Under the pieces are notes generated by a model. It was not told the origin of the DNA. It saw nothing but the letters and a program-made list of their open reading frames with translations, and did not search any database. Of a stretch of 64,000 bases of DNA, positions 1-64,000 are shown in pieces. Source of the stretch: Conexibacter arvalis (lineage in GTDB: Bacteria > Actinomycetota > Thermoleophilia > Solirubrobacterales > Solirubrobacteraceae); the NCBI RefSeq assembly GCF_014199525.1, contig NZ_JACHNU010000004.1, forward strand, positions 1-64,000. Reading direction: 5' to 3'. Every line of letters starts with the position of its first letter. The first letter of the stretch is position 1. The position numbers and the translations under genes were made by a program.

Positions 1-2
1 AC

Positions 3-41
3 AGCACCTCCCCGACGACGCCGACCACGGCATCGTCTTAA
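3..41 (+). CDS. Possible 3' end of an upstream gene (partial)
   Basis: An open frame enters from the left edge and stops at TAA (39-41). It encodes only about 12 residues, rich in Ser, Thr and Pro, which would suit a low-complexity C-terminus. A strong terminator-like hairpin begins 13 bases later, consistent with a gene ending here. The fragment is too short to identify, and it could be chance. Confidence 0.3.
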   Translation, partial: STSPTTPTTASS

Positions 42-53
42 AGCCCCCGGACA

Positions 54-86
54 GCACAAACCCCGGCCACAGGCCGGGGTTTGTGC
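54..86. terminator. Perfect 15-bp hairpin, terminator-like
   Basis: Arms 54-68 and 72-86 are perfectly complementary around a 3-base loop. The outer end of the stem is AAA/TTT, so the hairpin could act in either direction. It could end a gene entering from the left or the tRNA-Asn transcript from the right. Confidence 0.7.
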
Positions 87-114
87 GACACCCTCAAGCG
101 CGGGCCTTTTCTGG

Positions 115-190
<76 letters not shown>

Positions 191-258
191 TCGTGCGGCT
201 TGGGCATGGTAGCGGGTTGCGCGCGGAAGCGGTCGGCACTGCGATAGATTCAGCATAG

Positions 259-1563
259 ATGCAAGCTGTCGAGCAACGGGGCCCGACCCGCCGCGCGTGG
301 CTGGTGTGGGGCGTCGGGGCGGCGCTCTACTTCACCGCGGTCTTCCACCGCATGGCGCTCGGCGTCGCCGGGCTGCGCGCCGAGCAGCGGCTCGGCTTCG
401 AGCACGAGGTGCTCGCCAGCTTCACGGCGCTGCAGTTCCTGATCTACCTGCTGATGCAGATCCCGGCCGGGCTGGCCGCCGACCGGATCGGCCCGCGCCG
501 CACGCTCGCCGCCGGCCTGATCGCGATCGCCGCCGGCGAGCTCGTCTTCGCGCTCGCCCAGAGCGTGCCGCCGGCGATCGCCGGACGGGCGCTGATCGGC
601 TGCGGCGACGCGCTGATCCTGATCAACGTCCTGCGCCTGGCGCAGTCGTGGTTCCCGCCGCGGATGGGCTCGCTGCTGGCGGCGCTGACCGGCGTCGTCG
701 GCGCGCTCGGGCAGCTGCTCGGGACGATCCCGCTGCAGCTCGCGCTCGACCACCTTGGCTGGACCGCGACCTTCGCCGGCAGCAGCGTCGCGACGCTCGC
801 GCTGGCGGCCGTCGCCTTCTCCGTCATCCGCGATCGGCCGCCCGGCGTCCCCGCGCCGGACGCGAGCGCCCACGCCCCGATCGGCGCGACGCTGAGGGCC
901 GCGTGGGCGCGCCCCGGCACCCGCCACGGCTTCTGGGCCCATCTCGGCCTGATGGGCCCCTTCCAGGTCGTCAGCGCGCTGTGGGGCGCCCCGTTCCTGA
1001 TCGAGGGCCAGCAGTTCGACGAGCGCGCCGCCGCCGCGTACCTGCTCGTGCTCTCCGCCGGCATGGCCGTCGCGGGACCGCTCGTCGGCCACCTCGCCGA
1101 CCGCGGCGCCCGCGCGCAGAACCGCACGCTGCTGGCGCTCAACGCGCTGGTGCTCGGCACCTGGGCGACGATCCTGCTGTGGCCCCGCGTGGGCGACGTG
1201 CCCCATCCGCTGCTGCTCGCCGGCTTCGCGCTCTGCGGCGCCGGCGCGGCCGGCGGCATGGTCGCCTTCGACCTCGGCCGCCGCGAGAACCCGGCGGCGT
1301 CGGCCGGCGCCGCGACCGCGATCGTCAACTGCGGCGGATTCCTCGCCGGCATCGCCTCGCTCCAGCTCGCCGGCCTGCTGCTCGGCGCCGACCCCGACGC
1401 GGCCCGCTTCCGCGTCGCGCTGGCGCCGATGCTCTGCTTCTCGGCGCTCGCGCTGGCGCAGGCCGTCCGCTACACCCGCCTGCGCGAGCGCCGCGCGGCG
1501 GAGGCTGCGGCCGACGCCGCGCCGGCGCAGACGGAGCCTGCAGCCGCCGCGGCCAGCCCGTAG
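259..1563 (+). CDS. MFS transporter
   Basis: This 434-residue integral membrane protein belongs to the major facilitator superfamily. It has about 12 hydrophobic segments in two halves, separated by a hydrophilic stretch near residues 190-215. The first cytoplasmic loop carries the DRIGPRR motif expected between TM2 and TM3. The substrate cannot be told from sequence. There is no Shine-Dalgarno sequence. A TAGATT hexamer at 245-250 lies 8 bases before the ATG, the leaderless layout seen repeatedly in this window. The C-terminus is an Ala/Glu-rich cytoplasmic tail. It is divergent from tRNA-Asn and unrelated to the downstream small genes. Confidence 0.88.
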   Translation: MQAVEQRGPTRRAWLVWGVGAALYFTAVFHRMALGVAGLRAEQRLGFEHEVLASFTALQFLIYLLMQIPAGLAADRIGPRRTLAAGLIAIAAGELVFALAQSVPPAIAGRALIGCGDALILINVLRLAQSWFPPRMGSLLAALTGVVGALGQLLGTIPLQLALDHLGWTATFAGSSVATLALAAVAFSVIRDRPPGVPAPDASAHAPIGATLRAAWARPGTRHGFWAHLGLMGPFQVVSALWGAPFLIEGQQFDERAAAAYLLVLSAGMAVAGPLVGHLADRGARAQNRTLLALNALVLGTWATILLWPRVGDVPHPLLLAGFALCGAGAAGGMVAFDLGRRENPAASAGAATAIVNCGGFLAGIASLQLAGLLLGADPDAARFRVALAPMLCFSALALAQAVRYTRLRERRAAEAAADAAPAQTEPAAAAASP

Positions 1564-1617
1564 ACTCGCGGACGATCGACCGACGCGGGGGAAGCGGATG
1601 ACGAGGGGGAACGCGGC

Positions 1618-1851
1618 GTGCGGTTTCCGGCGCTCAAGCCACAGCAGCTGCTCGCCGTCCTGCGGCGCGAGCCGCTCGGCTACGAGATCGTGCGGCAGAA
1701 GGGGTCGCACCGGCGGCTCCGCTCGCGCAACGGCCACCCCGACATCGGCTTCTCGTTCCACGACGGCATTACGATCCCACCGGGCCTCGTGAAGAAGGTC
1801 CTTGTTGCAGATGTCGGGCTGAGCGAAGATGAGGCGAGGAAACTGCTCTGA
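1618..1851 (+). CDS. hicA: HicA-family toxin (YcfA-like mRNA interferase)
   Basis: This 77-residue basic protein has the size and core motif of HicA double-stranded-RNA-binding toxins, which cleave mRNA. The family's catalytic histidine lies in RQKGSHRR near residues 27-34, followed by the typical GITIPPG strand and a C-terminal helix. The start is GTG, preceded at about 8 bases by a GAGGGGGA ribosome binding site. The stop overlaps the next ATG (TGATG), so toxin and antitoxin are translationally coupled, with the toxin first. The family call is firm; activity is inferred. Confidence 0.82.
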   Translation: MRFPALKPQQLLAVLRREPLGYEIVRQKGSHRRLRSRNGHPDIGFSFHDGITIPPGLVKKVLVADVGLSEDEARKLL

Positions 1852-2147
1852 TGCGAACTGCGCAGCTGATCTACCACGCCGAGCCTGAGGGCTGGTGGGC
1901 CGCGTCGCCGGACCTGCCCGGCTACTCGGCGGTCGGCGCGAGCTTCGAGGAGGTGCGCGGCCTCGTGCGCGAGGGCGCGCCGTGGTGGGCGGAGGAGCAG
2001 CTCGAGCTGCGCCACCTCGTGCCCGGCCCGCGCTCGTGGTGGACCTCGCCGAGCGTCGGCCAGCGCACTCGCCTCGAGCTCGCGGCTCCCGGCCCCAATC
2101 CCGGACTGTCGATCCGCCCCAGCGGCGGTTTCCTGAAAGCGGCGTAA
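1851..2147 (+). CDS. hicB: HicB-like antitoxin
   Basis: This 98-residue protein is coupled to the upstream HicA-like gene by a TGATG overlap. The N-terminal 60 residues match the HicB partial RNase-H-like fold: a YHAEPEGWWAASPDLPGYSA stretch, then a helix beginning ASFEEVRGLVREG. HicB neutralises HicA and often represses its operon through a C-terminal helix-turn-helix or ribbon-helix-helix domain. Here residues 65-98 are Pro/Gly-rich and show no such domain, so autoregulation may be absent or depend on another factor. The role is inferred from pairing and fold. Confidence 0.72.
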   Translation: MRTAQLIYHAEPEGWWAASPDLPGYSAVGASFEEVRGLVREGAPWWAEEQLELRHLVPGPRSWWTSPSVGQRTRLELAAPGPNPGLSIRPSGGFLKAA

Positions 2148-2153
2148 GAGAAC

Positions 2154-2570
2154 ATGGAAGCTGATCTCCTCCTCTGCGATCACGCGGAGGCCATCAACGG
2201 CAAGCTGTACATCATGGGCGCGGCCTGGAACATGCTCCAGGCGCCCAACCAGGCGATCTCGGTCGCGCTGGCGATCGTGGTGAAGGTCGGCTGGGACGAG
2301 GCCGACCAGAGCCACGAGCTGGTCGCCGAGTTGCTCGACGCCGACGGCGAGCGGATCGTCATGAACGGCGAGGCGGTCGCGCCGAGCGGCCGCTTCGAGC
2401 TCGGCCGCCCGGCCGGCGTCAAGCCCGGATCGACGCTCAACATGCCGCTCGCGTTCAACCTCAGCGGGCTCGTGCTCGGCGTCGGCCAGTACGAGTGGCG
2501 CCTCACGATCGACGGCGACACGGTCGCGCGCGCACCGTTCGCGGTGGTCGAGCCGTTCGGCGTCGCGTAG
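2154..2570 (+). CDS. DUF6941-like conserved protein
   Basis: This soluble 138-residue protein opens with ADLLLCDHAEAINGKLYIMG, a pattern I recall from a family of unknown function (DUF6941) common in Actinobacteria. The rest reads as a beta-sandwich with alternating strands. No signal peptide, membrane segment or catalytic motif is visible. It starts six bases after the HicB-like gene, with a weak AAGAG ribosome site, so it may share that transcript. The function is unknown. Confidence 0.7.
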   Translation: MEADLLLCDHAEAINGKLYIMGAAWNMLQAPNQAISVALAIVVKVGWDEADQSHELVAELLDADGERIVMNGEAVAPSGRFELGRPAGVKPGSTLNMPLAFNLSGLVLGVGQYEWRLTIDGDTVARAPFAVVEPFGVA

Positions 2571-2624
2571 GCTCGCCCAGACGGCAGCAGGGCGACAGCG
2601 TCGATCCCGAGGAGGAGACCCGAG

Positions 2625-2939
2625 GTGAAGCTCTACGTGTGCTGGGGGACGTTCAACATCCCCGCCCGCAGACACCCGTGCCGTGACGCGCTCGACGCGC
2701 TGAAGGCGGCCGGCCACGACCCCGAGGTCGTGAAGGCATACGGGTTCGGCGGGTTCCCGAACGCGCTCAACGCCACCTCGGGGCGTCGCGAGGTGAAGCA
2801 GCTGACCGGCCAGTCGTGGGTCCCGGTGCTCGTCACCGACGAGGGCGAGGCGATCCACGACTCGGACAAGATCATCGCCTGGGCGGCCGCCCATCCCGCG
2901 GCCGACTCGGGCCGCGTCGGCGCCGCCGACGGCCACTGA
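2625..2939 (+). CDS. Glutaredoxin/GST N-terminal-domain-like protein
   Basis: This 104-residue thioredoxin-fold protein starts MKLYVCWGTFNIP and ends with a VPVLVTDEGEAIHDSDKIIAW segment. That segment has the cis-proline (VPVL) and the ESxxI-like glutathione-site helix of GST N-terminal and glutaredoxin domains. The usual CPYC active site is absent, but single cysteines occur near residues 6 and 19. The GTG start is preceded by GGAGGAG about 8 bases upstream. It is probably a cytoplasmic redox or binding protein; the substrate is unknown. Confidence 0.75.
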   Translation: MKLYVCWGTFNIPARRHPCRDALDALKAAGHDPEVVKAYGFGGFPNALNATSGRREVKQLTGQSWVPVLVTDEGEAIHDSDKIIAWAAAHPAADSGRVGAADGH

Positions 2940-3006
2940 GCCGCGGCGAGCGGGTGGGCGGGCGGGCGCGGATCGCGCGCCGCCCGCTCGCCCGCCGTCG
3001 CCCGCT

Positions 3007-3092
3007 CGCTCAGCGCTCGCCGCCCGCTCGCCAGCCCGCGCCGCGCGCCAGCCAACCGCTCAGCGCTGGCCGCCCGCTCAGCGCTCGCCCCG
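3007..3092. repeat. Imperfect repeat of the glycosyltransferase 3' end
   Basis: The unit CCGCTCAGCGCTSGCCGCC recurs near 3007, 3057 and 3075. The last copy contains the stop codon (TCA at 3078-3080) and final codons of the minus-strand glycosyltransferase. The other two copies lie just beyond that stop. This looks like local slippage duplication of the gene end. It is not a known mobile repeat. Confidence 0.55.
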
Positions 3093-4340
3093 CGCCAGCT
3101 GCTCGACGAGGTCGGCAGCCCGGCCCGCGGCGTCGTGGGCGCGGCTCCAGGCCGCCAGCTCCGCGGCCCGCCGCGCCAGCGCCGGCTCCCCGAGCGCCCG
3201 CTCCACCGCGAGCCGCAGCGCCCGCGGGCCGGTGAAGCGCCACGGCAGCCGCACCCCGGCGCCGGCCCAGTCGAGCCGGGCGGCGTTCTCGCCCATGTCG
3301 CCGGCGACCGGGGTCGCGACGACCGGCGTCCCCGACGCCAGCGCCCGCACCATCGTCCCGTGGCCGACGTGGCAGACGACGAGCGCGCAGCGCGGCATCG
3401 TCTGCGCATAGGAGAGCCACTCGACCAGCCGCGTGTTGGCCGGCACCGCCGCCGGCCCCGGCAGCGGCCGGCGGTTCCACGTCGCCAGCACGCGGATCGG
3501 CAGCTCGCCGAGGCCGGCGAGCGCCGCGCGCAGCAGTCTGTGGTCCTGGTCCTGGGCGGTCGAGGGCGCGACGAGGACGAGCGGCTCGTCGCCCGGCGGC
3601 GGCTCGACCGGCTCGGTCGGCGGCTCCCACAGCAGCGGCCCGACGACGTGCGTGTGCTCGGGCCACGCGCGCGGATACTCCAGCTGCGGGAAGGTGGCGA
3701 CGAGGCACAGACGCTCGCTGAGGCCGCCATGGACGCGCTCCACCGGCGCCAGCCCGAGCTGCGCGCGCGTCTCGTTCAGCTCGCGCTGCCCGTAGCGCAG
3801 CCCCTTCTCGACGAGCGGGTCGAGCCGGCGCCACAGCGCGCGCCCGGCGGCCGTCCGCGGCCAGCGGGCGCCGAACGAGTACGGGGCGGCGCCGGCGGGC
3901 GGCGCGGGGTGGACGTGCGGGATCAGCGTCGCGACCGGCACGCCCTCCAGCTCGCCGGCGAGCGCGGGGGCGAGCGTGAGGATGTCGGCGACGACCGCGT
4001 CGGGCCGCGCCCGCGCGACCGCCGGACGGGTCACCTCGACCGCTCTGACGACCGCCTCGTACATCGTCATCGGCCGCTCCATCGTCGGGAAGACCGCGTA
4101 CTCCGGAGCGGCGGCGAAGCGCATCCCGCCGGCCTCGACGTGGTCGCGCCAGCGCGACCACGTCTCCAGCGTCACGTCGTGGCCGCGGCGCGCCAGCTCG
4201 CTCCCCAGCGCGAGCATCGGGAAGGCGTGGCCGGGATCGCCGAAGGCGCCGAGGAAGAGCCGCAGCGGGGACCGCCGCGTCGCACCGCCAAGCGGTGCAG
4301 AAACTGCGTAGGTTTGATGAGGTTTAATGACGTTCGTCAC
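3078..4340 (-). CDS. UGT/MGT-type glycosyltransferase (GT-B fold)
   Basis: This 420-residue protein resembles macrolide- and UDP-glucuronosyl-type transferases, which move a sugar from a nucleotide donor to a small acceptor. The acceptor-binding N-domain begins LRLFLGAFGDPGHAFPML near residue 26. The donor signature HVGHGTMVRALASGTPVVATP lies near residues 325-345, followed by GDMGENAARL and GAG. The family's Asp/Glu-Gln donor contact appears as GDMGEN. The only in-frame early start is GTG at 4340, giving an AT-rich first 20 codons that look more like promoter DNA than coding sequence, so the true start is uncertain. It is divergent from the GGDEF gene. Acceptor and donor are unknown. Confidence 0.85.
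   Translation of the reverse strand: MTNVIKPHQTYAVSAPLGGATRRSPLRLFLGAFGDPGHAFPMLALGSELARRGHDVTLETWSRWRDHVEAGGMRFAAAPEYAVFPTMERPMTMYEAVVRAVEVTRPAVARARPDAVVADILTLAPALAGELEGVPVATLIPHVHPAPPAGAAPYSFGARWPRTAAGRALWRRLDPLVEKGLRYGQRELNETRAQLGLAPVERVHGGLSERLCLVATFPQLEYPRAWPEHTHVVGPLLWEPPTEPVEPPPGDEPLVLVAPSTAQDQDHRLLRAALAGLGELPIRVLATWNRRPLPGPAAVPANTRLVEWLSYAQTMPRCALVVCHVGHGTMVRALASGTPVVATPVAGDMGENAARLDWAGAGVRLPWRFTGPRALRLAVERALGEPALARRAAELAAWSRAHDAAGRAADLVEQLARGER
4328..4339. promoter_or_regulatory. Palindrome TGACG-N2-CGTCA in divergent control region
   Basis: A perfect 5+2+5 inverted repeat lies in an AT-richer patch (about 4300-4340) between the divergent glycosyltransferase and GGDEF genes. Its size and place suit an operator, but no cognate regulator is adjacent. 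Confidence 0.4.
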
Positions 4341-4423
4341 GGATGACCGGCACGGATGACCGAAGACAACGGGGCCCTATGCGCGAAGAGGCCACTGAGC
4401 GGCCGCGAGGATACGAGCAGACC

Positions 4424-6397
4424 ATGCCGCCAGGCGCAGCCGCGCCGGCAGCACCTGCCTCGGCGCGCCCGCCGACGCGGGCGCAGCGCCCGGCGCCGCG
4501 CGGCATGCGAAGGGTCCGGGGCGCGATCGCGGCATGCGCGATCGCGTTGGCGCTGCCGCTCGCGATCGCCGTCGCCGATCTGCCGGCCACCTGGTGGATC
4601 GCCGGCGCCGTCGTCGCCGCGCTCGCCGGCGCCGCGGGCGTCTTCGCGCTGGTGCGCGCGCTCTCGGGCCTCCGCGACGAGCATGCCCAGCTGGCCCAGC
4701 GCGAGGCCGACGCGCTGAGGATGGCCGAGCTCGACGAGCTGACCGGCCTGGGCAACTACCGCATGTTCTCGCGGCAGCTGGCGGCCGAGGTCGCGCGCTC
4801 GCGCCGCCACGACGATCCCTTCTCGCTCGTCCTGCTCGACCTCGACGGCTTCAAGGCGATCAACGACGAGCTCGGCCACCTCGCCGGCGACGACGCGCTG
4901 CGCCACGTCGCCGCCGCGCTGCGCGAGACGCTGCGCGAGGAGGACGTCTGCTGCCGCCAGGGCGGCGACGAGTTCGCCGTCATCGCCGTGCGCGCCGGCG
5001 CGCAGGAGGCGAGCGAGCTGGCCGAGCGGCTGGTGCGCGCGATCGAGCAGATCCCGTTCGGCGTCAACGGCGAGCGGCGGCTCGGAGCCGGGGCCGGCTG
5101 GGCGACCTTCGGCGAGCCGGCGCGCAGCGCCGACGAGCTGATCCTCCACGCCGACGCCGCCCTGCGCAGCGCCAAGCGCGAGACCGGCGGCGCCAGGTCG
5201 CCCGACCGCCCGCGGCCGAGCGGCCGACGCCCGGCCGCCGGCCGCCTCGGCCGCGGCGAGACGGCGCGCCTCGCGCTGCTGTCGGGCCTCGCGCGTGCGC
5301 TCGCCGGCGCGCGCGACGAGCGGACGCTCGCCGACACGACCGTCGCCTTCCTCACCGGCGCCTTCGACTCCATAGGCTCCGCCGCGCTGGCGCTCTGGCC
5401 GCACGCCGACCCGACGCACGCCGCGACGCTGTCGCCGCGCCTGGTCGTGCTCGGCTCCGGCGGCGAGCCCGACGACGCCGGCGGCGTGCTCGCCGCGCGC
5501 GCGAGCGTCCGCCGCGCGCTCGCCGCCGCCGGCCCGGCGGTCGTCGAGGACGATCCGCGCCTGCCGTGGCTCGACGGCGCGCCGGTCCGCAGCGAGCTGG
5601 CGGTCGCGGTCCCCGACGGCGACGGGACGTGGGGCTGCCTGCTGATCGCGTGCGACCGCCCGCGCGCCTACGGGATCGTCGAGCGGGCGCTCGCGGAGGC
5701 GATCGCCCAGCAGCTCGGCCGCGCGCTGTCGTGCCGGCGGCTGCTCGACAAGCTGAGCGTCTCGGGCTTCGGCGAGCTGTACCGGATCGCCGCCGACGCG
5801 GACGCGGAGAGGGCCGGAGCGGCGCGCTCCGGCGTCCCGGGGGAGGACGCCGAGCAGTGGCGCCTCGCCGACCTCGCCTGGCGCGTCGGCCGGGCGCTGG
5901 AGCTCGACGACGACGAGCGCCGCGCGCTCTACCTCGCCGCGCTGTTCCACAACGTCGGCACCGTCGGCGTGCCGGCGGCGCTGCTCGCCCATCCCGGCGA
6001 GCTGCACGACGACGAGCGGGCGATCCTGCGCGAGCATCCGCTGATAGGCGAGCGGATGCTGCGGGCGCTGCCGCTGCTGCGCGACGCGGCGCCGATCGTC
6101 CGCCACGAGCACGAGCGCTGGGACGGCGCCGGCTACCCCGACGGGCTCTCCGGCGACGAGATCCCGCTGGAGGCGCGGATCCTGCTCGCCTGCGACGTCT
6201 ACGTCTCGATGACCTCGCCACGGCCGTGGCGGCCGCCGCGCACCGCCGAGGCGGCCCGCGCCGAGCTGCGGCGCGTCTCCGGCGCGCAGCTCGACCCGCG
6301 CGTCGTCGACGCGCTGCTGGCGCTGCTCGACGGCGACCTCGGCGACGACGGCGCGCCGGACGACGACGAGCGCAGCGCCCAGCCGGCCGGCGTCTGA
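4424..6397 (+). CDS. Diguanylate cyclase (GGDEF) with degenerate HD-GYP domain
   Basis: This membrane protein of about 657 residues has two hydrophobic segments near residues 30-75, then a GGDEF domain with an intact GGDEF signature at 180-184 and the LDLDGFKAINDELGH substrate motif. It probably makes cyclic di-GMP. A variable GAF-like region of about 200 residues follows. The C-terminal HD-GYP domain keeps GYP (570-572) and HEHERWDGAG, but its HD pair reads H509-N510. The following GKIG-type motif reads GTVG, without lysine. Phosphodiesterase activity is therefore doubtful, and the domain may be a sensor. In-frame ATGs also occur at 4343 and 4379. I chose 4424 because it leaves room for divergent promoters; this is not proven. 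Confidence 0.85.
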   Translation: MPPGAAAPAAPASARPPTRAQRPAPRGMRRVRGAIAACAIALALPLAIAVADLPATWWIAGAVVAALAGAAGVFALVRALSGLRDEHAQLAQREADALRMAELDELTGLGNYRMFSRQLAAEVARSRRHDDPFSLVLLDLDGFKAINDELGHLAGDDALRHVAAALRETLREEDVCCRQGGDEFAVIAVRAGAQEASELAERLVRAIEQIPFGVNGERRLGAGAGWATFGEPARSADELILHADAALRSAKRETGGARSPDRPRPSGRRPAAGRLGRGETARLALLSGLARALAGARDERTLADTTVAFLTGAFDSIGSAALALWPHADPTHAATLSPRLVVLGSGGEPDDAGGVLAARASVRRALAAAGPAVVEDDPRLPWLDGAPVRSELAVAVPDGDGTWGCLLIACDRPRAYGIVERALAEAIAQQLGRALSCRRLLDKLSVSGFGELYRIAADADAERAGAARSGVPGEDAEQWRLADLAWRVGRALELDDDERRALYLAALFHNVGTVGVPAALLAHPGELHDDERAILREHPLIGERMLRALPLLRDAAPIVRHEHERWDGAGYPDGLSGDEIPLEARILLACDVYVSMTSPRPWRPPRTAEAARAELRRVSGAQLDPRVVDALLALLDGDLGDDGAPDDDERSAQPAGV

Positions 6398-6429
6398 GGA
6401 CGGCCGCGGGCCGGCGGTCTCCGACCCGC

Positions 6430-7155
6430 TCAGAGCGGATCGCCGGGGCGCTCGAAGATGATCTCGGGCACGAGGCAGGCGGGGGAGAGCTTCAACAGCA
6501 TCCGCACCGCCTCCGCGATGTCACGCGTCGTGATCATCGCCTCGGCGGCGACCCCGCCGGCCTTCGCGAAGTCGGTCATCGGCGTGTCGACGAACGCGGG
6601 GCAGAGAGCGGTCGAGCGGATCCCCTCGGTCGCCAGCTCCTTGTTCATCGCCTCGGTGAAGCCGACGACGGCCGCCTTCGTCGCCGAGTAGACCGACAGC
6701 CACGGCTGGCCGCGCTTGCCGGAGATCGACGCCGTGTTGACGACCAGCGCGCCGCGATGCTCGGCGGCCGCTGCGCGCAGCAGCCCGACGCACTCGCGGT
6801 AGAACAGCACGAGCGAGCGGACGTTGACGTCGAGCTGCATGTCGAGCCGCTTCGTCTCGATCTCGGCGACCGGCGCGCCGATTCCGACGCCGGCGTTGTT
6901 GACGAGCAGGTCGAGCCGGCCGTAGCGCTGCTCGTGCGCGGCGACGACCGCCTTGACCGCCTCCTCCTTGGAGAGCGCGGCGGCGACCTCCTGGACCTCG
7001 AGGCCCTTGGCGCGCAGCCCGTCGGCGGCGGCGGTCAGCTTCTCGGGACGGCGGGCGGCGAGCGTCAGCGCGTAGCCCTCCTCGCCGAGCATGCGGGCGA
7101 TCTCCAGCCCGATCCCGCTCGAAGCCCCCGTCACGATCGCCGCGCGCTGCGCCAT
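6430..7155 (-). CDS. SDR-family oxidoreductase
   Basis: This 241-residue classical short-chain dehydrogenase/reductase has the NAD(P)-binding TGASSGIG motif near residue 9 and the NNAGVG motif near residue 87. The catalytic Ser (TASIS) and YSATK follow near residues 142-160. An arginine pair after strand 2 (AARRPEK) favours NADP(H). A GGAGGG ribosome site lies about 6 bases before the ATG. It is convergent with the GGDEF gene. The substrate is unknown. Confidence 0.88.
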   Translation of the reverse strand: MAQRAAIVTGASSGIGLEIARMLGEEGYALTLAARRPEKLTAAADGLRAKGLEVQEVAAALSKEEAVKAVVAAHEQRYGRLDLLVNNAGVGIGAPVAEIETKRLDMQLDVNVRSLVLFYRECVGLLRAAAAEHRGALVVNTASISGKRGQPWLSVYSATKAAVVGFTEAMNKELATEGIRSTALCPAFVDTPMTDFAKAGGVAAEAMITTRDIAEAVRMLLKLSPACLVPEIIFERPGDPL

Positions 7156-7266
7156 CTCACCCTCCGGTCATCCGCTCGTGGAGCGGGGCCGCGCCCCGCG
7201 GCGCGTATCCAATCACTCGCGCGACGGCCGGCTCCCCGCTTGCCGCCGCCCCAATACGCTTCGCCG

Positions 7267-8547
7267 ATGCGACAGCGTCGTTTCGGGACCCCTGAGCTGG
7301 CCGTCGTCGCCGTGCTCGCGCTGCTCGTCGCCGGTGCCCTGCTGCTCGGCGGCGGGAAGGCGGAGCCGACGCGGACCGTCGTCAGCCCGGAGCGCCTGGC
7401 GCGCGTCGAGCGCGGCGTCGAGCAGATCCGCGGCCTGCGCTTCAAGCGGCCGGTCAGCGTCGAGGTGATGACGGCCGACGAGGCGCGCGCCTACGCGGAG
7501 CGGGAGACCGACGGTGACGCGCGACAGGCGGTCGCGACCGGGGGCGAGCTGATGATGCTGCTCGGGCTCGTCGAGCCCGGCTACGACTTCGACTCGCTCG
7601 CGGCCGACCTCTTCGGCGAGCAGGTCGCCGGCTTCTACGACCCGGTGGAGGAGCGGCTCGTGCTCGTCGAGGGGGTCGGGATCGACGACGGGACGCTCGC
7701 GCACGAGCTGACCCACGCGCTCGAGGACCAGCACTACGACCTCGAGCGCCTCGGCGATGCCGACGGCGTCGTCTACGACGGCGACGGCGCCGTCGGCGAG
7801 TCGGGCCTGGTCGAGGGGACGGCGATGCTGGTGATGACGCGCTACCTCGAGCGCAATCCCGGTGCGGTGTCGTTCGGCGAGGCGTTCGGGCAGCTGCTGA
7901 GCGCGAGCGCCGCGAGACCGCTGCCGGAGGCGATCATGCGCTCGCTGACCTTCCCGTACCTCGCCGGCGAGCGGTTCGTCCGGCGGCTGTACGGGACGAC
8001 CGGCGACTGGAGACTGGTCGACGTCGCCCTGCGCGACCGCCCGCCGGCCTCCTCGGCGGAGCTGCTCGACGCCGACCGCTGGCTGCGCGCCGTCCGTCCC
8101 GAGCGCGTGCCGGTCCCGGCCGCCGACGCGCCGGGCGCCGGTTGGCGCCGCATCTCCCAGTCGACCTTCGGCGAGAACGATCTGCGCGAGCTGCTGCGCG
8201 ACCCGCTCGACGAGCGCCCCGCGGGGCGACTCGCCGCCGGCTGGGCCGGCGGGACGGTCGTGCTGTGGCGCCGCGGGCCCCTGCCGGCGGCCGACTGCGC
8301 CGCGCCGTGCCGCGCCCGCGACGCCCTCGCGCTGCGCCTGCGGCTCGACTCGGCGCGTGCGGCGCGCCGGCTGCGTTCGGCGTTGGAGACGTGGATCGCG
8401 GTGACGCTCGACGGCGCCGGTGTCGACGCCGACGAGGTGATCTCCCGTGTCGGCCAGGACGGCCTCGTGCAGGTCGGCGGCAGCGGCCGCGAGGTCCGCG
8501 TCGCGATGGCGCCCGACGCGGCCGTGCTGGAGCGGCTGCTGCGCTGA
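7267..8547 (+). CDS. Membrane-anchored protein with HEXXH metallopeptidase motif
   Basis: This 426-residue protein has an N-terminal signal anchor (hydrophobic residues about 10-28), so most of it should be extracytoplasmic. A zinc-type HELTH motif occurs in TLAHELTHALEDQHYDL near residues 143-160. A downstream glutamate in GLVEGTAMLV could be the third ligand, as in gluzincin-like families. I do not recognise a named family. There is no ribosome site. TACGCT at 7255-7260 sits 6 bases before the ATG, suggesting a leaderless mRNA and supporting this start over the long open frame upstream. Peptidase activity is inferred. Confidence 0.75.
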   Translation: MRQRRFGTPELAVVAVLALLVAGALLLGGGKAEPTRTVVSPERLARVERGVEQIRGLRFKRPVSVEVMTADEARAYAERETDGDARQAVATGGELMMLLGLVEPGYDFDSLAADLFGEQVAGFYDPVEERLVLVEGVGIDDGTLAHELTHALEDQHYDLERLGDADGVVYDGDGAVGESGLVEGTAMLVMTRYLERNPGAVSFGEAFGQLLSASAARPLPEAIMRSLTFPYLAGERFVRRLYGTTGDWRLVDVALRDRPPASSAELLDADRWLRAVRPERVPVPAADAPGAGWRRISQSTFGENDLRELLRDPLDERPAGRLAAGWAGGTVVLWRRGPLPAADCAAPCRARDALALRLRLDSARAARRLRSALETWIAVTLDGAGVDADEVISRVGQDGLVQVGGSGREVRVAMAPDAAVLERLLR

Positions 8548-8615
8548 GGCTGGAGGCGATCTGGCGGGTTCGCCTCCACCGCGGCGCACGGCTCTGGTAG
8601 CGTCGACTCCGCAGC

Positions 8616-8689
<74 letters not shown>

Positions 8690-8693
8690 TCTC

Positions 8694-8720
8694 GAGAAGC
8701 CCCGCGCCGCGGGGCTTCTC
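8694..8720 (+). terminator. Terminator of tRNA-Met
   Basis: A perfect 12-bp stem (8694-8705 with 8709-8720) with a 3-base loop is followed by GCTTTG. It starts five bases after the tRNA. Confidence 0.85.
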
Positions 8721-8820
8721 GCTTTGCCGCCCGGCGCTGCCCGCTTACGAGCGCCCTGGCGCTCCGCCGCGCCAACTAGGATGGCCGGAACGTCGCGAAG
8801 GACCGAACGGAGGCCGGTGC

Positions 8821-11511
8821 ATGACGGCTCGCTGGACCATATTCCGCTGTTCGGCGCGACTCACGCTCGCAGCGGCCGCCGTGCTGCTCGCGGGCGTCGG
8901 CGCCGTCGCGCCGGCGGCCGCCGCACCGCCGCCGCGCGACGTCGGCACGACGCGCGCGATCAGCGCACAGTGGTTCGAGAGCTACGCCGGCCAGTTCCTC
9001 GTCGTCAAGGCGCGCGACACCGCGGCGACCGAGCTGTCGGCGGAGTGGTTCGCTGATGGTGTCGAGGCGCCGCAGGGGACGGCGGCGCTCGTGCGCAGCG
9101 AGGACGGCGGCGTCTACCTCCACGACAGCGTGCTCGTCCCGGTCGCCGGCCGGCCCGACCACGTCGTCGTCAGACGCGACGCCGACAACTGGAGCCGCAT
9201 CGCGGTGACCGATTGGGCGACGCCGTCGCCGGCGCCCCCGCCGGGCTACCGGTCCGACTTCCAGACCGGCTACCTCGATCCCGACGACGCGGCCGATCGG
9301 GTCGCGGACCTCGCGAGCGAGTTCCCGAGCATCGCGGAGCGCCTGACGCTGCCGATGCAGACGGACGGCTACCAGCGCCGCTCGCAGATGATCCTTGGCA
9401 CCGACCCGAACGGGACGCTCGCTGCGGTCAGCGCGGCCGACGCCGCTCGGGCGGTCGTGCTGACCTCCGTCGCGGTCGGCCAGTCCGGCGGCGACGACGT
9501 CAGCGTGCGGCTCCTGCATCCCGCGGCCGCGAACGCGCCGCTGTCGGTGAGCACCGCCGGCGACGCGATCACCGTCTCGCTCGCGACCGACGGCGCCGGA
9601 GCCGTCACGAGCACGGCGGCGCAGGTGACCGGGCTGCTCAACGCCTCAGGGAGCGCGGCCGCGCTCGTGAGCGCCGCCACCTACCGCGGCAACGCCGGTG
9701 CCGGGATCGTCGCGCCGACGTCCGGCTTCGTCGCGCTGACGGACGCGCTCCACGCGCCGGCGACGGTGGCGCGCGGCCCCCGGCAGATGGCCGCCCTGCG
9801 GATCGGCGGCGTCCGCGACGGCTCGCGGCCCGGCGTCCTGGTGACCGCCGGGTTCGGCGGCGACGAGCGGGTGACGCCGCTCGTCGCGCTCGAGCTCGCG
9901 GAGCGGCTGCTGCGCAACTACGGGACGGACGCGGAGACGACCGCGCTCGTCGATGCGCTCGACATCTTCATCGTGCCCGCCGCCAACCCGGACGGCGCGC
10001 TCTACTCCTTCTACGACAGCACCGGGCAACGCCGCAACATGCGCTCGCACTGCGCGCCCGGCGGCCTGACCGACCCCGCCGCGCGCGGCCAGTGGGGCGT
10101 CGCGATCGACCGCAACTTCACGGTCGGGTCGCTCTTCGACGGCTTCGCGGGCGCGGCGACCAGCTGCACGAGCGACCTGTTCTCGGGCCCCTTCGAGGCC
10201 TCCGAGCCCGAGACCCGCAACCTGCTGTGGCTGCTCTCGACGTTCCCGAACATCCGCTTCGCCGCGGACGTGCGCGCCTCCGGCGGCACCGTGACGTGGT
10301 CGCCGGGAGCGTACGCGTCCTCCGGGCGCGTGACGCTGCCGCGGCCGCCTTGGCTGACGCAGCGGTATCTCGACGACCTCGCCGGCAGGATCGCGTCCCG
10401 CGTCGCGCGCTCGCGCGGCACGGCGCTCGTGCCGACCGACGTCGGCGCGGCGACGGAGGTGCTCGGCTCGCGCGCCGGCAACCTGGTCGACGAGGCCCAC
10501 TACGCCCACGGGGTGCTCGCGCTCGGGATCGAGGTCGGCGTCGACCGCATGGACGCCTCCGGCAGGCGCACGCCGGTCGGCCGGATCCCCGCCTTCACGA
10601 CGGAGGGCGGCCCGCAGGCGCAGGAGTTCGCCGACGGCCTCATCGCCGTGCTCGAGGCGGCGCGCGCCTATGCGGACGACACGGCGCCGCCGGACGTCAC
10701 GACCACGCCCGGCCCGCACAGCTCGCCCGACCCGATCGAGGTGCGCTTCCGCTCCGACGAGCCGGCGGCGATCCACTACACGCTCGACGGCTCGACGCCG
10801 ACGCTCGCCTCGCCGCAGTACGCCCCGACCGGGCCGTTCGATCCGGTCGCGCCGCTGCGCATCGACTCGTCGACGACGCTCAAGTGGATCGCGGTCGACA
10901 TCCGCGGCAACGTCTCCGCGGTTCGCAGCGCCACGTACGAGCTGCGCGGCCGCGACACCCCGCCGGAGAGCCCGCCGGTCGAGTCGCCGCCGGCCGATCC
11001 GCCGCACGTCGACCCGCCGCTCGAGCCGTTCCGGGCGCCGCTCGCGATCGCCGCGCTCGAGCCGAGCGCGCGCTGCGTCGGCTCGCGACGCGGAGCCGCA
11101 CGCGACGTCCGCGTCCGCGTCACGCTCAGCGAGCCGGCGCGCGTCACGCTGCGCCTGCAGCGCCGCGTGCCGCCGGGGCGGCTCTTCCGCTTCTGCCCGC
11201 GACCGGGGCCCGCGAGCGGCCCCGCCCGCTACGTGAACCGCATCCCGACCGGCTCGCCGAGACCGCAGCGACGGTCGAGACGCGCCGGCAGAGCACCGCG
11301 TGCGGTCGGGAGCGCGACGCGGCGAGGGCGGACGCGTACCGTCAGCCGGACGCTCTCGCGAGGAGCGGGCGAGCACCGCATCGCGCTGCTGCGCACGCTC
11401 CGCGCGGGCTCGCTCGCGCCCGGCCGCTACCGCGTGGTGCTCGAGGCGACGACCGCCGACGGGCGCCGCTCGAACCTGGCGATCGTCTACCTGCGCGTGC
11501 TCGCCCGCTGA
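8821..11511 (+). CDS. Secreted M14 carboxypeptidase-like protein lacking zinc ligands
   Basis: This 896-residue protein has a signal peptide (residues 1 to about 36, Ala-rich cleavage region). An N-terminal extension leads into an M14 carboxypeptidase domain (about 150-620) with recognisable NPDG (389-392), DRNF, ASEPET and GIEVG (E571) landmarks. The zinc motif HxxE reads G346-G-D-E349, and the third ligand histidine is R485. Two of three ligands are lost, so it is probably not an active metallopeptidase. A chitobiase C-terminal-like domain (IHYTLDGSTPT, about 625-700), a Pro-rich linker and a basic beta-rich C-terminal domain follow. A GGAGG site precedes the ATG. It probably binds peptides or glycans outside the cell. 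Confidence 0.82.
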   Translation: MTARWTIFRCSARLTLAAAAVLLAGVGAVAPAAAAPPPRDVGTTRAISAQWFESYAGQFLVVKARDTAATELSAEWFADGVEAPQGTAALVRSEDGGVYLHDSVLVPVAGRPDHVVVRRDADNWSRIAVTDWATPSPAPPPGYRSDFQTGYLDPDDAADRVADLASEFPSIAERLTLPMQTDGYQRRSQMILGTDPNGTLAAVSAADAARAVVLTSVAVGQSGGDDVSVRLLHPAAANAPLSVSTAGDAITVSLATDGAGAVTSTAAQVTGLLNASGSAAALVSAATYRGNAGAGIVAPTSGFVALTDALHAPATVARGPRQMAALRIGGVRDGSRPGVLVTAGFGGDERVTPLVALELAERLLRNYGTDAETTALVDALDIFIVPAANPDGALYSFYDSTGQRRNMRSHCAPGGLTDPAARGQWGVAIDRNFTVGSLFDGFAGAATSCTSDLFSGPFEASEPETRNLLWLLSTFPNIRFAADVRASGGTVTWSPGAYASSGRVTLPRPPWLTQRYLDDLAGRIASRVARSRGTALVPTDVGAATEVLGSRAGNLVDEAHYAHGVLALGIEVGVDRMDASGRRTPVGRIPAFTTEGGPQAQEFADGLIAVLEAARAYADDTAPPDVTTTPGPHSSPDPIEVRFRSDEPAAIHYTLDGSTPTLASPQYAPTGPFDPVAPLRIDSSTTLKWIAVDIRGNVSAVRSATYELRGRDTPPESPPVESPPADPPHVDPPLEPFRAPLAIAALEPSARCVGSRRGAARDVRVRVTLSEPARVTLRLQRRVPPGRLFRFCPRPGPASGPARYVNRIPTGSPRPQRRSRRAGRAPRAVGSATRRGRTRTVSRTLSRGAGEHRIALLRTLRAGSLAPGRYRVVLEATTADGRRSNLAIVYLRVLAR

Positions 11512-11605
11512 TCGGAGCGGGCACGCCTCCACCGCCGCGCCGGCCCGTGCGACGGTCGGGCGCACGCCGTGCCGGCGAAGGTTCGCCGCGCCGCGTCGGC
11601 GCCGC

Positions 11606-12358
11606 TCAGGAGTCGCCGTCGCCGGCGGGCGCCGACTCGGCGCGCTCCTGCGCCTTGCGCGCCTCGTTGGCCCGCACGGCCTCCGCGGCCGCCTCGTGGC
11701 CGACGAACGGCACCAGCGCGCAGTAGACGAGCTCGGGGAGCATCTCGAGCAGCTCGCCGGCCGCGTCGCGCAGCAGGCGCGTGTAGATGATCTCGTAGAT
11801 GCCGCCGACGACTATGTCGGCCGCGAGCTCGGGCACGACCACGCCGTTGGGCGCCTCGGCGCGGCCGGGCTCGAGGAACTCGACGAAGACGCGCATCGCG
11901 GCGTCGCGCCGGCCGCGCGCCTCCGGGCCGGCGGCGACGACCTCGACGATGCACATGCGCGCGAAGGCGGGCTCGTCGACGAGGTACTGGATGAACGCCT
12001 CCAGGCCCTCGTAGACCCTCCGCGTCCACTCGCTGCCGCCGCCCTCGTACGCCTTCCCGACGCCGGCGAGCATCTGCTCGACGACGGTGTCGTAGGCGGC
12101 GAGGAAGCACTCCTCCTTGTCGGTGAAGTGCTCGTAGAAGGTGCGGCGCGAGAGGCGCGCGCGGGCGATGATGTCGGCAACGGTGGTGGTCGCGTACCCC
12201 TGCTCGGCGACCGCCTCCGCCACGGCCAGCAGCATCCGTTCGCGCTGATTGTGGACGATGAACCGCCGAGGCAGGCCGTGACGGCCGCGCGGCAGGCGTT
12301 GAGGAGACCGATCCGATCCTGCGGGCACCTGGCGACCATAGACACGCTCAGAAAACAT
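11606..12358 (-). CDS. TetR-family regulator (paralog 1)
   Basis: This 250-residue protein has an N-terminal TetR helix-turn-helix (TTTVADIIARARLSRRTFYEHF, about 58-79) and an all-helical ligand-binding C-domain. An N-terminal extension containing GRHGLPRRF is shared with the paralog at 21332-22042. The segment CIVEVVAAGPEARGRRDAAMR recurs in all four TetR proteins of this window, so they are close paralogs. It lies 15 bases behind the next TetR gene on the same strand and may be co-transcribed with it. The ligand and targets are unknown. Confidence 0.88.
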   Translation of the reverse strand: MFSERVYGRQVPAGSDRSPQRLPRGRHGLPRRFIVHNQRERMLLAVAEAVAEQGYATTTVADIIARARLSRRTFYEHFTDKEECFLAAYDTVVEQMLAGVGKAYEGGGSEWTRRVYEGLEAFIQYLVDEPAFARMCIVEVVAAGPEARGRRDAAMRVFVEFLEPGRAEAPNGVVVPELAADIVVGGIYEIIYTRLLRDAAGELLEMLPELVYCALVPFVGHEAAAEAVRANEARKAQERAESAPAGDGDS

Positions 12359-12373
12359 CTATGTCCTCGCTGA

Positions 12374-13075
12374 TCATCCGGGTTCCGGTGCTATTTGCAG
12401 TCCCTCGCGCGGCGCGCCGATCCGGCGTGCGACGCCGGCTCGGACGGCGGTCGCGCGGGCGACGCCCAGGTACGGGGCGAGCCACACGTACATGATGTCG
12501 GGCAGAAGCTGGGGGAGACGAGCGGTGTCGCGTTCGAGGATCCGCGCGTAGATCACCTCGTAGATGCCGCCCACGACGACCTCGGTCATCAGCGGCGGCA
12601 CGTCGGCGGCGGCGTCGTCGACGCGCCCCTGCTCGAGGAAGAGCGCGAACCGCCGCATCGCGTCGTCGCGCCGCGCGAGCGCGCGGGGACCGGCGGCGAG
12701 CACCTCGACGACGCACAGCCAGGCCAGATCGGGCTCCGCGGCCGCGAAGCCGAGGAAGGCGGCGAAGCCGGCCTCGAACGCCTCCTGCCGCGTGCGCTCC
12801 GCGTCAGCCGCGGCGCGCACACGCGCGACGACGCGGTCGACGGCCGCGTCGTAGGCCGCGAGGAAGCACTCCTCCTTGTTGGCGAAGTGCTCGTAGAAGC
12901 TGTTGCGCGAGACGCCGGCGGCCGCGACGACCTTGCTGACCGACGCGGCGCCGTAGCCCTCCTCGCTGACGACGTGGGCCATCGCGGCGATCAGGCGGTC
13001 GCGCCGGGTGCGCACCGGAAAGGCGGCCGTCACGGTCGATGGCGCCGGAGCCAGGTCGATCTGCTGCTGCCCCAC
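12374..13075 (-). CDS. TetR-family regulator (paralog 2)
   Basis: This 233-residue protein has a helix-turn-helix at about residues 45-70 (AASVSKVVAAAGVSRNSFYEHF). Its C-domain carries the family-wide VVEVLAAGPRALARRDDAMR segment. The GTG start at 13075 is fixed by TAGTGT six bases upstream on the minus strand, with TTGTCA 17 bases further. This strong promoter implies a leaderless mRNA. The promoter is back-to-back with a strong plus-strand promoter that drives a non-coding region, so this regulator may control that transcript. Confidence 0.88.
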   Translation of the reverse strand: MGQQQIDLAPAPSTVTAAFPVRTRRDRLIAAMAHVVSEEGYGAASVSKVVAAAGVSRNSFYEHFANKEECFLAAYDAAVDRVVARVRAAADAERTRQEAFEAGFAAFLGFAAAEPDLAWLCVVEVLAAGPRALARRDDAMRRFALFLEQGRVDDAAADVPPLMTEVVVGGIYEVIYARILERDTARLPQLLPDIMYVWLAPYLGVARATAVRAGVARRIGAPREGLQIAPEPG

Positions 13076-13081
13076 GCAGCG

Positions 13082-13110
13082 ACACTAGCCGCTGAGAAGC
13101 CCGTTGACAA
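13082..13110 (-). promoter_or_regulatory. Promoter of TetR paralog 2 (leaderless)
   Basis: On the minus strand, TTGTCA (13105-13110), a 17-base spacer and TAGTGT (13082-13087) form a near-consensus housekeeping promoter. The GTG start follows after 6 bases. Confidence 0.75.
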
Positions 13111-13133
13111 CAGAAGACGGACACGTTTATAGT
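13104..13133 (+). promoter_or_regulatory. Strong plus-strand promoter sharing its -35 with the TetR promoter
   Basis: TTGACA (13104-13109), an 18-base spacer and TATAGT (13128-13133) form the best consensus promoter in the window. Its -35 lies in the palindrome GTTGACAAC, which is also the -35 of the opposing TetR promoter. Transcription should start near 13140, where no convincing protein gene begins. Confidence 0.8.
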
Positions 13134-13139
13134 TTTTAT

Positions 13140-13432
13140 GCGCGAGGACGGCACGGGGCCGCGCAATCCGGCGGAATTGCTGGGCTTTCGTGGTGCTAGG
13201 GGACAGCGCCGAGAGCCCACCGGATCCGACCCGGACCGCCCTCGCGCGGCAGGACGACATGGTGTATCCGCGCGGCGGAGTCGTGCGGGCGGCTCACTGC
13301 TCGACGCCTCTCGTTCGAGCGTTGTCCGCCCGCAGGGTTCCCTCCCCCGGGAACACCCGGGCGCAGGGCTACGTGCCAGCCTTGCGCTCGACGCGGCCGG
13401 GGCGTGCGGATGGGATCCGCCCCGGCCGCGTC
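13140..13432 (+). ncRNA. Candidate structured non-coding RNA of about 290 nt
   Basis: The region starts at the predicted start site of a strong promoter and ends at a 15-bp terminator-like hairpin. No frame in between looks coding. It folds into ordered helices. Arms 13140-13147/13240-13247 enclose 13166-13171/13220-13225, then 13182-13186/13214-13218, then 13192-13197/13205-13210. Next come 13285-13292/13326-13333 with an inner 6-bp stem, 13337-13342/13349-13354 with a C-rich loop, and 13361-13368/13380-13387. I see no RNase P, tmRNA or SRP RNA signature. Some helices could be chance in GC-rich DNA. This is a prediction. Confidence 0.5.
13390..13432 (+). terminator. 15-bp hairpin ending the candidate RNA
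   Basis: Arms 13390-13404 and 13418-13432 are perfectly complementary around a 13-base loop. There is no long U-tract, as is common for GC-rich Actinobacteria. Confidence 0.6.
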
Positions 13433-13518
13433 ATCTTCCGCCTCGCCAGAGCGTCCGGTCCGGGCGCGCTCGCGCCGCGCACCCGCCCGCGAACCGCCCC
13501 CGCCGATCGCGAACGCGA

Positions 13519-13544
13519 AACGGCACGGCGTTCGCCGTGCCGTT
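13519..13544 (-). terminator. Terminator downstream of the CBS gene
   Basis: Arms 13519-13528 and 13535-13544 form a 10-11-bp stem with a small loop. On the minus strand a GTTT run ends the stem. It lies 30 bases past the CBS stop codon. Confidence 0.7.
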
Positions 13545-13573
13545 GCACCGTCGTCGATCTCGACCGTGCGCGC

Positions 13574-13984
13574 TCAGAGACGCGCGAGGGCGGCGGCGCG
13601 GATCTCGGCGGGCTCGCCGATCCGTCCGTCGAGGTGGGTGCGACGGAGCATGCCGATCAGACGGCCCTCCTCCGTCACCGGAGCGCTGTCGAGGTCGCGC
13701 TCGATCATCGTCGTCCACGCCTCCGAGATCGGAGCGTTGGCGTCGACGACGGAGACGCCGTCGGCGAGCAGGCCGACGCGGATCGCGTCGGGGTCCCGCC
13801 GCTCGGCGACGATGCGGACGACGTCACGCTCGGACAGCATCCCGACGACGTTGCGGTCGTCGCCGCAGACCGGCAGCGCGTCGACGCCGAACGCGGCAAG
13901 CTTGCGCGCGCCCTCGAGCACGGTCTCGTACTCGCTGACGCACTCTCCGACTCCGGTCACGAACTCCCGTGCCGTCTTGCACAT
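13574..13984 (-). CDS. CBS-domain pair protein
   Basis: This 136-residue stand-alone protein consists of two CBS domains, about residues 10-65 and 73-128. Such pairs bind adenosine nucleotides and act as energy or redox sensors. The LPVCGDDRNVVGMLSERDV core of domain 1 and the SAPVTEEGRLIGMLRR core of domain 2 are typical. A strong TAGGAGGAG ribosome site lies about 6 bases before the ATG, so this mRNA has a leader. No partner enzyme is adjacent. Confidence 0.88.
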   Translation of the reverse strand: MCKTAREFVTGVGECVSEYETVLEGARKLAAFGVDALPVCGDDRNVVGMLSERDVVRIVAERRDPDAIRVGLLADGVSVVDANAPISEAWTTMIERDLDSAPVTEEGRLIGMLRRTHLDGRIGEPAEIRAAALARL

Positions 13985-14228
13985 ACTGCTCCTCCTAAGT
14001 TGCGCCCCCCAATCGGTTGCATTGCGTGCACGGCGTGCGACCGTCGCTGTGCGTGAAAGTCCCCGGTTCCACGCGCGGTCAGCTCGCCGTCGGCGGTTCG
14101 ATGGTAGACGCGACCTCCTCGGAGTCGGCGGATGGGATGCACATCAGCTTCTCAGCCTGGACGCGCGCGTTCAAGTGGCAACCGTCGCAAGCGCACCTCC
14201 GAACGGAGCGCTGGGGCCGCGCGGGGCG

Positions 14229-15296
14229 TCAGGGCTGGGGGCTGACGATCGTCAGCTCGGCGATCGCCGCCTGCTGCGTCTCCGGCGGCAGGGCGGTCAC
14301 CCACACCAGCACGTAGCGGAATCTCTGCCCGCCGAGCGAGAACGTCGTGTCCCTGCCCGCGCCCTCCTTGGAGCCAAGGTGGGTCCAACCGGTGCCGGTG
14401 ACCGATCTCGGCGGCCCGCTCTTGGCGCCGTAGAGCTCGAACGAGAGGCCGGGGGTGGTCGTCGAGACGATCGCCTTGGTCAATCTCTCCTGGCCGGCCA
14501 GGTCGACGACGAGGCCGGCCTGGGGCGCGGGCACCGCGGGATCGGGCGACAGCGGCGTCTTCCACGCCGTCCTTCTCGACCCGTCGACCGCGAGGCTGGG
14601 ATCGCCGGGGTCGACGCTGTCGCCGAGGTCGCCGTAGACCGACGTCGCCGCGGCGAGCGCGACGTTGGTCGGGTGCAGTCTCGGTCTCGGAGCTCTTCTT
14701 CTCGTTCTTCTGCCGGCGTCGGGGTCGTCCTCGACGCTCCCGTCGCCGTCGTCGCCCGTGTCGACGTCACCCGCGTCCTCGTCGGGCGGCGGCGGGTTCT
14801 CCGTCGAGGTGTCGATGTCGTCGGAGAGGTCCGGGATCGTGTCGTCGGGCGGCAGCCCGGCGTCGGGGGAGCCGCCGCCTCCTCCGCCGCTCCCGCCCGT
14901 GTCGGGCAGGTCGAAGTCGTCGGCGGTGTCGGGCAGCGTGTCGTCGGGCGGCGTGACGTCGGCAGGCGGCGGCATGGTGGCGTCGGCCGGCGGCGGCGTG
15001 ACCGGGGGAGGGGTCTGCGCGATCGTCGTCGGGGGCGGCGGCGGCTGCTTGCCGTCCTGCAGGAGCGTGAAGCCGGCGGCCGACGCGGCGCCGACCAGCA
15101 CCGTCAGCGTCGTCGCGATGCCGACGACCGGCCGCATCCCCGAGCGCTTCCTCTGCGGCAGCTCCGCGCCGCACTCCAGGCACCAGCGCTGGCCCGGCTC
15201 GGCCGGCGCCGAGCAGTTCGGGCAGAGATGCGCCGGAGCGGGCTCGCCGGTCGCGTCGGCGGGCTGCTCCGAGGGCGGCTCAGGCGCGGAGTCCAT
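14229..15296 (-). CDS. Zinc-ribbon membrane protein with discoidin-like C-domain
   Basis: This protein of about 355 residues starts with a disordered segment and a double-CxxC zinc ribbon (CPNC...CLEC, about 25-42). A basic stretch and one transmembrane helix follow (about 55-75), then a long Pro/Asp/Gly-rich spacer and a beta-sandwich C-domain (about 205-355). The C-domain reads like an F5/8 type C (discoidin) ligand-binding domain outside the membrane. TACCGT lies 7 bases before ATG 15296 on the minus strand, which favours this start over GTG 15305. The function is unknown, possibly envelope sensing or adhesion. Confidence 0.7.
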   Translation of the reverse strand: MDSAPEPPSEQPADATGEPAPAHLCPNCSAPAEPGQRWCLECGAELPQRKRSGMRPVVGIATTLTVLVGAASAAGFTLLQDGKQPPPPPTTIAQTPPPVTPPPADATMPPPADVTPPDDTLPDTADDFDLPDTGGSGGGGGGSPDAGLPPDDTIPDLSDDIDTSTENPPPPDEDAGDVDTGDDGDGSVEDDPDAGRRTRRRAPRPRLHPTNVALAAATSVYGDLGDSVDPGDPSLAVDGSRRTAWKTPLSPDPAVPAPQAGLVVDLAGQERLTKAIVSTTTPGLSFELYGAKSGPPRSVTGTGWTHLGSKEGAGRDTTFSLGGQRFRYVLVWVTALPPETQQAAIAELTIVSPQP

Positions 15297-15385
15297 CTCC
15301 GACACGGTACCCGATCGGATCTGCGTGCTCGCCGCAAGCGACCCCTCGGCGCGCCGCGGCCGAACGCTCCGATAAGCTCCTGCAC

Positions 15386-15547
15386 GTGCTCACTTTCGCC
15401 TCCGTCGCGACCGAGTTCACGGTCGCGCTGCTCATCACGTTCCTCGGCATCGGGGTCGTCGCCAACGTCCTGATCGGCTACGCCGTCGCGCAGGTCGTCG
15501 GTGAGCGCTCGCAGAACGCCGAGGTGCGCAACGCGAGCTTCGACTGA
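15386..15547 (+). CDS. Small single-pass membrane protein (53 aa)
   Basis: This short frame starts with GTG and has one strong transmembrane helix (about residues 12-38) with a charged C-terminal tail ending NASFD. TAAGCT at 15373-15378 sits exactly 7 bases before the GTG, matching the leaderless pattern here. A terminator follows at 15601. Promoter, hydrophobicity and terminator together argue for a real gene. It is divergent from the zinc-ribbon protein. The function is unknown. Confidence 0.6.
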   Translation: MLTFASVATEFTVALLITFLGIGVVANVLIGYAVAQVVGERSQNAEVRNASFD

Positions 15548-15600
15548 CCGCACGCCGGCGGCCCCTCCGTCGGCGACTGCTCGCATCGACGCTTCGCACG

Positions 15601-15623
15601 ACGGGCGCCGCGACGGCGCCCGT
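15601..15623. terminator. Bidirectional terminator
   Basis: A perfect 10-bp stem (15601-15610 with 15614-15623) and 3-base loop lies between the convergent ends of the small membrane protein and rmlC. Confidence 0.75.
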
Positions 15624-15641
15624 TCGCGTCTCCGGCCGCGC

Positions 15642-16190
15642 TCAGAACGGCAGCGTGTCGGCGATCTCGGCGAGCGTCGGCGCGTTCGCGTCGCGCTCGG
15701 AGACGATCGGCTCCACCTCTGACGGCCACTCGATCCCGATCGCCGGGTCGTCGTAGGCGATGCCGGCCTCGGTCGCGGGGTCGTAGTAGTTGGAGCACTT
15801 GTAGGCGACGTCCGCGATCTCGCTCGTCACGCAGAAGCCGTGGGCGAAGCCGACCGGGACGAACAGCTGGCGCATCGACTCGTCGTCGAGCTCGAACGCC
15901 TCCCACTGCCCGAACGTCGGCGAGCCGCGCCGCAGGTCGACGACCACGTCGACGATCGCGCCGCGCGCGCAGCGGACCAGCTTCGCCTGTCCCGGCGCCG
16001 TCTGGAAGTGCATGCCGCGCAGCGTCCCGCGCCGCGAGCGCGAGTGGTTGTCCTGCACGAAGTCGACGTCGATCCCGGCAGCCGACCAGGCGTCGGCGCG
16101 GAAGGTCTCCGCGAAGAATCCGCGGTGGTCGCCGAAGACCCGAGGCTCGACCAGGACGAGGCCGTCGATGCGCGTGGCGAGAGTTCTCAT
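15642..16190 (-). CDS. rmlC: dTDP-4-dehydrorhamnose 3,5-epimerase
   Basis: This 182-residue cupin-fold enzyme epimerises dTDP-4-keto-6-deoxyglucose at C3 and C5 on the route to dTDP-L-rhamnose. The family landmarks are present: GDHRGFFAETFR, the catalytic-His motif LRGMHFQ near residue 60, PVGFAHGF, and YKCSNYYDP with the catalytic tyrosine region near residue 130. The length is normal. It stands alone here, without rmlA, rmlB or rmlD, so the rest of the pathway must lie elsewhere. It is divergent from the RpiR regulator. Confidence 0.93.
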   Translation of the reverse strand: MRTLATRIDGLVLVEPRVFGDHRGFFAETFRADAWSAAGIDVDFVQDNHSRSRRGTLRGMHFQTAPGQAKLVRCARGAIVDVVVDLRRGSPTFGQWEAFELDDESMRQLFVPVGFAHGFCVTSEIADVAYKCSNYYDPATEAGIAYDDPAIGIEWPSEVEPIVSERDANAPTLAEIADTLPF

Positions 16191-16297
16191 CGGTCGCGCA
16201 GCTTAGAGAACCCGCCGCCGTGCGCGCCGGGCGCCCGGCGCGCCGCCGACGTGACGTGAAGGAGAGGCCGGGGCGGGCGTCGAAAGCTTCGCTGCCC

Positions 16298-17179
16298 ATG
16301 AAGCGAGCCACCGCCACGACTCCCACCGCGCCGACGCCCCCGCACGGGCACCAGGCGCTCTCCGACTACATCACCGCCCGCTTCGACGAGTTCTCGCGGT
16401 CGCAGAAGGACGTCGCGCAGTACATCGTCGACCACCTCGACGAGGCCGCCTTCCAGACGGCGGAGGAGCTCGCACGACGGGCGTCGACGTCGTCGAGCAC
16501 CGTCGTGCGCTTCTCGCAGGCGCTCGGCTTCGAGGGCTTCCCCGAGCTGCAGCAGGCGGCCCGCGACGAGTACCGCCGCCGACCGGCGCCGGGCGCCGCG
16601 CCCGACGCCGCCGCGGCCGGTCCGCTCTTCTCGCTCGACCAGACCGAGTACGAGACCGCGCTCGCGACCGACCACGTCAACGTGGAGGAGACGGCGCGCA
16701 AGCTGTCGCGCAGCGAGGTCGAGGCGGCGATCGAGGCGATCGCGACCGCGCAGAAGGTGCTGATCGCGGGAACGGACCAGATGGCCTTCTTCGCCAGCTA
16801 TCTCAGGCATCTGCTGTCGCTGCTCGACATCCGCGCCGAGGTCGTCGCGAGCCCGTCGCAGGAGGCGCTCGGCCGCCTCTCCCGGATCGACGAGGAGACG
16901 CTCGTCATCGGCCTCTCCGCCGGCCGCCCGCATCCGCTGATCGCGCGCACGATGAAGCTCGCGCGCCACCGCAGAGCGCAGACGATCGCGATCACCGACG
17001 CGACCCTGTCGGAGATCGCCCGCCTCGCGCGCGTGCGGCTCTACTACTCCTCCAACAGCCCGGCCTACGTGCGCTCGCACGCCGCGCTGCTGTCGCTGAT
17101 CCAGGCGCTCGCGTACGGCGTCTACTCGCGCGACGCGCAGCAGTACGACATGCGCATCAAGGCCTACCGCCTGAAGTAG
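16298..17179 (+). CDS. MurR/RpiR-family transcriptional regulator
   Basis: This 293-residue regulator has an N-terminal HTH_6 domain (about 20-95, with AEELARRASTSSSTVVRF as the recognition region). A C-terminal SIS phosphosugar-binding domain follows (about 130-280), with a VLIAGTDQMAFFASY start and an IGLSAGRPHPL loop. Such proteins sense sugar phosphates and control sugar or amino-sugar catabolism. No sugar operon is adjacent, so the target is unknown. ATG 16298 fits the domain start; an upstream in-frame extension looks non-coding. Confidence 0.88.
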   Translation: MKRATATTPTAPTPPHGHQALSDYITARFDEFSRSQKDVAQYIVDHLDEAAFQTAEELARRASTSSSTVVRFSQALGFEGFPELQQAARDEYRRRPAPGAAPDAAAAGPLFSLDQTEYETALATDHVNVEETARKLSRSEVEAAIEAIATAQKVLIAGTDQMAFFASYLRHLLSLLDIRAEVVASPSQEALGRLSRIDEETLVIGLSAGRPHPLIARTMKLARHRRAQTIAITDATLSEIARLARVRLYYSSNSPAYVRSHAALLSLIQALAYGVYSRDAQQYDMRIKAYRLK

Positions 17180-17206
17180 CCCGGCGAGCGGGGAGCGCGC
17201 CGGCGC

Positions 17207-18007
17207 TCACCGCTCGGAGACGTAGAGCCCCTGCAGCGAGCGCCCGAGCCGGCCGTCGGCGTCGAAGATGACGCTCTCGGCGACGCCGGCGCCGCTGTCG
17301 CCGACGCGCGTCGTCGCGTCGAGCGCGACCCACTCGCCGGCCGGCAGCCGCTCGACGTAGACGGTCAGGTCGGGGTTGATGAAGACGTGGGTCGACCACG
17401 GCACCGCCGAGCTGATCCCGTTGCCGAAGTCCGCCGCAGCCGCCAGGCGCTGCAGCGGCGTCGTCGGCTCGCCGGCGACGAGCGGACGGCGCAGCCGGAA
17501 CCACGCCACCGCGGGGCCGGTCTCGTCGAAGGCGCCGCGCGCCATCCGCACCTCCATCCCGTCGCGCGCGAACATCGTCGGCCCCGCGTCGAAGAGCGCC
17601 ATCCTGACGGGGCCGCTGCGCTCGGGCCCGGGCACGTCGGGCAGCTCGCCGTCGCGCGCCGGGGAGGGCACCACCGCGCGCCGGACGCGCAGCGCGACCG
17701 CGCGGCAGACGACCGTCTCGGTCTCCTCCGCGTGCAGCAGCGCCTCGACCAGCTGGACGCGGCCGCCGGGGCGGGCGATCCGCGTCTCGACCCGCAGCGG
17801 CGACAGCGGCACCGGCCGTATGAACTCGAAGGTCAGCCGCAGGACGCCCATCGGGACGTCGCTCGGCACCCGCTCCAGCGCGCCGGCGAGCAGCGCGGCC
17901 GGGGCGCCGCCGTGCTGGGCCGCGGGATCCCACGGGCCGCGCGCGAGCTCGGTCGGCTGGAACCGGTCGGCGCCGGCCGGGAGGAAGATCGCTTCGTGAT
18001 CCGTCAC
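17207..18007 (-). CDS. Acyl-CoA thioesterase-like double-hotdog protein
   Basis: This 266-residue protein matches the TesB-like (4HBT_3) double-hotdog pattern. The N-terminal half has QHGGAPAALLAGALE and the RLTFEFIRPVPLSPLRVETR strand. The C-terminal half has WSTHVFINPDLTVYVERLPAGEW and a VGDSGAGVAES motif. It probably hydrolyses acyl-CoA or related thioesters in the cytoplasm. The GTG at 18007 is 8 bases after TAGCAT on the minus strand, favouring it over a longer start. It is divergent from pdxS. Confidence 0.82.
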   Translation of the reverse strand: MTDHEAIFLPAGADRFQPTELARGPWDPAAQHGGAPAALLAGALERVPSDVPMGVLRLTFEFIRPVPLSPLRVETRIARPGGRVQLVEALLHAEETETVVCRAVALRVRRAVVPSPARDGELPDVPGPERSGPVRMALFDAGPTMFARDGMEVRMARGAFDETGPAVAWFRLRRPLVAGEPTTPLQRLAAAADFGNGISSAVPWSTHVFINPDLTVYVERLPAGEWVALDATTRVGDSGAGVAESVIFDADGRLGRSLQGLYVSER

Positions 18008-18135
18008 GCCTCGCGATGCTAGCCGCCCACGCGGAGGGCCGGGAGGCCTCCCGGCCGCGCGCGGTGCTCCATCGCGGTGCGTCACGGCGTCCGCGATTGG
18101 ACGTGAGCGGACTGCCTGTCGCGCCGGAGCGCAGC

Positions 18136-18141
18136 TATATT
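18136..18141 (+). promoter_or_regulatory. -10 element of pdxS (leaderless)
   Basis: TATATT lies 7 bases before the pdxS ATG. Transcription should begin at or next to the A of the start codon. No clear -35 is seen. Confidence 0.6.
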
Positions 18142-18148
18142 CCGAGCA

Positions 18149-19033
18149 ATGCGCGACGAAGCAACTTTCACCGTCAAGGCCGGTCTGGCCGAGATGCTCA
18201 AGGGCGGCGTGATCATGGACGTGGTCACCCCGGAGCAGGCGAGAATCGCCGAGGCCGCCGGCGCCTGCGCCGTGATGGCGCTCGAGCGCGTCCCGGCAGA
18301 CATCCGACGCGACGGCGGCGTCGCGCGCATGTCAGATCCCGAGATGATCAAGGGCATCCAGGAGGCCGTCACGATCCCCGTGATGGCGAAGGCGCGGATC
18401 GGCCACTTCGCCGAGGCGCAGGTGCTCGAGTCGCTCGAGATCGACTACATCGACGAGTCGGAGGTGCTGACGCCCGCCGACGAGGCCAACCACATCGACA
18501 AGTGGGGCTTCAAGGTCCCGTTCGTCTGCGGCGCGACCAACCTCGGCGAGGCGCTGCGGCGGATCGGCGAGGGCGCGGCGATGATCCGCTCCAAGGGCGA
18601 GGCCGGCACCGGCGACATCGTCGAGGCGGTCCGCCACATGCGCAAGATCAAGGGCGAGATCAAGCGCCTCCAGGGCCTCGACGACGCCGAGCTGGCGACC
18701 GCCGCCAAGGAGCTGCAGTCGCCGCTGGACCTCGTCCGCTCGGTCGCCGCGAACGGCAAGCTGCCGGTCGTCCTCTTCTGCGCCGGCGGCATCGCGACCC
18801 CGGCCGACGCCTCGCTGATGATGCAGCTCGGCGCCGAGGGCGTCTTCGTCGGCTCCGGCATCTTCAAGTCCGAGAACCCCGAGCACCGCGCGAAGGCGAT
18901 CGTCGAGGCGACGACCCACTTCGCCGACGCCGAGCGCGTCGCCGCCGCCTCGACCGGCCTCGGCGCGCCGATGTTCAGCCTCGAGACCTCCAAGCTCGAG
19001 TCCGAGCAGCTGCTGTCGCAGCGCGGCTGGTAG
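18149..19033 (+). CDS. pdxS: Pyridoxal 5'-phosphate synthase, synthase subunit
   Basis: This 294-residue TIM-barrel enzyme makes PLP from ribose 5-phosphate, glyceraldehyde 3-phosphate and ammonia supplied by PdxT. Visible landmarks are the catalytic-lysine segment [10 protein letters not shown], the second lysine in [17 protein letters not shown], and the phosphate loop [12 protein letters not shown]. The length is typical. The mRNA looks leaderless. pdxT follows after 11 bases, giving the standard pdxST operon. Confidence 0.97.
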
Positions 19034-19044
19034 CAGGCACCGAG

Positions 19045-19620
19045 ATGCAGCCCGTCGTCGGCGTCCTGGCGCTCCAGGGCGCCTTCGCCGCGCACGCTCG
19101 CGTGCTGCGCGAGCTCGGGGCGGAGGCGCGCGAGGTGCGCGTGCCGGCCGACCTCGACGGCCTCGACGGGCTGATCATCCCCGGCGGCGAGTCGACGACG
19201 ATGACGCTCGGGATCGAGCGGGAAGGGCTCGCGGAGCCGCTGCGGGCGCTCGCCGGAGCGGGCACGCCGATCTTCGGCACCTGCGCCGGCCTGATCGTGC
19301 TCGACCGCAACCACCTCGGCATCATGGACACGGTCGCCGAGCGCAACGCCTTCGGCCGGCAGGTCCACTCCTTCGAGGAGGACCTCACGATCGCGGGCGT
19401 CGACGGCCCGCCCGTCCGCGCGATCTTCATCCGCGCGCCGTGGGTCGCCGAGCACGGGGAGGAGGTCGAGGTGCTCGCCGCCGTCGACGGCCACCCGATC
19501 GCCGTCCAGCAGGGCAACTTCCTCGCGATCTCATTCCATCCCGAGCTGAGCGGCGAGCGCCGGCTGCACGAGCGCTTCCTCGCATTGGTCGCGCGCGCGG
19601 CCGCTGAGCGCGCCTCCTAG
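19045..19620 (+). CDS. pdxT: PLP synthase glutaminase subunit
   Basis: This 191-residue class I glutaminase supplies ammonia to PdxS. The nucleophile cysteine lies in FGTCAGLIVL and the His-Glu pair in SFHPEL. The ALQGAF start and PGGEST oxyanion motif are characteristic of PdxT. It is co-transcribed with pdxS and convergent with the next membrane protein gene. Confidence 0.96.
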   Translation: MQPVVGVLALQGAFAAHARVLRELGAEAREVRVPADLDGLDGLIIPGGESTTMTLGIEREGLAEPLRALAGAGTPIFGTCAGLIVLDRNHLGIMDTVAERNAFGRQVHSFEEDLTIAGVDGPPVRAIFIRAPWVAEHGEEVEVLAAVDGHPIAVQQGNFLAISFHPELSGERRLHERFLALVARAAAERAS

Positions 19621-19630
19621 CCCGGATCGC

Positions 19631-20023
19631 CTAGACCGGCTGTCTGTCGCGGTCGCGCGCGTAGCGCCGGAAGGCGTGCTCGAAGGCGTCCCAGTCCCAG
19701 TCGCGCGGCGGGGGCTTGGGGCCGCGGCCGCCTCCGCCGCCGCCTCCGCCGTCGTCGTCCTCGTCGGTTCCCGGCGAGTCGCCGCGGCCGAGCCAGCCGG
19801 CCGCGCAGACGAGCTCGCTCGCGATCGCGAGCGCCAGCACGCCCGCGAGGATCGAGCCCGACGTCAGCGCGACCGCCGCGATCACGTAGCAGAGCAGTCC
19901 GACGACGAGCAGCGCGCCGCGGACGCGCAGGGCGACCTGTCTGGAGGGGGGAGGGGCGAGGTAGGCGAGCAGCAGCGAGCCGATCAGCAGCAGTCCGAGG
20001 ATCAGCTTCAGCGACGTGCTCAT
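19631..20023 (-). CDS. Small membrane protein with Gly-rich linker
   Basis: This 130-residue protein has three likely transmembrane helices in the first 80 residues. A cytoplasmic tail follows with an acidic stretch, a run of eight glycines and an aromatic/charged end (DWDWDAFEHAFRRYARDRD). I do not recognise a family. The start overlaps a TAGAC-type -10 on the minus strand and may be leaderless. It is convergent with pdxT. The function is unknown. Confidence 0.6.
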   Translation of the reverse strand: MSTSLKLILGLLLIGSLLLAYLAPPPSRQVALRVRGALLVVGLLCYVIAAVALTSGSILAGVLALAIASELVCAAGWLGRGDSPGTDEDDDGGGGGGGGRGPKPPPRDWDWDAFEHAFRRYARDRDRQPV

Positions 20024-20085
20024 GACAGGCGTCTACCCGATTCGCGACGCCCGTTCACCGTCTCTGCGACGAGCCCGGAGCGCGC

Positions 20086-21240
20086 TCACAGGATGTCCAG
20101 CTCGATCGCTTCCAGCCGCTCGCCGGAGCCGACCGCGTCGCGGCAGCGCTCGACCAGATCGCGCTCCAGCTCGAGATCGCCGCTGCGGCGATGGAACCGC
20201 GGCAGCTCGTCCTCGGCGCGGTCGAGCAGCTGCTCGGCGCGGGCCGGCGGCGCGCTGAGGGCGGCGATCGCGTACGCCCGCAGCCGCAGCCAAGGATGCT
20301 CCGCGAGCGGCAGCCGGTCGTGGACCTCGCCGACGATCGCGTTGACCTCCGCGGCGTCGGCGCCGCGCACGCGCGCCAGCTCGGCGAGCCCGAGCTGGGC
20401 GTGGATCCAGCCGATCACGTGGCCGTGGGCGAGGGCGGTCGCGCGCGCCCGTTGCAGATGGGCCGCGGCGCGCTCCTGCTCGCCGCGCCGCCGATGGGCC
20501 TCGCCGATCCCCAGGTCGCAGGCGATGCGGCCGTCGGCGTGGCGGTGGTCGCGCTCGCGCGCCATCCGGCCGAAGCGCGCGATCGCCTCGTCGAGCTCGC
20601 CGAGCGCGAGCACCGCGCGCGCCTCCGCGCGGCGGGCGGTCACGCGGATCCACGGATGGATCCCCGGCTCGCCCGCGCGCGCCGCCGCGGCGGCGGCGAC
20701 CTCGAAGGCGCCCTCGAAGTCGCCGGCCAGGCGCAGCGCCTCCGACAGGATCACGCGCCCCCACAGCGGCAGCGCGGCGTGCGGGCGCTGGTCCGGGCGG
20801 CGGTTGGCCTCCTCGAGCTCCTCGAAGGCGCCGGCGTAGTCGCCCGAGCGCCGCAGCTGCTCGGCCCGCAGCCGGTGCAGCCCCGCGACCGAGAACCAGG
20901 CGCCGGCCCAGCCGTCGATCACGGCGCGGTCGAGCGGCGGAGGGGCGAGCGTCGCGCCCTCCAGCTCGAGCTCCTCCAGCTCGGCGAGCAGCAGCTCGCA
21001 CAGCACGCCGGCGCCCGAGAGCGATCCCATCCACGTCAGCGTCAGCGCCCGTTCGGCGCCGGCCTGGACGGCGAGGTGGCGATCGCCGGAGGCGCGCGCC
21101 GCCTGCTCCAGCCGCGCCCACGCCGCGCAGGCGCTGACCGCCCGGCCGTAGGCACGGTCTCGCAGGGCCGCGACGAAGACGCCCGCGACCTCCCCACTGT
21201 TCAGCTCACCTTCCGCGACTTCCAGCAATGCGGTCGACAT
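20086..21240 (-). CDS. TPR-like helical repeat protein
   Basis: This 384-residue soluble protein is almost wholly alpha-helical and Ala/Arg/Glu-rich. Its repeating helix pairs (for example RSGDYAGAFEELEEANR, LAGDFEGAFEVAAAAAA, ALGELDEAIARFGRM, RGEQERAAAHLQRAR) are TPR-like, similar to C-terminal regions of LuxR/MalT or AfsR-type regulators. No DNA-binding domain is seen. The ATG at 21240 follows GGGGGT by 5 bases. It is next to TetR paralog 3. It is probably a scaffold; the partner is unknown. Confidence 0.65.
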   Translation of the reverse strand: MSTALLEVAEGELNSGEVAGVFVAALRDRAYGRAVSACAAWARLEQAARASGDRHLAVQAGAERALTLTWMGSLSGAGVLCELLLAELEELELEGATLAPPPLDRAVIDGWAGAWFSVAGLHRLRAEQLRRSGDYAGAFEELEEANRRPDQRPHAALPLWGRVILSEALRLAGDFEGAFEVAAAAAARAGEPGIHPWIRVTARRAEARAVLALGELDEAIARFGRMARERDHRHADGRIACDLGIGEAHRRRGEQERAAAHLQRARATALAHGHVIGWIHAQLGLAELARVRGADAAEVNAIVGEVHDRLPLAEHPWLRLRAYAIAALSAPPARAEQLLDRAEDELPRFHRRSGDLELERDLVERCRDAVGSGERLEAIELDIL

Positions 21241-21331
21241 CGGCACCCCCAGTGCCCTCGCGGCCTCCCGTGCGCCTATCTTCACCGCGCGACGGCGCGG
21301 TGTCCAGTGAAAGGCGCGAATGTCCGTCGCG

Positions 21332-22042
21332 TCAGGCGCTCTTGCGCCGCGCCGCACGCCTGCGCTCGCCGCCGACGGCGGCTTCGGCGGCGGCCTCGGC
21401 CGGGCCGAGGAAGGGCGCCAGGGCGCAGTACATCAGCTGCTCCAGCAGCTCGGGGAGCTCTGCGGTCCGCTCCTGCAGCACGCGCGCGTAGACGATCTCG
21501 AAGATCGCGCCGACGATCGCCTCGGGCATCAGCGGCGGGATCCGCTCCGCGCCGTCGCGCTCGGCGGCGGCGTCGTAGCCGGGAGCGAGGAACTGCATGA
21601 ACTCGCGCATCGCGGCGTCGCGCCTCTGCAGCGCCCGCGGACCGGCCGCGAGCACCTCGACGAAGCCCATTCTCGCCTCGTGCGGATGCTCGGCGAGCGC
21701 CGTCAGCCCCTGCTCGAGCACGCGCCGCAGCCGCTCGGTCCAGCTGCCCTCCTGCTCGTATGCGGCACGGCAGCCGTCGAGCGCCCGCTCGACGACGAGG
21801 TCGAACGCGGCGAGGAAGATGTCCTCGCGGTCGGAGAAGAACTCGTAGAAGGTCTTGCGCGAGACGCCCGCCTTCGCGATCACCGCGCTGACGGTCATGC
21901 CCGCGTAGCCCTCGGCGCCCGCTATCACGATCGCGGCGCCGAGCAGACGGGTCCGCTGCGAGTTCATGACGAACTCGCGCGAAAGCCCGTGGCGGCCGCT
22001 GGGAAGCTGGGCCGGCGTCCAGTCCATGTCCTGCTTTTTCAC
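21332..22042 (-). CDS. TetR-family regulator (paralog 3)
   Basis: This 236-residue protein has a helix-turn-helix near residues 50-75 (TVSAVIAKAGVSRKTFYEFF). Its N-terminal GRHGLSREF extension matches paralog 1, and it has the shared FVEVLAAGPRALQRRDAAMR segment. The C-terminus is Ala/Glu/Arg-rich. An alternative start is the internal ATG five codons downstream. Its upstream DNA has the AT-rich TGTTAAC stretch typical of a regulated promoter. The ligand and targets are unknown. Confidence 0.87.
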   Translation of the reverse strand: MKKQDMDWTPAQLPSGRHGLSREFVMNSQRTRLLGAAIVIAGAEGYAGMTVSAVIAKAGVSRKTFYEFFSDREDIFLAAFDLVVERALDGCRAAYEQEGSWTERLRRVLEQGLTALAEHPHEARMGFVEVLAAGPRALQRRDAAMREFMQFLAPGYDAAAERDGAERIPPLMPEAIVGAIFEIVYARVLQERTAELPELLEQLMYCALAPFLGPAEAAAEAAVGGERRRAARRKSA

Positions 22043-22129
22043 CTGACCCGCTGCACGATGAGTCGGTGCAAGTTAACACACGTCAGCCGACCGACTCGCC
22101 GACGCGACGGGCGATTGCGCCCACTTCGG

Positions 22130-22771
22130 TCACACCGTCGGACGCTCCATACCGAGCAGCATGAAGGTGTAATGAAGCATGTCGGCGTTCAGCTCGGGAA
22201 GGCGGTCGGCCTCGCCGCGGACGATGTGCGAGTAGAGCAGCTCGTAGATGCCGCCGACGATCGCCTGGGACACGAGCCCGGACGGCGGCGCGCCGGCGTC
22301 GCCGAGCTGCTCCCGGTGGTCCTGGATGAAGCCGACGAACAGCCTCAGCGTCTCGTCGCGGCGGGCGAGGCCGCGCGGGCCGGCGGCGAGCACCTCGACG
22401 ATGCCCAGGCGCGCGAACGCCGGCTCCTCGGCCAGCACCTGCAGCAGCGCGTCGAGCCCGCGCTCGAGCCGCAGGTCGGGCTCGGGCGCCTCGGCGCACG
22501 CGCCGCGGACCCGCTCGAGCGCGACGGCGACGATCGCGTCGTAGGCCGCGAGGAAGCAGTCCTCCTTGTCGGAGAATCTCTCGTAGAAGGTGCGGCGCGA
22601 GACGCCCGCGATCTTCAGCACGTCGGCGACCGAGGTCGCGGCGTACCCCTGCGCGGCGACCGTCTGCGCCATCCCGTCGAGCAGGCGCTCCCGCTGCGTG
22701 ACGGGCAGCATCGGGCGCGGTGCCGGCGCACCCTGGTCGTCAGGCTGATCTGCGGTCCTGGTTGGTCGCAT
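22130..22771 (-). CDS. TetR-family regulator (paralog 4)
   Basis: This 213-residue regulator carries a helix-turn-helix near residues 43-67 (ATSVADVLKIAGVSRRTFYERF) and the common IVEVLAAGPRGLARRDETLR segment. The upstream minus-strand DNA contains a TATTGT -10-like element about 40 bases before the ATG, so this mRNA may have a leader. With paralogs 1-3 it forms two TetR pairs in 11 kb. No regulated enzyme gene is obvious nearby. Confidence 0.87.
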   Translation of the reverse strand: MRPTRTADQPDDQGAPAPRPMLPVTQRERLLDGMAQTVAAQGYAATSVADVLKIAGVSRRTFYERFSDKEDCFLAAYDAIVAVALERVRGACAEAPEPDLRLERGLDALLQVLAEEPAFARLGIVEVLAAGPRGLARRDETLRLFVGFIQDHREQLGDAGAPPSGLVSQAIVGGIYELLYSHIVRGEADRLPELNADMLHYTFMLLGMERPTV

Positions 22772-23135
22772 GCAAAGCCACTCCGAATACGAGCGCGTTT
22801 ACAATAGCCCACTCTTCATCCCGCCCGCAGGCGGAGCGCAGCGCGCCCGTCCGGGGCGGAGCGCGGCGACCGTGCCGTCGCCGACGCTGCGCTGATTGAA
22901 CAGGAAACCTTCACCGGAGCGCCGTCTGCCAGCTCGGGAAGCCCGGCGCGACGGGGGCTCCGGCCCATCGGAGAACCGTCCAGGAGGTGGTGGACAGCCC
23001 GTTGGGAGTCATGTAGGTTCCCCTACGGAGCTGGTGTTCTCACCGGACCGCGACTTGGGGGTGCAAGCGCGGGCGCGGTGGGCTCGCGCATGCGCGAGGC
23101 CAGCATCGCGGAGAGCTGACGAGAGGGGATCAGTC
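22772..23135 (+). promoter_or_regulatory. Long structured leader/intergenic region before the HxlR-type gene
   Basis: About 360 bases lack a convincing protein gene. They hold several stems: 22914-22920/22957-22963 with inner 22922-22926/22950-22954, 22978-22981/22992-22995, 23013-23017/23022-23026, and 23047-23052/23074-23079 with inner 23054-23057/23064-23067. A perfect palindrome follows at 23083-23098. The left end carries the promoter of TetR paralog 4. I match this to no known riboswitch. Confidence 0.4.
23083..23098. promoter_or_regulatory. 16-bp perfect palindrome, probable operator
   Basis: CTCGCGCATGCGCGAG is self-complementary along its whole length and lies 38 bases before the GTG of the HxlR-type regulator. 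It could be that regulator's own binding site. Confidence 0.5.
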
Positions 23136-23810
23136 GTGCAGCGATGCGAACCGTCGGGCATCAGACGCCGGCGCCAGTGGGCGCCGGACGCTCGCGGACT
23201 GGGGGTGATCGGCGACCGCTGGATGCTGCTGATCGTGCGCGAGCTCGCCTTCGGCCCCAAGCGCCTCTCCGAGCTGCAGCGCGCCTTCCCGGGACTCTCG
23301 ACGGGCGCGCTCGAGCAGCGGCTCCATCGCATGACGACCGAGGGGGTGATCACGCGGGAGCGGTTCGCCGAGGTGCCGCCGCGGGTCGAGTTCGACCTCA
23401 CCGACGCGGGCCGCGACCTCGTCGCGATCCTCGGCCCGGTCGTCCGCTGGGCGCTGCGCTGGGCGTGGACGCCGCCGAGCCCGGACGAGTGGGTCGACGT
23501 GACGGCGCTGTTCCGGCTCGCCGGCTGCGTCGTCGACGCGCCGGCCGGCGTCGATGCCGAGATCGAGCTGATCATCGAGGACGACGACGAGGTCGCGCTC
23601 GACCTCTACACGCTGGCGTTCAGCCACGGCGACGTCGTCGTGACGCACAGACCGGCGGCGCACGCCGACGCGGTGATCAAGGCGACGCCGCGGGCGTGGG
23701 CGCAGGCGTTCGGGCCGGACCGCTCGCGCGCCGGCCTGCGGATCGGCGGCGACGCCGAGCTCGCGGCGACGGTCCTGTCGAGCTTCGAGGTCGCGGGCGG
23801 CGTGACGTAG
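23136..23810 (+). CDS. HxlR-type winged-helix regulator with SCP2-like C-domain
   Basis: This 224-residue protein has an HxlR winged helix (about 20-115) with IGDRWMLLIVRELAFGPKRLSELQ, LSTGALEQRLHRM and a PPRVEFDLTDAGRDL wing. A C-terminal SCP2/sterol-carrier-like domain follows (about 125-224) and may bind a lipid-like ligand. Typical HxlR proteins have an N-terminal cysteine sensor; here a lone Cys lies at residue 4. The GTG start has a GAGAGGGG ribosome site. The targets are unknown; self-regulation through the adjacent palindrome is possible. Confidence 0.82.
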   Translation: MQRCEPSGIRRRRQWAPDARGLGVIGDRWMLLIVRELAFGPKRLSELQRAFPGLSTGALEQRLHRMTTEGVITRERFAEVPPRVEFDLTDAGRDLVAILGPVVRWALRWAWTPPSPDEWVDVTALFRLAGCVVDAPAGVDAEIELIIEDDDEVALDLYTLAFSHGDVVVTHRPAAHADAVIKATPRAWAQAFGPDRSRAGLRIGGDAELAATVLSSFEVAGGVT

Positions 23811-23842
23811 TTGCAGGAAGCGGCCGCGCGCGGGCCGCGATC

Positions 23843-23901
23843 GGGGGAACGGGGGAGAGAGGGGGCGCGACGGCGCGAGGGTTCGGGGGAGCCCTCGCGC
23901 C
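23843..23901 (+). terminator. G-run element with 10-bp hairpin terminator
   Basis: Four runs of five G occur at 23843, 23851, 23861 and 23885. The last spacer and flank form a hairpin with arms 23872-23881 and 23892-23901. The hairpin can end the HxlR transcript. The G-runs also fit a quadruplex pattern. Confidence 0.5.
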
Positions 23902-23938
23902 GCACCGCGGCCGGCCGCGCGGTGCGATACTCGGCCCC

Positions 23939-24385
23939 ATGCGGATCGCGGTGGCGGCAGACGAGCGGACGGGGGTGGCCGAGGCCGTGCTGGAGGCGCT
24001 GCGCGCCCGCGGGCACGAGCCGGTCGCGCACGGCGCGCTCGCCGCCGGCGAGCGGGCCGACTGGGCGTGGGCGAGCGAGCGGGCGGCGCGCGACGTCGCC
24101 GACGGCCGGGCCGATCAGGCGGTCGTCTGCTGCTGGACCGGCACCGGCGCCTCGATCGCCGCCAACAAGGTCCGCGGGATCCGCGCCGCGCTCTGCGGCG
24201 ACGCGGCGACGGCGGCCGGCGCCCGGCGCTGGAACGACGCCAACGTGCTCGCGCTGAGCCTGCGCGCCACCTCGCACGCCGAGCTGGAGGAGATCCTCGA
24301 CGCCTGGTTCGCCGCCGGCCCGAGCGACGCCGACGACGACACCGCCAACGTCGCCCATCTCGCCGCGATCGAGGACGAGCGGTGA
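23939..24385 (+). CDS. RpiB/LacA/LacB-family sugar-phosphate isomerase-like protein
   Basis: This 148-residue Rossmann-like protein matches ribose-5-phosphate isomerase B over TGTGASIAANKVRGIRAALC and WNDANVLALSLR. Family enzymes use a Cys in a CGTGIG motif and a His after AALC. Here the motif reads CCWTGTGA, and the His position is Gly (ALCGD), so the substrate or activity may differ from RpiB. GATACT lies 7 bases before the ATG, suggesting leaderless expression. The isomerase role is uncertain. Confidence 0.75.
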   Translation: MRIAVAADERTGVAEAVLEALRARGHEPVAHGALAAGERADWAWASERAARDVADGRADQAVVCCWTGTGASIAANKVRGIRAALCGDAATAAGARRWNDANVLALSLRATSHAELEEILDAWFAAGPSDADDDTANVAHLAAIEDER

Positions 24386-24415
24386 GCCGGCGCGCCCGTG
24401 TGATTCACTGACTCC

Positions 24416-25186
24416 GTGGCAGCCGAGCAGTCCAACTACGTCGCACCGTGCCCGTACGAGCTGTGCGACGGCGGCGGCATGATCGTCGACTGGGACGCGA
24501 ACGAGAGCTACCGCTGCCGCTGCTGGCCCGAGCAGGTGCAGCGCCGCCGCTCCAGACGGCTCTCGCGCGAGATCCCCAAGCGCTTCCGCAACATCGGCTT
24601 CGAGCGCGAGCCGCTGCCGTCGATCGCGCGCACCGCGCCCGACGTCGTGCGCGCCGTCAGACGCTTCTGCGATCGCATCGACGAGATGCTCGACAGAGGC
24701 GAGGGGATGTGGTTCCTCGGCAGCCCGGGCACCGGCAAGAGCCACCTGGCGTACCTGATCTCGCAGGCGGCGCTCGCCGCCAACCGCTCGGTCGCGATCT
24801 ACACCGGCCCGCGCCTGCTCGACGAGATCCGCCGCACCTACGACGACGACACGCCGGGCGCGACGCTCGACCTGATCGACCGGCTCACGAACGTCGAGCT
24901 GCTGCACGTCGAGGACCTCGCGGTCGCGCGGCCGACCGACTGGGTGCTCGAGCAGCTCTACAACATCGTCAACGGGCGCTACGAGAACGAGAAGTCGATC
25001 GTCTTCACCTGCGACCTGACCGGCGACGCCGAGGAGGGGTCGGGCGCGATCGACCCGCGCTGGCTCGCCCGCCACATCACCGACCGGAACTTCTCGCGCC
25101 TGGTCGAGATGTGCGGCGACCCGCAGATGCTGTTCGGCGCCGACAACCGGCAAGCGGTCTACAAGCCGCACGCGTGGGAGTCGTGA
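24416..25186 (+). CDS. DnaC/DnaI-like AAA+ ATPase with N-terminal zinc finger
   Basis: This 256-residue protein has an N-terminal Cys cluster (CPYELC...CRC, about residues 10-40) like the zinc-binding domain of DnaI. An AAA+ module of the DnaC/IstB type follows. Walker A GSPGTGKSH is near residues 101-109, Walker B is LLHVEDL, and sensor 1 is in IVFTCDL. DnaC/DnaI proteins load replicative helicase, while IstB helps IS21 transposase. No transposase or inverted repeats are nearby, so a chromosomal helicase-loader role is favoured by inference. It overlaps the LOG gene by GTGA and is probably co-transcribed. Confidence 0.8.
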   Translation: MAAEQSNYVAPCPYELCDGGGMIVDWDANESYRCRCWPEQVQRRRSRRLSREIPKRFRNIGFEREPLPSIARTAPDVVRAVRRFCDRIDEMLDRGEGMWFLGSPGTGKSHLAYLISQAALAANRSVAIYTGPRLLDEIRRTYDDDTPGATLDLIDRLTNVELLHVEDLAVARPTDWVLEQLYNIVNGRYENEKSIVFTCDLTGDAEEGSGAIDPRWLARHITDRNFSRLVEMCGDPQMLFGADNRQAVYKPHAWES

Positions 25187-25896
25187 AGGACCGCAGACGA
25201 CCGCGTCGGCACGACTGGACGCCCGACCAGGAGCTGCTCGACCAGCGGGTGACGGTCGCGACCGACCCGTCGCGCGTCGAGCGGATGCGCGGCGAGCTGG
25301 AGATGGGCTTCGCCGCGCTCTCCGAGGTGAGGGACGGGATCGCCGTCTTCGGCTCGGCGCGGACGCCCTCCGACGACCCCGAGCACGAGCTGGCGCGCAC
25401 GCTCGGCCGGCTGCTCGGCCAGCAGGGCTACACCGTCATCACGGGCGGCGGCCCGGGGGCGATGGCCGCCGCGAACCTCGGCGCGAGGGAGGCCGGCGCC
25501 TTCTCGATCGGGCTCACGATCGACCTGCCGTTCGAGCAGGGGCAGAACGACCACCTCGACCTCGCGCTCAACTTCCATTACTTCTTCACGCGCAAGGTGA
25601 TGTTCGTCCGCTACTCGCGCGCCTTCGTGGTGCTGCCGGGAGGCTTCGGCACGCTCGACGAGCTGTTCGAGGCGCTGACGCTGATCCAGACGAGAAAGAT
25701 CCGCCGCTTCCCGGTCGTGCTCGTCGGCCGCTGGTTCTGGGAGCCGCTGCTCGACTGGCTGCGCGACCGCCTGCTGGCGACCGGCAAGCTCGTCGCCGAG
25801 GACATCGACCGGATCGCGCTCGTCGACAGCGCCGAGGAGGCGGTCGCGACCGTCGACGCGACCTGCCGGCCGGCCGAGCCGACCGGCCAGCGCTGA
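25183..25896 (+). CDS. LOG-family protein (TIGR00730-like)
   Basis: This 237-residue Rossmann-fold protein carries the family signature PGGFGTLDELFE near residue 152 and the phosphate-binding TGGGPGAMAAAN near residue 87. LOG enzymes remove ribose 5'-phosphate from nucleotides such as cytokinin precursors or AMP-like compounds, and many bacterial members are annotated only as putative lysine decarboxylases. It is translationally coupled to the DnaC-like gene by GTGA. The natural substrate is unknown. Confidence 0.9.
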   Translation: MKDRRRPRRHDWTPDQELLDQRVTVATDPSRVERMRGELEMGFAALSEVRDGIAVFGSARTPSDDPEHELARTLGRLLGQQGYTVITGGGPGAMAAANLGAREAGAFSIGLTIDLPFEQGQNDHLDLALNFHYFFTRKVMFVRYSRAFVVLPGGFGTLDELFEALTLIQTRKIRRFPVVLVGRWFWEPLLDWLRDRLLATGKLVAEDIDRIALVDSAEEAVATVDATCRPAEPTGQR

Positions 25897-25912
25897 GCCC
25901 GCCGCGCCGCGG

Positions 25913-26686
25913 CTACCGCCGCGCCTCGACGGAGACGACCCCGCCGAGGAAGGTCGCCGACCAGGCGCCGAAGCGGCTGCCCGCACCCGCGCGCATGCGG
26001 TCGGCGTGGACGACCTCCAGCCCGAGCGCGCGCAGCCGCTCGACGAGCGCGCGCTGGGGGATGCGGATCCGCTGCGCCGGCGCCGCGACGCCGCGCCAGC
26101 GCTCCGTCATCGAAGGCAGCGCGACCGTCGTCGGCTGGGCGATCGTCAGCAGCCCGTCGGGCTTCAACAGCGAGGCGGCGTGCTCGAGCGAGGTCCGCGG
26201 CGCGCGCGTCCGCCCGAGCGACTGCCAGAAGACGATCGCGGCGTAGCGGCCGCCGACCTCGGTGATCTCGACGTCGCGGACGTCGGCGCGCGTCGAGGGC
26301 CGGCCTATCCCCGTCGCGACCCGGCCCGTGGCGCGGAGGGCGTCGAGCAGCATCCCGTCGCCGCTGCCGACCTCGAGCACCGGCCCCGGCGGGGCCATGC
26401 GGGCGACGCGCGCGGCGGTCCGCCGGCGTGCGCGACCGCGCAGCGCCTCGGCGAGCGCGCAGCGTCGCGCCGCTGCGATCTCCTGCGGCGTGCGCGCCAG
26501 CAGCGCCGCCAGCTCCTCGTCAGTCGGCCAGGAGCCGGTGCGCGAGCCGCAGCTGGCGCAGCGGCGCAGGCCGCCGACGACCTCGGCGGACAGGCCGAGC
26601 GGCGCGTCGCACCAAGCGCACGCGGGTACGGGAAGCTGCGTCGCGTCGGGGGAGTCCGCGATCACGGACGTGACGCTACCGCTCAT
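25913..26686 (-). CDS. Class I SAM-dependent methyltransferase with N-terminal zinc ribbon
   Basis: This 257-residue protein starts with two CxxC pairs (CAWC...CASC, about residues 23-46), like methyltransferases of polysaccharide or small-molecule clusters. A short helical region comes next, then a Rossmann methyltransferase domain with motif I VLEVGSGDGMLL near residue 103. The usual acidic residue ending strand 2 is not clear. GLLTIAQPT and a C-terminal strand pattern follow. The substrate is unknown. It is convergent with the LOG gene. Confidence 0.75.
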   Translation of the reverse strand: MSGSVTSVIADSPDATQLPVPACAWCDAPLGLSAEVVGGLRRCASCGSRTGSWPTDEELAALLARTPQEIAAARRCALAEALRGRARRRTAARVARMAPPGPVLEVGSGDGMLLDALRATGRVATGIGRPSTRADVRDVEITEVGGRYAAIVFWQSLGRTRAPRTSLEHAASLLKPDGLLTIAQPTTVALPSMTERWRGVAAPAQRIRIPQRALVERLRALGLEVVHADRMRAGAGSRFGAWSATFLGGVVSVEARR

Positions 26687-26713
26687 ATCTGGTCAACGCG
26701 CCGGTATGAGAGG

Positions 26714-27766
26714 TTAGGGCGCGGTCAGCGCCTCGAAACGTGCGACCGAGCCGTCGTCGAGCTCGCGCACGCGCCCGTCGTCGCACAGCAGGTCGAGGTG
26801 GCCGAGCACCTCGGAGATCGTCAGGAACGCCTGCGTGACCGCGACGTTGCCCCACATCCGCTGCGCCAGCTCGTAGGCGGTCAGCGGCCGTTCCTGCAGC
26901 AGGCGGTGGATCTTGGCGGCGCGCCGGTCGGTCATCCCGGCCCGCTCGCCGATCAGCGCGGCGTGGTCGCCGACCGGGTCGCCGTGACCGGAGAGGACGA
27001 GCCGCGCCGGCAGCGCCGCTGTCCGCGCCAGCGACGCCTGGTAGGTGCGCAGCGCCTGCGGGCGGTTGGCCGCCGCCTCCTCCGGAGTCGGGACCGGCTC
27101 GCCCGGCGCCGTCAGCGGCCGCGCGATCAGCGGGTTGGAGGAGATGTGCTTGATCAGGTGGTCGCCGCCGATCAGCAGCTCGCGCTCGGCATCCCAGAAG
27201 ACCGTGTCGGAAGGGCTGTGGCCCGGCCGGTGGAGGACCTCGAGCGTGCGGTCGCGCAGCTGCAGCCGCGCCCCGTCGGCGAGCGGGCGCGTGACGGTCG
27301 AGCCGCTGCCCCAGCCGCGGAAGGCCGTCGAGACCGCGCGCAGCGCCTCCGCGACGTCCGGCGGGATCCCGTGGCGCCGCATCAGCGCGACGGCGAACTC
27401 GTCGTCGAGCTCGGCGGCCGCCGGGTAGTCGCCGAGGTAGCCGACGAGGCCGTCGAACGCCGCGACCTCGGCGCCCGAGCGCCTCGCGAGCACGTCGACG
27501 AGTCCGATGTGGTCGATGTGCTGATGGGTGATGACGATCAGCTCGATCTCCTCGACGCGACGGCCGTGCTCGGCCAGCGCCCGCTCGAGCTCGTCGAGCG
27601 CCTTGCCGGAGTTGGGACCGCAGTCGACGAGCGTCAGCGGGTCGTCGTCGATCAGGTAGAGGTTGACCTTCCCGACGAGGAACGGCGTCGAGATCGGCAG
27701 CACGTGGATGCCGGCGCGCGCCGCCTCGGCGCGCGCCTCGTCCGCTGCCAGCTCCGCGGCGCCCAT
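26714..27766 (-). CDS. Metallo-beta-lactamase-fold hydrolase with C-terminal winged helix
   Basis: This 350-residue cytoplasmic hydrolase has the zinc-binding THQHIDHIG motif near residue 80, later ligands in RPGHSPSD and GGDHL, and a C-terminal GHGDP. A C-terminal domain (about 275-350) with ERPLTAYELAQRMWGN reads as a winged helix of the type found in LACTB2/beta-CASP-like and glyoxalase II-related hydrolases. It starts 2 bases past the phosphomannomutase stop and is probably co-transcribed. The substrate is unknown. Confidence 0.87.
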   Translation of the reverse strand: MGAAELAADEARAEAARAGIHVLPISTPFLVGKVNLYLIDDDPLTLVDCGPNSGKALDELERALAEHGRRVEEIELIVITHQHIDHIGLVDVLARRSGAEVAAFDGLVGYLGDYPAAAELDDEFAVALMRRHGIPPDVAEALRAVSTAFRGWGSGSTVTRPLADGARLQLRDRTLEVLHRPGHSPSDTVFWDAERELLIGGDHLIKHISSNPLIARPLTAPGEPVPTPEEAAANRPQALRTYQASLARTAALPARLVLSGHGDPVGDHAALIGERAGMTDRRAAKIHRLLQERPLTAYELAQRMWGNVAVTQAFLTISEVLGHLDLLCDDGRVRELDDGSVARFEALTAP

Positions 27767-27768
27767 CG

Positions 27769-29139
27769 TCAGCCGCGGATCAGCGCGAGGACCTCGTCGC
27801 GGCGCGACGCCATGTCGGCCTCCGAGACGAGCGACTCGAGGTTGAGGCGCAGCAGCGGCTCGGTGTTCGACGCGCGCACGTTGAAATGCCAGTCGTCGTA
27901 GTCGACCGAGAGGCCGTCGAGGTGCTGGATGCGGCCGTCGGAGTACCGCTGCTCGAGCGCTTTCATCGTCGCCTCGCCGTCGGCGACCTCGCTGTTGATC
28001 TCGCCGGAGATGAAGTATCTGTCGCGGAACGGCTCGAGCAGCTCGCTCAGTCTTCTGCCCCTCTGGGAGATCAGCTCGAGCACGAGCAGCGCCGGCAGCG
28101 TGCCAGAGTCGGCGCAGTAGAACTCCTGGAAGTAGTAGTGGCCGGAGACCTCGCCGCCGAATATCGCCGCCGTCTCGCGCATGCGCGTCTTGAAGAAGGC
28201 GTGGCCGACGCGGTTCATCAGCGCCGTGCCGTGCCGGGCCCGCACGAGGTCTCTGACCGCGCGGCTGGCGCGCACGTCGTAGAGGATCGTCGCGCCCGGG
28301 TGCTTGTCGAGCAGCGACTCGGCCAGCAGCGCGGTGAGGAAGTCCCCGTCGACGAAGCGGCCGGTGTCGTCGATGAAGAAGCAGCGGTCGGCGTCGCCGT
28401 CCCACGCGATCCCGAGGTCGGCTCTCTCCTCGACGACCTTGCGCATGATGAACTCGCGGTTCTCGGGCAGCAGCGGGTTCGGCTCGTGGTCGGGGAAGTT
28501 GCCGTCCGGTCTCCAGTAGGCGGTGACGAGGTCGAGCCCGAGCTGCTCCAGCAGCGGCCCGACCATCGGGCCGGCCATCCCGTTGCCGCCGTCGACGACG
28601 ACCTTCAGCGGCTTGACCTCCGCCGGGTCGATGAACGACATCGCGGCCTGCTGGAAGTCGTCGTAGACGTTGACCGACTCGCAGCGGCCGCCGCCGAGCG
28701 AGTCGGGGATCCCGGTCTCGACGAGCCGGCGGATGTCCTGGATCCCGCTGTCGCCCGAGAGCGCGAGCGCGCCCTTGCGCACCAGCTTGGCGCCGGTGTA
28801 CGCCTTCGGGTTGTGGGAGGCGGTGCACATCAGGCCGCCGTCGAGGTCGCGGGAGCCGACGAGCCAGTAGAGCATCTCGGTGCCGACCTGGCCGGCGTTG
28901 AGGACCGTCACGCCCTCGCTGACGAGGCCGTCGCGATAGCGCGCCGCGAGCTCCGGCGCGCTGAGCCGCATGTCGCGTCCGAGCGCGACCGTCAGCGCTG
29001 TGACCTTCTTGCCGCTGAGGTCGGCGAGGACGTGGGCGAACGCCCGTCCGATGAGCTCGGCGACGTCGCCGTCGATGTCCTGCTCGTAGAGCCCGCGGAT
29101 GTCGTACGCCTTGAAGATGTTGGGGGAGACTTCGCGCAT
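27769..29139 (-). CDS. manB: Phosphomannomutase/phosphoglucomutase
   Basis: This 456-residue alpha-D-phosphohexomutase interconverts mannose 6- and 1-phosphate, or the glucose equivalents, for nucleotide-sugar synthesis. The four family motifs are visible: FKAYDIRG, the phosphoserine loop CTASHNPKAY near residue 107, the metal loop WDGDADRC near residue 245, and the substrate and phosphate loops GEVSGHYYF and RASNTEPLLR. The sugar loop GEVSGH fits a PMM/PGM. An ATG four codons upstream (29151) is an alternative start. It is divergent from rfbF, so both may serve glycan synthesis. Confidence 0.93.
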   Translation of the reverse strand: MREVSPNIFKAYDIRGLYEQDIDGDVAELIGRAFAHVLADLSGKKVTALTVALGRDMRLSAPELAARYRDGLVSEGVTVLNAGQVGTEMLYWLVGSRDLDGGLMCTASHNPKAYTGAKLVRKGALALSGDSGIQDIRRLVETGIPDSLGGGRCESVNVYDDFQQAAMSFIDPAEVKPLKVVVDGGNGMAGPMVGPLLEQLGLDLVTAYWRPDGNFPDHEPNPLLPENREFIMRKVVEERADLGIAWDGDADRCFFIDDTGRFVDGDFLTALLAESLLDKHPGATILYDVRASRAVRDLVRARHGTALMNRVGHAFFKTRMRETAAIFGGEVSGHYYFQEFYCADSGTLPALLVLELISQRGRRLSELLEPFRDRYFISGEINSEVADGEATMKALEQRYSDGRIQHLDGLSVDYDDWHFNVRASNTEPLLRLNLESLVSEADMASRRDEVLALIRG

Positions 29140-29197
29140 GATCGACGCCATCGTATTGGGCGCGGGGGGAGCGTCGCTCTGCCATCATGCCCGGCCC

Positions 29198-30001
29198 ATG
29201 GAGCCGGGCGACCTGAGCGTGGTGATCCTCTGCGGTGGCCGCGGGACCCGTCTGCAGGAGCGGACGCAGTCGATTCCCAAGCCGCTCGTGGAGATCGGCG
29301 GGCGGCCGATCGTCTGGCACGTGATCGAGCTCTACCGGGCCGCGGGATTCCGCAGATTCACGCTGTGCACCGGTTACAAGGGCGAGCTGATCGAACAGTT
29401 CGCCGCGGCCGAGCCGTGGCCCGACGGCGTCGTCGTCGACTGCCTCGACACCGGCCTCGACACGCCGACCGGCGGACGCATCCTGCGGGCCCTGGAGAGC
29501 GGCTGCGCGCCTAGACGGATGTTCTGCGCCACCTACGCCGACGGCGTCGCCGACGTCGACCTGCGGGCGCTGATCGCGGCCCACGCGGCGCACGACGGCC
29601 TCGCGACGATGACGGTCGTGCGGCCGCAGCTGCAGTTCGGGGTCGCCGAGATCGCCGACGACGGGCGCGTCACCGGCTTCCGCGAGAAGCCGCGCTCCGA
29701 GCACTGGGTCAACGGCGGCTTCTTCTGCTTCGAGCCCGGCGTCGCCGCGGTGCTCGACGACGACAGCGTGCTCGAGCGCGAGCCGCTGGAGCGCCTCGCC
29801 GAAGCCGGCGAGCTGTGCGCGTTCCGTCACGAGGGCTTCTGGGACTGCATGGACACGTACAAGGACGCGGTGCTGCTGAACGACCTGTGGGCCCAGGGCC
29901 GCGCCCCGTGGCTGCGCGCACCCCGCCCGGCGGTCCGACTCCCGGACGAGGACGCGCCGGGCGGCCCGCCCCCGCTGGCCGCCTCGGCGGGAGCCGGCTG
30001 A
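29198..30001 (+). CDS. rfbF: Glucose-1-phosphate cytidylyltransferase-like nucleotidyltransferase
   Basis: This 267-residue enzyme has the nucleotidyltransferase signature GGRGTRLQERTQSIPKPLVE near residue 12. Several features are typical of RfbF, which forms CDP-glucose from CTP and glucose 1-phosphate: TGYKGELI, DTGLDTPTGGR, TYADGVADVDL, FREKP, NGGFFCFEP and EREPLERLA. The C-terminus has a Pro/Ala-rich tail. An epimerase follows after one base. No ribosome site is visible. CDP specificity is inferred from family resemblance. Confidence 0.85.
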   Translation: MEPGDLSVVILCGGRGTRLQERTQSIPKPLVEIGGRPIVWHVIELYRAAGFRRFTLCTGYKGELIEQFAAAEPWPDGVVVDCLDTGLDTPTGGRILRALESGCAPRRMFCATYADGVADVDLRALIAAHAAHDGLATMTVVRPQLQFGVAEIADDGRVTGFREKPRSEHWVNGGFFCFEPGVAAVLDDDSVLEREPLERLAEAGELCAFRHEGFWDCMDTYKDAVLLNDLWAQGRAPWLRAPRPAVRLPDEDAPGGPPPLAASAGAG

Positions 30002-30002
30002 C

Positions 30003-30992
30003 GTGCCGCGGTCGGTCTTCGTCACGGGCGGCTACGGGCTGCTCGGCTCGTGGCTGGTGCGCGCGCTCGTCGAGCGCGGCGACCGCGTCGTCGTGCTGCA
30101 GCGCGACCGCACCCCGCGCAGCGCGCTGCTGCTCGGCGCGCTGGAGCGGCGGATCGACGTCGTCCACGGCGATCTCGCCGACCCCGGCCTCGTCGCCCGC
30201 GCGCTCGGCGAGTACGAGGTCGACACCGTCTTCCACCTCGCGGCGCAGACGATCGTCGGCACCGCCAACCGCTCGCCGCTGGCGACCTTCGAGACGAACG
30301 TGCGCGGCACCTGGCTGCTGCTGGAAGCGTGCCGCCTCCACGGCGCCCAGCGGGTCGTCGTGGCGGCCTCCGACAAGGCCTACGGAGCGAGCGCGACGCT
30401 GCCCTACCGCGAGGACCACCCGCTCGAGCCGCGCTTCCCCTACGACGTGAGCAAGGCGGCGACCGACCTGATCGCGCGCTCCTACTGGCACACCTACCGG
30501 CTCCCCGTCGCGGTCACGCGCTTCGCCAACCTCTACGGCGGCGGCGACCTCAACCGCTCGCGGCTGATCCCCGAGGCGGTCGCGGCGGCGCTGGCCGGGC
30601 GGGCGCCGGTGATCCGCTCCGACGGGACGCCGGAGCGCGACTTCCTCTACGTCGGCGACGCCGTCGACGCCTACCTGCGGCTCGCCGACGCGCTCGACGC
30701 CGACGCCGGCGCGGCGGCGGGGGAGGAGCGCGCCCGCGGCGAGGCGTTCAACGCCGGCGGCGGCGAGCCCCGTGCCGTCCTCGACGTCGTCGCGCGGATC
30801 TGCCGCATCGCCGGCACCGACGTCGCGCCGGACGTGCGCGGCAGCGGCACGCCCGACGGCGAGATCGACCGCCAGTGGGTCGATCCCTCCAAGCTGCGCG
30901 AGCTGACCGGCTGGCGGCCGGCCGTCGACCTCGACGAAGGGCTGGAGCGGACGGTCGCGTGGTACCGCGACCATCCCGAGACGTGGTCGTGA
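30003..30992 (+). CDS. rfbG: NAD-dependent sugar epimerase/dehydratase (CDP-glucose 4,6-dehydratase-like)
   Basis: This 329-residue extended SDR has a GGYGLLGSW dinucleotide motif at the N-terminus and catalytic YDVSK near residue 150. A SDKAYG motif replaces the DEVYG of dTDP-glucose dehydratases. The DK form and DLNRSRLIPEAV point to CDP-glucose 4,6-dehydratases (RfbG). It is one base behind the RfbF-like gene, which supports a two-step route from glucose 1-phosphate to CDP-4-keto-6-deoxyglucose. No rfbH-like dehydratase lies nearby, so the end product is unknown. An alternative is a UDP- or GDP-sugar epimerase. Confidence 0.8.
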   Translation: MPRSVFVTGGYGLLGSWLVRALVERGDRVVVLQRDRTPRSALLLGALERRIDVVHGDLADPGLVARALGEYEVDTVFHLAAQTIVGTANRSPLATFETNVRGTWLLLEACRLHGAQRVVVAASDKAYGASATLPYREDHPLEPRFPYDVSKAATDLIARSYWHTYRLPVAVTRFANLYGGGDLNRSRLIPEAVAAALAGRAPVIRSDGTPERDFLYVGDAVDAYLRLADALDADAGAAAGEERARGEAFNAGGGEPRAVLDVVARICRIAGTDVAPDVRGSGTPDGEIDRQWVDPSKLRELTGWRPAVDLDEGLERTVAWYRDHPETWS

Positions 30993-31013
30993 CGGCGCCG
31001 CCGCGCGCCGCCG

Positions 31014-31412
31014 CTATCCGGTCACGTCGAGCGTGCCCTCCATGCCCGGGTGGATCGTGCAGACGTAGGAGATCCGCCCCGGCTCGGTCGGCGTCCACGA
31101 GTACGACTCGCCCTTCGGGTACAGCTCGGACTTGAACTCGTCGCCCGAGGTCGACGCGACGTCGTGGAGGACGTCGTCCTCGTTGACCCAGGTGATTCTC
31201 TGGCCGACTCTGACCGAGACGGTCTGCGGCGAGTAGGCGATCCCCTTCATCGCGATCTCGATGCCGCCGTCGGCCGTCGTCTTGGGACCGCTCGACGCCG
31301 CCCGGCCGGCGTTCGAGCCGCCGGTCGAGGTGCCGGAGCCGTCGCCGCCGCAGCCCGCGAGCGCGAGCGCGCCGGTGGCGAGGAGCAGGGAGAGGAGGGA
31401 GGAGCGCTTCAT
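31014..31412 (-). CDS. Cupredoxin (plastocyanin-like) lipoprotein
   Basis: This 132-residue protein has a lipobox (LALAGC, Cys near residue 20), so it should be anchored outside the membrane. A Gly/Ser linker leads to a cupredoxin domain with the type-1 copper ligands in VLHDV and YVCTIHPGM (His, Cys, His, Met). It probably carries electrons or stores copper. No oxidase or copper operon adjoins it. Its -10 region abuts the divergent yebC promoter. Confidence 0.88.
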   Translation of the reverse strand: MKRSSLLSLLLATGALALAGCGGDGSGTSTGGSNAGRAASSGPKTTADGGIEIAMKGIAYSPQTVSVRVGQRITWVNEDDVLHDVASTSGDEFKSELYPKGESYSWTPTEPGRISYVCTIHPGMEGTLDVTG

Positions 31413-31443
31413 CAGTGCAGACCACTTTCGTCGGACGGCCACA

Positions 31444-31449
31444 TACAAT
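31444..31449 (+). promoter_or_regulatory. -10 element of yebC (leaderless)
   Basis: TACAAT lies exactly 7 bases before the yebC ATG, with no ribosome site between. Confidence 0.55.
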
Positions 31450-31456
31450 CACGTAC

Positions 31457-32206
31457 ATGGCCGGACATTCGAAGTGGGCGGGAATCAAGCACAAGAAGGC
31501 GATCGTCGACGCGAGACGCGGCGCGGCCTTCACGAAGCTCGCGCGCGCGATCACCGTCGCCGCGCGCGAGGGCGGCGGCGACCCGGACCTGAACGCCTCG
31601 CTCGCGAACGCGGTGCAGAAGGCGAAGGACGCCTCGATGCCGAAGGACAACATCGAGCGCGCGATCGCGAAGGGGACCGGCGAGGGCGGCGACGCCGACG
31701 CGATCGAGTCGATCCTCTACGAGGGCTACGGCCCCGGCGGCGTCGCGCTGCTGATCGAGGCGCTGAGCGACAACCGCAACCGCACCGGCGCCGACGTCCG
31801 CCACCTGCTCTCCAAGCACGGCGGCAGCCTCGGCGAGCCCGGCTCGGTCGCCTACCTGTTCGACAGACAGGGCGTGGTCGTCGTCGACGCCGAGCGCTAC
31901 GGCGAGGACGACCTGATGGTCGCGATCGACGCCGGCGCCTCCGACATCGCCCAGGACGACGACGTCTTCGAGATCCTGACCGAGCCGTCCGACCTCTCGG
32001 CCGTGCGCAGAGCGCTCGAGGAGGCGGGGATCGAGATCCAGAACGCCGAGGTGACGCAGCGCCCCAAGACGCGCGTGCCGCTCGACGAGGCCGGCGCGAC
32101 GAAGCTGATGAAGCTGATCGACGCGCTCGACGAGAACGACGACGTCAACGAGGTCCACGCCAACTTCGACGTCGACGGCGACGTGCTCGAGCGCATCGCA
32201 GGCTGA
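31457..32206 (+). CDS. yebC: YebC/PmpR-family regulatory protein
   Basis: This 249-residue protein belongs to the YebC/TACO1 family, DNA-binding regulators also linked to translation of difficult sequences. The diagnostic start MAGHSKWAGIKHKKA is present, with EGYGPGGVALLIE, NRNRTGADVRH and a C-terminal acidic domain. The length is normal. The predicted leaderless promoter fixes this ATG. It precedes ruvCAB, a widespread gene order, but a 148-base gap suggests ruvC has its own promoter. Confidence 0.95.
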   Translation: MAGHSKWAGIKHKKAIVDARRGAAFTKLARAITVAAREGGGDPDLNASLANAVQKAKDASMPKDNIERAIAKGTGEGGDADAIESILYEGYGPGGVALLIEALSDNRNRTGADVRHLLSKHGGSLGEPGSVAYLFDRQGVVVVDAERYGEDDLMVAIDAGASDIAQDDDVFEILTEPSDLSAVRRALEEAGIEIQNAEVTQRPKTRVPLDEAGATKLMKLIDALDENDDVNEVHANFDVDGDVLERIAG

Positions 32207-32354
32207 CGAACTCGGATCCGGCGCAGTCATCGTCGTGCCTGGCGCGGACGCAGTGAGCGTGGTGTGCGTCCAGCACATGAGCGAGCGAGGACAAAGGCAG
32301 GCGCGGCGAGGACAAGCCGGAAGGCGTCCGCGGCCTGCCGCAGAATACGAACAC

Positions 32355-32852
32355 ATGATCGTCCTCGGCATCGACCCCGGCACGGCGAACACCGGCTTCG
32401 GCGTCGTCGCGAGACGGCGCGGGCGCGTCGTCGCGCTCGACGGCGGCGTGATCGAGACGCCGGCGGGACAGGCGCTGGAGCGGCGGCTCGCGACGATCCA
32501 CGGCCGCCTCCGCGAGCTGATCGCCGAGCACCGTCCCGACGCGCTCGCGATCGAGGACCTCTACTTCGGCGCCAACGCGAGGTCGGCGATGGCCGTCGGC
32601 CAGGCGCGCGGCGTCGTGCTGCTGGCCGCCGGTCAGCAGCAGATCCCGTGCAGCTCCTACACGCCCCAGCAGATCAAGAGCGCCGTCTGCGGCAGCGGTC
32701 GCGCCGACAAGCTCCAGGTCCAGCAGATGGTCCAGCGGCTGCTGTCGCTGACCGAGCTGCCGCGGCCCGACCACGCGGCCGACGCCCTCGCCGTCGCGAT
32801 CTGCCATGCCAACCGCGCGCCGCTCGCGGCCGCGATGGGGGCGACCGCGTGA
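32355..32852 (+). CDS. ruvC: Holliday junction resolvase RuvC
   Basis: This 165-residue endonuclease cuts Holliday junctions as the third part of the RuvABC system. Catalytic acidic residues appear in GIDPGTANTG (Asp7), IEDLYF (Glu near 68) and PDHAADALA near residue 140. The QQIKSAVCGSGRADK substrate region is typical. The ATG follows an AATACG stretch and lacks a ribosome site. It overlaps ruvA by GTGA. Confidence 0.95.
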   Translation: MIVLGIDPGTANTGFGVVARRRGRVVALDGGVIETPAGQALERRLATIHGRLRELIAEHRPDALAIEDLYFGANARSAMAVGQARGVVLLAAGQQQIPCSSYTPQQIKSAVCGSGRADKLQVQQMVQRLLSLTELPRPDHAADALAVAICHANRAPLAAAMGATA

Positions 32853-33445
32853 TCGCGCTCGTGCGCGGCGAGGTCGCGGGGCGCCGGCCCTCGCCGCCGG
32901 CGGGAGGCGACGTCGTCGTCGACGTCAACGGCGTCGGCTACCGGCTGGCGGTCTCGAGCGAGACGCTCAGGCAGGTCCCGGCCGCCGGCAGGCAGGTGAC
33001 GCTCCACAGCCACCTGATCGTCCGCGACGACGCGCTCCAGCTGTACGGCTTCGCGACCGAGGAGGAGCGCGACCTCTTCCTGATGCTGCTCGGCGTCCAG
33101 TCGGTCGGCCCGAAGGTCGCGCTCGCGGTCCTCTCGGGCGGCTCGACGCGCGAGCTGCTGGCGGCGCTCGCGGCCGGCGACTCGAAGCGCTTCCAGGCGG
33201 TGCCGGGGATCGGCAGACGGACGGCCGAGCGGATCATCGTCGAGCTGCACGAGAAGGCCGGCGTGTCCCTGCCTGAGGAGGCCGGCGTCACCGTCGCCGC
33301 CGACGACGACCCGCGGGTCGTCGCGCGCGACGGCCTCGTCGGCCTCGGCTTCTCGCTCGACGAGGCGGAGGCGCTGCTGAAGAGAGCGCCCGGCGAGACC
33401 GCCGAGGAGCTGATCGCCCACGCCCTGCGGACCTCCCGTCGATGA
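32849..33445 (+). CDS. ruvA: Holliday junction branch migration protein RuvA
   Basis: This 198-residue tetrameric junction-binding protein loads RuvB. Domain I is an OB fold ([27 protein letters not shown]). Domain II has two HhH motifs ([13 protein letters not shown] and [13 protein letters not shown]). A flexible linker leads to the small RuvB-binding domain III ([19 protein letters not shown]). The GTG start overlaps the ruvC stop, and the stop overlaps ruvB ATG, so the trio is coupled. Confidence 0.95.
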
Positions 33446-34458
33446 GCGTGGCGCGGATCCAGACGCCCGGAGAGCTGCCCGAGGACGACCAGGACCGCTC
33501 GCTGCGGCCGCGGCGGCTGGCGGACTTCGTCGGCCAGGAGTCGGTCCGCGACCAGCTGTCGGTCTCGATCGAGGCCGCGAAGGCGCGCGGCGACGCGCTC
33601 GACCACGTGCTGCTCGCCGGGCCGCCCGGGCTCGGCAAGACCTCGCTGGCGCAGATCGTCGCCGAGGAGCTCGGCGTCCCCTTCATACAGACGGCCGGGC
33701 CGGCGCTCGAGCGCAAGGGCGACGTCGCCGCGTTCCTGACGGCGCTGGAGCCGCGCGCGGTCTTCTTCGTCGACGAGATCCACCGCCTCCCGCGCGCGCT
33801 GGAGGAGACCTTCTACCCGGCGATGGAGGACGGCCAGCTGCCGATCACCGTCGGCCAGGGCGCCGGCGCGCGGGTCGTGACGCTCGACCTGCCGCCGTTC
33901 ACGCTCGTCGGCGCGACGACCCGCGCCGGCCTGCTGACGACGCCGCTGCGCGACCGCTTCGGCATCCAGCACCGGCTCGAGCACTACGACGCCGACGACC
34001 TCGGCAGGATCGTCACCCGCTCGGCCGACCTGCTGGGGATCGAGATCGACCCGCTCGGCGCGATCGCGATCGCGGCCCGCAGCCGCGGCACGCCGCGCGT
34101 CGCCAACCGCCTGCTCAAGCGCGTGCGCGACTACGCCGAGGTCCGCGGCGACGGCGTCGTGACCGAGCAGGTCGCCGCACATGCGCTCGACCTCCTGCAG
34201 GTCGACCACGAGGGCCTCGACCGGCTCGACCGCGAGCTGCTGCGCGCGATCTGCGAGATGTTCTCCGGCGGACCGGTCGGGCTGTCGACGCTCGCCGTCG
34301 CAGTCGGCGAGGAGCAGGACACGATCGAGGACGTCTACGAGCCGTATCTGCTCCAGCGGGGCCTGATCGAGCGCACGCCGCGCGGCCGCGTCGCGACCGT
34401 CCGCGCCTGGCGCCACCTCGGCATCGACCCTCCGTCGGAAGGCGTCAAGCTGTTCTGA
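33442..34458 (+). CDS. ruvB: Holliday junction ATP-dependent helicase RuvB
   Basis: This 338-residue AAA+ motor drives branch migration with RuvA. Landmarks are [12 protein letters not shown], Walker [12 protein letters not shown] near residue 62, Walker [10 protein letters not shown], sensor 1 GATTRAGLL, the arginine-finger region LRDRFGI, and a C-terminal winged helix ([20 protein letters not shown]). The length is normal. It ends the ruvCAB operon; a 140-base gap follows. Confidence 0.96.
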
Positions 34459-34598
34459 GGGAGTCGGTCCCAGGCCAGCGCGGCGACGCGATCACAGGGG
34501 GCGCGCCGAACTTCGGATTCGTGAGGGTCCGGCTTTAGGTTTCCTTGATCGGTTCCCAACCCGCGCTTCAGTCCGACCCACGTATCCTAAGCCTCGAG

Positions 34599-35051
34599 AT
34601 GGCCCACCTCTTCATCTGCCCGAACTGCGGCACCCGCACGTCGGAGACGGACCGGACCGCCGGCTTCAGCCGCGTCCCCAAGGGATGCGCGAAGTGCGGC
34701 TTCGGCTTCCTGTTCGAGCTGCTCGACGACTACTACCCGGCGCCCAACGCCGCCTTCTTCGTCTGCGACAGAGAGGGGCGGGTGATCGGCTGCGGCCGCG
34801 GCTCCTTCGAGCTGACCGGCCTCGACGACGAGAGGGTCATCGGCCGCTCGGTCCGCGAGGTGCTCGGGCTCGACTTCGGCGACGGCGGGGAGGATCCCGT
34901 CGGCACCGTGCTCGAATGGGGCGTGCGCGCTCTAGGGAGACCGGTGACCGTCCACGCCGAGGGCGACCTGCCGGCGCACGCCGTCGCGGACCTCTTTCCC
35001 GCATACGACGACGACGGCGGTTTGCTGCTCGTGCTCACTCCGTCCAAGTAG
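34599..35051 (+). CDS. Zinc-ribbon plus PAS-like domain protein
   Basis: This 150-residue protein has an N-terminal zinc ribbon (CPNCGTR...CAKCGFGF, residues 7-40). A PAS-like domain follows (about 45-150) with AAFFVCDREGRVIGCGRGSFELTGLDDERVIGRSVREVL. It has no output domain, so it may signal by protein contact. TATCCT lies 10 bases before the ATG, so any leader is very short. secDF follows after 12 bases, suggesting co-transcription. The ligand and role are unknown. Confidence 0.75.
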   Translation: MAHLFICPNCGTRTSETDRTAGFSRVPKGCAKCGFGFLFELLDDYYPAPNAAFFVCDREGRVIGCGRGSFELTGLDDERVIGRSVREVLGLDFGDGGEDPVGTVLEWGVRALGRPVTVHAEGDLPAHAVADLFPAYDDDGGLLLVLTPSK

Positions 35052-35063
35052 CATCACCGACCA

Positions 35064-38006
35064 ATGAACGAACGTCGCCGCACCGGCTTCATCCTGCTCC
35101 TCGTCGTCGGACTGCTCGCCGCATCCGGCATCGTCATCGCGACGAAGGACACGAAACTCGGCCTCGACCTCGAGGGCGGGGTCGAGCTGGTCTACCAGGG
35201 CCAGCCCACGCCGCAGGTCCCGACGGTCGACGCCGCGTCGATCGACCGCGCAGTCGACATCATCCGCGAGCGCGTCGACCAGCTCGGCGTCGCCGAGCCG
35301 GAGATCCAGCGCGCCGGCAGCGACCAGATCTCGGTCGGCCTCCCGAGCGTCCAGGACATCGAGCGCGCGAAGAACCAGGTCGGCACGCCGGCCCAGCTGT
35401 TCTTCTACGACTGGGAGGAGAACGTCCTCACGCCGGACGGTAGATTCGTGGCGCCGCTGCTCAACGCGCAGGACTCGACGGCCGTCGCGATCTCCCAGCA
35501 GGGCGGCAGCAGCGCTCAGGGCCAGACGCTCTACGACGCCGTCCAGCTCGCCGCGAGACAGAGACCGAGCGAGGACCTGAGAAACGCTTCGCGCTCCGGC
35601 ACGGCGTACTACCTCTTCGACAGAGACGACAGATACCTCGCCGGCCCGGAGAAGTCCGAGAGAGACGTCCTCTCCGCGATCGAGAGAAGAGAGCTGCCCG
35701 AGGGCAGCCAGCTGCTCGAGGTGCCGCAGGGATGGGTCGTGCTGCAGGCGACGTCGACCAACGCCGGCCAGACGGTCGAGCCCGACGACCCGATCGCGCG
35801 CTTCTACGTGCTGAGAGACAACGTCGCGCTGTCGGGCAACGACATCAAGGATCCGACCCAGGGCTTCAACGACCTCCAGCAGCCGGACGTCGAGTTCAGA
35901 TTCACCAACAGAGGCAAGGACGCCTTCCAGAGAGTCACCCGCGAGATCTCGCAGCGCGGCCAGAGCCTCGCCCTGCCGGGCATGAGCTCGCAGGCGGTCG
36001 CCCAGCACTTCGCGGTCGCGCTCGACGGCAAGCTGATCTCGGTCGCCTCGATCGACCCGCAGCGCCTGCCCGACGGCATCGACGGCGAGAACGGCGCGAT
36101 CATCGAGGGCGGCTTCACGATCCAGAGCGCGCAGGACCTCGCGAACCTGCTGAAGCTCGGCGCGCTCCCGATCGGCCTCGACCTGATCTCGCAGTCGCAG
36201 GTCTCCGCGACGCTCGGCAAGCAGGCGCTCGACGAGGGCATGGTCGCCGGCCTCGTCGGCCTCGCCCTCGTGGCGCTCTTCCTCATAACCTTCTATCGGA
36301 TCCTCGGCGTGATCGCGACGGTCGCGCTCCTGATCTACGGCGCCTACTTCTTCGCGCTGGTCAAGCTCGTCCCGATCACGATGACCCTCCCGGGCATCGC
36401 CGGAACGATCCTCACGATCGGCGTCGCGGCAGACGCCAACATCGTCATCTTCGAACGCGTGAAGGAGGAGGTGCGCGCCGGGCGCTCGATCCCGGTCGCG
36501 ATCTCCGCCGGCTACCGCAAGGGCCTGACGGCGATCATCGACGCCAACGTCGTCACCGTGATGGTCGCGTTCATCCTCTTCATGCTCGCGACCGCGGGCG
36601 TCAAGGGCTTCGCCTTCACGCTCGGCGTCGGCACGCTCGTCTCGCTCTTCACCGCGGTCCTCGCGACCCAGGCGATACTCGTCACGATGGGCCGCACGAG
36701 ACTGCTCGGGCGGCCGTCGGCGCTCGGCGCCAGCGGCGAGGGCCACAGATGGAAGGCCGACTTCATGGGCCTCTCCAAGTGGTTCTTCTCGATCTCCGGC
36801 GTGATCCTCCTGATCTGCGCGCTGGCGATCGGCTCCAAGGGGCTCAACTTCGGCATCGACTTCACCTCCGGCACGCGCATCACGACCAACCTCGTGAGAC
36901 CGGCCAGCGAGGAGCAGGTGCGCTCGTCGCTGGAGGCGTTCGGCGCGACCGACGCGAAGATCCAGAGAGTCTCCAACGCCGACCTCGGGCCGAACGTCAT
37001 ACAGATCTCGACCGAGCAGCTGGAGCCCAGACAGGTCGCGCAGCTGAGAGCGACGCTCGAGAGAGACTTCGGCGGCGTCTCGAACTTCTCCAGCTCGTCG
37101 GTCGGACCGACCTTCGGGAAGACCGTCGCCAACAGCGCGATCGTCGCGATCATCGCCTCGCTGCTCGTGATCTCCGCGTATCTCTCGCTCCGCTTCCAGT
37201 GGAGATTCGCGGTGCCGGTGCTGATCGCGGTCGCGCACGACATCTTGATCGTGTCGGGCATCTACGCGCTGACGGGCCGGGAGGTGACGGCGTCGACGGT
37301 CGCGGCGCTCCTCACCGTGTTGGGCTACTCGCTCTACGACACGATCATCGTGTTCGACCGCATCCGAGAGAACATGCCGCGGATGCCGCGGGCCGCCTTC
37401 TCGCAGGTCGTCAACCGCTCGATGTCTGAGGTGCTGACGCGCTCGCTGGCGACCTCGTTCTCGACCGGCCTGCCGATCCTCGCGCTGCTGCTGTTCGGCG
37501 GCGAGACGCTCCAGGACTTCGCCTTCGCGCTGTTCGTCGGCGTCCTCTCCGGCGCGTACTCGTCGGTCTTCATCGCCGGTCCGGTGCTGTGGCACTGGAA
37601 GGAGCGCGAGCCGGTCTACGCCGCGCGGCGGTGGCGCATCGCCGAGGAGAACGGCGGCGTCGTGCCGGCGTACGCGCTCACGAGCGCCGACGTCGAGCCC
37701 GAGAGAAGGGTCCGCAGACGCGGTCGCCTGACGGCGCCCGACGACCCGGAGCGGCGCGTCTCCGCCGACGAGTTCGAGGAGATGAAGCGCGACCTCGACG
37801 TCGACGACAGCCCGGCGGCGATCACCCGCCCGCCGCGGAGGTCGCGCGGCGCGACCGCGGCGCCCGCTCCGCCGGAGCGCAAGCCGAAGCCGAGACCGAA
37901 GCTCGACGCAGACGGGCGTGCGCCCGACGAACCTGAGAACGAAGGCGTGCTGAAGGAGCCGAAGAGACCGAGCACGCGACGTCGCCGCCACGGGAGGCCG
38001 CGCTGA
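35064..38006 (+). CDS. secDF: Fused protein-export protein SecD-SecF
   Basis: This 980-residue RND-family protein uses proton motive force to pull secreted proteins through SecYEG. The SecD half has TM1 near residues 8-27, KLGLDLEGG, a large periplasmic region (about 30-375), then five TMs with the proton-site motif TIGVAADANIVIFER near residue 455. The SecF half begins near residue 565 (LNFGIDFTSGTR) and carries LLTVLGYSLYDTIIVFDRIRE near residue 750. A basic Pro-rich cytoplasmic tail ends it. The fusion is complete. The 5' half uses AGA arginine codons far more than its neighbours. It overlaps the next small gene (TGATG). Confidence 0.96.
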   Translation: MNERRRTGFILLLVVGLLAASGIVIATKDTKLGLDLEGGVELVYQGQPTPQVPTVDAASIDRAVDIIRERVDQLGVAEPEIQRAGSDQISVGLPSVQDIERAKNQVGTPAQLFFYDWEENVLTPDGRFVAPLLNAQDSTAVAISQQGGSSAQGQTLYDAVQLAARQRPSEDLRNASRSGTAYYLFDRDDRYLAGPEKSERDVLSAIERRELPEGSQLLEVPQGWVVLQATSTNAGQTVEPDDPIARFYVLRDNVALSGNDIKDPTQGFNDLQQPDVEFRFTNRGKDAFQRVTREISQRGQSLALPGMSSQAVAQHFAVALDGKLISVASIDPQRLPDGIDGENGAIIEGGFTIQSAQDLANLLKLGALPIGLDLISQSQVSATLGKQALDEGMVAGLVGLALVALFLITFYRILGVIATVALLIYGAYFFALVKLVPITMTLPGIAGTILTIGVAADANIVIFERVKEEVRAGRSIPVAISAGYRKGLTAIIDANVVTVMVAFILFMLATAGVKGFAFTLGVGTLVSLFTAVLATQAILVTMGRTRLLGRPSALGASGEGHRWKADFMGLSKWFFSISGVILLICALAIGSKGLNFGIDFTSGTRITTNLVRPASEEQVRSSLEAFGATDAKIQRVSNADLGPNVIQISTEQLEPRQVAQLRATLERDFGGVSNFSSSSVGPTFGKTVANSAIVAIIASLLVISAYLSLRFQWRFAVPVLIAVAHDILIVSGIYALTGREVTASTVAALLTVLGYSLYDTIIVFDRIRENMPRMPRAAFSQVVNRSMSEVLTRSLATSFSTGLPILALLLFGGETLQDFAFALFVGVLSGAYSSVFIAGPVLWHWKEREPVYAARRWRIAEENGGVVPAYALTSADVEPERRVRRRGRLTAPDDPERRVSADEFEEMKRDLDVDDSPAAITRPPRRSRGATAAPAPPERKPKPRPKLDADGRAPDEPENEGVLKEPKRPSTRRRRHGRPR

Positions 38007-38287
38007 TGGGCATGCTGTGCTGGGTCATGATGGGACTTGCCGTCTGGCACTTCACCGTCTTCATCCCCGACCACTTCTGGGGCGGCATCGTCGGCGCCTT
38101 CCTGGCCGCGATGTTCGGCGCGATCGTCTTCGGCCTCGTCGTCAACGGCTTCTCGATCCCGGGCAATGACGACGTGTCGATCATGACCGCCGCCGAGGGC
38201 ATCCCGGGCGGTGCGCTCGGTCTCGCCGCCTGCTACTTCGAGGGCCTGCGGCGCGAGAGAAAGGCCGGCGTCAGCTACGGCCTCTGA
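38006..38287 (+). CDS. Small membrane protein, GlsB/YeaQ-like
   Basis: This 93-residue protein has two or three hydrophobic segments (about 5-20, 25-50, 65-80) with Gly-rich turns reminiscent of the GlsB/YeaQ/YmgE transglycosylase-associated family. Its overlap with the secDF stop (TGATG) implies co-translation. A terminator follows about 30 bases downstream. The function is unknown; a link to export is inferred only from position. Confidence 0.65.
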   Translation: MGMLCWVMMGLAVWHFTVFIPDHFWGGIVGAFLAAMFGAIVFGLVVNGFSIPGNDDVSIMTAAEGIPGGALGLAACYFEGLRRERKAGVSYGL

Positions 38288-38317
38288 GCGGCGCCGGACG
38301 CGCGCACACGCTGCATC

Positions 38318-38343
38318 GACGGCCCGCCATCCGGCGGGCCGTC
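38318..38343. terminator. Terminator of the secDF operon
   Basis: A perfect 11-bp stem (38318-38328 with 38333-38343) and 4-base loop is followed by GTCGTTT. It also lies beyond the end of the convergent Eis-like gene. Confidence 0.85.
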
Positions 38344-38428
38344 GTCGTTTCGGGAGCGCGTCGCGGCGGCGGGCCGCGCCCGGCCGCACGCGTCGTCGCG
38401 ACGGCCGCCGCCGGAGCGGGCGCGACCG

Positions 38429-39652
38429 CTAGAAGATCTCGGGGATCCAGGGCGCGCGAGGGGTCCGCAGCGCGAGGTCGAGCCGCGCGAGCGCGCCCGG
38501 CTCCAGCTCGCGCACGCGGCCGGCGTCGGCGAGGCGGGCAAGCGGGGTGCCGCCGAGGTAGGCGGCGCCGAGCGCGGCGACGTCGAGCGCGAGCTGCGGC
38601 GCGCGGTCGCTCCGCGTGCAGCGGGCGTCGCCGCCGGGCGACGCCTCCAGCCGCCAGGTGCCGTCGTTGGCCGGGAGGCGGGCGTCGGCGACGGCGATCG
38701 TCATGTCGAGCCCGGTCGCGTACGCGCGCGCCGCGAGCGCCGCGGGCAGGTCGAGCAGGCGCAGCCAGAGGCCGTCCTCGACGACGGTCGTGCGCGCCTG
38801 GCGGAAGTCGGCGAGGCGGTAGGGGAGCGGATCGTCGACCGGCCGCAGCTCGGCTCTGACCCGCTCGACGAGGTCGACGCCGCAGAAGAACCCCCACAGC
38901 GCCGCCTCTACCACGGGGTCGGGCGCGATCAGCTCGTCGACTTCCAGCACGGTCGATCCCTCCGGGCCGCGGGCGCGGTAGAGCGCGTAGCCGCGGACGG
39001 CGCCGCCGTCGTCGCGCGCGACGACGAGCCGCTTCGGGCGGCGCCGGTCGCGCTCGTGCTCGGGATCGTCGAGCACCCGTCGGCGCCACCACGCCTCGGC
39101 GCGCGCCGGGACGCCGGCGCGGCGGGCCCGCAGCGCCTCCCAGACGGGCGCGAGCAGCGGCGCGGCGCCCTCCAGCGGCAGCAGTGCGAGCTCCACCGCC
39201 GGCGCGTCGGCCCGCACCGGCGGCGGACTGCCGCCGTCGAGCTCGATCGTCGCGGTGCGGGCCGCGACGCCGTAGCCGAAGCGGCCGTAGATCCCGCCCT
39301 CGGCGGCCCACAGCGCGGCGATCGGCTCGCCGGCGGCGAGCGCCTGCTCGAACAGCCGCGCCATCATCCGCGTGAGGATGCCGCGGCGGCGGTGGGTGGG
39401 GAGGACGGTGACGACCGTCACGCCGGCGCACGGCAGCTCCCCGCCGGGGATCGAGAGCCGCTGCGGATAGGCGCCCGAGGTGCCGACGAGCCGCTCGCCG
39501 TCGAAGGCGGCCGCCGTCCGCTCCGGCGGGATCAGCGACCGCCCGCGCTCGCGTGAGGCGGGCGGCGTCGCCTCGTGGAAGGCGACGTCGATGCACTCGT
39601 CCCAGGCGCCCGCGTCGGCGTCGGTCAGGCTGCGGATCGCGAGCTCGGGCAC
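38429..39652 (-). CDS. Eis-like GNAT N-acetyltransferase
   Basis: This 407-residue protein has the Eis architecture: two GNAT domains plus a C-terminal SCP2-like domain. Acetyl-CoA motif A is visible as VVTVLPTHRRRGILTRMM near residue 85. The second GNAT region holds the LVVARDDGGAVRGYALYR strand pair. The C-terminal domain ends near LRTPRAPWIPEIF, and Eis enzymes use this free carboxylate in catalysis. The family acetylates aminoglycosides, peptides or polyamines; the substrate here is unknown. GTG 39652 is 7 bases after TAGCCT on the minus strand, so the mRNA looks leaderless. It is divergent from recJ. Confidence 0.87.
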   Translation of the reverse strand: MPELAIRSLTDADAGAWDECIDVAFHEATPPASRERGRSLIPPERTAAAFDGERLVGTSGAYPQRLSIPGGELPCAGVTVVTVLPTHRRRGILTRMMARLFEQALAAGEPIAALWAAEGGIYGRFGYGVAARTATIELDGGSPPPVRADAPAVELALLPLEGAAPLLAPVWEALRARRAGVPARAEAWWRRRVLDDPEHERDRRRPKRLVVARDDGGAVRGYALYRARGPEGSTVLEVDELIAPDPVVEAALWGFFCGVDLVERVRAELRPVDDPLPYRLADFRQARTTVVEDGLWLRLLDLPAALAARAYATGLDMTIAVADARLPANDGTWRLEASPGGDARCTRSDRAPQLALDVAALGAAYLGGTPLARLADAGRVRELEPGALARLDLALRTPRAPWIPEIF

Positions 39653-39806
39653 GAGCGCGAGGCTATCGGCCTCCCCGGCCGCGTACAGTGCGGCTGTCCC
39701 GCCTGTCGGAGGCGCCGTCGGTCGGCCGCCGCCGACGAGGAGACGCCGCGCCGCCCGCGCGCTGCGCCCTCGCCGTTCCGTCTGGTCGATCGATAACCCT
39801 GAACCC

Positions 39807-42446
39807 GTGTCCGCGACGCTGCCGCCTCCCGTCTCACCGCCCGCGCCGAGCGCGACGGTCACGGGAGCGCCGCCGGCGGCGCCGCCGGCGCGACGGATCG
39901 AGCTGGCCCCGTGCGACCCGCTCGCGGTCGAGACGCTGCGCGAGGCGCTCGGCTGCAGCCGAGCGCTGGCCCAGGTGCTCGTCCGCCGCGGCCACGCCGA
40001 CCCGGCGGCGGCGCGCGCCTTCCTCGCCGCCGACGAACGGCACGATCCCAGCGCCTTCGCCGGCATCGACGTCGCCGTCGAGGCGATCCTCGGCCACGTC
40101 CGCTCCGGCAGCCGCATCACCGTCCACGGCGACTACGACGTCGACGGCGTCTGCGCGACCGCGATCCTGCTGCGGGCGCTGCGCGCGCTCGGCGCCGACG
40201 CCGACTGGTTCCTGCCGAGCCGCATCGACGACGGCTACGGCCTCTCGGAGGCGACCGTCGGACGGCTCGCCGAGCGCGGGACGCGGCTGCTGATCACGGT
40301 CGACTGCGCGATCACGGCCGTCGAGGAGGTGGCGCAGGCGCGCGCCGCCGGCATCGACGTGATCGTCACCGACCACCACCAGCCGCGCGCCGACGGGCGG
40401 CTGCCCGACGCGCCGATCGTCCATCCGGCGATCTGCGGCTATCCCTGCCCCGACCTCTGCGCGGGCGCGGTCGCGCACAAGCTCGCGCAGGCGCTCCACC
40501 GCGCGACCGACGGCCTCGCCGCGGACGGCTGGTCGCCCGACGACGACCTCGACCTCGTCGCGCTCGCGACGATCGCCGACCTCGTGCCGCTGCGCGGCGA
40601 GAACCGCCGCCTGGCGCGGGAGGGGCTGCGGGCGCTGGCGAGCACCGGCAAGCCCGGGCTGCGGGCGTTGATGCGGGTGGCGAGACTCGATCCGAGCGGG
40701 CTCGACGCCGGCGCGGTCGGATTCCGCCTGGCGCCCCGCATCAACGCCGCCGGCCGCCTCTACCGCGCCGACGCCGGCGTCGAGCTGCTGCTGACGCAGG
40801 ACGAGGCGCGCGCCCGCACGATCGCCGACGAGCTCGACCACGCCAACGCCGAGCGGCGCCTGACCGAGCAGCGGATCCTGTGGGAGGCCGAGCAGCAGGT
40901 GCGAGAGCTGGGGGAGCGGCCGGCGTACGTGCTCGCCGGCGAGGGCTGGCATCCCGGCGTGATCGGGATCGTCGCCTCCAGAGTCGTCGAGCGGACCAAC
41001 CGCCCCGCCCTGCTGATCGCGCTCGACCGGGACGGCGGACCGGCCACCGGCTCGGGCCGCTCGATACCGCGCTTCGACCTGCTCGGCGCGCTCCACGCCG
41101 CCGCGCCGCTGCTCGACCGCTACGGCGGCCATCGCGCCGCCGCCGGCGTGACGGTCTCGCCGGAGCGGGTCGACGCCCTGCGCGAGGCGTTCGAGGCGCA
41201 TGCCGCCGCGGTCCTGACCGCGGAGGACCTCGTCCCGGTCGAGCGCGTCGACGCCGTCGTCGGCGGCCGCGCGCTCGGGCTCGACCTCGCCGACGAGCTG
41301 GCGCGGCTGGAGCCGTGCGGGATCGGCAATCCGCGGCCGAACCTGCTCGTCCCCGCGGCGCAGCTGGTCGACGTGCGGCCGATGGGGCAGGAGGGGCGCC
41401 ACGCCCGCTTCACCGTCGAGAGCGGCGGCGTCCGCTGCCGCGCCGTCTCCTTCGGCTGCGACGGCCGCCTCCCGGTCGACGAGGACTGCCCGGCCGACGT
41501 CGTCTTCCGGCTGGAGCGCAACGAGTGGAACGGCGCCGTCGAGCCGCGCCTGCTGCTGCGCCACGCGGCGCCGAGCGCGCCGGCGGCGATCGAGCTGCTC
41601 GGCGGCGACCCGGCCGAGCCGGCCGCGTGGCTGGCGGCCGTGTTCGCGGAGGTCGACCGCCTGCGCGCCTCCGGCGGCGCGCCCGTGCCGGCGGCGGTGC
41701 CGGTCGGCGGGATGACGGCGGTCGGCGGCGGCCTCGGCGCCCCGCACGGCGGGCCGCTCGCCGCGGGGCCGGGTGGCCCGGCGGCGCCGCCGCGCCGGCT
41801 GCTCGACCGCCGCGGCGAGGGCGGCGCGGCGATCCTCAGCGACCTGGTGCTCGGCGGCGCGTCGGTGCTGGCGCTCGTCGCCGACGTGCCGCGCCGCGTC
41901 GACGGCCTGGCGGCGCGCGTCGGCGGCTTCGCGCTCTGCTCGTGGGCGGCGCTGGAGCGCGATCCGGCGCTCGCCGACCGCTTCGACCACCTCGTCGCGC
42001 TCGATCCGCCGGCGCTGCCGGCGCAGGAGGAGCGGCTGCGCGCCGGGGCTCCGGCACGGGGTCAGACCTACGCCCATCTGGCGTGGGGCGACGCTGAGCT
42101 ACGATTTGCTGTGCAGATCCATGAGTCGGAGTACGGCATCCGTGCTTCGCTCGTGCCGCTCTACCGGGTCCTGCGGGATCGCGGCGGCGCGGCCGGCGAG
42201 GAGCTCGGGCGTCTGCTCCGCGGGGACGGACACGGACGGTCGGCGGCGCTCGCCGCTCGTCTGGTCGGCGTCCTCGAGGAGCTCGGGCTCGTCAGCCTCG
42301 ACCGGGAGCTGCAGGCCCTGAGGGTCCTGGACGCCGAGCGCACCGCGCTCGAGCGCTCCGCGATCCACCGGGCCGCGACGGAGCGATACGAGGACGGCCA
42401 GCGATTCCTGCTCGAGACGACACCAACGGACGCACGCACCGGCTGA
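39807..42446 (+). CDS. recJ: Single-stranded-DNA exonuclease RecJ (long form)
   Basis: This 879-residue protein has a DHH phosphoesterase core with DYDVDG (109-114) and DHH (189-191), then DHHA1 (RSIPRFDLLGAL, DRYGGHRAAAG) and an OB domain (about 470-560). RecJ degrades single-stranded DNA 5' to 3' in recombination and mismatch repair. Gram-negative RecJ is near 570 residues. Here about 300 extra residues, with a Gly/Pro-rich linker and a helical tail, resemble the long firmicute C-terminal extension. TAACCC lies 7 bases before the GTG. It ends shortly before relA. Confidence 0.92.
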   Translation: MSATLPPPVSPPAPSATVTGAPPAAPPARRIELAPCDPLAVETLREALGCSRALAQVLVRRGHADPAAARAFLAADERHDPSAFAGIDVAVEAILGHVRSGSRITVHGDYDVDGVCATAILLRALRALGADADWFLPSRIDDGYGLSEATVGRLAERGTRLLITVDCAITAVEEVAQARAAGIDVIVTDHHQPRADGRLPDAPIVHPAICGYPCPDLCAGAVAHKLAQALHRATDGLAADGWSPDDDLDLVALATIADLVPLRGENRRLAREGLRALASTGKPGLRALMRVARLDPSGLDAGAVGFRLAPRINAAGRLYRADAGVELLLTQDEARARTIADELDHANAERRLTEQRILWEAEQQVRELGERPAYVLAGEGWHPGVIGIVASRVVERTNRPALLIALDRDGGPATGSGRSIPRFDLLGALHAAAPLLDRYGGHRAAAGVTVSPERVDALREAFEAHAAAVLTAEDLVPVERVDAVVGGRALGLDLADELARLEPCGIGNPRPNLLVPAAQLVDVRPMGQEGRHARFTVESGGVRCRAVSFGCDGRLPVDEDCPADVVFRLERNEWNGAVEPRLLLRHAAPSAPAAIELLGGDPAEPAAWLAAVFAEVDRLRASGGAPVPAAVPVGGMTAVGGGLGAPHGGPLAAGPGGPAAPPRRLLDRRGEGGAAILSDLVLGGASVLALVADVPRRVDGLAARVGGFALCSWAALERDPALADRFDHLVALDPPALPAQEERLRAGAPARGQTYAHLAWGDAELRFAVQIHESEYGIRASLVPLYRVLRDRGGAAGEELGRLLRGDGHGRSAALAARLVGVLEELGLVSLDRELQALRVLDAERTALERSAIHRAATERYEDGQRFLLETTPTDARTG

Positions 42447-42517
42447 CGCGGGCCAAGGGCGCCGCCAACGGCGACGGCGCGGTCGCCCATGCCGAGGACG
42501 CGGTCGGCGGCGGCCGC

Positions 42518-44791
42518 ATGCCGGTCGACGGCGTCGACCACCCGCTCGTCGCCAGCCCGGTCGAGCGCGCCGAGCTGTCGCCGAGCGAGCGCGAGCTGCT
42601 CGGCGACCTGTTCGCGATCGTCGAGGAGCACGCCGCCGGCAGCCCGCAGCCGATCGACCGCGACAAGGTCGAGCGCGCCTTCGTCTACGCCTGCGAGCAC
42701 CACGCCGACCAGCGCCGCAAGTCGGGCGAGCAGTTCATCAACCACCCGGTCGGTGTCGCGAAGATCTGCGCCGGCATGCGCCTCGACACCGAGACGCTCT
42801 GCGCAGCGCTGCTGCACGACACCGTCGAGGACACCTCCGCCTCGCTGGAGGACGTCGGCGAGAAGTTCGGCGAGGAGATCGCCGGGCTGGTCGACGGCGT
42901 CACGAAGCTGACCGGCCTGACCTTCTCCTCACGCGACGAGGCGCAGGCCGAGAACTACCGCAAGATGATGGTCGCGATGGCCTCCGACATCCGGGTCATC
43001 CTGATCAAGCTCGCCGATCGCCTGCACAACATGCGCACGATCGAGGCGATGTCGAAGCAGAAGCAGATCGAGAAGGCGAAGGAGACGCTCGACATCTACG
43101 CCCCGATCGCGCACCGCCTCGGCATCCACGCGATCAAGTGGGAGCTGGAGGACCTCGCGTTCGCGACGCTGCATCCGCGCAAGTACGCGGAGATCAAGGG
43201 GCTCGTCAACCAGCAGCGGGCCGAGCGGGAGCGCTACGTCAACGAGGCCGGCGCCTACCTGGCGCGCGAGCTCGACGCGCTCGGGATCGAGGCGGAGATC
43301 TCCGGCCGCGCGAAGCACTTTTACTCGATCTACTCGAAGATGACGAGAAAGGGCCGCGAGTTCAACGAGATCTACGACCTCACGGCGATGCGCGTGATCG
43401 TCGACTCGGTGAAGGACTGCTACGGGGCCGTCGGCGTCATCCACTCGCTCTGGAAGCCGCTTCCGGGCCGCTTCAAGGACTTCGTCGCGATGCCGAAGTT
43501 CAACATGTACCAGTCGCTGCACACGACGGTGATCGGGCCCGAGGGCCGCCCGCTGGAGATCCAGATCCGCACGCGCGAGATGCACGACATGGCCGAGTTC
43601 GGCATCGCCGCGCACTGGATCTACAAGCAGGACCCGACCGCCAACGACGGCGACGGCAAGCTGAGGTGGCTGCGCCGCCTGCTCGACTGGCAGCAGGAGA
43701 TGTCGGACCCCAAGGAGTTCATGGACACCTTGAAGGTCGACCTCTTCGAGGACGAGGTCTTCGTCTTCACCCCGAAGGGCGAGGTGAAGTCGCTGGCCGC
43801 CGGCGCGACGCCGCTGGACTTCGCCTACGAGGTCCACACCGACGTCGGCCACCGCTGCGTCGGCGCGAAGGTCAACGGCAAGATCGTCCCGCTCTCGTAC
43901 ACGCTGAAGTCGGGCGACATCGTCGAGGTGCTCACCTCCAAGCGCGAGCGCGGCCCGTCGCGCGACTGGCTGGCGCTGGTGAAGACGACCCGCGCCCGCA
44001 ACAAGATCAAGCAGTGGTTCAAGAGCGAATCGCGCAAGGACACCGAGCACGCCGGCCGCGAGCTGCTGCAGGAGCACCTGAAGAAGCAGGGGCTGCCGGC
44101 GCAGCGCGTCGTCGGCTCGCCGCTGCTGGCCGACATCATCCGCGAGATGGGCTTCCGCAAGGGCGACGAGTTCTACATCGCGCTCGGCGCGGCGAAGGTC
44201 TCGCCCAGAACGGTCGTCAACAAGGTGATGCAGCGGCTGAAGCAGGGCGAGGCCGCCGACGGCACGCCGACCGCCGCCGACGACCTGCTGAAGACCAGCC
44301 CGCAGCGCGAGCGCCGGCCGACGACCTCCTCGTCGAAGTTCGGCATCTCGGTCGACGGCGTCGGCGACGTGATGCTGCGGCTGGCGAAGTGCTGCCGCCC
44401 GGTCCCCGGCGACCCGATCGTCGGCTACGTCTCGCTCGGCCGCGGGATCACGATCCATCGCGAGGACTGTCCCAACGTCGGCGTCCTGCGCAAGGATCCC
44501 GACCGCTTCACGCCCGTCTCCTGGGACGGGGAGGCGGCGACGTCGTTCAAGGTGGAGATCCACATCGACGGCTGGGATCGGCACCGCCTCCTGGAAGACC
44601 TCGCGCGCACGTTCAGCGAGGCGGGCATCAACATCGTCGATGCGCGCTGCTCGTCGAACCCGCCGATGATCCGCAATCGGTTCGTCGTCGAGGTCGCCGA
44701 CACCAAGACGCTCGACTCGACGATCACCCGGCTGCGGAACATCGAGGCGGTCTTCGACGCCTACCGCGTCACGCCCGGCGCGGGCGCCTGA
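42518..44791 (+). CDS. relA: Bifunctional (p)ppGpp synthetase/hydrolase
   Basis: This 757-residue Rsh enzyme makes and degrades the stringent alarmone. The hydrolase domain has H100-D101 in LLHDTVEDT, plus KLADRLHNMRTI. The synthetase domain has SIYSKMTRKGREFNEIYDLTA, the G-loop YQSLHTTVIGPEG and EIQIRT. A TGS domain (VFVFTPKGEVKSL, near 410) and a C-terminal ACT domain (near 680-750) follow, with a zinc-finger-type CCRPVPGDPIVGY between them. Both catalytic sites look intact. Its stop codon sits in the loop of a strong hairpin. Confidence 0.96.
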   Translation: MPVDGVDHPLVASPVERAELSPSERELLGDLFAIVEEHAAGSPQPIDRDKVERAFVYACEHHADQRRKSGEQFINHPVGVAKICAGMRLDTETLCAALLHDTVEDTSASLEDVGEKFGEEIAGLVDGVTKLTGLTFSSRDEAQAENYRKMMVAMASDIRVILIKLADRLHNMRTIEAMSKQKQIEKAKETLDIYAPIAHRLGIHAIKWELEDLAFATLHPRKYAEIKGLVNQQRAERERYVNEAGAYLARELDALGIEAEISGRAKHFYSIYSKMTRKGREFNEIYDLTAMRVIVDSVKDCYGAVGVIHSLWKPLPGRFKDFVAMPKFNMYQSLHTTVIGPEGRPLEIQIRTREMHDMAEFGIAAHWIYKQDPTANDGDGKLRWLRRLLDWQQEMSDPKEFMDTLKVDLFEDEVFVFTPKGEVKSLAAGATPLDFAYEVHTDVGHRCVGAKVNGKIVPLSYTLKSGDIVEVLTSKRERGPSRDWLALVKTTRARNKIKQWFKSESRKDTEHAGRELLQEHLKKQGLPAQRVVGSPLLADIIREMGFRKGDEFYIALGAAKVSPRTVVNKVMQRLKQGEAADGTPTAADDLLKTSPQRERRPTTSSSKFGISVDGVGDVMLRLAKCCRPVPGDPIVGYVSLGRGITIHREDCPNVGVLRKDPDRFTPVSWDGEAATSFKVEIHIDGWDRHRLLEDLARTFSEAGINIVDARCSSNPPMIRNRFVVEVADTKTLDSTITRLRNIEAVFDAYRVTPGAGA

Positions 44792-44801
44792 GCGCCCGCG
44801 C
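44778..44801. terminator. Bidirectional hairpin spanning the relA stop
   Basis: Arms 44778-44787 and 44792-44801 are perfectly complementary, and the CTGA loop contains the relA stop codon. It lies between convergent relA and the lipid kinase gene, whose own stop is at 44801-44803. Confidence 0.7.
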
Positions 44802-45781
44802 TACGCGACGACGCGCAGCGCGCCGGCGTCGATGCGGAACTCGGCGGCGGGGACCGTGCCGAGGTAGTCGCCGTCGACCTGGAGCGGCAGGCCCCGCGCG
44901 TCGAGCGAGCGGATCGTGAACGCCTCGGCGCCGGAGAAGGCGGCGACGCGGCGGTGCTTGACGATCCGGGCTCTGTGCGACAGCGCCCGCCAGGTGACGG
45001 TCGGCATGTCGACCAGGCTCGCCCGTCTCAGCACGACGCCGGCGAGCGTGCCGTCGTCGAGCGCGACATCCTCCGCGAGGTCGATCGGACGGCGCGAGAA
45101 GTAGGTGTAGGGCGTCGTGTTCTGGACGATCGCGGTGACGCCCTCGACGCGCTCGCCGCCGACCTCGGCGACCAGCCGCGGGGGCTTCACGAGGTAGTTG
45201 CGGTTGAAGGCCGAGACGGCCGCCACCGAGTAGAACCACGGGCCGAATCTCGCCTTCAGGCGCGGCTTGGCGTCGACCCGCTCGGTGACGCTCGCGTCGA
45301 GGCCGATCCCGGCGGTGAAGAGGAAGCGGCGGTCGTCGACGACGCCGAGGTCGATCGCGCGCGGGCTCCATTCGTCGGCGAGCCGCAGCAGGTGCTCGGT
45401 CGCGTCGACGACGTCGTTCGGTATCCCAAGGATCCGCGCGAAGACGTTGGTCGAGCCGCCCGGCAGGCAGGTCAGCGGAGTCTCGGAGCCGGCGAGGCCG
45501 TTGGCGGCCTCGTTGACCGTGCCGTCGCCGCCGAAGGCACAGACGACGTCGTAGCCCTCCTGCGCGGCCTCGCGGCACAGCTCGGTGGCGTGGTTGCGCG
45601 CCTGCGTCTCGACGGAATCGACCTGGTAGCGACCCTGCAGCGCGTAGACGACCAGGTGCTTGAGTCGCTCCGAGACCGTCGTCGCGTACGGGTTGACGAT
45701 CACGAGCATGCGCTTGCTCGGCTTCGTCGACCCGAACGTCTCCGCGAGGCGCTCGAGCGAGTCGAAGGAAGTGGCGGCCAC
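44801..45781 (-). CDS. Diacylglycerol kinase-like lipid kinase
   Basis: This 326-residue protein of the DagK/YegS/LCB5 family phosphorylates diacylglycerol or related lipids. The nucleotide-binding motif FGGDGTVNEAANGL lies near residue 83, followed by LPGGSTNVFARILG and the GIGLDASV metal/activity region. The C-terminal domain has DGDYLGTVPAAEFRI. The GTG start follows AAGAAGG by a few bases. It is convergent with relA, and corA lies upstream on the same strand. Confidence 0.9.
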   Translation of the reverse strand: MAATSFDSLERLAETFGSTKPSKRMLVIVNPYATTVSERLKHLVVYALQGRYQVDSVETQARNHATELCREAAQEGYDVVCAFGGDGTVNEAANGLAGSETPLTCLPGGSTNVFARILGIPNDVVDATEHLLRLADEWSPRAIDLGVVDDRRFLFTAGIGLDASVTERVDAKPRLKARFGPWFYSVAAVSAFNRNYLVKPPRLVAEVGGERVEGVTAIVQNTTPYTYFSRRPIDLAEDVALDDGTLAGVVLRRASLVDMPTVTWRALSHRARIVKHRRVAAFSGAEAFTIRSLDARGLPLQVDGDYLGTVPAAEFRIDAGALRVVA

Positions 45782-45826
45782 GACCTTCTTACTCCGCCGC
45801 GGCGCAGCCGTTACGCACCGGGCGCG

Positions 45827-46825
45827 TCACAGCCAGCGGCGCTTGCGGAAGAAGGCCAGCATCCCGACGCCGACGAGCACGAGCAGCGTCACGACGACCC
45901 AGAACGGCTCGATTCTGCCCTCGCCCGGGACCTTCACGTTCATGCCGAAGATCGACGCGATCAGCGTCAGCGGCAGGAAGACGACGCTCAGGACCGTCAG
46001 CACGCGCAGGATGTCGTTCAGCTGGTGGGAGAGGACCGACTCGTTCGTCGCCTCGAGCGCCTCGACCGTCTCCTTGTAGGTCTCCAGCATCTGCCAGACG
46101 CGCTCGGAGGCGTCGTTGATGTCGTCGAAGTAGACGTCGAGGTCGTCGGCGAGGTAGCGCTGCTTGGTCCGCTCGAGGTCGCCGAAGACGGCGCGCTGCG
46201 GCCGCACGACCTTGCGGAAGTTGATGATCTCCTGCTTCACGTTGGAGATGTCGCGCACGACCTCGGCCGAGTTGCCGGCGAAGATCTCGTCCTCGATCCG
46301 CTCCAGCTTGTTGCCCATCTTCGCGAGCATCGGGAAGCTCGCGTCGACGCAGGCGTCGATGATCTTGTAGAGCAGGTAGCCGGTCCCCTTCGAGAACCAG
46401 CTCTCGCGCAGCTCGTCGTTGGCGCGGCAGCGCTCGAACAGCCACTCGACCGGCTGCAGCGGCTGGTTGGGGAGCGTGACGAGGAAGTCGGGCCCGACGA
46501 ACAGGTCGAGCTCGGCGGCGTTGAGGCGGCCGACCTGCTTGTCGAAGCGCGGGAAGTAGAGGACGATGAAGAGGTAGTCGTCGTACTCGTCGATCTTCGG
46601 CCGCTGGTTGCGCGAGTAGACGTCCTCGTAGGCGAGCGCGTGGAAGTCGAAGCGCTCCTCCAGCCAGCCGCGATGGCTGTGCTGGGGCTGCTCGATGTTG
46701 ATCCAGCGGACGCCCCTGCCGTCGAGGATCTGGGGCGCGCTGCTCTCAGGCTCGACCTGAGGGGCCGCGACCGGTCCGCGGCCGCGGGGTACGCGAACGA
46801 AACGAGGCTTGGGCAAGCTCGGCAT
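45827..46825 (-). CDS. corA: CorA-family divalent-cation transporter
   Basis: This 332-residue pentameric channel imports magnesium or cobalt. A large N-terminal cytoplasmic domain (about 1-265) is followed by two C-terminal TMs. The selectivity motif GMN lies in SIFGMNVKVPGEG at the end of TM1 (near residue 293), and the tail is basic (FFRKRRWL). The N-terminus is Pro/Arg-rich. A TAGAAT element on the minus strand near 46880-46885 may drive it with a leader of about 50 bases. It is divergent from the SAM riboswitch. Confidence 0.92.
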   Translation of the reverse strand: MPSLPKPRFVRVPRGRGPVAAPQVEPESSAPQILDGRGVRWINIEQPQHSHRGWLEERFDFHALAYEDVYSRNQRPKIDEYDDYLFIVLYFPRFDKQVGRLNAAELDLFVGPDFLVTLPNQPLQPVEWLFERCRANDELRESWFSKGTGYLLYKIIDACVDASFPMLAKMGNKLERIEDEIFAGNSAEVVRDISNVKQEIINFRKVVRPQRAVFGDLERTKQRYLADDLDVYFDDINDASERVWQMLETYKETVEALEATNESVLSHQLNDILRVLTVLSVVFLPLTLIASIFGMNVKVPGEGRIEPFWVVVTLLVLVGVGMLAFFRKRRWL

Positions 46826-46915
46826 GGGAACTTCGCGGCTCGTCGCTCACGTCGGTCGTCTCGTACGGCACGGCAGGGATTCTACTCGGGCGGCGGCGTT
46901 TTCCGGAATGTCGCG

Positions 46916-46945
46916 TTGCGACTCCGTCACACGACTGCGTATACT
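46916..46945 (+). promoter_or_regulatory. Promoter of the SAM-riboswitch transcript
   Basis: TTGCGA (46916-46921), an 18-base spacer and TATACT (46940-46945) form a good housekeeping promoter. Transcription should start near 46952, just before the aptamer. Confidence 0.7.
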
Positions 46946-46964
46946 CGGCGGCCACATAGCAGTA

Positions 46965-47118
46965 CGCATCCAGAGGGGTGGAGGGAATTGGCCCGACGAA
47001 ACCCCGGCAACCCCCCGCAAGGGGAAGGTGCCAAGTCCAACAGGCAAGCAACAAGCCTGGGAGATGTGGTTCGGCGGTTTCTCCAACCTCTGCCCACGGA
47101 CCCCGGCGGAGGTTTTTT
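46965..47118 (+). promoter_or_regulatory. SAM-I (S-box) riboswitch with terminator
   Basis: The aptamer carries the S-box core in order: AGAGGGGTGGAGGGA (46972-46986), GGCCCGACGAAACCC (from 46990), GGCAACC, an inner hairpin closed by CCCC/GGGG, GGTGCCAA and a small P4-like stem. P1 pairs 46965-46970 with 47063-47068. A terminator follows at 47085-47118. SAM binding should stabilise P1 and allow termination, making an OFF switch. The terminator's 3' arm also holds the ribosome site of the next gene, so translation could be controlled too. Confidence 0.92.
47085..47118 (+). terminator. Riboswitch expression-platform terminator
   Basis: A 10-bp stem (47085-47094 with 47105-47114, one G-U pair) with a 10-base loop runs into TTTTTT (47113-47118). 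This is the only long U-tract terminator in the window. GGAGG (47108-47112) lies in its 3' arm. Confidence 0.88.
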
Positions 47119-47121
47119 CAT

Positions 47122-48363
47122 ATGCCGCCAGAGTCATTGACGTGCAAGGAATGCAAGACGGTCTACCCGCTCGAGGCGAAGTACGTCTGCGAGCGCTGCT
47201 TCGGACCGCTCGAGGTCGCCTACGCGCCCCCGGCCGAGATTGACGCCGACGCGCTGCGCCGCCGGATCCAGGCCGGCCCGCACTCGCTGTGGCGCTACCG
47301 CGACTTCCTGCCGCTCGCGAACGGCGCCCCAAGGGGCCTGCTCCCGGCCGGCTGGACGCCGCTGCTGAAGGCCGACCGGCTCGCCGAGCGGCTCGGCCTC
47401 GGCGAGGTCTGGATCAAGAACGACGCCGCGAACCCGACGCACTCGTTCAAGGACCGCGTCGTCGCCGTCGCGCTCGCGCGGGCGAAGGAGCTCGGCTACG
47501 AGGTCGTCGCGTGCGCCTCGACCGGCAACCTCGCCAACGCCGTCGCCGCCCACGCCGCGGCGGCCGGCCTCGACTCCTACGTCTTCATCCCCTCCGATCT
47601 CGAGGAGCAGAAGATCCTCGCGACCGGCGTCTACGGCACGCACCTCGTCGCGGTGAGAGGCAACTACGACGACGTCAACCGCCTCTGCACCGAGGTCGCC
47701 GGCGAGCACGACTGGGCCTTCGTCAACATCAACATGCGGCCCTACTACGCCGAGGGCTCCAAGACGATCGCGTACGAGATCGCCGAGCAGCTCGGCTGGG
47801 CGGTGCCCGACCGGATCGTCGGCCCGATCGCCTCCGGCTCGCTCTTCACGAAGATCGCGAAGGGCTTCGAGGAGTGGATCGAGCTCGGTCTGGTCAAGGG
47901 CGCGGTGCCGACGATGAACGGCGCGCAGGCTGCCGGCTGCTCGCCGGTCGCGACCGCCTTCGCCGAGGGGACCGACATCTGCCGCCCGGTCAAGCCGGAC
48001 ACGATCGCCAAGTCGCTGGCGATCGGCAACCCGGCCGACGGCCCGTACGCCGTCGAGCTGGCGCGCAAGACCGGCGGCGCGATCGACGCCGTCAGCGACG
48101 ACGAGGTCCGCCAGGGGATCAAGCTGCTCGCCGAGACGACCGGCATCTTCACCGAGACGGCCGGCGGCGTCACGACCGCCGTGCTGAAGAAGCTGGCCGA
48201 GCGCGGCGACATCGACCCGAACGAGAGAGTCGTCGCGATCATCACCGGCGAGGGCCTGAAGACGCTCGACGTCGTGCGCGGGACCTTCGAGGCGTACGAG
48301 ATCGACGCCAGATACGAGTCGTTCGAGGAGAAGGTCGATCTGCCGGCGGAGGTCGCAGCCTGA
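47122..48363 (+). CDS. thrC: Threonine-synthase-like PLP enzyme under SAM control
   Basis: This 413-residue fold-type II PLP enzyme is closest to threonine synthase. An N-terminal zinc ribbon (CKEC...CERC, residues 7-25) precedes the PLP-lysine motif NPTHSFKDRVV near residue 110, ASTGNLANAVAAH and GPIASGSLFTKIAKGF. Usual threonine synthases read PTGSFKDR, so the His is a variant. It lies behind a SAM-I riboswitch and overlaps a CysO-like sulfur carrier (TGATG). That context suggests it uses O-phosphohomoserine with carrier-bound sulfide to make homocysteine, not threonine. This is inference; plain threonine synthase remains possible. GGAGG lies 9 bases before the ATG. Confidence 0.88.
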   Translation: MPPESLTCKECKTVYPLEAKYVCERCFGPLEVAYAPPAEIDADALRRRIQAGPHSLWRYRDFLPLANGAPRGLLPAGWTPLLKADRLAERLGLGEVWIKNDAANPTHSFKDRVVAVALARAKELGYEVVACASTGNLANAVAAHAAAAGLDSYVFIPSDLEEQKILATGVYGTHLVAVRGNYDDVNRLCTEVAGEHDWAFVNINMRPYYAEGSKTIAYEIAEQLGWAVPDRIVGPIASGSLFTKIAKGFEEWIELGLVKGAVPTMNGAQAAGCSPVATAFAEGTDICRPVKPDTIAKSLAIGNPADGPYAVELARKTGGAIDAVSDDEVRQGIKLLAETTGIFTETAGGVTTAVLKKLAERGDIDPNERVVAIITGEGLKTLDVVRGTFEAYEIDARYESFEEKVDLPAEVAA

Positions 48364-48635
48364 TGGCCGTCACGGTCAAGATCCCGACCCAGCTGCGCGC
48401 CGCGACCGGCGGCGCCGCGACCGCCTCGGTCGAGGGCGGGACGGTCGGCGAGGTGCTCGACGCGCTGTACGTCCAGTTCGGCGAGCTGCGCGACCGGATC
48501 GCCGACGACGGGGGCCTGCGCCGCTTCGTCAACGTCTACATCGGCGGCGAGGACATCCGCTTCCTCAACGGCCTCGAGACGACCGTCTCCGACGGCGACG
48601 AGGTGACGATCCTGCCGGCGGTCGCCGGCGGCTGA
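48363..48635 (+). CDS. cysO: CysO-like ubiquitin-fold sulfur carrier protein
   Basis: This 90-residue MoaD/ThiS-family protein ends in GDEVTILPAVAGG. The terminal Gly-Gly can be adenylated and converted to a thiocarboxylate that donates sulfur. It resembles mycobacterial CysO, which ends with the same ILPAVAGG and serves cysteine synthase CysM (recalled, not aligned). Here the partner is the threonine-synthase-like enzyme, whose stop overlaps this ATG, so both are under the SAM riboswitch. An activating MoeZ-like enzyme is not in the window. Confidence 0.9.
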   Translation: MAVTVKIPTQLRAATGGAATASVEGGTVGEVLDALYVQFGELRDRIADDGGLRRFVNVYIGGEDIRFLNGLETTVSDGDEVTILPAVAGG

Positions 48636-48761
48636 GCGCTCGGCCGCGAGCTGAGGAGCGGTGCGACGACGGCGGCCTGCGGGCCGCCGTCGGCGCGTCG
48701 CCGGTCGTCTGCCCGTCCAGGTCGCTGGGCCGTCCCGCGCGTTCGGCATAGGATCGGCCGG

Positions 48762-49175
48762 ATGTCGCGCTCGACCGAGAAGCAGTGGATGGGCCGGAGG
48801 ATCGTCGCCGGCGCCGTCGCCGCCGCGCTCGCCGCCGCATGCGGCTGGGCGGCGACCGTCGCCGTCGCCCCGGCGGCCAGACGCGCCGCGCAGGCGCCGT
48901 CGATGACGGTCAGACCGAGAGCGGCTCGTCAGGGCGGGACCGTCGTGCTGCACGGCAGCGGCTTCGCGCCGCGGGCCCGCGTCGTCCTGCTCGCCGGCCC
49001 GCCCGGCGGCGCCCGGACGCGGATCGGCAGAGCCGACACCGACCGCGCCGGCGAGTTCGTCGCGCCGATCACGATCCTCAGAGCGGTGCGCCCGGGACGC
49101 TACGTCGCCTACGCCTGCCGGCACAGATGCCGCGTGATGGCGTCGGCGCCGTTCCGGGTGCGCGCGAGCCGTTAG
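48762..49175 (+). CDS. Secreted or membrane-anchored small beta-rich protein
   Basis: This 137-residue protein has an N-terminal signal peptide or anchor (hydrophobic residues about 14-36). A single beta-sandwich-like domain follows, with QGGTVVLHGSGFAPRARVVL, similar to IPT/TIG or carboxypeptidase-regulatory-like domains. Two Cys near the end (ACRHRC) could form a disulfide. TAGGAT lies 7 bases before the ATG, so it is probably leaderless. Its stop overlaps that of the convergent coiled-coil gene. The function is unknown. Confidence 0.65.
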   Translation: MSRSTEKQWMGRRIVAGAVAAALAAACGWAATVAVAPAARRAAQAPSMTVRPRAARQGGTVVLHGSGFAPRARVVLLAGPPGGARTRIGRADTDRAGEFVAPITILRAVRPGRYVAYACRHRCRVMASAPFRVRASR

Positions 49176-49396
49176 CGGTCGCCGTCGTCGGCGAGCGCAT
49201 GGGTGCGGGCGCTCGCCGCGGCCGCCGCGCGGGCGGCGGTGCGGGCCTCGCGCGCCGCCTCGCGCAGCGCGATCCGCTCCTCGCGCGCGTGGGCGATCAG
49301 CTGCTCGGCGGCCTCGCCGAGGGCGAGGTTGGCGCTGCTGAGCCGCTCGAGCTGCTCGGCGAGCTGCGCGAGCGGGTCGTCGGCGGGGGCGGCCAT
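49172..49396 (-). CDS. Short coiled-coil protein
   Basis: This 74-residue protein is Ala/Glu/Arg-rich and predicted to be one long amphipathic helix or coiled coil (QLAEQLERLSSANLALGEAAEQ onward). ATG 49396 is used; a TTG two codons upstream is possible. Its stop overlaps the stop of the convergent secreted-protein gene. Coding status is moderately likely, given the heptad pattern. The function is unknown. Confidence 0.5.
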   Translation of the reverse strand: MAAPADDPLAQLAEQLERLSSANLALGEAAEQLIAHAREERIALREAAREARTAARAAAAASARTHALADDGDR

Positions 49397-49591
49397 CGCC
49401 AACCAGTCTTGCAGGCCGCGCGGCGGCGATCCAGCCTTCCGCGCCGACGCGATCGGGACGCCCCGCCGCCGGCTCGGAACCCGCCGGAATGGGGGAGTCC
49501 CCCAGCCTCCGGCGCGGGATCCCCTCTATAGCGTGAACGTTCCCCGCCATAGGTGGTGGATTGCAGCGGAGATCCGGTGGAGGGTTCAGGT

Positions 49592-49837
49592 GTGCCCGCT
49601 CCGCTGCCCAACGACGTCCGTGCGCTCGCGACGGCGGTGCGCGAGCTGCGTGCTCGCAAGGCGCTCAAGCAGGAGGAGGTCGGAGCGGCCGCCGGGCTGA
49701 GCCGAAACTACATGACGTCGCTCGAGTCGGGCCGCATGAACCCGTCGTTCACCGCGCTCGTGCACGTCAGCCGGGCGCTCGACGTCCCGCTCTCCGAGCT
49801 GGTGAGCATGTACGAGGAGCGCCTGAGCGACGCGTGA
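49592..49837 (+). CDS. XRE-family helix-turn-helix regulator
   Basis: This 81-residue protein is essentially one cro/C1-type helix-turn-helix (about residues 8-70). It has RELRARKALKQEEVGAAAGLSRNYMTSLESGRMNPSF, with the usual Q-E-x-A and E-x-G-x-x-xP pattern. GGAGG at 49579-49583 lies 8 bases before GTG 49592, which I prefer to the GTG at 49553. A TATAGC element near 49527 may be its -10. tRNA-Arg follows. The targets are unknown. Confidence 0.85.
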   Translation: MPAPLPNDVRALATAVRELRARKALKQEEVGAAAGLSRNYMTSLESGRMNPSFTALVHVSRALDVPLSELVSMYEERLSDA

Positions 49838-49890
49838 GCGGCGGCCGGCGCGCGGCGCCGCCCACCGGCACGGTAAGCTGACGTGCTCAC

Positions 49891-49963
<73 letters not shown>

Positions 49964-49969
49964 CTGATC

Positions 49970-49996
49970 GAGAGCCCCGCCGCCGGCGGGGCTCTC
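49970..49996 (+). terminator. Terminator of tRNA-Arg
   Basis: A perfect 12-bp stem (49970-49981 with 49985-49996) with a 3-base loop follows 6 bases after the tRNA. It has the same design as the tRNA-Met terminator. Confidence 0.85.
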
Positions 49997-50019
49997 GTCG
50001 TTCCGCGGCCCTCCGCCGC

Positions 50020-50601
50020 TCAGCGACGGGCGTGAGCGCGGCGGCCGATCGCCGCGATCTGCCCGCGCGCCTCGCCGTCCGGGAAGGTGTCGCTGTGGAC
50101 GTTCGCGTAGGTGACGCCCGCGCGCATCGCGGCGACCAGCTCGCCGAGGTCGCCGGGGCCGATGCCCTGTCTGGCGGGCCCGACGACGCTCGCGGCGGTC
50201 GCCACGCCGCTGATCGTCGCGGGCGGCGGCGGACATCTCTGCACGCCGGCGGGCGCGCCCGGCAGGTTCGTGCAGAGGAAGACGCTCACGCCGCCGTTGA
50301 CCGCGACCTGGCCGAAGTGGATGTGCGCCTGCTGCACCGCTCCCTCCAGCTCCCGGTAGGAGAGCCGCCAGGCGAGCCTCCCGGCGCGTGCGTCGAGCGT
50401 CGCGCGGAACCTGCCGCTCGCCTCGGTCGAGACCGCCGGGACCTCCTCGTAGCCGGTCAGCGACGCCCTGAAGGTCGTCGCCCCCGGACCGCCCTGGCCT
50501 CTGCGGCCGTCGTCCTGGCCGGTGGCGATCGCCGCCCCTCCCGCGGCGAGGATGGCGGTCGCGGCCATGGCGGCCCCGAGCTTGGTGGTGATCCGGGGCA
50601 T
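50020..50601 (-). CDS. Secreted CHRD-domain protein
   Basis: This 193-residue protein has a signal peptide (about 1-28, ATGQD cleavage region). One CHRD domain follows, with FRASLTGYEEVPAVSTEASGR at the start, AHIHFGQ in the middle and ANVHSDTFPDGEARGQI at the end. CHRD domains occur in chordin and in bacterial secreted proteins of unknown role. A GGAGGTGG ribosome site precedes the ATG. It is divergent from the phosphoesterase gene. Confidence 0.87.
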   Translation of the reverse strand: MPRITTKLGAAMAATAILAAGGAAIATGQDDGRRGQGGPGATTFRASLTGYEEVPAVSTEASGRFRATLDARAGRLAWRLSYRELEGAVQQAHIHFGQVAVNGGVSVFLCTNLPGAPAGVQRCPPPPATISGVATAASVVGPARQGIGPGDLGELVAAMRAGVTYANVHSDTFPDGEARGQIAAIGRRAHARR

Positions 50602-50770
50602 CGATCCACCTCCGATCGATCGTGGGCGAGTGGATCCGCCGAGGCTCCGCCGCGTCGCGGAGGCTGTCAAGCGCCGCTCGCCCGCGCGGACCGACGCCGA
50701 CGCGGCGGCGCTCGGCGCGAGCGCCGCCGCGCGCTCGGCCGCGCGCCGCATCCGGCATCATCCACGGGCC

Positions 50771-51307
50771 GTGCAGCTCGCGATCGTCAGCGACACCCAC
50801 ATGCCGAAGGGCGCACGTGCGCTGCCGGCCGCGTGCGTCGCGCGGCTGCGCGCGGCCGACCTGATCCTCCACGCCGGCGACTTCGTCCGCGAGGAGGTGC
50901 TGTTCGAGCTGCAGGCATACGGCGAGGTCGTCGCCGTCCACGGCAACGTCGACGAGGCGCCGCTGCGGCGCGAGCTGCCGGCCGAGCGGATCGTCGAGCT
51001 GCCCGGCGGCGTGCGGATCGCGATGACCCACGACGCGGGCCCGTCCCAGGGACGCCTGCAGCGGATGCGGCTGCGCTTCCCCGACGCGCACGCGCTCGTC
51101 TTCGGCCACTCGCATCTCCCGCTGCACGAGACCGACCCCGCGAGCGGCTTCCAGCTCTTCAACCCCGGCAGCCCGACCGAGCGGCGGCGGGCGCCGCACC
51201 ACACGATGGGCGTCGCGACCGTCTCCGACGGCGCCGTGCGGTTCGAGCTGATCGTGCTGGACGAGCCCGGCGCGGCGCGCGTTTCCGGCCCGGCCGATCA
51301 GCCCTAG
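50771..51307 (+). CDS. YfcE/MJ0936-type metallophosphoesterase
   Basis: This 178-residue calcineurin-like phosphodiesterase has the metal motifs SDTHMP (residue 7), HAGDFV, HGNVD, THDAGPS and FGHSHLPL. The size fits the YfcE/MJ0936 family, which hydrolyses phosphodiesters; the natural substrate is unknown. The GTG 50771 start gives the canonical N-terminus just before the first metal motif. rnz follows after 20 bases, perhaps in the same transcript. Confidence 0.9.
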   Translation: MQLAIVSDTHMPKGARALPAACVARLRAADLILHAGDFVREEVLFELQAYGEVVAVHGNVDEAPLRRELPAERIVELPGGVRIAMTHDAGPSQGRLQRMRLRFPDAHALVFGHSHLPLHETDPASGFQLFNPGSPTERRRAPHHTMGVATVSDGAVRFELIVLDEPGAARVSGPADQP

Positions 51308-51327
51308 CACTACCCTCAGAAAGGCAG

Positions 51328-52311
51328 ATGGACCTCTCGCTCTTCTTCGCCGGCACCGCGGGCTCGGTGCCGACCGCCCGGCGCGGGCTGCCGGCGATCC
51401 TGCTGCGCCGCGGCGCCGACCGGATCCTCTTCGACTGCGGCGAGGGCACCCAGCGCCAGCTGCTGCGCTCGGCCGGCCTCGCCGACCTCAGCGACGTCTT
51501 CATCACCCACTTCCATGCCGACCACTGGCTCGGGCTGCCGGGGATGCTGAAGACCTTCGACCTGCGCGCGCGCGAGAAGCCGCTGACGATCTGGGGGCCG
51601 CCCGGCCTGCGCGCGCTGATGCACTCGATCAGGCACATCTGGGGCGGCTGCGGCTACGAGATCGCGCTCGTCGAGCTGCCGCCCGACGCGATGGTCGAAC
51701 GCGACGAGTACGTGATCGAGCCGTTCCCCGTCAACCACCGCGGCACCGCCTACGGCTACGCGATCACCGAGGACGACCGGCCGGGCAGGTTCGACGCCGA
51801 GCTGGCCGAGCGGCTCGGCGTCACGCCCGGCCCCGACTTCGGCCGCATCCAGCGCGGCGAGACGGTCGCGGGCGTCAGACCGGAGCAGGTGATCGGCGAG
51901 CCGCGGCTCGGACGCAAGCTGGTCATCTCGGGCGACACCGGCCCGAGCGAGGAGCTGATCGAGATGGCCCACCGCGCCGACCTGCTCGTCCACGAGGCGA
52001 CCTTCACCCAGGACGAGGCCGAGCGGGCGAGGGAGACGCAGCACTCGACCGCCGCGCAGGCCGCGCGCGCCGCCGCCGAGGCGGAGGTGCGGATGCTCGC
52101 GCTCGTCCACCTCTCGACCCGCTACGGCGGCCGCGAGATCCGCGACGAGGCGCGGGCGCTCTTCCGCGAGACGGTCGTGCCGCGCGACTTCGACGCGATC
52201 GACGTGCCGTTCCCCGAGCGCGGCGGCCCGCAGCTGGTGCGCTGGGACCCGCGCGCGCCGCTGCCGCAGGAGGCCGACGCTGAGATCGCGGCCGTGGAGC
52301 CGGGCGCGTGA
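51328..52311 (+). CDS. rnz: Ribonuclease Z
   Basis: This 327-residue metallo-beta-lactamase-fold nuclease trims tRNA 3' ends. The motifs are THFHADHWLGLPG near residue 60, the substrate-binding WGPPGL, FPVNHR, SGDTGPS and a late histidine in LVHLSTRY. This suits the window's tRNAs, none of which encodes CCA. An AGAAAGG ribosome site precedes the ATG. The stop overlaps the PASTA gene (GTGA). Confidence 0.93.
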   Translation: MDLSLFFAGTAGSVPTARRGLPAILLRRGADRILFDCGEGTQRQLLRSAGLADLSDVFITHFHADHWLGLPGMLKTFDLRAREKPLTIWGPPGLRALMHSIRHIWGGCGYEIALVELPPDAMVERDEYVIEPFPVNHRGTAYGYAITEDDRPGRFDAELAERLGVTPGPDFGRIQRGETVAGVRPEQVIGEPRLGRKLVISGDTGPSEELIEMAHRADLLVHEATFTQDEAERARETQHSTAAQAARAAAEAEVRMLALVHLSTRYGGREIRDEARALFRETVVPRDFDAIDVPFPERGGPQLVRWDPRAPLPQEADAEIAAVEPGA

Positions 52312-52694
52312 CGACGAGGCGGCCGGCGAGCTGGACGGCGGTGGCGCTCGGCGTCGCGTCGGGCTTCCTGATCGGCGTGCTGTTCGTCGTCGCGCTCGGG
52401 ATCGGCTCGGCCGAGGAGCCGAGAACGCGCACGGTCACCGTCCTCAGCAGAGCGCCGCCGCTGAGCGGCGACGAGACGGTCATCACCCGCACCGCCGTCC
52501 CCGACGTGACCGGCGAGCGGCTCGACGTCGCGCACGAGCGGCTCGAGCGGGCCGGCTTCCTCGTCAAGGAGGAGAAGGGCGGCCTCTTCGGGACGATCGT
52601 CGACTCCAACTGGGAGGTCGTCGAGCAGGATCCCGCCGCGGAGACGCTGTTGGAGCGCGGCTCGACCGTCCGCATCACGCTCGACCGCCGCTGA
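52308..52694 (+). CDS. Single-PASTA-domain membrane protein
   Basis: This 128-residue protein has one N-terminal TM helix (about 10-34) and one extracytoplasmic PASTA domain (about 63-128). That domain shows VPDVTGERLDVAHERLERAGF, DPAAETLLERGSTVRITL. PASTA domains bind muropeptides or lipid II in kinases and PBPs. No kinase domain is attached here. The GTG start overlaps the rnz stop. The function is unknown. Confidence 0.82.
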   Translation: MTTRRPASWTAVALGVASGFLIGVLFVVALGIGSAEEPRTRTVTVLSRAPPLSGDETVITRTAVPDVTGERLDVAHERLERAGFLVKEEKGGLFGTIVDSNWEVVEQDPAAETLLERGSTVRITLDRR

Positions 52695-52753
52695 GGGCGC
52701 TCCGCGCTCGACGCCGCGGCCCGACCGGGCGCCGTTCCGCCTGCGCCCGTTGC

Positions 52754-52806
52754 TAGGGTGGACGCAGATTCCGTTCCTTTAACCCGGTCCCGTGAGGCCA
52801 GGAAGG
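52754..52806 (+). promoter_or_regulatory. pyr operon -10 and PyrR-binding RNA
   Basis: TAGGGT (52754-52759) is the probable -10. The leader at 52775-52806 has the PyrR-binding pattern: CCTTTAA, GGTCCCGTGAGGCC with the conserved GAGG loop, then GGAAGG. CCTT (52776-52779) pairs with AAGG (52803-52806). PyrR with UMP or UTP bound here should reduce expression. The ribosome site lies within the 3' arm, so control is probably translational. Confidence 0.82.
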
Positions 52807-52811
52807 CGCGT

Positions 52812-53375
52812 GTGACAGACGAGAAGGTCGTCCTCGACCGCGACGACATGCGGCGAACGCTCGTGCGCATCGCGCATGAGATCGTCGAGAAGAACCCAGC
52901 CCAGCAGCTCGCCATCGTCGGCATCCACCGGCGCGGCGCCGTGCTCGCCGCCCGGCTCCACGCGCTCGTCTCCGAGCTGCTCGACGTCGATCCTCCGCTC
53001 GGCGACATCGACATCGCCTTCTACCGCGACGACCTCGCGACGCGGCCGAGCGCGCCGGTCGTCCACGCCTCCCACGTCGACTTCCCGCTCGACGGCCTGA
53101 CGGTCGTGATCGTCGACGACGTCCTCTACACCGGCCGCACCGTCCGCTCGGCGATCGACGCGATCTTCGACTACGGCCGCCCGGCGCGCGTGCAGCTCGC
53201 CGTGCTCGCCGACCGCGGCCACCGCGAGCTGCCGATCCGCCCCGACTACGTCGGCAAGAACCTTCCGACCGCGCGCGAGGAGCGCGTCAACGTCCGCGTC
53301 GAGGAGCTCGACGACGTCGACGAGGTCACGATCTCCGAAGCGAGCACCGCCACCCAGGAGGTGACGACGACGTGA
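52812..53375 (+). CDS. pyrR: Bifunctional pyr operon regulator / uracil phosphoribosyltransferase
   Basis: This 187-residue PRTase-fold protein binds the pyr leader RNA in response to uridine nucleotides and has weak UPRTase activity. The PRPP loop VIVDDVLYTGRTVRSA is near residue 100, with GIHRRGAVLA and FYRDDLATR typical of PyrR. GTG 52812 directly follows the PyrR-binding RNA, so it can autoregulate. An upstream in-frame GTG at 52758 would lie inside the leader. The stop overlaps pyrB (GTGA). Confidence 0.95.
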   Translation: MTDEKVVLDRDDMRRTLVRIAHEIVEKNPAQQLAIVGIHRRGAVLAARLHALVSELLDVDPPLGDIDIAFYRDDLATRPSAPVVHASHVDFPLDGLTVVIVDDVLYTGRTVRSAIDAIFDYGRPARVQLAVLADRGHRELPIRPDYVGKNLPTAREERVNVRVEELDDVDEVTISEASTATQEVTTT

Positions 53376-54322
53376 AGCACCTGCTGTCGATCGACGACCT
53401 CGCCCGCGCCGACATCGAGCGCGTGCTCGATCGCGCCGCCTCGTTCGCCGAGGTCGCCGGCCGCGAGATCAAGAAGGTCCCGGCGCTGCGGGGACGGACG
53501 GTCGTCAACCTCTTCTACGAGGCCTCGACGCGCACCAGCAGCTCCTTCGAGCTGGCCGCCAAGCGCCTCTCGGCCGACCTCGTATCGATCCGCGCCGCGA
53601 CCTCGAGCGTCACGAAGGGCGAGTCGCTGAAGGACACGATCACGACGCTGACCGCCTACGACCCGGCCGCGATCGTGATCCGCTCGCCGCACGCCGGCGC
53701 CGCCCAGCTGGTCGCCGGCTGGACCGACGCGGCGGTCGTCAACGCCGGCGACGGCAAGCACGAGCACCCGACGCAGGCGCTGCTCGACGTCTACACGCTG
53801 CGCCAGAGGCTCGGCTCGCTCGACGGCGTCAAGATCTGGATCGTCGGCGACGTGCTCCACTCGCGCGTCGCCCGCTCCGACATCCTCGCCTTCACGCGCA
53901 TGGGCGCGCAGGTGACGCTGTCGGGCCCGCCGACGCTGATCCCGCGCGGGATCGAGGCGCTCGGCTGCACCGTCGAGCCGACGCTCGACCGCCTGCCGGA
54001 GGCCGACGTCGTCTACGTGCTGCGGATGCAGCGCGAGCGGATGGAGGAGGCCTACGTCCCGTCGCTGCGCGAGTACGCCGCCCGCTACCAGATCAACGCC
54101 GAGCGCCTGCAGCCCCACCAGCTGCTGATGCACCCCGGCCCGGTCAACCGCGGCGTCGAGCTGTCCGGCGACGCGATCGACTCGCCGCAGGCGCTGATCG
54201 CCCAGCAGGTCGAGGCCGGCGTCGTCGTCCGCATGGCGGTCCTCTACGAGCTGCTCGCCGGCGCGAACAGCAGAGCGCCGCTCTCCGTCAACCCGAACGT
54301 CGAAAGCGCAGTCGCCGCATGA
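53372..54322 (+). CDS. pyrB: Aspartate carbamoyltransferase, catalytic chain
   Basis: This 316-residue enzyme joins carbamoyl phosphate and aspartate to give N-carbamoylaspartate. The carbamoyl-phosphate motif FYEASTRTSSSFE is near residue 50, with the KGESLKDT loop, GDGKHEHPTQALLD, and the aspartate-binding RMQRERM and HPGPVNRG. No regulatory chain (pyrI) is present. It is coupled to pyrR and pyrC by 4-base overlaps. Confidence 0.97.
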   Translation: MKHLLSIDDLARADIERVLDRAASFAEVAGREIKKVPALRGRTVVNLFYEASTRTSSSFELAAKRLSADLVSIRAATSSVTKGESLKDTITTLTAYDPAAIVIRSPHAGAAQLVAGWTDAAVVNAGDGKHEHPTQALLDVYTLRQRLGSLDGVKIWIVGDVLHSRVARSDILAFTRMGAQVTLSGPPTLIPRGIEALGCTVEPTLDRLPEADVVYVLRMQRERMEEAYVPSLREYAARYQINAERLQPHQLLMHPGPVNRGVELSGDAIDSPQALIAQQVEAGVVVRMAVLYELLAGANSRAPLSVNPNVESAVAA

Positions 54323-55674
54323 GCGTCAAAGGCCTGTACTTCCGCGGCGGTCGTCCCGCCGAGCTGCTGATCCGCGGCGCCCACCTGCTCGATCCGCGCA
54401 CCGGCCTCGACGGCCCCGGCGACCTGCTCGTGCGCGACGGCGAGATCGCCGAGCTCGGCGCGCCCGGCGCGCTGGCCGCCCCCGAGGGCGTCGAGACGAT
54501 CGAGGCCGAGGGGCAGCACCTCTTCCCGGGCTTCGTCGACCCGCACGTCCACTTCCGCACGCCCGGCCAGGAGCACAAGGAGGACCTCGCGACCGGCACC
54601 GCCGCCGCGGCCGCCGGCGGCTTCACGGCCGTGATCGCGATGCCGAACACCTCGCCGACGATCGACGACGCCTCGGTCCTGCGCGCGCTGCGCGAGGCGG
54701 CCGAGCTGCAGGCGCGCGTCCCGGTCGGCTTCCTCGCGGCGATCACCAGAGGGCTGAAGGGCGACGACCTGACCGAGATGGCCGAGCTGCGCGACGCCGG
54801 CGCGCTCGGCTTCACCGACGACGGCAGACCGGTGGTCGTCGCCGGGATGCTGCGCAAGGCGCTCCAGTACCAGCGCCTCGCCGGCGGCGTCCTCGGCCTG
54901 CATGAGGAGGACCCGTCGCTGTCGAACGGCTGCGTGATGCACGAGGGCGCGGTCTCCGCCCGCCTCGGGCTCGCCGGCTACCCGTCGATCGGCGAGTCGA
55001 CGATCGTCGCGCGCGACGCCGCGATCGCCGCCTTCGAGGGCGGCCGGATGCACTTCCAGCACCTCTCCGCGGCCGAGTCGGTCGAGGCGCTCGCGTACTG
55101 GAAGGGGAGAGGGGCGCAGGTCACCGGCGAGGCGTCGCCGCACCACCTCACGCTCACCCACGAGGCGGTCCTGTCGCTCGACACGCGCTTCAAGATGAAC
55201 CCCCCGCTGCGCGCCGAGTCCGACCGCCAGGCGCTGATCGCCGGCCTCAAGGACGGCACGATCGACTGCATCGCGACCGACCACGCGCCGCACGCCGCGC
55301 ACGAGAAGGAGGTCCCGTTCGAGGAGGCGCCCAACGGCGTCACCGGGCTGGAGACCTCGTTCGCCTCGATCTACACCGAGCTGGTGAAGCCGGGGATCGT
55401 CCCGCTCGCGCTGCTGGTCGAGAAGCTGACCTCCGGCGCCGCGCTGTTCGACCTCTGCACGCCGAAGATCGAGGTCGGCTCGCCCGCGAACCTCGCGCTG
55501 GTCGACCTGCGCGAGCAGTGGGTCGTCGGCGAGCACGGCTACGCCAGCCGCTCGGCCAACAGCTGCTTCCACGGCCGCGCCTTCGACGGCGTCGTGAAGC
55601 TGACGGTCGCCGCCGGCACGATCGCCCACCGCCATCCCTCGACCACCCCCGCCACCACCGGAGTGACCGCATGA
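54319..55674 (+). CDS. pyrC: Dihydroorotase (class I)
   Basis: This 451-residue amidohydrolase cyclises carbamoylaspartate to dihydroorotate. The metal motif DPHVHFRTPGQEHKED lies near residue 74. The other landmarks are GGFTAVIAMPNTSP, metal-binding His residues in MHFQHLSA and ASPHHLTLT, and catalytic Asp in CIATDHAPH. The length fits the class I Bacillus-type enzyme. It sits between pyrB and carA with ATGA overlaps. Confidence 0.96.
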   Translation: MSVKGLYFRGGRPAELLIRGAHLLDPRTGLDGPGDLLVRDGEIAELGAPGALAAPEGVETIEAEGQHLFPGFVDPHVHFRTPGQEHKEDLATGTAAAAAGGFTAVIAMPNTSPTIDDASVLRALREAAELQARVPVGFLAAITRGLKGDDLTEMAELRDAGALGFTDDGRPVVVAGMLRKALQYQRLAGGVLGLHEEDPSLSNGCVMHEGAVSARLGLAGYPSIGESTIVARDAAIAAFEGGRMHFQHLSAAESVEALAYWKGRGAQVTGEASPHHLTLTHEAVLSLDTRFKMNPPLRAESDRQALIAGLKDGTIDCIATDHAPHAAHEKEVPFEEAPNGVTGLETSFASIYTELVKPGIVPLALLVEKLTSGAALFDLCTPKIEVGSPANLALVDLREQWVVGEHGYASRSANSCFHGRAFDGVVKLTVAAGTIAHRHPSTTPATTGVTA

Positions 55675-56819
55675 ACGACGCGACCGCCTACGTCCTGCTC
55701 GAGGACGGTGAGCGCTTCGACGGCATCGCCTGCGGCGCCGACGGCCACGCCGTCGGGGAGGTCGTCTTCACGACCGGGATGACCGGCTACCAGGAGGCGA
55801 TGAGCGATCCCTCCTTCAACGCCCAGCTGATCACGTTCACGACCGCGCACGTCGGCAACTACGGCGTCTCGGCCGAGGCGATGGAGTCCGATCGGATCCA
55901 CGCCCGCGCGGCGATCATGCGCGCGGCGACCAACCGCGACGACGCCCCCGGCGCCGAGGGCCGCTGGCTCGACTGGCTGCGCGACAACGGCATCCCCGGC
56001 ATCACCGACCTCGACACGCGCGCGCTCGTCCGCCACATCCGCGACCAGGGCGCGATGCGCGGCGGCCTCTTCCCGGCGAGCATGACCGAGGAGGAGGCGC
56101 GGGCGCTGATAGCCGCCGAGCCGCCGATGGCCGGCCGCGACCTCGCGCGCGCGGTGACGCCGTCGGAGACGGTCGTGCTCGAGCCGCTCGGCGAGGGGCC
56201 GGCCGGCGCCGAGCACACGCGGATCGCGATGATCGACACCGGCGTCAAGGCGTCGATCCTGCGCAACCTGCGGCTGCGCGGCGCGACCGTCGAGCTCCAT
56301 CCCTGCACGGTCACCGCCGAGCAGCTGCTGGCCGGCGACGCCGACGCCTTCTTCATGGCCAGCGGCCCCGGCGACCCGGCCGCGCTCGACTACCTCGTCG
56401 CGACGCTGCGCGAGCTGGTCGGCAAGAAGCCGGTCTACGGGATCTGCCTCGGCCACCAGCTGCTCTGCCGCGCCGTCGGCCTGGAGACCTACAAGCTGCC
56501 GTTCGGCCACCGCGGCGCCAACCACCCGGTGATGGACCTCACCACCGGCCGCGTCGAGATCACCAGCCAGAACCACGGCTTCTCGGTCCGCGGCCCCGGC
56601 GGCTCGGCGACGGTGCCGACCGACGCCCCGGTCCGCTGGGAGACCGACTTCGGGATCGCCGAGCTGACCCACGTCAACCTCTACGACCACACCGTCGAGG
56701 GGCTGGCGCTGCGCGACGTCGTCGGCGCGACCGTCCAGTACCACCCCGAGGCCGGGCCCGGCCCGCGCGACTCGCTCTACCTCTTCGACCGGTTCATCAA
56801 GGAGATCGCCGGCGCGTAG
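55671..56819 (+). CDS. carA: Carbamoyl phosphate synthase, small (glutaminase) subunit
   Basis: This 382-residue subunit hydrolyses glutamine and channels ammonia to CarB. The N-terminal domain has [17 protein letters not shown]. The C-terminal class I glutaminase has nucleophile Cys in [10 protein letters not shown] and the His-Glu pair in [10 protein letters not shown]. The ATG overlaps the pyrC stop. carB follows after 16 bases. Confidence 0.97.
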
Positions 56820-56835
56820 GCCGGGAACAGACGCC

Positions 56836-59993
<3,158 letters not shown>

Positions 59994-59997
<4 letters not shown>

Positions 59998-60845
59998 GCG
60001 CGACCGCGACGACGACCGACGACGGGCGGCGGACGCTCTCGCCGCCCGGCCGCCGCCGCGCGACGGTGATCGAGCGGCGCGTCCACGGCTCTTACGTCGT
60101 CCTGCGCGTCGCCGACCCGGAGGGGCAGCCGGCCCGTCCCGGCCAGTTCGCGATGCTGGCCGCGGCCGAGCGGTGGGGCGGAGGGGACGGCGAGCGTCCC
60201 TTCCTGCCGCGCGCCTTCTCGGTCGCGCGCATCCCCGCGCCGGGCGAGGCCGAGTTCCTGCTGGAGGACGTCGGCCCGGGCACCGAGCGGCTGTGCGAGC
60301 TGGAGGCCGGCGACGCGCTGTGGCTGCTGGGGCCGCTCGGGATCGGCTTCGGGCTCGAGGCGGGCGGTCGCCGGCCGCTGCTGGCCGGCGGCGGCGTCGG
60401 GATCGCCCCGCTCGCGATCCTGCAGGACGAGCTGGCCGCCTCCGGCGCCGCCGACCTGGCGCCGGCGCTGCTCGGCTTCCGCGACGCGCCCCACGCCGAG
60501 GGCGCGGCCCTGCTGCGCCACGGCGCGCGCGTCGCGACCGACGACGGCTCGGTCGGCCACCACGGCCGCGTCACCGAGCTGCTGGTCGAGGAGCTCGACC
60601 GCGACGAGCGCGCGCAGGTCTACGCCTGCGGCCCGCCGGCGATGCTGGAGGCGGTGCGGGCGCTCTGCGCCGAGCGCGACGTCCCCGTCCAGCTCGCGCT
60701 GGAGTCGGGGATGGCGTGCGGCTACGGCGCCTGCTTCGGCTGCGTCGTGCCGACGAAGAGCGGCTACGTGCGGCTGTGCGTCGACGGGCCGGTGCTCGAC
60801 GGCGAGCAGCTGGAGACGGCGCTCGTCCCGGGGGCCGGTCACTGA
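59994..60845 (+). CDS. pyrK: Dihydroorotate dehydrogenase electron transfer subunit
   Basis: This 283-residue FAD/[2Fe-2S] protein passes electrons from PyrD to NAD. The FAD-binding [11 protein letters not shown] lies near residue 70 and the NAD-binding [15 protein letters not shown] near residue 125. The C-terminal cluster has four Cys ([14 protein letters not shown]...RLC). An N-terminal extension of about 20 residues is disordered. GTGA overlaps carB, and TGATG overlaps pyrD. Its presence shows the NAD-linked class 1B system. Confidence 0.95.
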
Positions 60846-61792
60846 TGCCCGCGATCGGAACCGGTGCGGGCATCGACGCGACGCCCTCGCTGCCGACGAC
60901 CTTCTGCGGGATCGAGCTGGCCCACCCGATCGTCAACGGCTCGGGCACCTTCGACGCGATCGCCGCGCGCCGCGCCTTCGGCGACGCGCTCGTCGAGCAG
61001 TTCCCCTTCTCGGCCTTCGTCTCCAAGACGGTCACCGTCGCGCCGCGCGAGGGCAACCCGCCGCCGCGGCTGTGGGAGCTGCCGGGCGGCCTGATCAACT
61101 CGATCGGCCTGCCGAACAAGGGGCTTGACGGATATCTGACGCACGACCTTCCGGAGCTTGCGCGGCTGCCCGTCCCGCTGATCGTCAACGTGATGGGCTT
61201 CACGCGCGAGGAGGTCGCGCGGCTGGTCGACGCCTTCGCCGAGCGCGAGGAGGTCTCCGCGCTCGAGCTGAACGTCTCCTGCCCGAACGTCGAGACCGGC
61301 CTGATCATGGGCGCCGACCCGGGGGAGACGGCGAAGCTCGTCGAGCGCGTGCGGCCGCTCACGGCCAAGCCGATCATCGTCAAGCTGACGCCGAACGCGA
61401 CCGACCCCGGCGCCGTCGCCGAGGCGGCGGAGGCGGCCGGCGCCGACGCGCTGTCCCTGATCAACACGATCCGCGGCATGGCGCTCGACCCGCGCACGCG
61501 CGAGCCGTGGCTCGGCGCGGGCACCGGCGGCGTCTCGGGTGCAACGGTTCGTGCAATCGCGCTCGCGCAGGTCCAGGAGGTCGCGCGGCGGGTCTCGCTG
61601 CCGCTCGTCGCGATGGGCGGCGTGCAGCGCGGGCGCGACGCCGACGACCTGCTGCGGGCGGGAGCGACCCTGGTCGCCGTCGGCACCGAGAGCTTCCGCG
61701 ATCCGCTCGCCGGACGGCGGGTCGCGGCCGAGCTGGCGGAGCTGCGCCGAGAAGGGTCGAATCCGGGCGCCGACGCGCCAGCATCAACATGA
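60845..61792 (+). CDS. pyrD: Dihydroorotate dehydrogenase, catalytic subunit (class 1B)
   Basis: This 315-residue FMN barrel oxidises dihydroorotate to orotate. Class 1 features are the catalytic Cys in LELNVSCPNVE near residue 143, VNGSGTFD, LPGGLINSIGLPNKG, and the FMN-phosphate motif VAMGGVQRGRDADDLLRAGA. Pairing with PyrK defines class 1B, cytosolic and NAD-dependent. It ends the operon; pyrF, the last step to UMP, is not in the window. Confidence 0.96.
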   Translation: MPAIGTGAGIDATPSLPTTFCGIELAHPIVNGSGTFDAIAARRAFGDALVEQFPFSAFVSKTVTVAPREGNPPPRLWELPGGLINSIGLPNKGLDGYLTHDLPELARLPVPLIVNVMGFTREEVARLVDAFAEREEVSALELNVSCPNVETGLIMGADPGETAKLVERVRPLTAKPIIVKLTPNATDPGAVAEAAEAAGADALSLINTIRGMALDPRTREPWLGAGTGGVSGATVRAIALAQVQEVARRVSLPLVAMGGVQRGRDADDLLRAGATLVAVGTESFRDPLAGRRVAAELAELRREGSNPGADAPAST

Positions 61793-61853
61793 ACCGCTCG
61801 GGAAAACTCCTGCAAAGAGATGGGATCTGCTACGGCACTCTCGACATCGCTGA

Positions 61854-61868
61854 ACCTCAAGTTGAGGT
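61854..61868. promoter_or_regulatory. Palindrome ACCTCAA-G-TTGAGGT upstream of mihF
   Basis: A perfect 7+1+7 inverted repeat ends 25 bases before the mihF -35 in the 135-base pyrD-mihF gap. It resembles MerR/SoxR-type half sites (CCTCAAG), but the spacing is shorter. It is a probable operator for an unknown regulator. Confidence 0.5.
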
Positions 61869-61892
61869 CGAGACGAATTCGTCCCTTGTCGC

Positions 61893-61920
61893 TTGAACCG
61901 CCTCTCGCAAGATGTAGACT
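61893..61920 (+). promoter_or_regulatory. Promoter of mihF (leaderless)
   Basis: TTGAAC (61893-61898), a 16-base spacer and TAGACT (61915-61920) are followed by 7 bases and then the ATG. Confidence 0.72.
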
Positions 61921-61927
61921 CGCCGCC

Positions 61928-62269
61928 ATGCCGCCGGCCATCCCCGCCCCCACCAAGACCGCGACAGCGCCGGAGCGTTCCCTGAACCAGCGCATGGACG
62001 CGCTCAACCGAGCGAACGAGATCCGCACCAAGCGGGCGCAGCTCAAGCGGGACCTCAAGGCCGGACGCGCGGCGATCCACGAGCTCCTGATGGAGCCGCC
62101 GAGCTACATCGAGACCGCCAAGGTCTTCGACCTGCTCCTCGCCGTCCCGAAGTACGGGCGCGTCAAGGCCAACAAGGTGCTCACGCAGTGCCGCATCTCG
62201 CCGAGCAAGACGATCGGCGGGCTCTCCCAGCGTCAGCGCGGAGAGCTCGTCGCGCTGCTGCGCCGCTAG
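61928..62269 (+). CDS. mihF: Actinobacterial integration host factor
   Basis: This 113-residue basic nucleoid protein matches mIHF, which bends DNA and is essential in mycobacteria. The C-terminal core has LLMEPPSYIETAKVFDLLLAVPKYGRVKANKVLTQCRI and the helix-two-turns-helix end SPSKTIGGLSQRQRGEL. The N-terminus is a Lys/Arg-rich helix. The leaderless promoter fixes the start. Position between pyr genes and gmk is the usual actinobacterial order, where pyrF often precedes it. Confidence 0.94.
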   Translation: MPPAIPAPTKTATAPERSLNQRMDALNRANEIRTKRAQLKRDLKAGRAAIHELLMEPPSYIETAKVFDLLLAVPKYGRVKANKVLTQCRISPSKTIGGLSQRQRGELVALLRR

Positions 62270-62285
62270 ACCCGAGCCACGTCAG

Positions 62286-62846
62286 TTGGCCAGGGTTTTC
62301 GTCATCACCGGCCCCTCGGGGGTCGGCAAGGGAACGTTGATCCGGAACCTGCTCTCGCGGGTCCCCGAGCTGGAGCTGTCGGTCTCCGCGACCACGCGGA
62401 GACCGCGGCCCGGCGAGGAGGACGGCGTTCATTATCACTTTCTCACCGACGAGCAGTTCGAGCAGCGGGTCGACGAAGGGGCCTTCGTCGAGCACGCCGA
62501 CTACTCGGGCCGCCGCTACGGGACGCTCCGCTCCGAGCTGGAGAAGCGCACCGCCGCCGGCGCGCCGGTCGTGCTGGAGATCGAGGTCCAGGGCGCGCGC
62601 CAGGTGCGCGAGACGATGCCCGACGCCGTCCAGGTCTTCATCGTGCCGCCGTCGAGGGAGGCGCTGCGCGAGCGGCTCGTGGGGCGGGGGACCGACAGCC
62701 CCGAGGACGTCGAGCGGCGCCTCGGCGTCGCCGAGCAGGAGCTGACCGCCTGCGACGAGTTCCAGTACCGGGTCGTCAACGACCGGCTGGAGGACGCGGT
62801 CTCCGAGCTCGAGCGGATCGTCGCGCGCGAGCTGCGCGCGGGCTGA
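62286..62846 (+). CDS. gmk: Guanylate kinase
   Basis: This 186-residue enzyme phosphorylates GMP to GDP. The P-loop ITGPSGVGKGTL is at residues 7-18. GMP-binding residues lie in SATTRRPRPGEEDGVHYHF and YSGRRYGT, and the lid region is RLVGRGTD. The start is TTG 62286, which gives the normal N-terminus; there is no obvious ribosome site. It lies 16 bases behind mihF and is probably co-transcribed. Confidence 0.95.
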   Translation: MARVFVITGPSGVGKGTLIRNLLSRVPELELSVSATTRRPRPGEEDGVHYHFLTDEQFEQRVDEGAFVEHADYSGRRYGTLRSELEKRTAAGAPVVLEIEVQGARQVRETMPDAVQVFIVPPSREALRERLVGRGTDSPEDVERRLGVAEQELTACDEFQYRVVNDRLEDAVSELERIVARELRAG

Positions 62847-62869
62847 CCGGCGCGCAACCTTGGCGTTTC

Positions 62870-62901
62870 GCTATTCGGCTATCAGGCTATCCTGCTAGCC
62901 A
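62870..62901 (+). repeat. Four 8-bp direct repeats over a promoter
   Basis: GCTAT-type units start at 62870, 62878, 62886 and 62894, exactly 8 bases apart (the last is GCTAG). The -10 TATCCT (62888-62893) lies within them and is 7 bases before the next ATG. This is a likely binding site for a regulator spaced just under one helical turn. Confidence 0.6.
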
Positions 62902-63350
62902 TGACTGCGACGAGACCACGCGGCAGCGAGCGCGAGGCGCTCTACGTCCGCATCCCCACCGACCGCGCGCGCGACCTCGACCGCGCCTCCTTCGAGCTGA
63001 AGCTCTCCAAGCAGGACCTCGTCAGCGCCCTGCTCGAGCGCTACGTCGATCCCTCCTCGGCGGCGAGCCTCGAGTCGCTGCGGGCGCTCCACGGGCCGCT
63101 CGACGCCGACGGCAACCGCATCACGATCGAGCCGGCGCCGCAGGGCCTCACGCTCGGCCGCCACGACTTCCGCCCCGATCCGGTCGCCGACGTGCTGACG
63201 CTCGCCGACGCCGCCGAGCTGCTGCAGGTCGAGGAGACGTCGGTCGCGAGCCTGGCCGAGCGCGGCGAGCTGCCCGGCCGCAAGATCGGCGAGGAGTGGC
63301 GGTTCACGCGCCAGGCGATCCTGGACTGGCTTTCAGCCGGTAATGGCTAG
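62901..63350 (+). CDS. HTH protein: ribbon-helix-helix-like N-half plus excisionase-type C-half
   Basis: This 149-residue protein has an N-terminal segment (about 12-50, ALYVRIPTDRARDLDRASFELKLSKQDLVSALLE) that reads like a ribbon-helix-helix DNA-binding fold. The C-terminal half (about 93-149) is an excisionase/MerR-like HTH_17 with LTLADAAELLQVEETSVASLAERGELPGRKIGEEWRF. Two different DNA-binding modules in one small protein is unusual. Four 8-bp repeats cover its leaderless promoter and may be its own target. No phage genes adjoin, so it is not a plain Xis. It lies between gmk and rpoZ. Confidence 0.75.
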   Translation: MTATRPRGSEREALYVRIPTDRARDLDRASFELKLSKQDLVSALLERYVDPSSAASLESLRALHGPLDADGNRITIEPAPQGLTLGRHDFRPDPVADVLTLADAAELLQVEETSVASLAERGELPGRKIGEEWRFTRQAILDWLSAGNG

Positions 63351-63383
63351 AATTCGCCCTCAACGACCGCGAAAGGCACGTTC

Positions 63384-63611
63384 TTGATCTCTCCCCGCAT
63401 CGATCGCCTGCTCCAGCACGTCGACTCCGACTACGCGAGCGTCGTCGTCGCCGCCAAGCGCGCGCGGCAGATCAACAGCTACTACCACAACCTCGGCGAG
63501 GGGACCTTCGACGAGTTCCCGCCCCCGATGGTCGAGACGCGCTCGAAGAACTACCTGACGATCGCGCTCGAGGAAGTCGCCGACGGCAAGATCAAGTACC
63601 ACTACCGCTAG
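63384..63611 (+). CDS. rpoZ: RNA polymerase omega subunit
   Basis: This 75-residue protein helps assemble RNA polymerase by chaperoning beta-prime. Landmarks are SPRIDRLLQHVDSDYASVVVAAKRARQINSYY and the C-terminal SKNYLTIALEEVADGKIKY. The start is TTG 63384 with GAAAGG about 7 bases upstream. A TAGAAT overlapping the previous stop (63348-63353) may be a promoter. coaBC follows after 28 bases. Confidence 0.92.
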   Translation: MISPRIDRLLQHVDSDYASVVVAAKRARQINSYYHNLGEGTFDEFPPPMVETRSKNYLTIALEEVADGKIKYHYR

Positions 63612-63639
63612 GTCGCGGCAGGCGGGCTGAGGAGGCGAC

Positions 63640-64000
63640 GTGGCGCGGATCCTGCTCGGCGTCAGCGGCGGGATCGCCGCCTACAAGGCGCTCGAGCTCG
63701 TCCGCCTCGCGACGAAGGCGGGCCACAGCGTCCGCGTCGTCCAGACCCCGACGAGCGAGCGCTTCGTCGGGGTCGCCTCGTTCGAGGCGATCACCGGCGC
63801 GCCGGTGCTGAGGAGCGAGTTCGAGCCCGACCCCGCCCGCGGCGCCTTCCCGGGCGACCCGCAGCCCGAGCACGAGCCGATCAGCCACCTGGCGCTCGTC
63901 CTCAACGCCGACCTCTACCTGATCGCGCCGGCCTCGGCGAACACGATCGCCAAGCTCGCCCACGGGCTCGCCGACAACCTGCTGAGCAGCGCCGCGCTCG
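63640..64000 (+). CDS. coaBC: CoaBC, N-terminal part (partial at window edge)
   Basis: The first 120 codons encode the CoaC flavoprotein domain of the bifunctional phosphopantothenoylcysteine synthetase/decarboxylase of coenzyme A synthesis. The motif GVSGGIAAYKALELVRL is at residues 7-23, and PASANTIAKLAHGLADNLL is near residue 100. The CoaB half lies beyond the window. The GTG start has a GAGGAGG ribosome site a few bases upstream. The order gmk-rpoZ-coaBC is common in Actinobacteria. Confidence 0.93.
   Translation, partial: MARILLGVSGGIAAYKALELVRLATKAGHSVRVVQTPTSERFVGVASFEAITGAPVLRSEFEPDPARGAFPGDPQPEHEPISHLALVLNADLYLIAPASANTIAKLAHGLADNLLSSAAL

Follow-up and report, generated by a model that had tools for sequence, protein, structure and literature searches.

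A probable regulatory RNA with an invariant end hairpin between TetR and CBS-domain genes in Conexibacter

The interval that separates a tandem pair of TetR-type genes from a convergent gene for a small CBS-domain protein in Conexibacter raises the question of what is transcribed from the strong promoter at its upstream end, and on what the product might act. The stretch of DNA analyzed, referred to here as the window, comprises 64 kb of a 5.2 Mb genome (G000), and the nearest relatives in the search were six congeners (G001–G006). The element was found in G000 and in G001, G003, G004, G005, and G006, which form the set of six species compared throughout; the G002 assembly is 77% complete and the lack of a match there is therefore uninformative. 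DNA searches returned a single copy in each of the five relatives, and in six of six genomes the element lies between TetR genes and the convergent CBS-domain gene. The reading favored here, which as a whole is assigned a probability of about 0.45, is that the locus encodes a stand-alone small RNA whose 3' module is its active part and which acts by base pairing with the leader of the CBS mRNA.

The upstream end of the interval contains two divergent promoters, one of which reads toward the TetR genes.

13104–13133, plus strand: predicted promoter of the RNA (TTGACA at 13104–13109, 18-nt spacer, TATAGT at 13128–13133)
13082–13110, minus strand: divergent TetR promoter (TTGTCA, 17-nt spacer, TAGTGT), sharing the palindromic -35 box
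12374–13075, minus strand: TetR2, 233 amino acids, with a leaderless GTG start (Pfam TetR_N, 9e-13)
11606–12358, minus strand: TetR1, the second of the two tandem TetR genes (Pfam TetR_N, 2.6e-12)

The palindrome GTTGACAAC at 13103–13111, present in one copy in the window versus 0.09 expected, supplies the -35 element of two promoters, the plus-strand TTGACA-N18-TATAGT and the minus-strand TTGTCA-N17-TAGTGT, as the original prediction had stated, and this shared box couples the two promoters. The plus promoter had also been called the best in the window, which a scan of all 64 kb bore out: it matches the sigma-70 consensus at 11 of 12 positions, and the sole other match, at 46916 (9/12), precedes a SAM riboswitch (46916–47070, 87 bits). 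Its -35 and -10 elements and the spacer part ACARAAGACG are conserved in the six species, a sequence match that points to a sigma-70 promoter belonging to the RNA itself. Spacing within the minus promoter is identical in six species. A leaderless TetR mRNA had been proposed as well, and the GTG start codon at 13075 lies 6 nt past the -10 box, a distance that is the same in five species and thus indicates that the leaderless start is conserved.

Autoregulation is common among TetR genes, and TetR2 may regulate its own promoter in this way. A TetR protein bound to the shared palindrome could then control both itself and the RNA as its effector, in which case RNA levels would follow the TetR ligand. 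Control of this kind is possible but doubtful. It is consistent with the sharing of the -35 box, with the conserved spacing of both promoters, and with the partial conservation of the spacer beyond the hexamers that would be expected of an operator; nevertheless, two overlapping -35 boxes account for GTTGACAAC without any operator, and no second perfect copy of the promoter box occurs at other TetR genes, the perfect match being confined to this locus. The relatives provide an indirect argument. Orthologs of TetR2 (69–72% identity) are present in four congeners and lost in G006, where the TetR that is left shares 78% identity with TetR1 of the window and only 46% with TetR2. Both promoters and the RNA are nevertheless kept in G006 without an adjacent TetR2, so the RNA can be retained without control by TetR2. 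The small RNA of the original proposal is well supported, while its control by TetR is weakened.

Several observations concern the TetR genes and their promoters more generally. On the minus side of the G006 locus (L080), the promoter is followed after 8 nt by a 34-codon frame ending near the TetR1 start. The window contains two tandem pairs of related TetR genes (11606–13075 and 21332–22771), and genes of this type have multiplied in the family, reaching at least 19 matches within individual genomes of genus g15. Five congeners have a related conserved box, WTTGTCAACAGAAAACG, at another site (G003:C1:4608463, G001:C125:30439, G002:C50:5332, G004:C12:276200, and G005:C31:199391).

The transcript predicted from the plus promoter and the elements of its 3' portion are as follows.

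13140–13433, plus strand: non-coding RNA, predicted transcript from just past the -10 box to H3, with homologs in five congeners
13277–13341, plus strand: rod helix, GGAGTC.GTGCGGGCGG pairing with CCGCCCGCA.GGGTTCC, with an inner GCTCGA/TCGAGC hairpin
13337–13354, plus strand: H1 hairpin, GTTCCC-TCCCCC-GGGAAC, an alternative to the end of the rod
13361–13387, plus strand: H2 hairpin, GCGCAGGGCT-ACGTGCC-AGCCTTGCGC, with an invariant loop
13390–13432, plus strand: H3 end hairpin, a probable terminator, with its apex GCGGATGGGAT at 13406–13416

The absence of a credible protein, noted at the outset, is supported by the relatives. Indels of a single base displace the frames at three points (within H1, between H1 and H2, and ahead of H3), and the relatives do not keep the ATG at 13138, leaving no conserved reading frame; the open-looking frames in this stretch are attributable to high G+C content. 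The same stretch of ~295 nt folds far more stably than its composition predicts (-188.5 kcal/mol versus a mean of -155 after shuffling, z = -5.86, a stability reached by none of 200 shuffles), and z-scores for the homologous stretches of the five relatives are -6.1, -4.5, -5.7, -4.3, and -2.5. A strong fold is thus confirmed, although the complete chain of nested helices originally described is the minimum free energy structure of one sequence. The relatives back the 3' 100–160 nt, while the 5' half varies in length and pairing, such that the predicted distance from promoter to H3 is 296 nt in G000, 244 nt in G003, 228 nt in G005, 188 nt in G004, and 168 nt in G006. Similarly, a stem closing the 5' end onto the 3' end is favored only in G000, G003, and G004 and was rejected as a universal structure. 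That the plus strand specifies a functional non-coding RNA is nonetheless considered highly probable.

Evidence for the individual helices is uneven. In H2, 98% of the cells are paired and three pairs are doubly changed, a result that comes from six sequences only. Across H2 and H3 there are eight G-U versus zero A-C cells, which identifies the plus strand, rather than the strand of the CBS gene, as the one under selection. Comparative evidence therefore suggests selection for RNA structure on the predicted transcribed strand, with H2 as its clearest expression and weaker indications for the other helices. The rod helix, taken from the RNAalifold consensus of five species, has one doubly changed pair and some broken cells and is less well supported than H2. 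The sequence of H1 is conserved in five species and deviates in G006. The 3' end of the rod and H1 compete for GGUUCC, and competition between the 5' end and the left arm of H2 is predicted in three species; with competing helices of this sort, the RNA could switch between alternative folds, as far as prediction goes.

H3 behaves differently. Over its 43 nt there is no substitution in six species, one outer base being absent in G006, whereas in the CBS genes of the same genomes just 29% of third codon positions are invariant. Since H3 never varies, it provides no covariation, and the compensatory changes anticipated among relatives were found in H2 and not in H3. The hairpin itself is present where a 15-bp terminal hairpin had been described, although its pairing consists of 14 bp plus 4 bp (13390–13432). 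It likely terminates transcription, despite a weak T-run behind it.

The distribution of the element is narrow. A covariance model of H2 and H3 matched only the Conexibacter-type genus among 399 genomes of the class, under strict filters that can lose weak matches, and the element was not found in the other genomes sampled from the class outside the genus. A search for it on plasmids returned none. A pattern scan of the genome collection recovered three Conexibacter-type genomes and one Hydrogenedentota match, which lacks the hairpins and was rejected as a relative. An Rfam search of the interval found no family at gathering level and, at E values up to 5, nothing except two meaningless animal microRNA matches; the 6S covariance model thus had no match in the interval even at that level.

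An end hairpin frozen in sequence, beyond what its structure accounts for, is unusual and calls for a binding partner. Rather than an mRNA, this partner could be a protein, such as RNA polymerase or an RNA chaperone, for which the RNA would serve as a decoy or scaffold. This alternative is rated as rather unlikely, even though the freezing of both H3 and the H2 loop is what a protein site would produce and a closed, rod-like fold is favored in three species. Moreover, no 6S RNA scored above the cut-off in the genus, which would otherwise lack a polymerase-binding RNA. The element resembles 6S RNA (RF00013) and the actinobacterial Ms1 RNA in its similar size, its strong promoter, and the preference of some members for a closed fold joining the 5' end to a region near the 3' end. 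It differs in having no match to the covariance model, or in Rfam to 6S or any other family, in a very variable length (~168 to 296 nt), and in its flanks. Ms1 synteny is defined by a HAD hydrolase/oxidoreductase neighborhood (PMC9130861), unlike the TetR and CBS genes found here. The C-rich loop of H1 (UCCCCC) recalls the 6C RNA of Actinobacteria, but there is no Rfam match, and the 6C model has two C-rich loops, whereas here there is one, which is not kept in G006.

Base pairing with an mRNA is inferred to be the most likely mode of action. The candidate target lies next to the RNA.

13574–13984, minus strand: convergent gene for a small CBS-domain protein (Pfam CBS, 2e-17), candidate target
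13984–14190, minus strand: CBS leader, with blocks GCGACGGTTGYCACTTGAACG and CTGGGAAGCTGA at a constant 12-nt distance, CCCATCCGC, GAGGAGG, and GGGGGCGCAA, conserved in six species
14128–14138, minus strand: AUCCCAUCCGC, the complement of the H3 apex and one of several conserved leader blocks

In the proposed mechanism, a stand-alone regulatory RNA of ~295 nt would be made from a strong promoter of the housekeeping type, whose -35 box is shared with the divergent leaderless TetR gene, and would end at H3. Its conserved working part would be the 3' module, consisting of H1 or the rod, H2 with its ACGUGCC loop, and H3. The H3 apex GCGGAUGGGAU would pair with the leader block AUCCCAUCCGC of the convergent CBS mRNA, and this pairing would alter translation or stability of the message.

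Orthologs of the CBS protein (66–87% identity) adjoin the RNA in five congeners, and the leader site is situated ~150 nt ahead of the start codon in the same place across species. A perfect complement of 10–14 nt to the H3 apex is present in five of six species (11 nt in G000, 14 nt in G003, 12 nt in G005, and 10 nt in both G001 and G006), matches that are not independent because the species are related; in G004, the leader site carries a substitution that has no counterpart in the RNA. Among background windows of 270 nt, ~1.2% reach 10 nt, 0.5% reach 11 nt, and <0.1% reach 14 nt, figures to be read with the fact that the H3 seed was picked after its complement to the CBS leader had been seen. 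With the whole 3' module as the query, windows as good numbered 37 of 600 in G000 and 0 of 600 in G003. Duplex energies are less striking than these lengths, and that of the H3-leader duplex in G000 is unremarkable, as 20% of windows are equally good. The CBS mRNA is, on this evidence, tentatively put forward as the best target candidate. Two other pairings were rejected: the right arm of H2 with the start codon of CBS (two segments totaling 13 bp, an idea that included a 5'-end sequence of the RNA resembling the CBS start), for which 46–54% of windows are as good, and the C-rich H1 loop with the CBS leader, for which 61–82% are as good. The leader itself has no Rfam match and was rejected as a known riboswitch; its blocks perhaps represent a promoter of another sigma factor together with a regulated leader.

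The sequence common to H3 and the CBS leader, GCGGATGGGAT, might instead be a DNA site for a single regulator, with H3 serving mainly as a two-way terminator and binding site separating the convergent genes. On the plus strand the repeat is direct (13406–13416 and 14128–14138), H3 is a long inverted repeat, and the leader site lies near the two promoter-like blocks with their constant 12-nt spacing, all of which would suit a DNA-binding protein. The selection of H2 as RNA on the plus strand weighs against such a site, as does the expectation that a plain terminator would not stay frozen across 43 nt, and this explanation is deemed unlikely.

Finally, in G001 the promoter and H3 are 1278 nt apart and a gene for a secreted protein of ~240 amino acids (L004, 1792–2511, minus strand), seen in this one species, separates promoter from module, which means that the RNA is not the sole product of the promoter in every species. 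The module might be what is left, as a relic or a processed 3' end, of such a coding transcript whose gene was lost elsewhere. This is very improbable: despite the good ribosome site of the G001 gene, no trace of it is present at the locus in the other five genomes and members of its protein family elsewhere are at most 38% identical, making insertion in G001 the simpler account, and a relic would not remain invariant.

Searches of the literature turned up no work on small RNAs in Conexibacter, nor any on 6S RNA in the class to which it belongs. Like intergenic small RNAs in general, the element has a predicted sigma-70 promoter of its own, no protein, stem-loops with conserved loops, an end hairpin, and a lineage-restricted distribution; unlike them, it matches no described family, it has no clear T-run after the end hairpin, and its transcript and target are predicted. 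It is best filed as a new lineage-specific family within this broad class. A more specific proposal, offered as speculation, is that this genus-specific RNA uses its frozen end hairpin as both terminator and seed for the convergent CBS leader, forming a local unit coupled to the TetR gene through the shared -35 box. Folded, non-coding, and kept in the same place in six related soil bacteria, the element is very probably a genuine regulatory RNA that had not been listed before and that perhaps acts on the neighboring gene; its promoter is clear, its conserved module is well delimited, and a candidate target lies next door.
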